DNA from: Lachnospiraceae bacterium
GTDB taxonomy: Bacteria > Bacillota > Clostridia > Lachnospirales > Lachnospiraceae
NCBI GenBank assembly: GCA_017553035.1
Contig: JAFZNE010000135.1
Span: 1-37,065, forward strand
Length of the DNA: 37,065 bases
Reading direction: 5' to 3'
Shown here: one piece after another, positions 1 through 37,065 of the stretch
How the letters are laid out: the number at the start of each line of letters is the position of its first letter
How positions within the stretch are numbered: position 1 is the first letter of the stretch
Notes under the pieces: generated by a model
Told to the model about the DNA's origin: nothing
The model's database searches: none
The model's input: the letters and a program-made list of their open reading frames with translations, nothing else
Program-made: the position numbers and the translations under genes

Positions 1-61
1 CGATATAAAAGGTCCTAAGCGATTGAGATGTTATTTACGAAAATAAACCAGGAGGAAATAT

Positions 62-1525
62 ATGTTATACATAGGTGTAGATCTCGGAACATCGGCCGTT
101 AAGCTGCTTCTTATGGAAGGCAACGGCGCGATCAAGAAGATCGTATCAAAAGAATACCCGCTGTTTTTCCCGAATCCCGGCTGGTCGGAGCAGAAGCCCG
201 AGGACTGGTGGGAACAGGTTAAGGCAGGCATCAAGGAACTTACCGCTGAATGCGATAAGTCTCAGGTAGCCGGGATCAGCTTCGGCGGCCAGATGCACGG
301 ACTTGTTATCCTTGACAAGGATGACAATGTTATCCGTCCCGCGATCCTCTGGAACGACGGACGTACCCAGAAACAGACAGATTATCTGAATAATGTGATC
401 GGCAAGGATAAGCTTGTCGAAATGACTGCAAATATCGCATTTGCAGGATTTACCGCTCCCAAGATCCTCTGGGTTAAGGAAAATGAGCCCGACAATTTCG
501 CCAGGATCAAGAAGATCATGCTTCCCAAGGACTTTATAGCATACAAGCTCACCGGTTCGTTCTGTACCGATGTTTCCGATGCTTCGGGAATGCTCCTGCT
601 CGATGTCAAGAATCGTGCATGGTCCAAGGAAATGCTTGATATTTGTGGTGTTACGGAAGACAAGATGCCCAAGCTGTACGAGAGCTATGAGACAGTAGGA
701 ACACTGAAGCCCGAGATCGCTGCGGAATTCTGCTTCGGTGCGAATGTCAAGGTTGCGGCAGGCGGCGGCGACAATGCTGCGGCAGCGGTAGGAACAGGAA
801 CCGTTGGCGACGGAATGTGCAATATAAGCCTCGGAACCTCGGGAACTGTATTTATTTCCAGCAAGCAGTTCAGCAAGAATGACAATCCCGCGATCCATCT
901 GTTCTGCCACGCAGACGGCAGCTACCATCTGATGGGCTGCATGCTGAGCGCAGCATCCTGCAACAAGTGGTGGATGGATGATATCATCGGAACAAAGGAT
1001 TACGGCGCAGAGCAGAAGGACATTACCGACGACATGCTCGGACGCAATCATATTTATTTCATGCCTTATCTTATGGGTGAGCGCTCACCTCATAACAATC
1101 CTGACGCAAGAGCTGCATTTATCGGTATGTCGATGGATTCGACCAGAGCTGATATGACCCAGGCAGTCCTTGAAGGCGTTGCTTTCGGACTTCGTGATTC
1201 CGTAGAGGTTGCCAAGGCCTGCGGCATCAAGCTGACCCGCACCAAGATCTGCGGCGGCGGCGCCAAGAGCCCTCTTTGGAAGAAGATCATCGCAAATGTT
1301 ATGAATCTCAAGGTTGATGTCATCGAGAGCGAGGAAGGACCCGCACTCGGCGGCGCAATGCTTGCAGCGGTTGCCTGCGGTGAGTACGCATCGGTAGAAG
1401 AAGCCGCATCGAAGCTTGTCAAAGTTATCGATACAGTCGATCCCGATCCCGAGATCGCAGCCAGATACGAAGAGCAGTATCGCAAATTCGTCAAGCTGTA
1501 TCCGATGCTCAAGGAGTTCTACTAA
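62..1525 (+). CDS. xylB: Xylulokinase (FGGY family)
   Basis: The product is a 487-residue cytoplasmic carbohydrate kinase that would phosphorylate D-xylulose with ATP, feeding the pentose phosphate pathway. Seen: the N-terminal FGGY phosphate loop DLGTSAVK (residues 7-14), the xylulokinase-like GGQMHG (75-80) and ILWNDGR segment (about 95-101), and GGGDN with the presumed catalytic Asp near 237. The C-terminal half carries the ATPase-fold GGGAKSPLWKKI segment. Length is typical for XylB. The start is fixed by a GGAGG site at 51-55, six bases before ATG. No convincing promoter lies in the 61 bases upstream, so it may be a distal operon gene. A FucI-type isomerase follows after a 520-base gap, and a GH39 xylosidase lies about 28 kb away, consistent with xylan use. 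Specificity within FGGY kinases is inferred from similarity. Confidence 0.93.
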   Translation: MLYIGVDLGTSAVKLLLMEGNGAIKKIVSKEYPLFFPNPGWSEQKPEDWWEQVKAGIKELTAECDKSQVAGISFGGQMHGLVILDKDDNVIRPAILWNDGRTQKQTDYLNNVIGKDKLVEMTANIAFAGFTAPKILWVKENEPDNFARIKKIMLPKDFIAYKLTGSFCTDVSDASGMLLLDVKNRAWSKEMLDICGVTEDKMPKLYESYETVGTLKPEIAAEFCFGANVKVAAGGGDNAAAAVGTGTVGDGMCNISLGTSGTVFISSKQFSKNDNPAIHLFCHADGSYHLMGCMLSAASCNKWWMDDIIGTKDYGAEQKDITDDMLGRNHIYFMPYLMGERSPHNNPDARAAFIGMSMDSTRADMTQAVLEGVAFGLRDSVEVAKACGIKLTRTKICGGGAKSPLWKKIIANVMNLKVDVIESEEGPALGGAMLAAVACGEYASVEEAASKLVKVIDTVDPDPEIAARYEEQYRKFVKLYPMLKEFY

Positions 1526-1547
1526 GTCGCGATTTGTTAATGTAGTT

Positions 1548-1560
1548 GACTAACTTAGTC
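1548..1560. repeat. 13-base palindrome at the edge of the large inverted repeat
   Basis: GACTAA-C-TTAGTC is a perfect 6-base inverted repeat around a single C, about 23 bases after the xylB stop and 3 bases before the large inverted repeat begins. It could be part of an insertion footprint, an operator, or chance. There is no T-tract, so it is not an intrinsic terminator. Confidence 0.4.
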
Positions 1561-1562
1561 AC

Positions 1563-1771
1563 GGAATTCCACGCTGAATATGTTTCAGCAAACGGCTTCC
1601 GCGTTGTGAATTTCTAAGCCGCTTTTCAAAAGCACACCCGTTTGAAAAAATCGCAAAACTCGCTAACGCTCAGACAGTTGCGATTTTTTCAAATGTGCTT
1701 TCTCAGACCGGCTAAGAAATTCATCAACTTGTGCAGATTGTTTGCCCGAAACACACTCAGCGTGGAATCCC
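1563..1771. repeat. Large imperfect inverted repeat, possible MITE-like or structured element
   Basis: The left arm (1563-1656) is an imperfect reverse complement of the right arm (1678-1771), around a 21-base loop (1657-1677). The inner 16 bases are perfect: TTTGAAAAAATCGCAA at 1641-1656 against TTGCGATTTTTTCAAA at 1678-1693. The outer ends match through ATTCCACGCTGA, and internal blocks GAATTTCT, AGCCG and AAAGCACA also match, with small indels. As RNA it would fold into a hairpin of about 95 base pairs with bulges. There is no transposase ORF and no obvious target-site duplication. It may also end xylB transcription, since the right arm includes a run of six T after the inner stem. Confidence 0.85.
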
Positions 1772-1937
1772 TGAAATACTGTAAATTCACAGAAAATAAG
1801 AATATTCACAGTTATAAAAACAAAATTATTTGATTTATTATATCCAAGTAATAATTTAGTATTTAATCAGATTTAGCACATATTAGCGTTTTAAAGATTA
1901 TTCGAAAAAGAGATAGTTATATAAACTGAAAAAACAG

Positions 1938-1966
1938 TTGTTAAATGCCGCGAATTGTGTTATTTT
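1938..1966 (+). promoter_or_regulatory. Candidate sigma-A promoter for the isomerase gene
   Basis: TTGTTA (1938-1943), 17-base spacer, TATTTT (1961-1966). The predicted start near 1973 would place the 1982-2015 hairpin in the 5' leader. The elements are imperfect, so confidence is moderate. Confidence 0.45.
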
Positions 1967-1981
1967 GGTAGTAGTGGGCTG

Positions 1982-2015
1982 TTCCGCATTGGTGTAGCGA
2001 GACTGTGATGCGGAA
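1982..2015 (+). promoter_or_regulatory. Leader hairpin upstream of the isomerase gene
   Basis: TTCCGCAT (1982-1989) and ATGCGGAA (2008-2015) are perfect 8-base inverted repeats with an 18-base loop. They lie 32 bases before the start codon and 20 bases before the AAGGAG ribosome binding site. It may be an RNA stabiliser, a protein-bound operator or a regulatory leader. There is no T-tract, so it does not look like an attenuator. Confidence 0.5.
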
Positions 2016-2046
2016 AGTCTGACAAAAAATAAAAAAGGAGAAGATT

Positions 2047-3543
2047 ATGATCGATTTAAAGAAAGTTAAGAACATCCCCGATGTAAAGCTCGGAATCATC
2101 GCAGTCAGCCGTGACTGTTTCCCGATCGAGCTTTCAAAGAAGCGCCGCGCCGCTATCAAGAAGGCGTACAAGGGCGATCTTTATGAATGTCCCGTTACTG
2201 TAGAGAACGAAGCTGATTATCTTAAGGCCGTAGCTGATGTTAACAAGGCAGGCTGCAATGCGCTGGTTGTTTTCCTCGGCAATTTCGGTCCTGAGACTCC
2301 AGAAACTCTTATTGCCAAGGACTTTGACGGTCCCGTTATGTTCGTTGCCGCTGCAGAAGGCGACGGAGACATGATCAATGGCAGAGGCGATGCTTACTGT
2401 GGTATGCTTAACTGCTCATACAACCTTGGAATGCGTCATCTGAAGGGTTATATTCCCGAGTATCCTGTCGGAACCGACAAGGATATCGCGAAGATGATCG
2501 CTGATTTCGTTCCGGTTGCACGTGCTGTCATCGGCGTTAAGAACCTTAAGATCATTACCTTTGGTCCCAGACCTCAGGACTTCTTTGCATGTAACGCACC
2601 CATCAAGGGTCTCTACGAGCTTGGCGTTGAGATCGAAGAGAACTCCGAACTTGATCTGTTCGTAAGCTACAAAGCTCATGAGAATGATCCTCGTATCCCT
2701 GAAGTTTGCAAGGATATGGAGAAGGAAATGGGTAAGGGCAAGTTCTATAAAGAGCTCAATGCACGTATGGCACAGTTTGAGCTGACTCTGCTTGACTGGG
2801 CTGAAAAGCACAAGGGTGCCCGCAAGTATGTTGCATTTGCTGACAAGTGCTGGCCTGCATTCCCCGAGACATTCGGATTTGAGCCCTGCTATGTAAACAG
2901 CCGTCTCGCTTCACACGGTATTCCCGTAGCATGCGAGGTTGATATTTACGGAGCTCTTTCGGAGTACATCGGTGCATGTGTTTCCGGTGACGCCATTACA
3001 CTGCTCGATATCAACAACTCTGTTCCGAAGTATATTTACGACAAGGACATCAAGAAGAAGTATAAGAAATATGACATTACCGATACATTTATGGGATTCC
3101 ATTGCGGAAATACTCCTTCCTGCAAGATGTGCGGAGATCGTGCTATCAAGTATCAGCTGATCCAGCACAGACTTCTTGAGCCCGAAGGAAGCGAGCCCGA
3201 TTTCACCAGAGGAACTCTCGAGGGCGATATCGCTGCAAGCCCTATCACCTTCTATCGTCTGCAGTGCGACAGTGACGGTGTTCTTCGTTCATACATCGCT
3301 CAGGGCGAAGTTCTTGACGTTAAGACACAGTCATTCGGCGGCATCGGTGTATTCGCTATCGAGGAGATGGGACGTTTCTATCGTCACGTTCTTATCCAGA
3401 AGAGATATCCTCATCATGGTGCTGTTGCATTCGGCCACTTCGGCAAGCAGCTCTTTGAAGTATTCAAGTTCCTCGGTGTAGGCGATATCGCTTACAACCA
3501 GCCGAAGAGCCTTCCTTATCCGACCGAGAATCCCTGGGGATGA
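2047..3543 (+). CDS. L-fucose/L-arabinose isomerase family protein (aldose-ketose isomerase)
   Basis: A 498-residue cytoplasmic protein of the FucI/COG2407 type, which interconverts an aldose and a ketose using a divalent metal. Seen: an N-terminal Rossmann-like segment with LGNFGPETPE, a central DKCWPAFPETFGFEPC segment (267-282), and ACEVDIYGALSEYIG, whose Glu297 and Asp299 are plausible metal ligands. FMGFHCGNTPSCKMC (around 348-362) supplies His352, and His456/457 lie near the C terminus. The start follows AAGGAG at 2035-2040. Pairing with xylulokinase suggests its ketose product is xylulose or a related pentulose, so substrates such as D-xylose, D-arabinose or L-arabinose are all possible; I cannot choose from sequence. 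No XylA-type xylose isomerase is in the window. Followed by a terminator. Confidence 0.85.
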   Translation: MIDLKKVKNIPDVKLGIIAVSRDCFPIELSKKRRAAIKKAYKGDLYECPVTVENEADYLKAVADVNKAGCNALVVFLGNFGPETPETLIAKDFDGPVMFVAAAEGDGDMINGRGDAYCGMLNCSYNLGMRHLKGYIPEYPVGTDKDIAKMIADFVPVARAVIGVKNLKIITFGPRPQDFFACNAPIKGLYELGVEIEENSELDLFVSYKAHENDPRIPEVCKDMEKEMGKGKFYKELNARMAQFELTLLDWAEKHKGARKYVAFADKCWPAFPETFGFEPCYVNSRLASHGIPVACEVDIYGALSEYIGACVSGDAITLLDINNSVPKYIYDKDIKKKYKKYDITDTFMGFHCGNTPSCKMCGDRAIKYQLIQHRLLEPEGSEPDFTRGTLEGDIAASPITFYRLQCDSDGVLRSYIAQGEVLDVKTQSFGGIGVFAIEEMGRFYRHVLIQKRYPHHGAVAFGHFGKQLFEVFKFLGVGDIAYNQPKSLPYPTENPWG

Positions 3544-3601
3544 TTGAAACGCCGTTTGTCGGAAATATGGTTTGATGACAATATTTTGAATTAAAATGAA
3601 T

Positions 3602-3645
3602 GCATCACATCAGAGATTTTATCTCCGGTGTGATGCTTTATTTTA
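3602..3645 (+). terminator. Rho-independent terminator after the isomerase gene
   Basis: GCATCACA (3602-3609) pairs with TGTGATGC (3629-3636), and a second inner stem GAGAT/ATCTC extends it around a T-rich loop. The T-rich tail TTTATTTTAT follows directly. It sits 59 bases after the stop codon. Confidence 0.85.
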
Positions 3646-3650
3646 TACAG

Positions 3651-3679
3651 TTGATTTATTTGCATCAAAAGAGTAAAAT
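3651..3679 (+). promoter_or_regulatory. Sigma-A promoter of the DUF4430/ECF operon
   Basis: TTGATT (3651-3656), 17-base spacer, TAAAAT (3674-3679). The transcription start would be near 3686, leaving a leader of only about 27 bases before the start codon at 3713. That is too short for a cobalamin riboswitch. Confidence 0.65.
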
Positions 3680-3686
3680 ATTTTAC
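3673..3686. promoter_or_regulatory. Perfect 14-base palindrome over the -10 and start site (operator candidate)
   Basis: GTAAAATATTTTAC is a perfect palindrome that covers the -10 box and the predicted +1 of the ECF operon. A repressor bound here would block RNA polymerase. AT-rich palindromes can arise by chance, so the operator role is an inference. Confidence 0.45.
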
Positions 3687-3712
3687 ATAAAAATACTATT
3701 TTGGAGGTAAGT

Positions 3713-4666
3713 ATGAAAGCTGGATTGAAAAAGTTACTTGTTTTTGTTCTGGCTGCAGTGCTTATGATCACTACTGCAGGCGGATTTAGTGGATCGAAGA
3801 AAGTATTTGCCGATCAGGATATGATGCTGATCGCACCTGCGCCAACAACTTCTGTTAAGGTTTATGTTACTATTATCGATGGTAATGGTAAGATCCAGTT
3901 AGAGCAGGCAGCTACTGATGTAACCGATATAGACAAAGACGGCGTTCTTACTATCAATGATGCGCTCATCATCGCTCATGATAATAATTATCCGGGCGGA
4001 GCTGATGCAGGCTATGCTTATGTAGATGCTGCTCAGTACGGATACACAGGATATTCTCTCTCAAAACTGTGGGGAATAGAGAACGGCGGCAGTTACGGCG
4101 TCGGAAAGAATAGTCTGCTTTCTGATATAGGCATTGCTGACACTGTAGAAGACGGCGATTTTGTTGATGCATACTGCTTCCAGGATCTTGTAAAATGGTC
4201 TGACAAATACAGTCGTTTTAATAATCGTCTGATCGAAGTCAACAGAAAAGAAGCTTTCAAATTGAAGCTTACTTATCTTGCATATGGTTCTGACTATTCA
4301 ATTTATGAAAAACCTGTCAAGAATGCCGTTATTATCGACAACGGTAGCAAACTCGACAAAAAGGTCAACAAGAAGGGCGTTGTTAAGCTCAGCTTTAACA
4401 CGATCGGGCGTCATGTTATAACTGCCGAGTCTACGAGAAAGAAGACTGTCCTGGTTACTCCGATCTGCGAGGTATGGGTTGTTCCCAACAAGGGCAATCT
4501 GACATCGGTTGACAAGGAAACCGGACTTCAGTACAAGGTTGTTGTTCCTGCAAGCAAAATTAATGATACCATAGGTGAAGTTGTGGTATACAAGAATGAT
4601 AACAATGCCGAAGTTCCCGATACGATCGTATTCGGCGGATTGACTTATAAAGTAAACAAGGAATGA
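3713..4666 (+). CDS. Secreted DUF4430-like (transcobalamin C-terminal-like) protein
   Basis: A 317-residue exported protein. The ATG at 3713 is chosen because GGAGG (3703-3707) sits five bases before it; an in-frame TTG at 3701 would overlap that site. Seen: a signal peptide with a hydrophobic core (about residues 8-24) and a cleavage-like VFA-D site near 33. Then come VYVTIIDGNGKI, DIDKDGVLTINDALIIAHD, NYPGG, GYSLSKLWGIENGGSYGV and VEDGDFVDAYCFQD, the pattern I associate with DUF4430-like domains in Firmicutes surface proteins. The last third looks like an all-beta region. There is no membrane anchor. It is the first gene of an ECF transporter operon, so it may capture ligand outside the cell. 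The DUF4430 assignment is by recognition; the ligand is unknown. Confidence 0.65.
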   Translation: MKAGLKKLLVFVLAAVLMITTAGGFSGSKKVFADQDMMLIAPAPTTSVKVYVTIIDGNGKIQLEQAATDVTDIDKDGVLTINDALIIAHDNNYPGGADAGYAYVDAAQYGYTGYSLSKLWGIENGGSYGVGKNSLLSDIGIADTVEDGDFVDAYCFQDLVKWSDKYSRFNNRLIEVNRKEAFKLKLTYLAYGSDYSIYEKPVKNAVIIDNGSKLDKKVNKKGVVKLSFNTIGRHVITAESTRKKTVLVTPICEVWVVPNKGNLTSVDKETGLQYKVVVPASKINDTIGEVVVYKNDNNAEVPDTIVFGGLTYKVNKE

Positions 4667-4690
4667 TATTCATAGAGATGTGATCGGCAT

Positions 4691-6886
4691 ATGAAAAGGA
4701 TTATCAAAGGATCCGTACTGGTTTTAATTGTTTATTTGATGCTTGTATTTAGCGGAGGCTCCAGGGTCTCCGCTAAAGTTGTTTATGATGTTGACCAATA
4801 TATCGCCAATATTCTTGACTATAACATCAAAAACGATAATTCTTCCGATATCGGATCGTGGATCCGCGGCGTCCTTTCCGAAAGGATCGGAGGAACGGCG
4901 GAGTGGTATATCCTTGGAATATCTCAATATCCGGGATTTGCCGGAAGTGAGAAGAAAAGCATTGAGAAAGCGCTCGCATCTTATCGAAACTTACTTGAAA
5001 AATATATAAGTGAAAATGAAGTTAAAAATGCGACCGCAAGACTGAAGTTTTCCTTGGCGCTCGCAACATCGGAAGATCAGGAACGAAGCGGATCCGGAAA
5101 TGATACAGGCATTTCCGCAGGTGAACAATATATCGAAAAATGCATGTCCGACGGTACGATAGGCGGACTTGGCGTCATGAGCCTTATTTTCGGACTTCAT
5201 CTGGTAAATAACGGTTATATTTACGACGACGGGACTGTTGCCGATGGCAATATTTCCGAGAGATGGAAATATTCCGAGGACCAGCTTGTTACGAAACTGC
5301 TCGCCGAACAGCATAAAGACGGCGGCTGGTCGGTGATGGGTGAGTATGGGGATATTGATGTGACCGCGATGGCATTGCAGGCACTTGCGCCGTGTGTAAA
5401 TGATCATGAAACGGGGCAGGGAACAGGCAGCTCAGCATATGACGTTGGGAAGCTTAAGAAGGCTGTTGAGCGCGGAGTTGCATTTTTATCCGAATACCAG
5501 CTTGAAGACGGCGCCTATAAGGGATTCGGGGTCGAAAATGCAGAGAGTACCGCCCAGGTTCTGGCATGTCTTTCGGCATTGGGAATAGATTGTACAAAAG
5601 ACGAAAGGTTCATAAAAAATTCCAATACTATATTTGACGGATTGTTCAAATTTGCTCTGGAGGATGGTAGTTTCTCCCATGAGCTAAATAATGAATTCAG
5701 CGCTACGGCAACGGTGCAGGTTTTTTATTCGCTTGTTTCATATATCAGGATGAAGAAGGGGATGACACCGCTTTATGTACTTGATTCCTGCAGCGAAAGA
5801 AGAGCCCTGGTCCTTCGCGGAGGCGATACAACCGATGATGAGACCGGTGATGGAGGGAGCGAAGACGGAAATGATGATGGTAGGGCTGGAGATATATCTA
5901 ATGAGGATAATGGCCAACCGGGAAACACAACGGAAAATGATGAAAGCCAGGCAGGAGAAGAAAGATCTGAAGAAGATGGATCAGGAGAAAGTGTAATCGG
6001 AGAAGACAGGAACGAAGATGACAAATCCGGAGAAAGTGTAATTGGGGAAGATGAACGGGGAGAAAACGTAAACGGAGAAGACCAAACAGGCGAAAACGTT
6101 ATAGGAGAAAACCGATCAGGAGAAGAAGGAAATATAGAAACCCGGATAGAAGATAAAGGGACGAAAGATGATGTCGGAAATACCGAAACCGATAACATAG
6201 ATAACATTTCCGGTAAAGAATCTCCGGATAAAAACGAAGATGAAGGCAATGATAAAAACAAAGATAAAGACAAAAGCACAGATATAGGCAAAGGTAAAGA
6301 AAAACGCCCCGGCACGTACAAGATCTACGCGATAGCGGCGATCCTGGCGTTGTCAGCTGCTGTTTGCGCTGTATTTGCGATAAAGAAAAAACACAAGAAA
6401 AACTATATTTTTGTAGCGATCGTTGCGGCAATCGCCATTCTTACCGTAGCATTTACGGACATAAGAAGCGCGGAAAGCTACTACGGCACAGAAAGCGTTC
6501 CAAAAGATGAAGCCGTAGGGAAAGTCAGGATGTCGATAAAATGTGATATTTTGCAGGGAATGACGGATTCGGAGTATGTGCCGGATGACGGATACATACT
6601 GAAAGAAACGGAATTTGAGATCAATGAGGGCCAGACGGTTTATGATATTCTGATCGAGGCGGCACGGCAGTACGGTATCAGTGTGGATCATAAGGGAGGC
6701 TCGGATATTGTATATATTTCAGGCATCAATTATCTGTATGAGCTTGATTACGGCGATCTGTCAGGCTGGGTCTATAAAGTTAACGGACAGCTGCCATCGG
6801 TCGGATGTGCCGGTTACAAGCTAAGCGACGGCGATGTCATAGAGTGGTGCTATACTTTGGATCTGGGGAATGACAGCCTGGATTGA
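4691..6886 (+). CDS. Membrane-anchored transcobalamin-like protein (alpha/alpha toroid + DUF4430)
   Basis: A 731-residue surface protein. Seen: a signal peptide (about 1-28, ending RVSA-K); an alpha/alpha toroid region (about 35-355) with prenyltransferase/terpenoid-cyclase-type repeats such as DGGWSVMGEYGDIDVTAMAL, EDGAYKGFGVENAESTAQVL and EDGSFSHELNNEFSATATV; an acidic Asp/Glu/Gly/Asn-rich linker (about 370-540) with GESVIGED-type repeats; two transmembrane helices (544-564 and 571-589) joined by KKKHKK; and a C-terminal DUF4430 domain (about 605-731) with FEINEGQTVYDILIEAA and SGWVYKVNG. Vertebrate transcobalamin clamps B12 between an alpha6/alpha6 barrel and a C-terminal beta domain of this type. 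The hairpin would leave both halves outside the cell. Encoded 24 bases after the previous gene and before EcfT. Corrinoid binding is inferred. The ribosome binding site is weak. Confidence 0.75.
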   Translation: MKRIIKGSVLVLIVYLMLVFSGGSRVSAKVVYDVDQYIANILDYNIKNDNSSDIGSWIRGVLSERIGGTAEWYILGISQYPGFAGSEKKSIEKALASYRNLLEKYISENEVKNATARLKFSLALATSEDQERSGSGNDTGISAGEQYIEKCMSDGTIGGLGVMSLIFGLHLVNNGYIYDDGTVADGNISERWKYSEDQLVTKLLAEQHKDGGWSVMGEYGDIDVTAMALQALAPCVNDHETGQGTGSSAYDVGKLKKAVERGVAFLSEYQLEDGAYKGFGVENAESTAQVLACLSALGIDCTKDERFIKNSNTIFDGLFKFALEDGSFSHELNNEFSATATVQVFYSLVSYIRMKKGMTPLYVLDSCSERRALVLRGGDTTDDETGDGGSEDGNDDGRAGDISNEDNGQPGNTTENDESQAGEERSEEDGSGESVIGEDRNEDDKSGESVIGEDERGENVNGEDQTGENVIGENRSGEEGNIETRIEDKGTKDDVGNTETDNIDNISGKESPDKNEDEGNDKNKDKDKSTDIGKGKEKRPGTYKIYAIAAILALSAAVCAVFAIKKKHKKNYIFVAIVAAIAILTVAFTDIRSAESYYGTESVPKDEAVGKVRMSIKCDILQGMTDSEYVPDDGYILKETEFEINEGQTVYDILIEAARQYGISVDHKGGSDIVYISGINYLYELDYGDLSGWVYKVNGQLPSVGCAGYKLSDGDVIEWCYTLDLGNDSLD
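5970..6135 (+). repeat. Tandem degenerate repeats encoding an acidic linker
   Basis: Successive units encode SGESVIGED, SGESVIGED, GENVNGED, GENVIGEN and SGEEGN, with DNA units beginning GGAGAAA or GGCGAAA. The copies have diverged at both DNA and protein level, so this is an older tandem array. It forms part of the extracytoplasmic spacer between the toroid and the membrane hairpin. Confidence 0.7.
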
Positions 6887-6908
6887 AAGCGGCGGAAAGG
6901 AGCAGCGG

Positions 6909-7787
6909 ATGAGACGTTTCGGGGATCATAATCCCTTGACGGTCGCGATATATTATATTGCGGTTGTGACTATTGCGATGTTTACGATGAACCCGGTGCT
7001 CCATCTGATCGCTTTTTCCGGAGGAGCGTTACAATTTTCGATACAACGGGTAAAACATAAGGTCGGAACACACTTGCTGTTCCTTGTGATCGGTCTGATA
7101 CTTGCGCTTTTGCGGCCTTTGTTTTCACATAACGGAGCAACCGTTTTGTTTGTTATAAATGATAATCCGATAACGGCACAGGCCTTTATTTTTGGCATCA
7201 ATTCTGCAGTCATGGTAGTCGGAGTGCTGTATCTGTTCAGAGTATTTTCGATCATTATGACCAGTGACAGGCTGTTGTATCTGTTCGGAAGGTTATCACC
7301 GAAAACCGCGCTTGTGATGTCAATGGGACTGCGATATATACCGCTGCTGAAGGAAAAGAGCAGGCAGATCGGGGCGGCGCAGACCGCAGTGGGGATCAAC
7401 CGCGACGATAATGCGATCGACCGCCTGAAGGCCAGGATGAATGTTTTTTCAGCGACAGTGTCCTGGGGGCTCGAAAATGGCATAATAACTGCTGACAGCA
7501 TGGCGGCACGCGGGTACGGGTCGGGAAAACGCTCCTGTTTCAGGAAATTTTCGATAACCAAAGCCGATATAATCCTGATCCTGATCATGGTCATGCTGAC
7601 GGGGCCGTCGATAGCGGCGCTTATCACAGGTGATTATGATACCGTTTTTTATCCGCATTTTGAAATGAGCGGATTGAATTTTGTTTCTTTAGCCGGTTAT
7701 GTGACATTTGCGATACTTATGTTGATTCCGGTGTTAATAGATAGTTTGGAGAGTTTCAGATGGAAATACTTAGTGTCAAAGATCTGA
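6909..7787 (+). CDS. ECF transporter transmembrane component (EcfT family)
   Basis: A 292-residue integral membrane protein coupling the ATPase to the S component. The ATG at 6909 follows AAAGGAG (6895-6901) by seven bases; an upstream in-frame ATG at 6870 lies inside the previous gene and lacks a ribosome binding site. Seen: hydrophobic helices at about 13-45, 53-75, 93-120, 220-245 and 260-280. A long cytosolic coupling region includes MGLRYIPLLKEK and the AARGYG signature (EcfT coupling helices end in Ala-Arg-Gly motifs). It overlaps the downstream ATPase gene by 28 bases, implying translational coupling. Confidence 0.9.
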   Translation: MRRFGDHNPLTVAIYYIAVVTIAMFTMNPVLHLIAFSGGALQFSIQRVKHKVGTHLLFLVIGLILALLRPLFSHNGATVLFVINDNPITAQAFIFGINSAVMVVGVLYLFRVFSIIMTSDRLLYLFGRLSPKTALVMSMGLRYIPLLKEKSRQIGAAQTAVGINRDDNAIDRLKARMNVFSATVSWGLENGIITADSMAARGYGSGKRSCFRKFSITKADIILILIMVMLTGPSIAALITGDYDTVFYPHFEMSGLNFVSLAGYVTFAILMLIPVLIDSLESFRWKYLVSKI

Positions 7788-9478
7788 CATTTACATATCC
7801 GGGCGACGATAAGCCTGTTATAAAAAATGTTTCATTTGATATCCGGGAAGGCGAGATGATCGTTGTCTGCGGTAAGACCGGAAGCGGCAAATCGACCCTG
7901 CTCCGGCTGATCAAAGAGGAACTGCGCCCGTACGGCGAATTTTCGGGCAGCATCGAATTCAGTGATCCGTCGGTAAAAACCGGATTTGTGATGCAGAATC
8001 CGAACGAACAGGCGGTTACCGATAAAGTATGGCACGAGCTGGTTTTCGGAATGGAAAATTACGGCCTGAAGCAGGATGTGATGGCTCTGCGGGCAGCCGA
8101 GATGTCGGCATATTTTGGAATAGAAGAGTTATATGAAAAGAACGTGAATGAACTTTCCGGCGGACAGCTTCAGATGCTGAATCTGGCTTCTGTAATGGCA
8201 TGCGATCCCGATATACTTATCCTCGATGAGCCGACCGCCCAGCTTGATCCGGTTGCGGCATCAATGTTCCTTTCGGCGATCGAAAAACTCAATAAGGATT
8301 TTGCGCTTACCGTCATAATAGCCGAACACAGGCTGGATGACCTTCTTCCGATGTGTGACAGGATGATCGTGCTCGATGACGGCGCTGTGGCTGCTGAAGG
8401 AAAGGTTGCTGATGTGATCGCCGGAGCGGCTGCTTGTTCCGGATTATTCGAAACTCTGCCGGCTCCTTACAGGCTGAGCAGGATGCTTGGGGAAAACTCT
8501 GATTGTCCGCTCACGATCAGAGAAGGAAGAGAGTTTATAAGGGGATATTTAAAAAACGGAAACGCAGATACGGGCTCAAATAAAGGAATATTGCATAAAT
8601 CCGCGACGAACACGGATGATGAAAAAAATATTAAGGATAGAATAGAAAAAAGTGCAGATGAAAATAAAAGAGGCGATGAAACGAATCAAAATGATCGTAA
8701 AAATCCGGCACTGGAAATGAAACAGGTTTTCTTCCGCTACGACAGGTATTCACCGGATGTTTTAAAGGGATTTGACCTTACGGTTAATAAAGGTGAGATC
8801 TTCTGCCTGCTCGGAGGTAACGGGTCCGGAAAGACCACCGCACTGAATGTTGCCGCCGGACTTTTGAAGCCGTACAGCGGAAGTGTCAGGGTATTTTCGA
8901 CGAAAATAAAGGATTACAAGAACCAGGGTCTTTATAACAAATGCCTCGCAATGATGCCTCAGGATGTTCAGACGCTGTTTTTGTATGATTCTGTGCAAAA
9001 AGAGATCGACAGCATGGGTGGTTTTGATCTTCTGCCTTCGAATGTTGCGGAATGGATCCGTCCGTTTGCCGACAAGCATCCTTATGACCTTTCCGGCGGA
9101 GAACAGCAGATGGTTGCATTTGCGAAGACTCTTGCCGCGCAGCCGAAGCTCTTTCTTATGGATGAACCTACGCGCGGAATGGATGCGGAGTGTAAGATCA
9201 GGTTCGCTAGTGTGATCAAAGAACTTAAAAAAGAGGGGATCACATTTTTGATCGTGACCCATGATGTTGAATTTGCCGCCGTCTGCGCGGACCGCTGCGG
9301 ATTGTGCTTCAATGGGAAGATAGCTGCACTTACCGGAACGGAAGAATTCTTCGCTGACAACAGGCTGTATACGACTGCCGCGTGTCGCATGAGCAGAGGA
9401 GTCTGCGGGGGCGCGGCAACGATTGAAGGGCTTGCGGCGGTATTGGATACAGGAGGGAGAAGATTTGATAGTTTTTAA
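7760..9478 (+). CDS. ECF transporter double ATPase (EcfA-EcfA' fusion)
   Basis: A 572-residue protein with two ABC ATPase domains. Domain 1 (about 1-250): Walker A GKTGSGKST (38-46), signature LSGGQLQM, Walker B ILILDEPTAQLD, and an EHR switch. Domain 2 (about 315-550): Walker A GGNGSGKTT, signature LSGGEQQM, Walker B LFLMDEPTRGMD, and a THD switch. A charged Asn/Asp/Lys-rich linker (about 265-314) joins them. Both domains look intact. In many Firmicutes the two ATPases are separate genes shared among S components; a fused pair beside its own T and S genes suggests a dedicated group I system. The start overlaps the ecfT end by 28 bases, and its end overlaps the S component start by 14. Confidence 0.93.
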   Translation: MEILSVKDLTFTYPGDDKPVIKNVSFDIREGEMIVVCGKTGSGKSTLLRLIKEELRPYGEFSGSIEFSDPSVKTGFVMQNPNEQAVTDKVWHELVFGMENYGLKQDVMALRAAEMSAYFGIEELYEKNVNELSGGQLQMLNLASVMACDPDILILDEPTAQLDPVAASMFLSAIEKLNKDFALTVIIAEHRLDDLLPMCDRMIVLDDGAVAAEGKVADVIAGAAACSGLFETLPAPYRLSRMLGENSDCPLTIREGREFIRGYLKNGNADTGSNKGILHKSATNTDDEKNIKDRIEKSADENKRGDETNQNDRKNPALEMKQVFFRYDRYSPDVLKGFDLTVNKGEIFCLLGGNGSGKTTALNVAAGLLKPYSGSVRVFSTKIKDYKNQGLYNKCLAMMPQDVQTLFLYDSVQKEIDSMGGFDLLPSNVAEWIRPFADKHPYDLSGGEQQMVAFAKTLAAQPKLFLMDEPTRGMDAECKIRFASVIKELKKEGITFLIVTHDVEFAAVCADRCGLCFNGKIAALTGTEEFFADNRLYTTAACRMSRGVCGGAATIEGLAAVLDTGGRRFDSF

Positions 9479-10151
9479 AAATCAGCGGTTAAGATCCGTA
9501 TTGAAGATCCTGATCCCTTTTGTCCTGATACCTGCGGCCGCTGTGTCCGGAGTACTGCTTTTCGACAAACAGAAACATCTGATAGTTTCGCTCACTGTGG
9601 CTTTCCTCTCGCTGATACTGTTCTATGCGGGATTTGAGAAAAAGACGACGGGAACGCGCAGAATGGTGCTGGTAGCGATCATGACTGCCATCAGTGTGAT
9701 CGGAAGGTTCATACCGTTTTTCAAACCGATAACGGCAATTACAGTTATCACGGCGATGTATCTCGGAAGCGAAGCTGGATTCCTTGTCGGATCCCTCTCG
9801 GCCCTCATTTCCAATTTCTATTTCGGACAGGGACCGTGGACGGCATTTCAGATGCTTGCCTGGGGCCTGATAGGCTGGATAGCGGGAATGATCGCGAAAA
9901 AGCTGATCGACAACAAGATCCTGCTATATCTCTACGGAGTATTATCCGGGATCGCATTTTCGCTGATAATGGACGTATGGACTGTGCTGTGGTACAATGC
10001 GGGATTCGATATCGATCTGTATCTTGCCTCGATAACAGCAGCAATACCGCACACAATACTGTATGCGGTATCAAACCTGATATTTCTCATCGTCCTCGCA
10101 GACCCCTTCGGAGCCAAGCTTAAGCGGATAAAGATCAAATATGGGGTATGA
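9465..10151 (+). CDS. ECF transporter substrate-binding S component (possibly cobalamin/CbrT-like)
   Basis: A 228-residue polytopic membrane protein. TTG at 9465 is chosen as start because AGGAGGG (9451-9457) lies seven bases upstream; an earlier in-frame TTG at 9423 has no site. Seen: about six hydrophobic helices, with a first pair (about 9-28 and 34-53), a short basic loop EKKTTGTRR, then the ECF S-component core with FIPFFKPITAITVITAMYLG, NFYFGQGPWTAFQMLAWGLIGWIAG and a final helix. The FGQGPWT/QMLAWGL segment is typical of S components in the PF12822-type group. Operon partners with transcobalamin-like domains suggest a corrinoid ligand, but S components diverge so much that the ligand is only inferred. 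The stop codon is one base from the stop of the convergent ROK gene. Confidence 0.8.
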   Translation: MIVFKNQRLRSVLKILIPFVLIPAAAVSGVLLFDKQKHLIVSLTVAFLSLILFYAGFEKKTTGTRRMVLVAIMTAISVIGRFIPFFKPITAITVITAMYLGSEAGFLVGSLSALISNFYFGQGPWTAFQMLAWGLIGWIAGMIAKKLIDNKILLYLYGVLSGIAFSLIMDVWTVLWYNAGFDIDLYLASITAAIPHTILYAVSNLIFLIVLADPFGAKLKRIKIKYGV

Positions 10152-10152
10152 A

Positions 10153-11082
10153 TCACACCGCTCCGATAATACCGGCATCATTGCCGAGGGACGCGATACG
10201 GATCTCGGTCTGAGTGTCGGAATGGAGCGAATAAACTTCGCCGGCGACACGACGTTTGAGGTCATCCAGGAGTACATTGCCGACGCCGCTAAGGCCGCCG
10301 CCGATAACCAGCACGTCAGGCTGGAGCAGGTTGATGACATTGACGACGCCTGCGGTAAGGTCACGCATATAACTGTCGAAAATGTCGGCACAGGTCTTGT
10401 CGCCTGCAGCAAGTGCTTTGAAGAACATCTTACCGTCGATCTTGTAAAGATCGTTGTCGGTAAATTTGTTGAGAAGACAGAACTCGTTGGTAATGGCGGC
10501 TTCCCTTGCACGGAGTGAAAGGGCGGAAGCGGAACAATATGCTTCGAAACATCCTCGCCTGCCGCATGAACACTGGCGTCCGTCGACACGGATAACCATA
10601 TGGCCGATTTCGCCCGCAGCCAGATCGCAGCCTTCGACGATATCGCCTTTGTAAATATATGCGCCGCCGACACCGGTTCCGAGTGTCAGCATGAAAAACG
10701 AAGCGGCGCCTTTGCCCGAACCTGCGACATATTCGCCTCTTGCCGCAGCATTGGTATCATTGATAAGTGTTACCGGAAGACCTGTTCTTGAACTGACCAT
10801 TGATGCGAACGGAACATCGTAGAAGCCGATATTGTTGGCATCTCTGACGATGTCTTTTTCAACACTGCCGGGGATACCGATCCCGATCACGTCAAATGCC
10901 GACATCGATACATTGAGCCTGGCGGCAAGCCTGAAGATCATGCGGGCGATATCTGCCGCGATCAGCTCCGGCTCGCTGGTGTGGCGGGTGAGCAGTTCAT
11001 CTTTTGCGATAATCTCATTCTTTTCATCGACGACACCTCCGCAAATATTGGTGCCGCCAAGATCTATTCCGACTCTGTACAT
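10153..11082 (-). CDS. ROK family sugar kinase, probable glucokinase
   Basis: A 309-residue cytoplasmic kinase. The start at 11082 follows GGAGG by a few bases; a longer frame reaching 11133 lacks a site. Seen: phosphate loop DLGGTN (7-12), NDTNAAARGE with presumed catalytic Asp109, LGTGVGG near 134-140, the ROK metal motif with Glu158-x-Gly-His161, and the zinc-binding CSCGRRGC (171-178). The GGGLSGVG segment lies near the C terminus. The closest functional class is glucokinase; N-acetylmannosamine kinase or a fructokinase are possible. It has no repressor-type N-terminal helix-turn-helix, so it is an enzyme rather than a ROK regulator. It stands alone on the minus strand between two plus-strand operons and is convergent with the S component gene, with no room for a terminator. 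Confidence 0.9.
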   Translation of the reverse strand: MYRVGIDLGGTNICGGVVDEKNEIIAKDELLTRHTSEPELIAADIARMIFRLAARLNVSMSAFDVIGIGIPGSVEKDIVRDANNIGFYDVPFASMVSSRTGLPVTLINDTNAAARGEYVAGSGKGAASFFMLTLGTGVGGAYIYKGDIVEGCDLAAGEIGHMVIRVDGRQCSCGRRGCFEAYCSASALSLRAREAAITNEFCLLNKFTDNDLYKIDGKMFFKALAAGDKTCADIFDSYMRDLTAGVVNVINLLQPDVLVIGGGLSGVGNVLLDDLKRRVAGEVYSLHSDTQTEIRIASLGNDAGIIGAV

Positions 11083-11119
11083 GGGTCCTCCGTGAAGGAT
11101 AATTCTTTGTATATTTTGT

Positions 11120-11140
11120 CTGCAATATTTCATGTTGCAG
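11120..11140. promoter_or_regulatory. Inverted repeat between divergent ROK kinase and histidine kinase genes
   Basis: CTGCAA (11120-11125) and TTGCAG (11135-11140) form a perfect 6-base inverted repeat with a 9-base spacer. It lies 38 bases upstream of the ROK start and 80 bases before the predicted histidine kinase promoter, so it could be an operator for either gene. The rest of the 207-base intergenic region shows no further structure. Confidence 0.35.
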
Positions 11141-11199
11141 ATCTTTTGACTTTAATATCATTTTATCATACCTCAGCAGCAAAAGCTATCAGATTTTTC

Positions 11200-11228
11200 T
11201 TTTCAAAATTACAGTTATGTGGTACAAT
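11200..11228 (+). promoter_or_regulatory. Candidate extended -10 promoter for the kinase/LRR/OLD operon
   Basis: TTTTCA (11200-11205), 17-base spacer ending in TGG, then TACAAT (11223-11228), giving an extended TGnTACAAT box at 11220-11228. The -35 is weak and the extended -10 is good. The start codon is 61 bases downstream of the -10 box. Confidence 0.5.
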
Positions 11229-11289
11229 AGACGATGGTAAAATATATGTGTTTTTTGACCTTAACTGCTCGCAGAAAGGACTTTATACA

Positions 11290-13452
11290 ATGAACGTTTT
11301 ATCTGTTTTACTGCTCGTTATTAGTGTTGGGTTTTCAATCTTTAACATGATAGTTATTCTGTTCACAAATTACAAGAACAGGGAAAGGATGAGCTCAGGC
11401 GGCAAAAAGATCCTGTTCCTCGCCGATCTTTCGGGTGCAATGGGTATCGTCATCGTCATGCTGAATATCATCCTGCTTATTCTGACGATCTTCAACAATA
11501 ATGAGACAGGATATCTTTTCTATGCGCTCAGCCTGCTCCTGACCACCTTTGATTGTGCGATCATCATCCGATTCAGAGGATATCAGAATCAGAAGATCAG
11601 CAGCGCTCTGATGCGTAATCAGCAGATCCTGGCCGAACGTAACAAGATCATGGCCAATATCTCCCATGAGATTAGAACTCCGATGAACACGATCATCGCG
11701 ATGAATGAGGTGCTGCTGAACGACAATTCGCTTCCCGACGCATACAAGGAGAAGCTTAACAGCATTTCCGACGCGAGCACGTCTCTTCTTCACGTTATCA
11801 ACAATCTTATCGATTTTACCAAGATCGAATCACAGCTGCTTGATATCATCGAAACCAATTATCTGCTCAAGGAACTGGTACAGAGCATAGTGGAAAAATC
11901 GAAGCCTTCCATTTCCGACAAGAATATCGATTTCAAGATCTCGGTAGATGAATCGATCCCTTCGGTACTTCACGGAGACGATGTCAGGATCATCCAGGTC
12001 GTTACAAACCTGCTTGACAATGCCTGCAAGTTCACCAATTCCGGAGTTATCGCGATCGAGATCTCCTGTGTAAGGCTTTCCGAGGACAAGATCAACCTTA
12101 TCTTCTCGGTACAGGATACCGGTATGGGTATTCCAGAAAGAGAAAGGGCGATCGTATTCAGTTCTTCGACAGTCAATTCCTCCAAGGACGACCACAGGCA
12201 GAAAGGCGCGGGTCTCGGACTTCTTATCTCGAAAAATGTTGTTGACAGGATGGGCGGCAGCATTTCATTTGAGACGGAAAGCGGAGTCGGAACCAAGTTC
12301 GTTGTTACGATCCCTCAGTTCGTTGTCGATGCCAATCCTATCGGCAAGATCAACTTCGGTGAAGGCAAGAGCGGAAGGTTCCTGTTCAAGGCACCCGGCG
12401 CGAGAGCACTGGTAGTTGATGACAATATCGTCAATCTGTTTGTTGCGAAGGAACTGCTTGAACGTTATGAGATCGAAGTGCAGACCGCATCAAGCGGCGC
12501 GGAGTGCCTTGATATCGTAACGGGCAATGTATTTGATATCATTTTCATGGATTATGTAATGCCCGGAATGGACGGACATGAGACCCTGAACAAGATCCAT
12601 TCGCTGGGGCTTGAGCATCTGAAGAAGGTGCCTATTGTCGCTCTTACCGCGCAGACCATGAGCGGTGCAGACAAGATCTACAAGGAAGAGGGATTTGACG
12701 GTTATCTTTCCAAACCTCTGAATGTAGACAGCCTTGAGGAAGAGCTTCTCAATCTGCTTCCGGGCAGGCTTATCGTAAAGAAGACCGTACAGCAGATGCC
12801 CGATGTGGATCCGGAACTCGAGAACCATTCGTGGTATCAGAGACTTTCGGGAATCCTCGAAGGCGTCAATGTCAAGAAGGGTCTCAGCCTTTGCGGCAAT
12901 GATTACTTCTCATATGTTAACCTGCTCCGTGTTATTTACAATGACGGAATGAACCAGATCTCCAAGCTGAAGTTCGATGTAGACCAGAACAGCTACGACG
13001 ATTACAGGATAACCGTTCACGCGATCAAGAGCGTTACCGCATCGGCAGGCGATGAGGAATTGAGCGAACTGTGCAAGGAGCACGAGGAAAGAGTTAAGAA
13101 CTGCGATTACGATTATATCAAAGAAAACGCGGGTGCACTCATCAGCCGCTACAGATCACTCCTGAGCAAGATCGATACGGCACTGCAGCGTGAAAACAGC
13201 GTAAGAGGTACATCGACGCAGACCAAGCAGAAAGTTAATGCCGACATTGATAATATCAACAGGCTGGCGGCTCAGCTCAATACCGCTCTTGATGATTTTG
13301 ATGCGGATGAGGCGGAGAAAGTTCTTGAACAGTTTGAGAACATCAATCTGACAAAAGAACAGGAAGAAGCAATAACGAATGTCAGGAGCAACCTGATGCT
13401 CTTCAAGTACGAAGAAGCACAGAATGCGCTTAAAAAGGCATTTATATTATGA
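11290..13452 (+). CDS. Hybrid sensor histidine kinase (HisKA-HATPase-REC-HPt)
   Basis: A 720-residue membrane kinase. ATG at 11290 follows AAAGGA (11275-11280); the upstream open frame has no initiation site. Seen: three transmembrane helices (about 3-25, 44-67 and 75-93) with little extracytoplasmic sequence, then a helix into HisKA with phospho-acceptor His126 in SHEIRTP. The HATPase has its N box at DNACKF (243-248), G1 DTGMGI (276-281) and G2 GAGLGL (306-311). A receiver domain has VVDDN (375-379), phospho-acceptor Asp421, Thr453 and Lys475. A C-terminal HPt carries His577 in HAIKS. All phosphorelay residues are intact. No separate response regulator is nearby, so the output must come from an unlinked regulator or a partner in this operon. 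The LRR gene starts about 23 bases downstream. Confidence 0.93.
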   Translation: MNVLSVLLLVISVGFSIFNMIVILFTNYKNRERMSSGGKKILFLADLSGAMGIVIVMLNIILLILTIFNNNETGYLFYALSLLLTTFDCAIIIRFRGYQNQKISSALMRNQQILAERNKIMANISHEIRTPMNTIIAMNEVLLNDNSLPDAYKEKLNSISDASTSLLHVINNLIDFTKIESQLLDIIETNYLLKELVQSIVEKSKPSISDKNIDFKISVDESIPSVLHGDDVRIIQVVTNLLDNACKFTNSGVIAIEISCVRLSEDKINLIFSVQDTGMGIPERERAIVFSSSTVNSSKDDHRQKGAGLGLLISKNVVDRMGGSISFETESGVGTKFVVTIPQFVVDANPIGKINFGEGKSGRFLFKAPGARALVVDDNIVNLFVAKELLERYEIEVQTASSGAECLDIVTGNVFDIIFMDYVMPGMDGHETLNKIHSLGLEHLKKVPIVALTAQTMSGADKIYKEEGFDGYLSKPLNVDSLEEELLNLLPGRLIVKKTVQQMPDVDPELENHSWYQRLSGILEGVNVKKGLSLCGNDYFSYVNLLRVIYNDGMNQISKLKFDVDQNSYDDYRITVHAIKSVTASAGDEELSELCKEHEERVKNCDYDYIKENAGALISRYRSLLSKIDTALQRENSVRGTSTQTKQKVNADIDNINRLAAQLNTALDDFDADEAEKVLEQFENINLTKEQEEAITNVRSNLMLFKYEEAQNALKKAFIL

Positions 13453-13475
13453 TATAAAGTTACGGGGTGTTAGTT

Positions 13476-14630
13476 TTGAACGGAAGTATCTTCAAAAAGG
13501 CCATATGTGCGGTCCTTGCCGCGATACTTATCGCAGGCTGTTTTTATACGGGGACCGGAGCTTCGGCTGCAAATAAAAGCTTTGAGCAGGATGGGTTTAC
13601 ATTTACGATAATTGATTCCGAGAATCTTCTCGTTTCGCTGAAAAAAGCACCGGAAGAAGCCGGTGACGGATATTATATCCCTGCAAGGATCAGGCATCGC
13701 AAGAAGACTTATACGATCACCGAGATCGGAAATGCGGCATATGCCTTTACGGACATAGAGGACGCAGCCATTCCCGGGACCGTGACCAGGATAGGGGATT
13801 CGGCTTTTGCCGGATGTTCGGCCCTTAAGCATGTTTATATCCCGGCAGGGCTTGAAAGTATAGGAAACGGTGTATTTTCGTACTGCGATGGACTGACAGA
13901 TATCGAGATCGATCCGGAAAATAAAGCATTTGTTTTTTTAAAAGGCATCCTTTATTCTGCTGACATGAAGAAACTTCTGTGGGGCTCAGGTTCGGTCAAA
14001 GCTTCGTGTGAAGTTGCGGATGGAACGGTTGAGATCTGTTCTTATGCTTTTGAAGGCAATAAGGTCATTACGAAGGTGAAGCTTCCCACGTCACTGCACA
14101 AGATCGGAAGAGGAGCTTTCATGGACTGTTCTGTTTTGGAGAGCGTTACCATCTCCAAGAATGTTAAAACGATCGAAGGCAATCCATTTATGTATTGTCC
14201 CGCACTCGAAAGCATCAGCATTGCAAAAGGCAACAAATCTTACAGTGCAGACAAATCCGGATTACTCCTGAATGCCAAGAAAACATCTCTTGTGAGCGCT
14301 TCCGCGGCCAGGGGTGATATTGAACTGCCCGAAACCGTCAAGAAGATAGTAAAAGGTGCGGCTGCCGGCAATACAGGGATAACTTCCGTTACGATCAATT
14401 CCAAGGTCAAGACCATAGAGGAATTTGCGTTTGCCGACTGCAGTTCTCTGGCCAAAGTCATTTTCAAAAGCAGAAAAACAGTGCTTCCGGAAGAAGGCGG
14501 GGTATTTAAGAATACTTACTACTATCTGGATGTTACGGTTCCTTATCCGTCCGGGTCGGGAGTTCAGGGTGATTTTGAAGATCTGATACGCAGCAATTCT
14601 CCGAACGGAGTTATAGTTATCTGGAGGTAA
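13476..14630 (+). CDS. Secreted BspA-type leucine-rich repeat protein
   Basis: A 384-residue exported protein if translation starts at TTG 13476, which has a GGGGTG site six bases upstream; GTG 13467 is the alternative. Seen: a signal peptide with hydrophobic core AICAVLAAILIAGCFYTG and an Ala-rich cleavage region. An Ile-Gly-x-x-Ala-Phe/Tyr beta-propagating region follows, with LRR_5-type repeats: ITEIGNAAYAFTDIEDAAIP, RIGDSAFAGCSALKHVYIP, SIGNGVFSYCDGLTDIEI, KIGRGAFMDCSVLESVTI and TIEEFAFADCSSLAKVIF. No LPxTG or membrane anchor is visible. BspA-like repeats usually mediate binding of proteins or polysaccharides at the surface. Placement between two hybrid kinases, 23 bases after one and 17 before the other, suggests it could be a ligand-binding accessory of one sensor, but that is inference. 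Confidence 0.88.
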   Translation: MNGSIFKKAICAVLAAILIAGCFYTGTGASAANKSFEQDGFTFTIIDSENLLVSLKKAPEEAGDGYYIPARIRHRKKTYTITEIGNAAYAFTDIEDAAIPGTVTRIGDSAFAGCSALKHVYIPAGLESIGNGVFSYCDGLTDIEIDPENKAFVFLKGILYSADMKKLLWGSGSVKASCEVADGTVEICSYAFEGNKVITKVKLPTSLHKIGRGAFMDCSVLESVTISKNVKTIEGNPFMYCPALESISIAKGNKSYSADKSGLLLNAKKTSLVSASAARGDIELPETVKKIVKGAAAGNTGITSVTINSKVKTIEEFAFADCSSLAKVIFKSRKTVLPEEGGVFKNTYYYLDVTVPYPSGSGVQGDFEDLIRSNSPNGVIVIWR

Positions 14631-14647
14631 AGAGGGGAGAAGGTTTT

Positions 14648-17600
14648 ATGTTCGACTATGTTGTCAGCTATGATATAGCCGCAATGATCCTGATACTTAT
14701 ATTTTCAGTCTTTTTCTTTACAAGGCGCAGATATAAGTCTATTCAGATGAAAACATATTCGTTACTTCTGATACTTGCCGGAGTAAGTGTTTTCTTCGAT
14801 CTTCTGTCTGTTCTTCTGCTTCAAAACAGGCATACGGTTCCGGTAAGTCTGAATTATATCTCCAATATTATGTATTTCCTGAGCGCGGGATTTCTTGCGG
14901 TAGTATTCTGCGCTTATACGCTAAATGCGACCAACAGCCTTTCAACACTTCTTCACAGTACCGGCAAGCTTGTTGCCTTTGAGATCCCGTTCATCGTATA
15001 TGCCCTTGCTCTGGTTACAACTCCGTTCACAGGATATGTGTTCTATTTTGACGAGCAATGCGAATACCAGCAGGGTCCATTTACCTACGGATCGCTGGCA
15101 CTTCTTGTTTTATATCTTATCTTTGCTGCGGCAAGAATGACATTTCACAAAGATACCGTTTCACTCAGAAGAAGGCTGCCGTATTACATTTTCATATGCC
15201 TTGAATTCATAGCGATCGTTCTTCAGGTTGTTTTCCCGCAATATCTGCTCGACGGGTTCGGTTCCGCGATTGGAATAGTGACACTGTATCTTCTTGAGAA
15301 CAATGCAAACGATTATGTGGATTATGATACTCAGCTCTTCAACAGGAACGGTTTCAGGATGAAACTTACCGAAATGCAGAGAGCCAATAAAGAATGCTGC
15401 ATAATCGGATATGGCTTTCTTGACAATATCATTACTTTGGAGGGGCAGGATTCGACATACGGAGATTTTATCGTAAATAAGACCGGTGCATATCTGATCC
15501 AGCATTTTGATGCAGAGAATGTGTATTATTTCGGCAGCTTTACTTTTGCGATCATCCTGAAAGATAAAGAAGATAAAGACGAAGCTATATATACGATTCG
15601 GAATTGTTTACGCGATCCCGTCAAGCCGAACGATCTTGAAAAAAGACTGAGCATAGGATTGTGCGAACTGTATTTCCCGACCCAGTACAACAGTATAAAT
15701 GCACTGACCGATGCAGTTGAAAACGGCATTAAATCTTCGATCGCGAAAAGAGGTGCCGTGCTTACCGCCGAAGATATCAGGATCGAGCAGGAAAATAAGA
15801 TCAAAATGCTCGAGGAAGCCCAGGTTCTGCTGAAGGAAAAATACGACGAAGCCGAGATCAAGATGCAGAAGGCGATGGAAGCCGACAGATCGAAGAGTAT
15901 GTTCCTTGCGCAGATGTCGCATGAGATCAGGACTCCTATGACCGCGATCCTCGGAATGACCGAACTGCTTCTTCGTGATACCAAAGAGCCCAAGGCAATA
16001 GAACATGCCAAAGCCATAATGAGCTCCGGCAAGACCCTGATCGGAATTATCAACGATATCCTTGATTTCTCCAAGATAGAAGCAGGTAAGCTGCAGATCA
16101 TCAACGAAGAATATTATTTCACATCAACATTTTACGATATCCTGAATAATATCGAGCAGAAGATCAGTGAGAAGCGTCTTGATTTCGTGGTCTATTTTGA
16201 CCCGAAGATCCCTGCTTCCTTCTACGGCGATGAAGTGAGGATCAAGCAGATTATCATCAACCTGCTGACCAATGCATGCAAATATACGGAAGTCGGACAG
16301 ATCGAGCTGAAGACTTTTATTACCGATCGAAATAATGATGAATGTATTTTGAATATAATCGTTTCGGATACCGGCGTCGGAATTTCCGAAGAGAATATTG
16401 ACAAGCTCTTTACCGGTTTTGAGCGTCTGGGAGCCCAGAAGAACAAGGCTATCGAAGGCACGGGACTGGGACTTGCGATCACCAAGCAGCTTGTTGATAA
16501 TATGAACGGAACAATCGAAGTCAAGAGCGAAGTTGCAAGAGGTACGACATTTACAGTAAGGATCCCCCAGCATATCATCAATGACAGGGATTCCATCGTA
16601 CTTGAGGACTGCGGCAGCCTGAAGATCCTGATATTCTGCAGTTCGATCAATGAGCTCAGAAATTACAGAAATACGCTGAAAGATTTTGAACTTGAAGTTG
16701 ATTATGCTTCCAACAGCGATGACTTTGACAAGAAAGCAGGCCAGAAGGAATATACACATATCATAATGCCGCTTGTTGAATTTGAGCGCAGAAGACGTAA
16801 CAGGGACCCTCTGATCAATGACGACAGGGTTGTGGTCGGCCTGTATTACCGCGAGTATCTGGCTGATGTCGGAGGGCACAGGACCATCAACATGCCGATC
16901 AGCAGTATCAATTTCAGTTCTCTGATCCTCGAAAATACCGAAGCAAGCAAGCATACGGTCAACATCCGTGAAAATGAATATGTTGCGCCCGATGTAAATA
17001 TGCTGGTAGTTGATGATAACCTTGTTAACCTGAGGATTTTCGTCGGATTGCTCGAGAACCACAAGATGAATATTTTTACCGCAGACAGCGGTGTGCATTG
17101 TATCGAAATGTGTCAGAGGATGAAATATGATCTGATATTCCTCGATCACATAATGCCAAAGAAAGATGGTATCGAGACCCTTCACGAGATGAGGTCCGAT
17201 CCGGGAACCATGAATGCCCAGACTCCTGTTATCGCATTTACGGCGAATGCCGTCAGCGGTATGAAGGATATGTTCCTCGAGCAGGGCTTCAACGATTTCC
17301 TTTCGAAACCTATCGAACTTACAAAACTCGAGGATATACTTGCTTATTATCTGCCGGATGAGAAGATCATTACGATCAAGAACAATGCTGCTGCATATAA
17401 CGAGATAATGAGCAAGCAGAAGGATGAACCGCTCAAGGCCGAAGCTTCGGCGGATGAAGGCGAGGCAGCTCCGTTTACCGTTGAAGGCCTTGATATGGAG
17501 CAGGCGCTGTTCTATTCGGGTAACAGCTACGATACGCTGAAGGATATCCTGAACGTATTTTTCGATGACGGGACCAAGAAGCTGGATCTTCTGGTCAAGT

Positions 17601-18070
17601 ATATCGAGGAGGAGGATTTTGAAAATTACAGAATTGAGATACATGCTGTAAAGAGCCTGTGTAAGGGCGTAGGAGCAGAGGAACTTTCGGAGAAAGCTCT
17701 GAGGCTCGAAAATGCCTGCAAAGAGGGTGATTACGAATATGTTCGCAATAATGCCCAGGAGGCGTATACCGATTATGTTCTGCTTCTCGGAAGGATAGGC
17801 GAAGCCCTTTCGGATATCAACAATACACAGGAAAATGAAGCGGTAAGCACAGGCAAGCCGTTGCTTGAAGTAAAGGAACAACTGTTATGTATCAAGCTTC
17901 TACTGAGCGAATTTGAGGAAAATACGGCGATCAAACTGGCCGATGACCTTAACGGCAGGAGTCTGGACGAAAGTCTGAAAGAAAAGATCGATCAAATTAA
18001 TAAGATGCTGCATCTGTACGATTATGACGGCGCATCGGAAATGATTGGAGAGATTTTGGATGAAGATTAA
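14648..18070 (+). CDS. Large hybrid histidine kinase with degenerate GGDEF, two receiver-like domains and HPt
   Basis: A 1140-residue membrane kinase. Seen: about seven transmembrane helices in residues 8-215, like a 7TM sensor; a degenerate diguanylate-cyclase-like domain (about 228-362) in which the GGDEF site reads GSFTF (296-300), so it should be inactive; a coiled coil (about 375-415); HisKA with His425 in SHEIRTP; HATPase with NACKY (542-546), DTGVGI (574-579) and GTGLGL (604-609); a pseudo-receiver (about 657-765) without a recognisable acceptor; a true receiver with VVDDN (787-791) and Asp833; and an HPt with His999 in HAVKS. The tail (1070-1140) resembles that of the upstream kinase, suggesting shared ancestry. 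The stop overlaps the OLD-family start by 11 bases. Confidence 0.92.
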   Translation: MFDYVVSYDIAAMILILIFSVFFFTRRRYKSIQMKTYSLLLILAGVSVFFDLLSVLLLQNRHTVPVSLNYISNIMYFLSAGFLAVVFCAYTLNATNSLSTLLHSTGKLVAFEIPFIVYALALVTTPFTGYVFYFDEQCEYQQGPFTYGSLALLVLYLIFAAARMTFHKDTVSLRRRLPYYIFICLEFIAIVLQVVFPQYLLDGFGSAIGIVTLYLLENNANDYVDYDTQLFNRNGFRMKLTEMQRANKECCIIGYGFLDNIITLEGQDSTYGDFIVNKTGAYLIQHFDAENVYYFGSFTFAIILKDKEDKDEAIYTIRNCLRDPVKPNDLEKRLSIGLCELYFPTQYNSINALTDAVENGIKSSIAKRGAVLTAEDIRIEQENKIKMLEEAQVLLKEKYDEAEIKMQKAMEADRSKSMFLAQMSHEIRTPMTAILGMTELLLRDTKEPKAIEHAKAIMSSGKTLIGIINDILDFSKIEAGKLQIINEEYYFTSTFYDILNNIEQKISEKRLDFVVYFDPKIPASFYGDEVRIKQIIINLLTNACKYTEVGQIELKTFITDRNNDECILNIIVSDTGVGISEENIDKLFTGFERLGAQKNKAIEGTGLGLAITKQLVDNMNGTIEVKSEVARGTTFTVRIPQHIINDRDSIVLEDCGSLKILIFCSSINELRNYRNTLKDFELEVDYASNSDDFDKKAGQKEYTHIIMPLVEFERRRRNRDPLINDDRVVVGLYYREYLADVGGHRTINMPISSINFSSLILENTEASKHTVNIRENEYVAPDVNMLVVDDNLVNLRIFVGLLENHKMNIFTADSGVHCIEMCQRMKYDLIFLDHIMPKKDGIETLHEMRSDPGTMNAQTPVIAFTANAVSGMKDMFLEQGFNDFLSKPIELTKLEDILAYYLPDEKIITIKNNAAAYNEIMSKQKDEPLKAEASADEGEAAPFTVEGLDMEQALFYSGNSYDTLKDILNVFFDDGTKKLDLLVKYIEEEDFENYRIEIHAVKSLCKGVGAEELSEKALRLENACKEGDYEYVRNNAQEAYTDYVLLLGRIGEALSDINNTQENEAVSTGKPLLEVKEQLLCIKLLLSEFEENTAIKLADDLNGRSLDESLKEKIDQINKMLHLYDYDGASEMIGEILDED

Positions 18071-20216
18071 CTCTTTACTTATCAAGAATTTTAAAACGAT
18101 CCGCGAGCTGAATATCGATGACATCGATAATGCCATGATAGTCGTCGGAAAGAACAGTACCGGTAAGACGACGATACTTCATGCCATCAGGGCAGTTGCC
18201 GGCAAATACGAGGTTAAGAGTACGGATTTTCATAATCCCGAGAGGAATATCGAAATAGCGGTAGAACTCGGGATAAGCTCCGACGATATCAGGGTTTTCT
18301 ACAAGTCGGGAGTATTAAGTATTTATAAGACTTTCAGCATGTGGTACGATGAGTTCTGCCTGAAACTTCCGAGCTTCACAAAGGGCCGGGATGAATATGA
18401 ACTCGTATCGAATGAAGAGGGCGAAGCACAGCCCGAGAATAAGGATACCGTTAAGGGAGAAGTTTATATCCGCAGCGATCTTTCGGATAATGCCGATATG
18501 GTGCCCAAGGGACAGCTGTATATGCCTTCGGAACTTACGGGACTTGTGGGATCCCAGCCTCATGCACAGATCACCGATACGGATCTCGGCGGAATACTCA
18601 GGTTCGTATTTGTTGTGGATCCCGATCTGAACATCCGTTATTCGGACGGTGTGAACCGCAATAACAGCAATATCAAGAAAGTAATACCGAACTGTCATTT
18701 TATAGATGCTTCCAGAAATATCAAAGATATCCAGAACGATATCTTCTTTTCGGAGACGGATGATGCGCTGATCCCGGTCAGGGACAACTACTGTTTCGAA
18801 GACCCGGCCAAGCCCTGTATGGACTGCTTCAGATGTATACCCGGGATTTTGAAGAAACAGCCGGAAGAACTCAGCGTTGTAGAGACCGTTAGATTGCTTG
18901 AATACAAACTGATGCAGATCAAGCTGGATTCGTTCATGGAGAAGCTTAATCTGTATTATACAAGGAACAGCGGAAGACAGCAGAATATCAAGTTTGTAAT
19001 GAACCTGAACACCGACAATCTGCTTCGTCTCGATACTGCGGTACTCAACAGAGACAGGTACAGTGCCGATTCGGTTGAAACAATGAGTGCCGGTGCCAAG
19101 AGTATTTACATCTTTTCACTGCTGCAGACTTATATTGAAGAGAGTAATTCGATCCCGAGCCTTATCATGATCGAGGATCCGGAAATATATCTGCATCCGC
19201 AGCTCCAGAAGGTCGCAAGTGAGATCCTGTACAAGCTTTCTTCGAAGAATCAGGTATTCTTCTCGACTCATTCACCGAATATGATCTTCAACTTCAACTC
19301 CAAGCAGATCAAACAGGTGGTGCTTGATGAAGAGGGCAATACATCACTGAACGAGAATTCCGATATTGATACGATCCTCGATGATCTCGGATATTCAGCC
19401 AATGATCTGATGAATGTCAATTTCGTATTCATCGTCGAAGGAAAACAGGACAGCAACAGGCTTCCTCTTCTGCTTAATAAGTATTATTCCGAGATTTACA
19501 ATGATGACGGAACCTTACAGCGTGTTTCGATCATTACGACCAACAGCTGTACGAATATCAAGACGTATGCGAACCTTAAGTATATCAACAAGCTGTATCT
19601 GAAGGACCAGTTCCTGATGATAAGGGACAGCGACGGCAAGGATCCGCAGGCACTTGTAAAGCAGTTGTGCAACTACTATTTTTCAAGGTCGCAGGAGGAT
19701 AAGGGCAATCTTCCGAGGATACAGCCGAGGAACGTCCTGGTTCTCAAATATTATTCCTTCGAAAATTATTTCCTGAATCCGGAAGTAATGGTCAAGATCG
19801 GCGTTATCAAGCACGAAGAGGAGTTCTATAATACGCTTCTTGACAAGTTCAAGAGTTATCTGCACAAGATAGCGAGCGTTAAGAGAATGAAAGAGGCTAC
19901 GGGACTGATCATAAGGACCAAGGAAGATATCAAGCGTAATATGGAGACGATCAAGATCTATGTGCGCGGCCACAATCTGTTTGATATTTTCTACGGAAAG
20001 TACAAGGGAGAGAAGGAGACCGAGATCCTCAAAGCGTACATCGATGCCGCGCCGAGATCGGATTTCGCGGATATCCTGAATGCGATCGACAATTTCATCT
20101 ATTTCATGAACAGACGAAGAGATGATGAAGAGGATAATGCAGAGATAGGCCAGGAACAGGTGTACACGAAGCATAAGAAGAAAAAACGGCATAAAGGGAA
20201 GAACCGGCAGGTATAA
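18060..20216 (+). CDS. OLD-family AAA ATPase with C-terminal TOPRIM domain
   Basis: A 718-residue protein. ATG at 18060 follows GGAGAG; it overlaps the upstream kinase by 11 bases. Seen: an SMC/ABC-like ATPase with Walker A GKNSTGKTT (30-38), signature-like MSAGAKSIY (near 342-350), Walker B LIMIEDPE (368-375) and an H-loop in FFSTHSP (His404). The TOPRIM domain has VEGKQD with Glu460, and RDSDG with Asp523/Asp525. It matches the layout of OLD nucleases such as P2 OLD and GajA. An insert between Walker A and the signature holds Cys245, Cys253, Cys256 and Cys259, a C-x7-C-x2-C-x2-C cluster that could bind zinc or iron-sulfur. The basic tail KHKKKKRHKGK may bind nucleic acid. There is no UvrD-like GajB partner, so it would be a stand-alone class. 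Coupling to a histidine kinase is unusual; substrate and role are unknown. Confidence 0.85.
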   Translation: MKINSLLIKNFKTIRELNIDDIDNAMIVVGKNSTGKTTILHAIRAVAGKYEVKSTDFHNPERNIEIAVELGISSDDIRVFYKSGVLSIYKTFSMWYDEFCLKLPSFTKGRDEYELVSNEEGEAQPENKDTVKGEVYIRSDLSDNADMVPKGQLYMPSELTGLVGSQPHAQITDTDLGGILRFVFVVDPDLNIRYSDGVNRNNSNIKKVIPNCHFIDASRNIKDIQNDIFFSETDDALIPVRDNYCFEDPAKPCMDCFRCIPGILKKQPEELSVVETVRLLEYKLMQIKLDSFMEKLNLYYTRNSGRQQNIKFVMNLNTDNLLRLDTAVLNRDRYSADSVETMSAGAKSIYIFSLLQTYIEESNSIPSLIMIEDPEIYLHPQLQKVASEILYKLSSKNQVFFSTHSPNMIFNFNSKQIKQVVLDEEGNTSLNENSDIDTILDDLGYSANDLMNVNFVFIVEGKQDSNRLPLLLNKYYSEIYNDDGTLQRVSIITTNSCTNIKTYANLKYINKLYLKDQFLMIRDSDGKDPQALVKQLCNYYFSRSQEDKGNLPRIQPRNVLVLKYYSFENYFLNPEVMVKIGVIKHEEEFYNTLLDKFKSYLHKIASVKRMKEATGLIIRTKEDIKRNMETIKIYVRGHNLFDIFYGKYKGEKETEILKAYIDAAPRSDFADILNAIDNFIYFMNRRRDDEEDNAEIGQEQVYTKHKKKKRHKGKNRQV

Positions 20217-20245
20217 TTCAAAGTAATACGCCCCGGAACTATATG

Positions 20246-21514
20246 TCACGAGCCCTGATTTTTTATTATTATTTTGATGCTGTCGACACGGTTTTTGTCT
20301 ACATTGGTAACGATGTAGGTTACGCCGTCTTCGGTAACGGATTCTCCGACGGCCGGGATATGGCCGAGGAGATGGATCACGTGGCCGGCGATGGTGTCGT
20401 AATCGTCCGATTCGATATTGAGACCGAATTCGTCATTAACGTCTTCGATTATCGTCTGACCCTGAACTTCATAAGTGTTGTCGGGCAGGGCGGTGATGCT
20501 GTCGACTTCGTCCAGGTCGTATTCATCACGGATCTCACCGACTATTTCTTCGATAAGGTCTTCGATTGTGATAAGACCGGCGGTAGTATTGTATTCGTCA
20601 AGGACGATGGCCATTGATTTGTATTCTTCACGCATCACGCTCATAAGCTCGCGTGTATGTTTGTGATCGTATGTGAAATACGGTTCACGCATCAGTGTCT
20701 TGATATCAAAAGGTTCTTCGGATGAAGGATCGTATTTGAGAAGTATATCTTTGGCCCAGATGACACCGACGATATTATCGATAGTTTTGTTATATACAGG
20801 CATTCTGGAGTATTCATCCTCGCGGAATGCCTTTATTAATTCATCATATCCGATGTTATCGGGGACGCATTTCATATTGATCGAAGGAACCATAACGTCT
20901 TTGACCAGAGTATCGCCGAAGTCGATAACATTGTTGATCATTTCACGCTCATCGGTCTCAAGTACGCCGTCTTCATGACTTACGTCAACATAGGTCAGCA
21001 GTTCGTCCTCGGTCACCTGTTCGTTTTTACCGTCGGGATCTACTCCGCAAATGAAGAGAACACCGTTTGCAAGCTTGGTTACCAGGAAGGTTACCGGGGT
21101 CATGACAAACATAAGAAATCTGAAAAGAGGTGCGTAGACTGCCGCAAATCTTTCGGCTTTGCGTGTAGCAAGTGTCTTGGGAGTGATCTCTCCGAAGATA
21201 AGGATGACCAGGGTCAACAGTCCGGTTGCAATACCGACAGCAGTACTGCCAAAGAGCTTTATCATCAAGGTGGTCGTTAGTGATGATGCTACGATATTTA
21301 CAAGATTGTTCCCTACAAGTATGGTGGAAAGCAGTTTCGTACTGTTGTCGAGCAGCTTGAGAATAAGGGCGGCACGTTTGGAACCGTCATCGGCTTCGGA
21401 GCGAAGCTTTATTTTATTTACGGACATAAACGCCGTCTCGGCAGATGAGAAGAATGCCGAAAGCAGAATGAGGATAAAAAGGATTATCAGGCGTAAGACG
21501 TCACCGGGTTCCAA
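20246..21514 (-). CDS. CorC/CNNM (HlyC-related) membrane protein with DUF21, CBS pair and CorC_HlyC domain
   Basis: A 422-residue integral membrane protein of the CNNM/CorC group, implicated in magnesium or divalent-cation efflux. TTG at 21514 follows AAGGAG by nine bases. Seen: an N-terminal DUF21 region (about 5-185) with SAFFSSAETAFMSVN and FGEITPKTLATRKAER, three or four membrane helices, a CBS pair (about 200-320) with MVPSINMKCVP, YSRMPVYN and IVGVIWAKDIL, then SMAIVLDEYNTTAGLITIEDLIEEIVGEI, and a CorC_HlyC domain with acidic DVNDEFGLNIES. Older annotations call such proteins hemolysins. It is transcribed divergently from mgtE. A consensus promoter and a small leader hairpin precede it. 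Confidence 0.92.
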   Translation of the reverse strand: MEPGDVLRLIILFILILLSAFFSSAETAFMSVNKIKLRSEADDGSKRAALILKLLDNSTKLLSTILVGNNLVNIVASSLTTTLMIKLFGSTAVGIATGLLTLVILIFGEITPKTLATRKAERFAAVYAPLFRFLMFVMTPVTFLVTKLANGVLFICGVDPDGKNEQVTEDELLTYVDVSHEDGVLETDEREMINNVIDFGDTLVKDVMVPSINMKCVPDNIGYDELIKAFREDEYSRMPVYNKTIDNIVGVIWAKDILLKYDPSSEEPFDIKTLMREPYFTYDHKHTRELMSVMREEYKSMAIVLDEYNTTAGLITIEDLIEEIVGEIRDEYDLDEVDSITALPDNTYEVQGQTIIEDVNDEFGLNIESDDYDTIAGHVIHLLGHIPAVGESVTEDGVTYIVTNVDKNRVDSIKIIIKNQGS

Positions 21515-21540
21515 AGTAATTTACTCCTTATTAATTATTC

Positions 21541-21562
21541 GTCCGGTAGGATATATACGGAC
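21541..21562 (-). promoter_or_regulatory. Hairpin in the 5' leader of the CorC-like gene
   Basis: GTCCG (21541-21545) and CGGAC (21558-21562) form an inverted repeat, extendable by one base pair on the outside, with a 12-base AT-rich loop. It sits between the predicted minus-strand start site and the ribosome binding site. It is too small for an M-box riboswitch. Confidence 0.4.
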
Positions 21563-21571
21563 GTTTCGAAT

Positions 21572-21600
21572 ATTATATTGTGAATGCGGGGGAATGTCAA
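21572..21600 (-). promoter_or_regulatory. Full-consensus sigma-A promoter for the CorC-like gene
   Basis: On the minus strand TTGACA (21600-21595), a 17-base spacer and TATAAT (21577-21572). Both hexamers are perfect and the spacing is ideal. The predicted start is near 21565, giving a leader of about 50 bases. Confidence 0.85.
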
Positions 21601-21690
21601 GATGGGTGCTCATTATGCCGGAGGACTGGAAGTTAACAATTCGCTATTCACCTCTGCATATTTCGCAATCAGCTTCGCTACTTGCTCCTT
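21601..21690. repeat. Possible dispersed intergenic repeat with small hairpin
   Basis: This 90-base stretch has no gene but is well structured. GCAATCAGC (21665-21673) and GCTACTTGC (21677-21685) form a near-perfect hairpin around TTC. Read on minus, it has an open stretch translating to a KEQVAKLIAKYAEVNSELLT-like helix but no start codon. It may be an intergenic repeat or a gene remnant. An AT-rich near-palindrome (21688-21713) follows, directly upstream of the mgtE -35, and may act as an UP element. Confidence 0.35.
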
Positions 21691-21715
21691 TAAAATTAAA
21701 TTTAATTTAATTTTA

Positions 21716-21744
21716 TTGAAATTTGTCTAAAGATGTAGTATAGT
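21716..21744 (+). promoter_or_regulatory. Sigma-A promoter for the short ORF and mgtE
   Basis: TTGAAA (21716-21721), 17-base spacer, TATAGT (21739-21744). An A/T-rich tract lies directly upstream. The predicted start near 21751 leaves about 40 bases before the short ORF and about 105 before mgtE. Confidence 0.75.
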
Positions 21745-21790
21745 ATTATTTGGTGTCTTGTGCGCTAATTTGTTCATGGGAGGTGGTTTT

Positions 21791-21892
21791 ATGGATACGG
21801 ACGGTTATCGAAGTTCAAAACCGAATAATTTTATCCGAAAAGAGGCTACCTGTTATGGACGATATTTTGTTGAAATTCAAGGAGCTCATTGA
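21791..21892 (+). CDS. Putative leader/upstream ORF overlapping mgtE (33 aa)
   Basis: ATG at 21791 lies six bases after GGAGGT within GGGAGGTGG (21778-21786), the best ribosome binding site in this transcript. The frame runs 33 codons to TGA at 21890-21892 and begins MDTDGYRSSKPNN, with a polar, basic composition and no membrane helix. It ends 38 bases inside mgtE in a different frame, so a ribosome finishing it would stop just past the mgtE start at 21855. It could be a regulatory leader peptide that couples or blocks mgtE translation, comparable in principle to the MgtL leader of Salmonella mgtA. It could also be a chance frame, with the strong site serving a longer mgtE, but the sequence upstream of 21855 in the mgtE frame has no ATG. 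Confidence 0.5.
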   Translation: MDTDGYRSSKPNNFIRKEATCYGRYFVEIQGAH

Positions 21893-23234
21893 GAAAAAAT
21901 CTTATAAGGAGTTCCGTGAGCATTGTTCGGATATTAACGAAGCGGATATGGCTTCGCTTCTTGAAGAGCTTGAAATGCCGGAGTTGCTCACATTTTTCAG
22001 GATCCTGCCGAAAGACATGGCTGCGGATGTTTTCGCATACCTGCCTATAGATATTCAGCAGGAGATGATCCTGAAGTTCTCGCTTGGCGAGGCTGCACGC
22101 ATCATTGAGGATCTGGATGTCGATGATGCTGCGGATCTGATGGATGAAATGCCGTCAAATGTTGTAACAAGACTGCTTAACAATACCGATAAGGAGACCA
22201 GGGATACGATCAACGCGCTGCTGAAGTATGAAAGCGATTCGGCGGGTTCGATCATGACCACCGAATATGAGGCGTTGAAGCAGAACCTTACCGTTACGCA
22301 GGCGATAGAGAAGATCAGAAAAGACGGTATTGACAAAGAGACCATCAATAACTGTTACGTGCTTGATCCACAGAGACATCTGATCGGTACCGTAACATTA
22401 AGACAGATCTTATTTGCCGATCCGGCAACCGAGATCGGCGATATAATGACGGATCACGTTATTTCCGTTACAACGTCTACCGACCAGGAAGAGGTCGCAC
22501 GTGAGATCCAGAAATACGACTTCAGTGCGATGCCGGTCGTAGACAGCGAAAACCGTATGGTTGGTATCGTTACCATCGATGATATCATCGATATCCTGCA
22601 ACAGGAGGCTACAGAGGATATCGAGAAGATGGCGGCTATCAGTCCTTCCGACATGCCTTATTTGAAGACCGGTGTGTTCGAAACATGGAAGAAGAGGATT
22701 CCCTGGCTGCTTCTGCTGATGATCTCGGCTACATTTACGGGATTGATCATACAGAGCTATGAAGATTCATTGAAAGTTATTCCGATCCTTACCGCATTTA
22801 TACCGATGATCATGGATACCGGCGGTAATGCGGGTTCACAGGCATCGGTTTCGATCATACGTGCACTGTCTCTGAATGAGCTTGAGTTCAGGGATATCGG
22901 CAGGACCATCTGGAAAGAGATCAGAGTTGCTGTTCTGATCGGAGCTACGCTGGCCTGTGCAAATTTCGTGAAATTGCTGCTCATAGACCGTGTAGAAACT
23001 ACAGTGGCGTTTGTAGTATGTTTTACCCTTGTCGCAACGGTATTTGTCGCCAAGTTTGTGGGATGTACATTGCCGCTTCTTGCCAAGAAACTCGGGTTTG
23101 ACCCGGCTGTTATGGCAAGTCCTTTCATTACTACAATAGTCGATGCTCTTTCGCTCGTGGTTTATTTCATGATCGCATCATCGATGCTTGATTTTTCGGC
23201 AGCGGCGGCTGAAGCTGCAGCGATGGTTCACTGA
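21855..23234 (+). CDS. mgtE: Magnesium transporter MgtE
   Basis: A 459-residue magnesium channel. ATG at 21855 gives an N terminus matching the family, MDDILLKFKELIE; its own site (AGAGG at 21841-21845) is modest. Seen: the superhelical N domain (about 1-125) with LEELEMPELLTFFRILPKDMAADVF; a CBS pair (about 130-255) with MTTEY, YDFSAMPVVD and MVGIVTIDDIID; and a five-helix membrane domain (about 285-455) with IPMIMDTGGNAGSQ and GFDPAVMASPFITTIVDALSLVVYF, the conserved pore and metal-site segments. The cytosolic domains sense Mg2+ and gate the pore in known homologues. It is divergent from the CorC-like gene. No M-box riboswitch is visible in its short leader, so control may go through the overlapping short ORF. 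Confidence 0.95.
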   Translation: MDDILLKFKELIEKKSYKEFREHCSDINEADMASLLEELEMPELLTFFRILPKDMAADVFAYLPIDIQQEMILKFSLGEAARIIEDLDVDDAADLMDEMPSNVVTRLLNNTDKETRDTINALLKYESDSAGSIMTTEYEALKQNLTVTQAIEKIRKDGIDKETINNCYVLDPQRHLIGTVTLRQILFADPATEIGDIMTDHVISVTTSTDQEEVAREIQKYDFSAMPVVDSENRMVGIVTIDDIIDILQQEATEDIEKMAAISPSDMPYLKTGVFETWKKRIPWLLLLMISATFTGLIIQSYEDSLKVIPILTAFIPMIMDTGGNAGSQASVSIIRALSLNELEFRDIGRTIWKEIRVAVLIGATLACANFVKLLLIDRVETTVAFVVCFTLVATVFVAKFVGCTLPLLAKKLGFDPAVMASPFITTIVDALSLVVYFMIASSMLDFSAAAAEAAAMVH

Positions 23235-23283
23235 ACTTGTCCGATATTTTGAAAGTATAATTTGGTAAAGGAATTTCATATAT

Positions 23284-25080
23284 ATGAAAACGATTCTGGA
23301 AAATATTTCCGAAAAACTCAAAAAAGCATTTGTCGAATGCGGGTATGATGAGAAATACGGTATTGCCGTTATTTCCAACAGGCCCGATCTGTGCCAGTTC
23401 CAATGCAACGGCGCCATGGCGGCGGCCAAACAGTACAAAAAGGCTCCTATTGCCATAGCGCAGGAGGTTTGGGACAAGATCAAGGATGATCCGTATTTTA
23501 AACAGATAGATGCCGCAGCTCCCGGATTCCTGAACATGTCGGTCAGTGACAAGGCGCTTGCCGGATATGTCGCAATGATGGGCAGTGAAAAGGATTTCGG
23601 ATTTGAGCCCGGCAATACCGGAAAGACTGTGGTAATCGATTACGGCGGAGCGAATGTTGCCAAGCCGCTCCATGTAGGACATCTTCGTCCGGCCATCATC
23701 GGAGAATCGCTTAAAAGGATATTTGCAACCGACGGTTTTAAAACAATCGGAGATGCTCATCTCGGAGACTGGGGACTCCCGATCGGACTCATTATTACGG
23801 AGATGACCAGGAGAAATCCAGAACTACCTTATTTTGACCCGGACTATACAGGGGAGTATCCCGCAGAATGTCCTGTTTCGATCAGCGACCTTGAGGAAAT
23901 ATATCCTTTCGCAAGTGCCCGTTCAAAAGAAGATGACGAGTACAGGCAGGCTGCCAAACAGGCAGTTGTGGACCTGCAGTCGGGAAGACGCGGATATATA
24001 GCTCTCTGGAAGCAGATCATGGAAATTTCCAAGATCGATCTGAAGAAAAATTATGATGGTCTTAATGTAAGTTTCGAGCTCTGGAACGGCGAAAGCGATG
24101 CCGATCCGCTGATCATGCCGATGATCGAGGATATGAAGAGCAAAGGCATTACAAGGATCAGTGAGGGCGCGCTTGTTGTTGACGTAAAAGAAGAGAGCGA
24201 CAATAAGGAAATGCCGCCGTGCATCCTGCTTAAATCGGACGGTGCGGCTATATATGCATCGACCGATCTTGCTACGCTCGTTCAGCGCGAGAGGGATTTC
24301 CATCCCGATAAGATAGTTTATGTTGTCGACAAACGTCAGGGACTTCATTTTGAGCAGGTATTCAGAACTGCGAGAAAAGCAGGCATCGTAAGGCCCGAAA
24401 CCGACCTGATCTTCCTTGGTAACGGTACGATCAACGACAAATTCGGTCACCCGTTCAAGACAAGGGACGGCGGAGTCATGAGGCTCGAGATGCTTATGAA
24501 GGATGTCGCCGACAAAGTATATGAGAAGATGTCCGACCGCGAAATGGATAAGGATGAGATCCTCAAAATATCCAAAATGGTAGGACTTGCGGCGGTCAAA
24601 TACGGCGATCTTTCCAATCAGGCAACGAAAGATTACAACTTTGATATTGACAGGTTCTCGTCATTTGAGGGCAATACGGGACCTTATATACTGTACACTA
24701 TGGTAAGGATCCGTTCTATCGTCGAAAAATGCGGTCAGAAAGTCGGCGCGGGATCGTTGTCGGAAGCATTTTCGGAAGATTCCCTCAACGCACTTTACTC
24801 GGGAAGAGACGTTTCCGACAGTGAGAGAGAGCTGATGCTCGGACTGACCGGATTTTCACAGGCCCTGAGGCTTGCAAGCGATGAACTTGCCCCGCATAAG
24901 CTGTGTACGTTTATTTATGAACTTTCCAACAGATTTAACAGCTTCTATCATGAGAACAAGATAATTTCGGAAGAAAACGTATCATTGAAGAAAGCCTGGA
25001 TCAACCTGATCCTGCTGACCTACGGCGTGCTGGATAAGGTTATGGAACTGCTTGCGATAACAGTTCCCGAAAAGATGTAA
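23284..25080 (+). CDS. argS: Arginyl-tRNA synthetase
   Basis: A 598-residue class I aminoacyl-tRNA synthetase that charges tRNA-Arg. Seen: an N-terminal additional domain (about 1-110) with SNRPDLCQFQCNGAMAAAK, typical of ArgRS; the class I HIGH-type motif as HVGHLRPAIIGESLKRIF (near 129-146); LGDWGLPIGLI; the KMSKS-equivalent region replaced by FGHPFKTRDGGVMRLEML, as is usual for ArgRS; and an anticodon-binding helical domain with EGNTGPYILYTMVRIRSI. AAAGGA precedes the ATG. It lies 49 bases after mgtE, with a TATAAT-like box (about 23257) but no good -35, so it may be co-transcribed or have a weak promoter. The length is slightly above the Bacillus enzyme. Confidence 0.97.
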   Translation: MKTILENISEKLKKAFVECGYDEKYGIAVISNRPDLCQFQCNGAMAAAKQYKKAPIAIAQEVWDKIKDDPYFKQIDAAAPGFLNMSVSDKALAGYVAMMGSEKDFGFEPGNTGKTVVIDYGGANVAKPLHVGHLRPAIIGESLKRIFATDGFKTIGDAHLGDWGLPIGLIITEMTRRNPELPYFDPDYTGEYPAECPVSISDLEEIYPFASARSKEDDEYRQAAKQAVVDLQSGRRGYIALWKQIMEISKIDLKKNYDGLNVSFELWNGESDADPLIMPMIEDMKSKGITRISEGALVVDVKEESDNKEMPPCILLKSDGAAIYASTDLATLVQRERDFHPDKIVYVVDKRQGLHFEQVFRTARKAGIVRPETDLIFLGNGTINDKFGHPFKTRDGGVMRLEMLMKDVADKVYEKMSDREMDKDEILKISKMVGLAAVKYGDLSNQATKDYNFDIDRFSSFEGNTGPYILYTMVRIRSIVEKCGQKVGAGSLSEAFSEDSLNALYSGRDVSDSERELMLGLTGFSQALRLASDELAPHKLCTFIYELSNRFNSFYHENKIISEENVSLKKAWINLILLTYGVLDKVMELLAITVPEKM

Positions 25081-25101
25081 GGATGTATTATTGGAGGAGC
25101 C

Positions 25102-26430
25102 ATGTTTATTGGGAGAAAAGAAGAGTTAAAGCAACTCGAATCGATCTACTCGAGCGATCACAGTAATCTGATCGTGTTGTACGGAAGGGAAGGTATCGGA
25201 AAGACCGCCCTTGCGCTTAACTTTTCGGAGAAGAAGAAGTATAGCTATTATCAATCGGTAATGGTCAGCGAAAATGAACAGGGAAAGAGGCTTGAAGAGT
25301 TGTTTGCATCAAGCTTAGATCTTAATACCGACGCTGAACCGGTACAGGATAGTGAAAAGAAAGTTCTTATAATAGACGAATTCCATTATGCGATGAACGC
25401 GCAGCTTATGGCTGCTCTGCTCAAGATCATCGGAAATGAAGATAAGTACGGAAAATATATGATCCTGCTGCTTTCTTCGTCGATCAACTGGGTCGAAAAT
25501 TCAATGATCCTTGAGTATAAAGAGTTCTCGAAGGCTATCACGGGCATTATCAAGATCAAAGAGCTTTCATTTGCCGACACGGTTTCGTGGTTCCCGAAGG
25601 CTTCGGCTTCTGACTGTGTAGTGATCCGTGCGCTGCTCGGCGGCATTCCGAAATATATGCGTCTGTGGCAGGAGAACCGCAGGATCCGTGAAAACATGCT
25701 CAATCTGTTCTTCTCGGCGGACAGCGTATTGAAGAATGAAGCGGAATACCAACTGAAACTGGAATTGCGTGAACTCGGAGCCTACAATACGATACTTACG
25801 GCACTTGCGAGCGGAAGGATCAAGCTAAACGATATTTACGAATATACCGGTTTTAACCGCGCGAAGATCAGTGTATACATCAAAAACCTGATCGAAATGG
25901 ATATCGTGGAGAAGATCTATTCCATAAATGTAAGAAACAGCGAGAATACCAAGAAGGGTCTGTACAGGATCAAGGATAATTTCATCAATTTCTATTATGC
26001 CTATGTATTCCCGAATGTTTCAAAGATCGAGACCGGCGATGGCAGAGCAGTTTACAATGAGTGCGTGGTGCCTGATTTTGACAGGTTCATGAGGACCGCA
26101 TTTGCCGACGTATGCCGTGAATATCTTGATATCATGTCAAAATACCGTAAACTCGGGAAGAATTACAATGAGTGGCATTACTGGTTCGGCAAGAACGGTA
26201 TCCTCGATGTTGTCGGAATGGATCAGGAAGAGAACATGCTTGTCGCTACCTGCGTATATTCGGACAAGAAAACGGATGTCGATCAGTATGAGGAGATGAA
26301 GAAGCTCATCGGACAGGCAGGTATAAGGCCTTCGAAGCTATGCATTTTCTCAAAATCAGGATTTACGCCCGAGCTTCAGAAAGAAGCCAAGTACGATTCC
26401 GTAATGATCGTCAGTCTAAGTGACTTTTAG
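25102..26430 (+). CDS. AAA+ ATPase with winged helix and DUF234-like C-terminal domain
   Basis: A 442-residue cytoplasmic protein of the archaeal-type ATPase/DUF234 family. GGAGG precedes the ATG. Seen: FIGRKEEL at the N terminus, Walker A GREGIGKT (28-35), Walker B VLIIDEFHYA with Asp92/Glu93, a sensor-like LLLSSSINWVE, then the GGIPKYMRLW segment typical of the family. A winged helix (about 235-285) has NDIYEYTGFNRAKISVYIKNL, followed by FINFYYAYVFPN. The C-terminal DUF234-type nuclease-fold region (about 330-440) keeps GILDVVG, but the E-x-K catalytic strand is replaced by VATCVYSDK, so nuclease activity is unlikely. Targets of this family are largely unknown. It lies 21 bases after argS, and the next gene has its own promoter. 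Confidence 0.85.
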   Translation: MFIGRKEELKQLESIYSSDHSNLIVLYGREGIGKTALALNFSEKKKYSYYQSVMVSENEQGKRLEELFASSLDLNTDAEPVQDSEKKVLIIDEFHYAMNAQLMAALLKIIGNEDKYGKYMILLLSSSINWVENSMILEYKEFSKAITGIIKIKELSFADTVSWFPKASASDCVVIRALLGGIPKYMRLWQENRRIRENMLNLFFSADSVLKNEAEYQLKLELRELGAYNTILTALASGRIKLNDIYEYTGFNRAKISVYIKNLIEMDIVEKIYSINVRNSENTKKGLYRIKDNFINFYYAYVFPNVSKIETGDGRAVYNECVVPDFDRFMRTAFADVCREYLDIMSKYRKLGKNYNEWHYWFGKNGILDVVGMDQEENMLVATCVYSDKKTDVDQYEEMKKLIGQAGIRPSKLCIFSKSGFTPELQKEAKYDSVMIVSLSDF

Positions 26431-26437
26431 TATTACA

Positions 26438-26466
26438 TTGACTTTATCGATTTTGATTGGTACAAT
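26438..26466 (+). promoter_or_regulatory. Sigma-A promoter for the SH3b/Tudor membrane protein gene
   Basis: TTGACT (26438-26443), 17-base spacer ending in TGG, TACAAT (26461-26466), with an extended TGnTACAAT box. The start codon is 30 bases after the -10. Confidence 0.8.
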
Positions 26467-26495
26467 ATCAATAGTCTCTAGGGAGGAATATTTCA

Positions 26496-27530
26496 ATGAA
26501 AAAGATACTTGTGCTCTTTTTTGCTTTCATTGCCTTGTTCATGTGCTTCGGAGCAGTAAAAGCGTATGCCGAAGAGGGTGATTACGAGGTTGAATATAAA
26601 GGACGGACCACTACCAACGTTAATGTACGTGAGGGTCCCGGAACCAAATATGATATTGTTATCAAGCAGGACAAGACCAATCTTCAGCTTGAAGCGATGA
26701 AGGATGTCATCATTTTCGGCGAAGGCGTTGCGGACGATAAAGAGAAGACTATCTGGTACCATCTGAAAGTCACGATCGACGGTGTTGAATATACCGGTTA
26801 TTCGACGAGTAACTATGTTTCGAAACTCGAAGCACTGCCTACACCTACACCGTCACCTACTCCTTCACCCGAACCCACTCCCGAACCTTCGATCACACCT
26901 ACCGAGGTTCCCGTATCTACAGCACCTGCCGAGAAGGACGGCAATACTCAGGACAATCTGAAGCCGAACAGCCCGGATAAGGTAATGACGGCTATCCTTG
27001 TTGTAGTGATCGTTGCGGTTGTAGCACTTATCGGACTTCTTGTTTTCAAATTGCTCATGGGCCGCAAGGAGATGGGCAACAATACATCACGCAAGCTCGA
27101 TATGCTCAAGAAAGTCAATATCGACGGCCAGAATCAGAATAACGGACGTAAGATGCCCCAGATCAAGAAATCTGATTTTGACAGGGCTTACAGGGAAGAT
27201 GTCAAGTCTGAGGTTTATTACAGAAATACCGCCGATGATTATTATACCGACAATGCCAATGCTTCGATGCAGGCTGATTCGGATGAGAAGAGAGCTCTTC
27301 GTGAAGCTATCGACCGCCTCCAGGAGCATGATATCGTTTATCATACCATCTACGGCGAAGGCGAAGTTCGTGATAACTCCGATGTTAAGCTTATTGAGAT
27401 CAGATTTGACAATGACATGAGATTCCTGAAGAAGGATCAGCTTGTTGCTAAACGCGAATTGAAGATCATCGATGAAGAAGATCAGTCGATCGTGAGAAGA
27501 CGCAACCGCCGAAGAAACAACAGAAGATAA
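26496..27530 (+). CDS. Bitopic SH3b protein with cytosolic PcrA-tail-like (Tudor) domain
   Basis: A 344-residue single-pass membrane protein. GGGAGGA lies before the ATG. Seen: a signal peptide (about 1-25, KAYA-E); a bacterial SH3 domain (about 33-110) with TTNVNVREGPGTKYDIV and STSNYVSKL, likely binding cell wall; a Pro/Thr-rich spacer of TPSP and PEP repeats (115-146); a transmembrane helix (163-187); a polar cytosolic stretch with a predicted short helix; and a C-terminal domain (about 278-325) with HDIVYHTIYGEGEV, IEIRFDNDMRFLKKDQLV, resembling the Tudor-like tail of UvrD/PcrA helicases that contacts RNA polymerase. It ends in RRRNRRRNNRR. This layout would link the envelope to something inside the cell. 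I do not recognise it as a named protein. Confidence 0.8.
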   Translation: MKKILVLFFAFIALFMCFGAVKAYAEEGDYEVEYKGRTTTNVNVREGPGTKYDIVIKQDKTNLQLEAMKDVIIFGEGVADDKEKTIWYHLKVTIDGVEYTGYSTSNYVSKLEALPTPTPSPTPSPEPTPEPSITPTEVPVSTAPAEKDGNTQDNLKPNSPDKVMTAILVVVIVAVVALIGLLVFKLLMGRKEMGNNTSRKLDMLKKVNIDGQNQNNGRKMPQIKKSDFDRAYREDVKSEVYYRNTADDYYTDNANASMQADSDEKRALREAIDRLQEHDIVYHTIYGEGEVRDNSDVKLIEIRFDNDMRFLKKDQLVAKRELKIIDEEDQSIVRRRNRRRNNRR

Positions 27531-27578
27531 TAAGCTTTGCTATCTGCGAATTTTTGAAAAGAACAATAAAAATGAAAA

Positions 27579-27625
27579 TGCCGGAAGAAAATATCTGAGG
27601 ATACTTTCTTCCGGCACTGTTTTTT
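27579..27625. terminator. Bidirectional intrinsic terminator between convergent genes
   Basis: TGCCGGAAGAAA (27579-27590) and TTTCTTCCGGCA (27605-27616) form a perfect 12-base-pair stem with a 14-base loop. On plus it is followed by TGTTTTTT; on minus by ATTTTCATTTTT. It therefore serves both the SH3b gene and argH. Confidence 0.92.
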
Positions 27626-27679
27626 ATGCGATAAGCGAATGCATCATTGAGTCAGCCTGATCGATCCTTTTGACCGATT

Positions 27680-29056
27680 TCAGGTCGCTGCGAGGTAATT
27701 TTCACATTCGGACAACATTTGGGTCATGGCTTCGGGGCCGGGTGCGCCTATCGTGTTGCGGCGTTCGACGCAGGTCCTGATCGCGATGGCGTTGTAGATG
27801 TCATTTTCGAATACGGGTGAGATAGCCTTGTATTCATCAAGGGTCATCTCGTCAAGCGATATGTTCTTGTCGAGGCAGTAAAGTACCAGTTTTCCAACTA
27901 TGCCGTGGGCATCGCGGAAAGGTATGCCTTTTCCGACGAGGTAGTCGGCTGCGTCTGTTGCATTGGTGAAACCGCCGGAAGCGCTTTTTTCCATGTTTTC
28001 CTTGTTGAAACGGGTGGTCTTCAGCATCCCGGTAAAAAGCTTTACACAATTAAATACATTATCGGAAGCATCGAAGAAGACTTCTTTGTCTTCCTGCATG
28101 TCTTTGTTGTAGGCGAGCGGTATGCCTTTGAGGGTAGTGAGCATGGACATGAGAGCACCGTATACCCTGCCTGTCTTACCACGCACCAGTTCGGCGATAT
28201 CGGGGTTCTTCTTCTGCGGCATGATGCTGCTTCCGGTCGAGAACGCGTCATCAAGTTCGATAAAGCGGTATTCATTGGAATTCCAGATAATGATCTCTTC
28301 GCTGAAGCGTGACAGATGCATCATGATCGTCGATAATGCGGAAAGAAGTTCGATCACATAATCACGATCGGCGACCGAATCCATGCTGTTGCGGGTAGGA
28401 GCTGTAAAATCAAGCAATTCCGCAACCAGTTTACGATCGAGCGGATAAGTTGTTCCCGCCAGTGCTCCCGAACCGAGGGGACAGTAGTTCATTCTGGCCC
28501 TGATATCGGCAAGTCTTTCGCGGTCGCGTCTGAACATTTCAAAATAAGCTCCGAAATGATGTGCAAGAGTAACAGGCTGAGCCTTCTGAAGATGGGTAAA
28601 GCCGGGCATATATGTTTCGATATTGTCTTTCATTATGCCGAATACAGCCTGAAGAAGAGCTTTTAACTGCTTATCGAGATCATCGATATAATCACGGACA
28701 TAGAGACGCATATCGAGTGCTACCTGATCGTTACGGCTGCGTCCGGTATGAAGCTTCTTGCCGGCATCACCTATACGGCTGATAAGTTCGCCCTCCACGA
28801 AGCTGTGGATGTCTTCTGCGGTTTCGTCAATTGCAAGCTTACCGGATTCGATGTCTTCAAGAATGCCGTTCAGGCCTTTTTTGATCAGAGCACATTCTTC
28901 GGTTGTGATGATCGCCTGTCTGCCAAGCATCTCAACGTGCGCAAGACTTCCGCGTATATCCTGCCTGTAGAGCCTGCGGTCAAAACCGATCGATGCGTTG
29001 AAAGCGAATACATCTTCATTTGTATTTTCGGTAAATCTTCCTCCCCAAAGGTTCAT
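27680..29056 (-). CDS. argH: Argininosuccinate lyase
   Basis: A 458-residue cytoplasmic enzyme that cleaves argininosuccinate to arginine and fumarate, the last step of arginine biosynthesis. The start at 29056 gives MNLWGGRFTE, the usual ArgH N terminus, preceded by GGGAGGAAAG; a longer frame to 29098 lacks a site. Seen: HTGRSRNDQVALDMRLY; PGFTHLQKAQPVTLAHH; the fumarase/aspartase signature with the catalytic serine loop GSSIMPQKKNPD; and ELVRGKTGRVYG. The C-terminal region matches the ASL domain with LDEMTLDEYKAISPVF. No argG is in the window. The divergent neighbour has its own promoter. Confidence 0.97.
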   Translation of the reverse strand: MNLWGGRFTENTNEDVFAFNASIGFDRRLYRQDIRGSLAHVEMLGRQAIITTEECALIKKGLNGILEDIESGKLAIDETAEDIHSFVEGELISRIGDAGKKLHTGRSRNDQVALDMRLYVRDYIDDLDKQLKALLQAVFGIMKDNIETYMPGFTHLQKAQPVTLAHHFGAYFEMFRRDRERLADIRARMNYCPLGSGALAGTTYPLDRKLVAELLDFTAPTRNSMDSVADRDYVIELLSALSTIMMHLSRFSEEIIIWNSNEYRFIELDDAFSTGSSIMPQKKNPDIAELVRGKTGRVYGALMSMLTTLKGIPLAYNKDMQEDKEVFFDASDNVFNCVKLFTGMLKTTRFNKENMEKSASGGFTNATDAADYLVGKGIPFRDAHGIVGKLVLYCLDKNISLDEMTLDEYKAISPVFENDIYNAIAIRTCVERRNTIGAPGPEAMTQMLSECENYLAAT

Positions 29057-29096
29057 GGTCTTTCCTCCCAATGTTGATCTAATCCTATTGTTTACC

Positions 29097-29124
29097 ATTA
29101 TAGCTGTCTGAACGGAATTTTCAA
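29097..29124 (-). promoter_or_regulatory. Sigma-A promoter for argH
   Basis: On minus: TTGAAA (29124-29119), 16-base spacer, perfect TATAAT (29102-29097). The leader would be about 35 bases. I see no clear ARG box. Confidence 0.7.
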
Positions 29125-29154
29125 GGAAAAAATCCTGAATAGCTTTATATTATG

Positions 29155-29183
29155 TTGTTTTTTAAGTGAAAATAATATAGAAT
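29155..29183 (+). promoter_or_regulatory. Candidate sigma-A promoter upstream of the FakA-tail-like gene
   Basis: TTGTTT (29155-29160), 17-base spacer, TAGAAT (29178-29183), in an AT-rich stretch. The start codon is 32 bases downstream. Confidence 0.5.
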
Positions 29184-29215
29184 AAAATTATGATATTGTT
29201 CGCTGGAGGTGCAAA

Positions 29216-29509
29216 ATGGCAGATTTTGTAAATATCGATCCCGAAGACGATCAGTTCGCGTACAGGTATGATACCCAGATGCTCATTGACCGCAGGGACC
29301 GGGAACTTGACGAAGACGAGATATCCGAGTATATCACGCAGCATTTTGAAGGCAATTCCCTGCTTGCTGTAGGGGATGAAGACATGATCAAAGTACATTT
29401 TCATACGAATGAGCCCTGGAAGCTGCTTGAGTATTGCAATTCTGTGGGCGAGATATACGATATAGTTGTCGAGGATATGATAAGACAGTCGAACGGTAAA
29501 CACGGCTGA
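29216..29509 (+). CDS. Stand-alone FakA/YloV C-terminal-like (DAK-associated) domain protein
   Basis: A 97-residue cytoplasmic protein with a strong GGAGG site before its ATG. Seen: FAYRYDTQMLID, then EGNSLLAVGDEDMIKVHFHTNEPWKLLEYCNSVGEIYDIVVEDM. This matches the extreme C-terminal part of FakA/YloV-type DAK2 fusion proteins, where GDxDxVKVHVHTxxPGxxLEY recurs. The kinase (DAK2) domain and the middle domain are absent, so it cannot be a fatty-acid or dihydroxyacetone kinase by itself. With its own promoter, site and intact frame it looks like a functional small protein rather than debris. It is encoded 25 bases before the GH39 gene. Its role is unknown; subunit, regulator or decoy are possible. 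Confidence 0.7.
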   Translation: MADFVNIDPEDDQFAYRYDTQMLIDRRDRELDEDEISEYITQHFEGNSLLAVGDEDMIKVHFHTNEPWKLLEYCNSVGEIYDIVVEDMIRQSNGKHG

Positions 29510-29534
29510 TCAATATAAGGGGGAAGGTTTATTT

Positions 29535-31088
29535 ATGGACAAGAATACTATCAACATTGACTTATCTAAGGAGTATCTTTTCAATAATGAGGTCGATAGC
29601 TGCATCGGCACCGGAAGGATGGGGCTTGCGCTGCAGAAGGAATATCAGGAACAGCTTAAGTTCGTGCAGGAATATATCGGATTCAAGCATATCCGCGGCC
29701 ACGGACTGTTCTGCGACGATATGGCGATCTATCAGGATTCAAGCTTCTGGGAGAAGAGAGAACTGATCGAATTCAATTTTACATATCTTGACATGGTCAT
29801 GGATTTCTATCTTTCGGTAGGGATCAGGCCTTATCTTGAGCTCGGCTTTATGCCCTATAAACTGGCAAGCGGCGAGCAGACTATTTTCTACTGGAGAGGC
29901 AATACAACTCCTCCGAAAGATTATGATAAATGGAAAAACCTGATACAGGCGACTTTGAATCATCTTATCGACCGTTACGGCCGCGATGAGGTTATCACAT
30001 GGCCGGTTGAAGTCTGGAATGAGCCTAACCTTCCGGGATTCTGGTACAAGGCTGATATGGAAGAGTACTTTAAGCTGTTCAGGGTTTCTTTCGAAGCTGT
30101 GAAAGAAGTCGATGAAAGGATCAAGGTCGGCGGTCCCGCTGTATGCGGAGGTTCTGACAAGCCCTGGATCACTGCATTTATGAAGTTCTGCCACGACAAC
30201 AAGATCGCAGTTGACTATGTGTCGAGACATCATTATGCGACATCCCAGCCGCAGCGTGACGGGCATTACGGATACGCGGAACTTATGGATCCCGAGAACC
30301 CTGATGACGGCTTCCCGGATCTGCATTCAACACGTGAGATAATCGACGAATATGAGGAGTACAAGGGACTTCCGATACATGTCACAGAGTTCAATACTTC
30401 ATATATTCCCAATTGTCCGCTGCATGATACCAATCAGAATGCCGCATATATCGCACACCAGCTTTCAAGACTGGGTGATGACAATGTTGCGTATTCATAC
30501 TGGACTTTCGGAGACATATTCGAAGAAGGAGGCGTTCCCTATACGCCTTTCCACGGCGGTTTCGGTCTTGTAGCCAACGGATGTATCCCGAAACCTACCT
30601 TCTGGACCTTTGTTTTCTTCAAGAAAATGAAAGAAGCAGGGGCAAAATGTGTATTCAAGGATGATACTACAGTAGTAGTTAAGCTTCCGGACGGTTCATT
30701 TAAGGGCGTTGCATGGAATATGTCATTGAAGCGTTCCGGAAATGATTTCGTAAATGAATACCATATTCCGGTCAGCGAAGAGGGTAATAAAGGCGCCGGA
30801 AGCGAAGAATACGTACTGATCACCAATACTGTCGATGAGGACGGCTGCAATCCGCTGAAGATCTGGCATGATATCGGTGAACCCGCACATCTGACCAAAG
30901 AGCAGACAGAGATGATAAAAGCAGGTGCATTCCCTGTAGTTGCTACCAAGAGACTTATGAAGGTCAATGACAAGGTTGCATTTGATATCGAACTGAAAGA
31001 GAACGGTGTGACTTATTTTGAAATCCGTCCCGTCAAGGCAACTCCTGACAGAGGATATGATTACGCAAGGGTTATGCAGCTGAATTGA
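29535..31088 (+). CDS. Glycoside hydrolase family 39 beta-xylosidase
   Basis: A 517-residue protein without a signal peptide, so it acts in the cytoplasm on imported xylo-oligosaccharides. A GGGGGAAGG site precedes the ATG. Seen: GFKHIRGHGLFCDDMAIY near the N terminus, the acid/base motif VEVWNEPNLPGFW with Glu163, SRHHYATS, and the nucleophile strand IHVTEFNTSY with Glu285, the clan GH-A pair spaced as in GH39 xylosidases. GFGLVANGCIPKPTFWTF follows, and the C-terminal beta-sandwich ends with TYFEIRPV. Both catalytic residues are present. The released xylose could enter the pathway of the isomerase and xylulokinase at the start of the window. The next gene encodes a lipoprotein with a sugar-binding-protein fold, after a 62-base gap. 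Confidence 0.92.
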   Translation: MDKNTINIDLSKEYLFNNEVDSCIGTGRMGLALQKEYQEQLKFVQEYIGFKHIRGHGLFCDDMAIYQDSSFWEKRELIEFNFTYLDMVMDFYLSVGIRPYLELGFMPYKLASGEQTIFYWRGNTTPPKDYDKWKNLIQATLNHLIDRYGRDEVITWPVEVWNEPNLPGFWYKADMEEYFKLFRVSFEAVKEVDERIKVGGPAVCGGSDKPWITAFMKFCHDNKIAVDYVSRHHYATSQPQRDGHYGYAELMDPENPDDGFPDLHSTREIIDEYEEYKGLPIHVTEFNTSYIPNCPLHDTNQNAAYIAHQLSRLGDDNVAYSYWTFGDIFEEGGVPYTPFHGGFGLVANGCIPKPTFWTFVFFKKMKEAGAKCVFKDDTTVVVKLPDGSFKGVAWNMSLKRSGNDFVNEYHIPVSEEGNKGAGSEEYVLITNTVDEDGCNPLKIWHDIGEPAHLTKEQTEMIKAGAFPVVATKRLMKVNDKVAFDIELKENGVTYFEIRPVKATPDRGYDYARVMQLN

Positions 31089-31150
31089 ATGATCTGGCTG
31101 AACGATCGATCCGGACCATAAGTTTACTCATTTTTTGAATGGAGATTGAT

Positions 31151-33430
31151 ATGAAGAATCCGATGCGCAGATTATCTACATTTGCCATTATCACCGGCAC
31201 CGTCCTGCTTGCATCCTGCAGCAGGGCGGAAGTTAACATGAACGACTTCGTCGAATTTGATCTTGACGGGTATGATGCTTTCGGTACCTGCTCGGCAAAA
31301 CTGAATTACAGAGCCTTGCTCCGAAGCGTTGATGGCAAGATCAAAGATGAGCAGGTTACTGCCGCAAGAAAGATCCTGAAGAACGTAAAGCTTACTCCCG
31401 AACAGATCGAAAAATGCCGTAACGGTGAAAAGGTTGAGTTTGAATGGGATATTACCGATGAGGAAGTCGGCAAGCTTGAGGAAGACTGCCGGCTGTTCGT
31501 AACATTCAGCGATATCGAATACGAGGTTTCGGATCTTAAAGCGCTGAAAGAGGTCGATGTTTTTGACGATGTCGTTATAGAAATATACGGATATGATTCG
31601 TGCGGTACAGTATACTCATATTCCAGAAGTTATGATCTGTCGGGGCTTGAGTATGTGGCTTCGGGAGACGGTCATCTGAAAAACGGGGAGACGGTTACGA
31701 TCACCGCACAGCTCAATTCTGTATATGCACAGGCATATAAAAGCCCGGAAGAATACCTTGCTTCGTTGGGACTTAAGCCGATAACATTGACGAAGACCCT
31801 GAAAGTCGAAGGATTGTCGGAACTTGCGGAATATGATCCTTTTTCGAGTATTAATCTGGAGTATGACGGCCTTAACGGAGAAGGACGTGCTTATATCTAC
31901 ACGGACTGGACCGACGATTATTATACATATTGGAATTATGAGATCGAAAACTGGTCGGGACTTGCCAACGGTGATGTTATAACCGTCAAGGTAACCGATT
32001 ATCAGGGAAATGATATAAGTGAATATGCTGCCAATAACCTGGGATTGAAGGTTACCGGGACCACGAAACAGTTTACGGTATCAGGGCTGATGTCTTTCGG
32101 AGGCATCGATCCGGGAACGATCTCTCCCGACGATTTCTTCTGTTATCTTAATGATGACGGGATATATGTTGACCAGTACGGCAATAAGATCGATCTCGGG
32201 GGCATGCAGATTGTCGTGCGTGACTGGTGGTCAAGCGGACGGCTTGATGAATGGAGCCGCAACGAATATGATGAAGCTCAGTATGCTTACTGGGATGAAA
32301 TGCAGGAACTTTACAATTTCACAATAGAAAAGACAGCTATAAGTGACTGGGGCAGCGTGCTGGAAGATTTCGTGAATTATGCATGTGCGCCCGATGACGG
32401 GAAAAATTATGTCTTCACGCTTCGCTCGGATCCGTTATTACCCGCTGCCATGATCAACGGACTGATGTATGATCTTTCAACGTTGTATCCGCTTGATTTT
32501 TCGGAATATAAGTTCCAGGCGAACCAGATGCATGAAAAATACTCTTATGGTGACCATATATTCTGTATGTACGCCGGAAGTCCGGAGCCGAGGACCGGAA
32601 TCTATTTCAACAAGGAGATCCTTGAGAAAGCGGGAATAGATTATAATGATATTTACGATCTGCAGATTAATGACATGTGGACCTGGGATGCATTTACAGA
32701 TCTGTGCGATACCGTGCTGAAGAAGACCAAAGTCAATGCATTATCATGCAATGAAGGCGAGGCAACACTTGCCGCAGTCTTTTCAAACGGAGGTTCCCTG
32801 ATCGATAAGGATTACTACGGCGAATTCTATTACAATGTTGACAGTCAGCAAACTATGGATGCATTGGAATGGGCACAGAAGCTGTATGCGAAATATAACC
32901 GTCATCCCGATGCTCCGCGTGATGCCGCATGGAATTATTATCAGACCGAGTTTCTTAACGGTAAGTCGGCATTTCTGATAGAGCAGGAATATGCAGGAAC
33001 TCGATATAACTATCTAAGTGATGCGGGTTTTGATTTCGGATTTGTAATGTTCCCGAAGGGCCCGCAGGGGAGCCTTGTAAATATTTGGGACGATATGATC
33101 GTCTCCATTCCGGCGAATTATTCAAAGAAGAAAGCCGGGCAGATTGCATTTGCATGGAATCTGTTCACCGAACCTGTTCCCGGATGGGAAGATTTTGATC
33201 AGGTTCTTGCAGATGCATGGTGGTATGGGTATTTTGATGACAGGGCCAAGGAAGAGACCATCCCTATGATGATGAGTCTCGGATACGGAACGGTTTCTTA
33301 TCATGATGTTATACCGGATCTGAATGCATATGAAGATCTTCTGTGGCAAATTAATGAAGATACCGATATCCGCAAACTGGAGCAGAATATAAAAAGCTCG
33401 TGGCAAAATGCTCTATACTGGGTCAACTGA
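31151..33430 (+). CDS. Composite lipoprotein: beta-domain repeats fused to an extracellular solute-binding domain
   Basis: A 759-residue surface lipoprotein. ATG at 31151 is chosen because GGAG (31141-31144) lies just before it; an ATG at 31139 overlaps that site. Seen: lipobox LLASC with Cys23; three related beta-type modules, each with a GYDxxGT or GLNGEG segment and a NGDxVTVKV-like strand (about 30-120, 135-220 and 230-315); then a family 1 solute-binding domain (about 340-745) with MQIVVRDWWSSG, EPRTGIYFNKEILEKAGI, MWTWDAFTDLCD, NGGSLI and GFVMFPKGP. Such domains bind oligosaccharides for ABC importers, but no permease or ATPase gene is adjacent. The N-terminal modules may act as a stalk or bind a surface partner. 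It follows the GH39 gene, hinting at xylan-derived ligands. Confidence 0.82.
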   Translation: MKNPMRRLSTFAIITGTVLLASCSRAEVNMNDFVEFDLDGYDAFGTCSAKLNYRALLRSVDGKIKDEQVTAARKILKNVKLTPEQIEKCRNGEKVEFEWDITDEEVGKLEEDCRLFVTFSDIEYEVSDLKALKEVDVFDDVVIEIYGYDSCGTVYSYSRSYDLSGLEYVASGDGHLKNGETVTITAQLNSVYAQAYKSPEEYLASLGLKPITLTKTLKVEGLSELAEYDPFSSINLEYDGLNGEGRAYIYTDWTDDYYTYWNYEIENWSGLANGDVITVKVTDYQGNDISEYAANNLGLKVTGTTKQFTVSGLMSFGGIDPGTISPDDFFCYLNDDGIYVDQYGNKIDLGGMQIVVRDWWSSGRLDEWSRNEYDEAQYAYWDEMQELYNFTIEKTAISDWGSVLEDFVNYACAPDDGKNYVFTLRSDPLLPAAMINGLMYDLSTLYPLDFSEYKFQANQMHEKYSYGDHIFCMYAGSPEPRTGIYFNKEILEKAGIDYNDIYDLQINDMWTWDAFTDLCDTVLKKTKVNALSCNEGEATLAAVFSNGGSLIDKDYYGEFYYNVDSQQTMDALEWAQKLYAKYNRHPDAPRDAAWNYYQTEFLNGKSAFLIEQEYAGTRYNYLSDAGFDFGFVMFPKGPQGSLVNIWDDMIVSIPANYSKKKAGQIAFAWNLFTEPVPGWEDFDQVLADAWWYGYFDDRAKEETIPMMMSLGYGTVSYHDVIPDLNAYEDLLWQINEDTDIRKLEQNIKSSWQNALYWVN

Positions 33431-33452
33431 TTAACTTGTCGGAGGTGTTTAC

Positions 33453-33893
33453 ATGGCTGCCAAACGCAATGATACCGAGGTTTTTATAAACAATAAAAAA
33501 TATACCCTTTCAGGGTTTGAGAGTGAGGAATATCTGCAGAAAGTCGCCGGTTATATCAATTCCAAGATAAGTGAACTGAAGACTCTGGAATCATATCGTA
33601 ATCTCGATAATGAAATGAAGACCGTGCTGCTCGAGATCAACCTCGCCGACGACTATTTCAAGGTAAAACGCCGCTTCGACGATTCCGAAAATGACAGCGA
33701 TTCCAAGAGCAGCGAGATCTACCAGCTGAAACATGAGATCATGTCGCTGAACAGCAGGCTCGAGAAGACCAACAAGGAGATCGAGAAGCTTCGCGAGAAC
33801 ATTGTCGAAGAACAGAAGAAGAATGTCCGTCTCGAGACAGAGCTGAATGCGGAGAGAGAGCGCCGTATGACTGAACGAAGCGGTAAAAAATGA
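33453..33893 (+). CDS. zapA: Cell division protein ZapA
   Basis: A 146-residue cytoplasmic protein that promotes FtsZ bundling at the division ring. GGAGG precedes the ATG. Seen: the ZapA core (about 6-95) with TEVFINNKKYTLSGFESEEYLQKVAGYINSKI, and a long C-terminal coiled coil (about 95-140) with heptad Leu/Ile and many Glu/Lys. It is longer than the roughly 85-100-residue Bacillus protein because of this tail, as is common in Clostridia. It lies 22 bases after the lipoprotein gene and 40 before the U32 gene; zapA next to a U32 peptidase gene is a frequent Clostridia arrangement in my recollection. Confidence 0.9.
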   Translation: MAAKRNDTEVFINNKKYTLSGFESEEYLQKVAGYINSKISELKTLESYRNLDNEMKTVLLEINLADDYFKVKRRFDDSENDSDSKSSEIYQLKHEIMSLNSRLEKTNKEIEKLRENIVEEQKKNVRLETELNAERERRMTERSGKK

Positions 33894-33933
33894 GAACGAT
33901 ACCACGATTTATGATTTGTTTGAGGATAGTATC

Positions 33934-36528
33934 TTGACGAGAAAAAAGGTTGAACTTCTTGCCCCGGCAGGATCGTTTGATTCACTGAGGGGAGCCGTAA
34001 ATGCGGGTGCCGATGCCGTTTATATGGGCGGCACCCTTTTTAGTGCGCGTGCATATGCCGAAAATCTGGATAATGACGGACTGAAGAAGTCGGTAGAATA
34101 CTGTCATTTCTACGGAAGAAAACTGTACCTGGCGGTAAATACGCTCTTAAAACAGGATGAGATCGATAATCTGCTGTACGATTATATGGCAGCATCATAT
34201 GAAGCAGGAATAGATGGAGTGATCGTACAGGATCTGGGTGTGATGAGGTTTATAAATGCGCATTTTCCTGACATTCCGATACATATCAGTACACAGGCCT
34301 CGGTAATGACAGCGGGAGGCGCGGAATATCTGCGATCACAGATTCCTTCGGTAACACGTGTTGTGCCTGCAAGAGAATTGTCTCTTGCGGAACTGAAGCG
34401 TTTCAGGGCAGAGACGGATCTTGAAATGGAAGTATTTGTCCATGGCGCATTGTGTGTGTGCTATTCCGGAATGTGCCTGATGAGCTCATATATCGGAGAC
34501 CGCAGCGGTAACCGCGGAAGATGTGCACAGCCCTGCAGGAAACTTTACAGCCCGCTTATAACAGGCAATGAGTCTTACGCTACTTTGAATCGATCGGACA
34601 GACCACAGAATAAGACAACCGATAATATTGGAACAGGATCCGGCTCGTATCTGCTTTCGCCGAAGGACCAGTGTCTGCTTGACGATATACCGAAGCTGAT
34701 CGATCTTGGGATAGATTCATTTAAGATCGAGGGACGTATGAAAAGCCCGGAATATACTGCCGGAACGGTAGCCGTATACAGGCAGAAGATCGATGAGGCA
34801 TATGGTGAAAATGAGATATATTTCGTGGGTGATAAGACAGCAGATGATGGGAAAAAAGTGCTTGCCGAGCTCTACAACCGCGGTGGATTCAACCGGGGAT
34901 ATCTCTTCGAGCACAACGGCAGGGATATGATGTCACTGCTGCGTCCGAATCACAGCGGCACACAGGTGGGCACAGTTGAGAAAGTTAACGGACGTGAGGC
35001 TGTAATAAGGCTTTCGGAGAAGATATATGCCCATGATGTGCTTGAAATTAGGCGTGATGAACAAAAGATTTTTGAATTTACGACAGCACAGGAATATACG
35101 GCGGGAAGCATCATTAAGACCGTAACGATGAAAGACAGCCGCCCGGCTGTATCGGACATGGTGTACCGTACACGCTGTAATGTGCTGCTCGAAGATATAA
35201 AGAAAGCATGCTTAGATAATGATCCAAAGCTGCAGGTAAATATTTCTTTCATAGCGCATGAAGGATCGAATCCTGTACTTACGATATCCTGCACAGCCAA
35301 TCCGGAAATCTGTGCAAGCGTAAATGGCAATCCTGCCTCAAAGGCACAGAAATCGCCTCTTACAACGGAAAGTGTGAAAAAACAACTCGTAAAACTCGGA
35401 GATACGAGCTTTGAAGCAGCCGGTATCACGATAGACATTGATGAGGATATATTCATCCCTGTATCGCAGCTCAATGAAATGCGCAGAGAAGCATGCATGA
35501 GGCTTGAGAAGGCTGTTATTGAGGCGGGGTCTGAAAGAAAAGGTAAAATAGGAATATCGACCAAAAACACTCCGGAGAAGGATCATGAAGGAAAAAACAA
35601 TGATGAGATCGGAGAGAGATGTGATCGGGAGAATTCAATATCAGGATTTTCAGTAGATGAAAATACACTGACTGGAACCGGTAAAAGGGTTATTGCTTCG
35701 TGCACAAACATCGAACAGATCGAAGCCGCCGTTTCAGCCGGAATAGAAGAGATATGCTTCAATATCGATGATCATGATATTGCCGAAGTCGGGAAAGCTG
35801 CAAGTATCATCGGTGATGCGTCACATCTGGTGATCGGGCTTCCGTATGTATGCAGGACCGATATTTTCGACAAAACAAAGGATCTGATTGGGGCGCTTAA
35901 CTCAAGATTTAGAGGTATCCGGTTCATGGTGCGGAATTTTGATGAGATCGCTCTACTGAAAGAACATTTTCCGGATATCATCTCTGAACAAAGATTTGAG
36001 ACCGATCATATGCCATATTGCATGAATTCGGGGGCTGAAATACAAGAAGCCTCCTGGATCACATTAAGTAATGAAGCTGATTTCAATGAACTTAAGAAAC
36101 TGACCGGAGCCCTGAAAACAAAAGGGGCGAGGCGGCCGTTGACTACTCTGATAATATACGGTTACCAGCCTTCGATGATAAGCGCGCAGTGTGTTTATAA
36201 AAACATCACGGGAAAATGTCTGAAAAACGGAAGACAGGGAGCAGAAAATATTCAGGATAAAGGAATTACGAAGATCACTTCCTGCGGAAGTACATTTGTG
36301 ACCAGACAATGCTGCGGGTCCTGCACAAATATCATCTATAACAGCGCATGTCTTAACAATATTGACCGGATCGATGAACTGGATGAGCTTGACGTGGATC
36401 GTTTCAGACTTGACTTTACATTTGAGACACCGGAAGAAGTAAAAAAGATTATCGATTCATTGAAGAATGAGGTGGAATTACCGGACAGGAGATATACCAG
36501 AGGGCATCTGTACCGGGCTGTACAATAG
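33934..36528 (+). CDS. U32-family protein (peptidase U32 / tRNA or rRNA hydroxylation type)
   Basis: An 864-residue cytoplasmic protein. TTG at 33934 is chosen because GAGGA (33921-33925) lies eight bases upstream, giving MTRKKVELLAPAGS; TTG at 33916 is the alternative. Seen: the U32 N-terminal barrel with ELLAPAGSFDSLRGAVNAGADAVYMGG, the U32 signature EVFVHGALCVCYSGMC, then GDRSGNRGRCAQPCRKLY with clustered cysteines, KSPEYTAGTVAVYR, and GTQVGTVE. A charged low-complexity insert (about 535-570) separates a second half with IASCTNIEQIEAAVSAGIEEICF, and a Cys-rich TRQCCGSC near 795. Homologues such as TrhP and RlhA hydroxylate RNA bases using prephenate; others were called collagenases. Which activity applies here is not decidable from the sequence. 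It is much longer than the 400-residue minimal form. Confidence 0.88.
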   Translation: MTRKKVELLAPAGSFDSLRGAVNAGADAVYMGGTLFSARAYAENLDNDGLKKSVEYCHFYGRKLYLAVNTLLKQDEIDNLLYDYMAASYEAGIDGVIVQDLGVMRFINAHFPDIPIHISTQASVMTAGGAEYLRSQIPSVTRVVPARELSLAELKRFRAETDLEMEVFVHGALCVCYSGMCLMSSYIGDRSGNRGRCAQPCRKLYSPLITGNESYATLNRSDRPQNKTTDNIGTGSGSYLLSPKDQCLLDDIPKLIDLGIDSFKIEGRMKSPEYTAGTVAVYRQKIDEAYGENEIYFVGDKTADDGKKVLAELYNRGGFNRGYLFEHNGRDMMSLLRPNHSGTQVGTVEKVNGREAVIRLSEKIYAHDVLEIRRDEQKIFEFTTAQEYTAGSIIKTVTMKDSRPAVSDMVYRTRCNVLLEDIKKACLDNDPKLQVNISFIAHEGSNPVLTISCTANPEICASVNGNPASKAQKSPLTTESVKKQLVKLGDTSFEAAGITIDIDEDIFIPVSQLNEMRREACMRLEKAVIEAGSERKGKIGISTKNTPEKDHEGKNNDEIGERCDRENSISGFSVDENTLTGTGKRVIASCTNIEQIEAAVSAGIEEICFNIDDHDIAEVGKAASIIGDASHLVIGLPYVCRTDIFDKTKDLIGALNSRFRGIRFMVRNFDEIALLKEHFPDIISEQRFETDHMPYCMNSGAEIQEASWITLSNEADFNELKKLTGALKTKGARRPLTTLIIYGYQPSMISAQCVYKNITGKCLKNGRQGAENIQDKGITKITSCGSTFVTRQCCGSCTNIIYNSACLNNIDRIDELDELDVDRFRLDFTFETPEEVKKIIDSLKNEVELPDRRYTRGHLYRAVQ

Positions 36529-36553
36529 CTTTGCAAGAATGTGACGGACACTC

Positions 36554-36582
36554 TTGACATAGGGGGTAAGGTTATTTATAAT
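36554..36582 (+). promoter_or_regulatory. Full-consensus sigma-A promoter for the NUDIX gene
   Basis: TTGACA (36554-36559), 17-base spacer, TATAAT (36577-36582). Both hexamers and the spacing are ideal. It lies 25 bases after the U32 stop, with no terminator between, so the NUDIX gene may also receive read-through. Confidence 0.9.
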
Positions 36583-36622
36583 AATATCAAGTTTTGTAAC
36601 CACCTATGCGGGAGGAATTGCT

Positions 36623-37065
36623 ATGGTTGAAGCAACGAGCTGTGGTGGTGTTGTTATTTACAAAGGCAAGATCCTGTTGTTGTACAAGAATTTCAAGAAC
36701 AGGTATGAGGGCTGGGTCCTTCCCAAGGGAACGGTTGAGGAAGGCGAGGAGTTTAACGAGACTGCGCTTCGTGAAGTCCGGGAAGAAACCGGAGTTTCGG
36801 CACAGATCATCAAGTATGTCGGCAAGAGCACATATACTTTCAATACTCCCCAGGATATCGTTAACAAGGATGTCCACTGGTACCTTATGATGTCTGACAG
36901 TTATTACAGCAAACCACAGAGGGAGGAATACTTCTGCGATTCGGGGTACTATAAGTACCATGAGGCCTATCATCTCCTGAAATTTCCGAACGAGAAACAG
37001 ATACTCGAGATGGCCTACAATGATTATATTGACCTGAAGAGGAGCAATCTTTGGGGCAATAAGAA
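36623..37065 (+). CDS. NUDIX hydrolase (3' end cut by the window)
   Basis: At least 147 residues are visible and the frame is open at the window end, so the gene is partial. ATG at 36623 follows GGGAGGA. Seen: an N-terminal CGGVVIYKGKILLLYKN strand, and YEGWVLPKGTVEEGEE leading into the complete Nudix box, with G-x5-E-x7-REVREETGV. Later HWYLMMSD and LRSNLW-like segments match the C-terminal part of diadenosine-polyphosphate or general NTP pyrophosphohydrolases. It would hydrolyse a nucleoside diphosphate linked to another moiety; the exact substrate cannot be told. Its promoter is full consensus, suggesting strong constitutive expression. Confidence 0.9.
   Translation, partial: MVEATSCGGVVIYKGKILLLYKNFKNRYEGWVLPKGTVEEGEEFNETALREVREETGVSAQIIKYVGKSTYTFNTPQDIVNKDVHWYLMMSDSYYSKPQREEYFCDSGYYKYHEAYHLLKFPNEKQILEMAYNDYIDLKRSNLWGNK

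Follow-up and report, generated by a model that had tools for sequence, protein, structure and literature searches.

An OLD-family gene paired with the gene of a predicted secreted LRR protein, with or without two hybrid histidine kinase genes, in one genus of Lachnospiraceae

Four adjoining collinear genes, all on the forward strand, form an array in the 37,065-nucleotide stretch of DNA analysed here (the window), which comes from an uncultured gut Lachnospiraceae bacterium. The genes, together with two features inside the last of them, are as follows:

11290..13452, forward strand: HK1, hybrid histidine kinase; start ATG 11290, in an open frame that opens at GTG 10981
13476..14630, forward strand: LRR, LRR protein; start TTG 13476, alternative start GTG 13467
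14648..18070, forward strand: HK2, hybrid histidine kinase
18060..20216, forward strand: OLD, OLD-family protein; start ATG 18060, alternative start TTG 18045
18792..18836, forward strand: four-cysteine cluster of OLD (C245, C253, C256 and C259 in the 718-aa reading), invariant in 84 of 84 sequences
19437..19634, forward strand: TOPRIM-like motifs of OLD, from VEGKQD (E460, D464) to RDSD (D523, D525)

The ORF coordinates confirmed the layout given in the initial annotation, namely four genes on one strand with gaps of 23 bases (HK1/LRR) and 17 bases (LRR/HK2) and an overlap of 11 bases (HK2/OLD). The annotation was also right that the cluster holds no response regulator, as the forward strand of 11290-20216 consists of these four genes and carries no stand-alone one. 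A divergent ROK-family gene lies on the 5′ side of the array and a convergent gene of the HlyC/CNNM type on its 3′ side, so that the array is bounded on both sides. A pattern scan found 24 promoter-like sites vs. a mean of 16.0 (sd 3.9) in shuffled sequence, which is not evidence of function, and 7 terminator-like sites vs. 7.6 in shuffled sequence, which is the chance level; the same scan showed no clear internal boundary within the array. The order HK1-LRR-HK2-OLD recurs in 9 of the 24 genomes of the genus and is thus not one assembly's chance. Two other features of the window may be mentioned here. A 585-aa open frame antisense to HK2 (16124-17881, reverse strand) has no Pfam match and is probably a coding-strand shadow, and the series of genes at 4691-10148 (a DUF4430 protein, CbiQ, a double ABC ATPase and an ECF-type S component) looks like an ECF transporter operon carrying a large DUF4430 protein.

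HK1 and HK2 share the HisKA-HATPase_c-REC-HPt layout of hybrid histidine kinases. Initially, both had been credited with intact HisKA, REC and HPt domains, and this stood for HK2 and for the HisKA and REC of HK1: HisKA, HATPase_c and REC were above the Pfam cut-offs in each protein, and the HPt of HK2 passed as well (26.9 bits, cut-off 24.6). The HPt of HK1, in contrast, stayed under the same cut-off with 20.4 bits, its HxxKS motif being visible by eye. Inspection by eye further revealed the phosphoacceptor residues of both kinases, the N-terminal hydrophobic segments that make HK1 a membrane kinase, and about seven hydrophobic segments in the N-terminus of HK2. A degenerate GGDEF domain suspected by eye in HK2 (residues about 219-400) was discarded, having no Pfam match up to E 10. 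The window genome as a whole is rich in the component families, with 35 LRR_5 and 37 HisKA matches; the latter number was reached despite a 2.5-Mb incomplete assembly, and many of these matches lie in long open frames.

The LRR protein has the two marks of the secreted BspA-type proteins, that is, LRR_5 repeats (141 bits, Pfam) and a Sec signal peptide, the latter judged by hydropathy. A signal-peptide-like hydrophobic N-terminus was seen in 23 of the 24 LRR proteins of the genus by hydropathy rather than by a signal-peptide program; the start of the one exception (L048) may be misjudged. The linkage of its gene to OLD sets the protein apart from other BspA-type proteins, as may a C-terminal segment that is conserved across the 13 OLD-linked LRR sequences aligned.

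The N-terminal part of OLD is an ABC/AAA_15-type ATPase (AAA_15, 94.5 bits, Pfam) in which the Walker A, signature, Walker B and H-loop elements are all present. Across the 84 OLD sequences that also served for the tree described below, G30, G35, K36, E372 and E375 were invariant, the signature residue G345 was kept in 83 sequences and H404 in 82. The four-cysteine insert is a probable metal-binding site, to judge from its sequence. The C-terminal domain can be called TOPRIM-like on the basis of its motifs and a weak profile match (Pfam OLD-like_TOPRIM, 15.1 bits, below the cut-off of 23.2); its acidic residues E460, D464, D523 and D525, and also E568, were invariant in all 84 sequences, and the first TOPRIM motif aligns with P2 Old. 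In the PADLOC library the best match of OLD was Old (110.2 bits), followed by AriA (106.5), AriAB (74) and GajA. DUF2813 matched with 31.5 bits (cut-off 21), no single stretch passing the E limit. The best PDB sequence matches were TsOLD (6p74) and GajA with alignment A1, and 6p74 and the AAA family ATPase 9n69 with the wider alignment A2; with both alignments the best stretches fell in the ATPase part. No AriB-type family was found in the C-terminus among the Pfam matches listed up to E 10, and a Pfam search found no receiver or other phosphoacceptor domain in OLD, which leaves a direct phosphorelay to OLD unsupported.

OLD proteins have been described chiefly as components of antiphage systems. 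The protein studied here resembles P2 Old and TsOLD (6P74) of Class 1 in that a single chain has an ABC-type ATPase at its N-terminus and TOPRIM motifs towards its C-terminus, and the profile comparison with P2 Old gave a probability of 95.8 over residues 361-478, from Walker B to the VEG motif. However, P2 Old has no CxxC and is prophage-borne, whereas the window OLD has a cysteine cluster and is chromosomal. Moreover, Class 1 proteins are described as single genes in the available text of PMC10568477, from which the class scheme was taken, while the OLD gene of this genus is part of an operon-like array and has the LRR gene upstream of it in all 24 genomes. Gabija GajA (class 2), retron OLD (class 3) and PARIS AriAB (class 4) share the ATPase/TOPRIM design and gave weaker profile matches; in contrast to these systems, the Pfam scan of 29 window ORFs revealed neither a helicase nor a reverse transcriptase nor a separate AriB-type gene, so that the reverse transcriptase adjacent to the Class 3 proteins has no counterpart among them. 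The immediate neighbours of OLD are HK2 and the HlyC/CNNM-type gene.

Two resident OLD proteins offer a different comparison. E. coli YbjD (proposed oldB) is likewise a chromosomal OLD, and DUF2813 matches the window OLD too; the profile comparison was nevertheless weak (probability 18), and YbjD lacks the CxxC. In the available text of PMC13261556, YbjD has no operon partner, and induced ybjD is reported to give antiphage phenotypes. Cran1, a class 5 archaeal OLD from Sulfolobales, is described in the available text of PMC12796447 as lying in a potential operon with a membrane-protein gene and as a protein with apparently no antiviral role; deletion of its gene was not possible. Compared by this description, it shares with the window OLD a conserved OLD gene and a potential operon partner, and differs in coming from Sulfolobales and not from Lachnospiraceae. 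As judged by titles, we found no description of an OLD-kinase or OLD-LRR operon among the papers listed.

To see which of the four genes belong together, we compared the surroundings of OLD in 23 relatives of the window genome, which gives a genus set of 24 genomes. Most of them are incomplete (completeness 64-100%), and in one, G004, OLD is split between two contig ends, so that the LRR-OLD order was seen there as far as the contig end inside OLD. The OLD gene was present in 24 of 24 genomes, and LRR lay upstream of it in all 24, directly or with HK2 between. The full order HK1-LRR-HK2-OLD was seen in nine genomes (window included), HK1-LRR-OLD in four, and LRR-OLD without HK1 and HK2 in 11; an HK1 orthologue thus adjoins LRR in 13 of the 24 genomes and an HK2 orthologue sits between LRR and OLD in nine. 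The constant pair is LRR-OLD and not kinase-OLD, and the 11 kinase-less loci rule out kinase-OLD as a conserved unit. The operon proposed in the initial annotation therefore survived in part: the operon-like linkage holds for LRR and OLD across the genus, while the link of the kinases to OLD is missing in 11 of 24 genomes.

HK2 overlaps OLD by 4 bases in L031, L036, L037, L038 and L041 and by 11 bases in L056 and the window, and gaps of 71 and 39 bases separate the two genes in L039 and L049, respectively. In the 15 loci without HK2, the distance from LRR to OLD was from -11 to +43 bases in 12, and 86, 115 and 155 bases in the other three. The adjacency of LRR and OLD is kept across two flanking contexts and with or without the kinases, whereas the OLD-HlyC neighbourhood is not kept.

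Other genes near the array were noted as well. In nine of the 11 kinase-less loci a small protein with two hydrophobic segments and no Pfam family is encoded directly 5′ of LRR (for instance, L050:10341-10709). It was considered as a stand-in for HK2 and dropped, as it has matches in 16 of the 24 genomes, in six kinase-bearing ones on other contigs. In the kinase-less locus L050 (genome G006), two ORFs at paralogue level, one kinase-like (383 aa) and one receiver-like, lie about 5.8 kb 5′ of LRR. In three genomes (L034:9295-12432, reverse strand, and also L035 and L033) a further hybrid histidine kinase is encoded upstream of HK1. In the L034 kinase, Pfam found domains of ferredoxin and of the iron-only hydrogenase large subunit (Fe_hyd_lg_C) at the N-terminus; its best match in the window genome is L186, and it possibly senses hydrogen or the redox state.

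The OLD tree (84 rows, quick LG+G4, SH-aLRT only; without both G004 pieces, 19 genus-repeat loci, L124, which equals the G034 record, and L105, where no OLD ORF was called) placed the genus in one starred clade of 23 rows. Within it, the 11 LRR-OLD rows formed one clade (99, starred), the four HK1-LRR-OLD rows another (100, starred), and the eight four-gene rows fell in two groups, the arrangement labels needing two changes in all. Given these clades by arrangement, the two label changes and the shared ancestry, the linkage reflects few independent events; by our estimate, the 24 of 24 count stems from about three.

We then asked whether the genes at these loci are orthologues and whether the missing kinases had merely moved. 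The comparison sets in the window genome were 30 fetched loci each, drawn from its 35 LRR_5 and 37 HisKA places. The window LRR was the best window-genome match for 22 of the 23 OLD-linked LRRs of other species. Kinase-bearing loci gave a wide margin, several kinase-less ones a thin one (for example, 140 vs. 139 bits in L044), and for the L046 LRR it was reversed (window LRR 102 vs. 104 bits). Window HK1 was the best match in 12 of 12 HK1 rows, three hydrogenase-linked kinase rows being set aside, and window HK2 in 8 of 8 HK2 rows. No HK1 match in the 11 kinase-less genomes exceeded 294 bits, which is the level of paralogues (315-320 bits in two carriers, whose HK1 orthologues score 894 and 469 bits). 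Likewise, 47 bits was the highest score of the HK2 sensor region among the 15 genomes whose locus lacks HK2, vs. 405 and 221 bits in two carriers. As far as incomplete genomes allow, these scores indicate that HK1 and HK2 are missing there and have not moved. Outside the genus, relatives of the HK2 sensor were seen in 6 of 198 genomes (8 of 200 including two of the genus), and three of the six also have OLD, on other contigs.

The genes of the array evolve at clearly different rates. Between the window and six A2-clade species, identity was 68-70% for OLD, 61-64% for ArgRS, 72-73% for MgtE and 58-60% for HlyC, vs. 41-43% for HK1, 38-40% for HK2 and 31-38% for LRR. Among the kinase-less species (10 of 11, G014 being left out), the mean pairwise identity was 47% for LRR, 87% for OLD, 88% for an arabinofuranosidase-like neighbour and 75% for an ion-channel gene. 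Judged by sequence identity, LRR diversifies fast with or without HK1 and HK2, and the constraint on OLD matches that on housekeeping genes, being like that on ArgRS and MgtE.

Furthermore, a scan of genome contigs yielded at least 357 OLD relatives, mostly from Lachnospiraceae or other Clostridia among the best 80 that were retained (19 in the genus and 61 outside). Among these 61 outside loci, the gene directly 5′ of OLD on the same strand encodes a flavin reductase in 39 and another protein in seven; 14 have no same-strand 5′ gene within 320 bases and one has no called OLD ORF. MurA-like (38), shikimate kinase (19) and DHH/DHHA2 family (19) genes also recur near OLD in the best 80 of the at least 357 relatives, the families of the neighbours being judged from one example each. 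An ORF similarity search found neither an LRR nor a kinase gene adjoining OLD on its strand in any of the 61 loci. The closest cases within this set were a divergent 369-aa classical kinase adjoining OLD in L089, the only one of its kind, an opposite-strand kinase two genes from OLD in L130, and, in L129, a hybrid kinase located four genes downstream; in 12 of the 61 loci in all, a kinase- or receiver-like ORF lay no more than six genes from OLD. The sole LRR-like ORF (L088) is on the opposite strand, two genes off OLD. In L083, the gene 5′ of OLD resembled an LRR gene on inspection but was not counted, as Pfam gave only a weak fn3 match. The initial annotation had named homologues of OLD lying mostly away from such kinases as evidence against its proposal, and this is what the 61 loci, taken from the best 80 of at least 357, display.

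With regard to mobility, OLD was found in 56 of 200 genomes of a family sample, with one match in each, and in 2 of 245 genomes of a class sample, namely the window's own genome and a partial match. There were no matches among 50,697 phage records and two among 72,556 plasmid records (E limit 1e-10), both on Lachnospira eligens replicons of about 627 kb typed as non-mobilizable; in the one replicon viewed, OLD shares 35 bases with a gene for a membrane protein of the DUF975 type. No OLD relative was confirmed among 94 candidate viral contigs. A mobile antiphage module was rejected in view of the 24 of 24 presence in the genus, the housekeeping synteny, the lack of matches in the phage records and the non-mobilizable plasmid matches. 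OLD thus looks like a resident, vertically inherited subfamily and not a mobile defence module, although the gene is missing from many lineages, with only 56 of 200 family genomes positive, which speaks the other way. The antiviral hint in the initial annotation is weakened by similar facts: the gene occurs once per positive genome, evolves slowly, lies in housekeeping synteny and matches nothing in the phage records.

From the observed gene order, conservation, residues and distribution we infer a shared transcript, an enzymatic activity, metal binding and a role for the OLD array. OLD would belong to an OLD subfamily centred on Lachnospiraceae, as a resident chromosomal gene passed on vertically, and its ATPase may control a putative TOPRIM-type site acting on nucleic acid. 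In the genus of the window the gene is found away from its usual neighbours, in an operon-like array beside a fast-diversifying BspA-type LRR gene, HK1 and HK2 belonging to the array in some lineages only. The LRR protein would work outside the cell. Where present, the kinases would respond to a signal from the envelope or the environment and hand phosphate on to a regulator whose gene lies elsewhere. OLD would then be produced under the same conditions as the surface LRR protein, the coupling being one of transcription, and its task would most likely be chromosome- or RNA-related maintenance or stress, rather than that of a mobile antiphage effector. The most likely maintenance or stress role on nucleic acid is proposed by analogy with Cran1, as described in the available text of PMC12796447. 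We hold this explanation as a whole, a resident non-mobile OLD transcriptionally coupled to a secreted LRR protein and serving maintenance or stress, with moderate confidence. In its favour are the position of LRR ahead of OLD throughout the 24 genomes, the single OLD of each positive genome, the flavin reductase synteny and the conserved residues. Against it count the 56 of 200 presence in the family, which would also suit a resident defence gene such as ybjD (available text of PMC13261556), the Old model at the top of the PADLOC library, and the motif-based assignment of TOPRIM.

A rival reading takes the array for a resident antiphage system, in which the LRR protein would meet phages or other mobile elements at the cell surface, the kinases would report envelope perturbation, and OLD would halt the infection by cleaving DNA or tRNA. 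It could draw on the PADLOC ranking, with Old (110 bits) ahead of AriA, AriAB and GajA, on the ybjD precedent of antiphage phenotypes upon induction (available text of PMC13261556), on the patchy presence in the family, and on LRR being the fastest-evolving gene compared (47% vs. 87% for OLD in 10 of the 11 kinase-less species). We nevertheless consider it unlikely, since OLD is found throughout the genus, its tree and neighbours look vertical, no phage record matches it, and OLD itself is not diversifying; moreover, LRR-OLD persists without HK1 and HK2, and no LRR adjoins OLD in the 61 loci outside the genus (best 80 of at least 357). Still less probable is direct signal transduction, with the LRR protein as sensor, HK1 and HK2 as the phosphate relay and OLD as the output. 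The four-gene order kept in 9 of 24 genomes and the 4-base HK2/OLD overlap in five loci would fit it, but OLD has no detected receiver or phosphoacceptor domain, a kinase stands beside OLD in just one of the 61 outside loci (best 80 of at least 357) and there on the other strand, and the kinases are missing from 11 of 24 loci in which LRR-OLD remains. As their orthologues were not found in those 11 genomes either, the signalling from the kinases to OLD suggested in the initial annotation is unsupported. The lack of a phosphoacceptor domain in OLD, together with the dispensability of HK1 and HK2 to LRR-OLD, points to OLD being co-expressed with the sensors and not driven by them; shared transcription of the array is, on the sequence data, likelier than a direct path from the kinases to OLD.

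The linkage might also be passive: the genes would have met a single time, in an ancestor of the whole genus, and the order that is left would be a relic without functional meaning. The few independent events, with two label changes on the OLD tree, would fit such a history, as would the abundance of LRR_5 and HisKA genes in the genome. Against it stand the retention of LRR-OLD despite loss or absence of the kinases and across two flanking contexts, while OLD-HlyC was not kept, and the spacing of -11 to +43 bases in 12 of 15 HK2-less loci, and we regard it as doubtful. A bolder reading takes LRR-OLD for a new bacterial module in which a secreted, diversifying recognition protein and an obligate cysteine-cluster OLD, with an optional two-kinase gate, would link an outside event to an action on nucleic acid, the cysteine-cluster OLDs of Lachnospiraceae forming a separate OLD class; this is a speculation to which we give little credence.

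The surprise of this locus is thus not a kinase-OLD operon; it lies in an apparently resident OLD subfamily that, within one genus, is always accompanied by a predicted secreted LRR protein. A single-copy, slow-evolving OLD in housekeeping synteny across genera of Lachnospiraceae, whose carriers include named isolates such as Lachnotalea glycerini DSM 28816 and Anaerobium acetethylicum GluBS11, would give bacteria an example of an OLD with a cellular role, as reported for archaeal Cran1. In addition, the pairing of LRR and OLD is a testable hint that an OLD enzyme may be tied to surface biology in one genus of this family.
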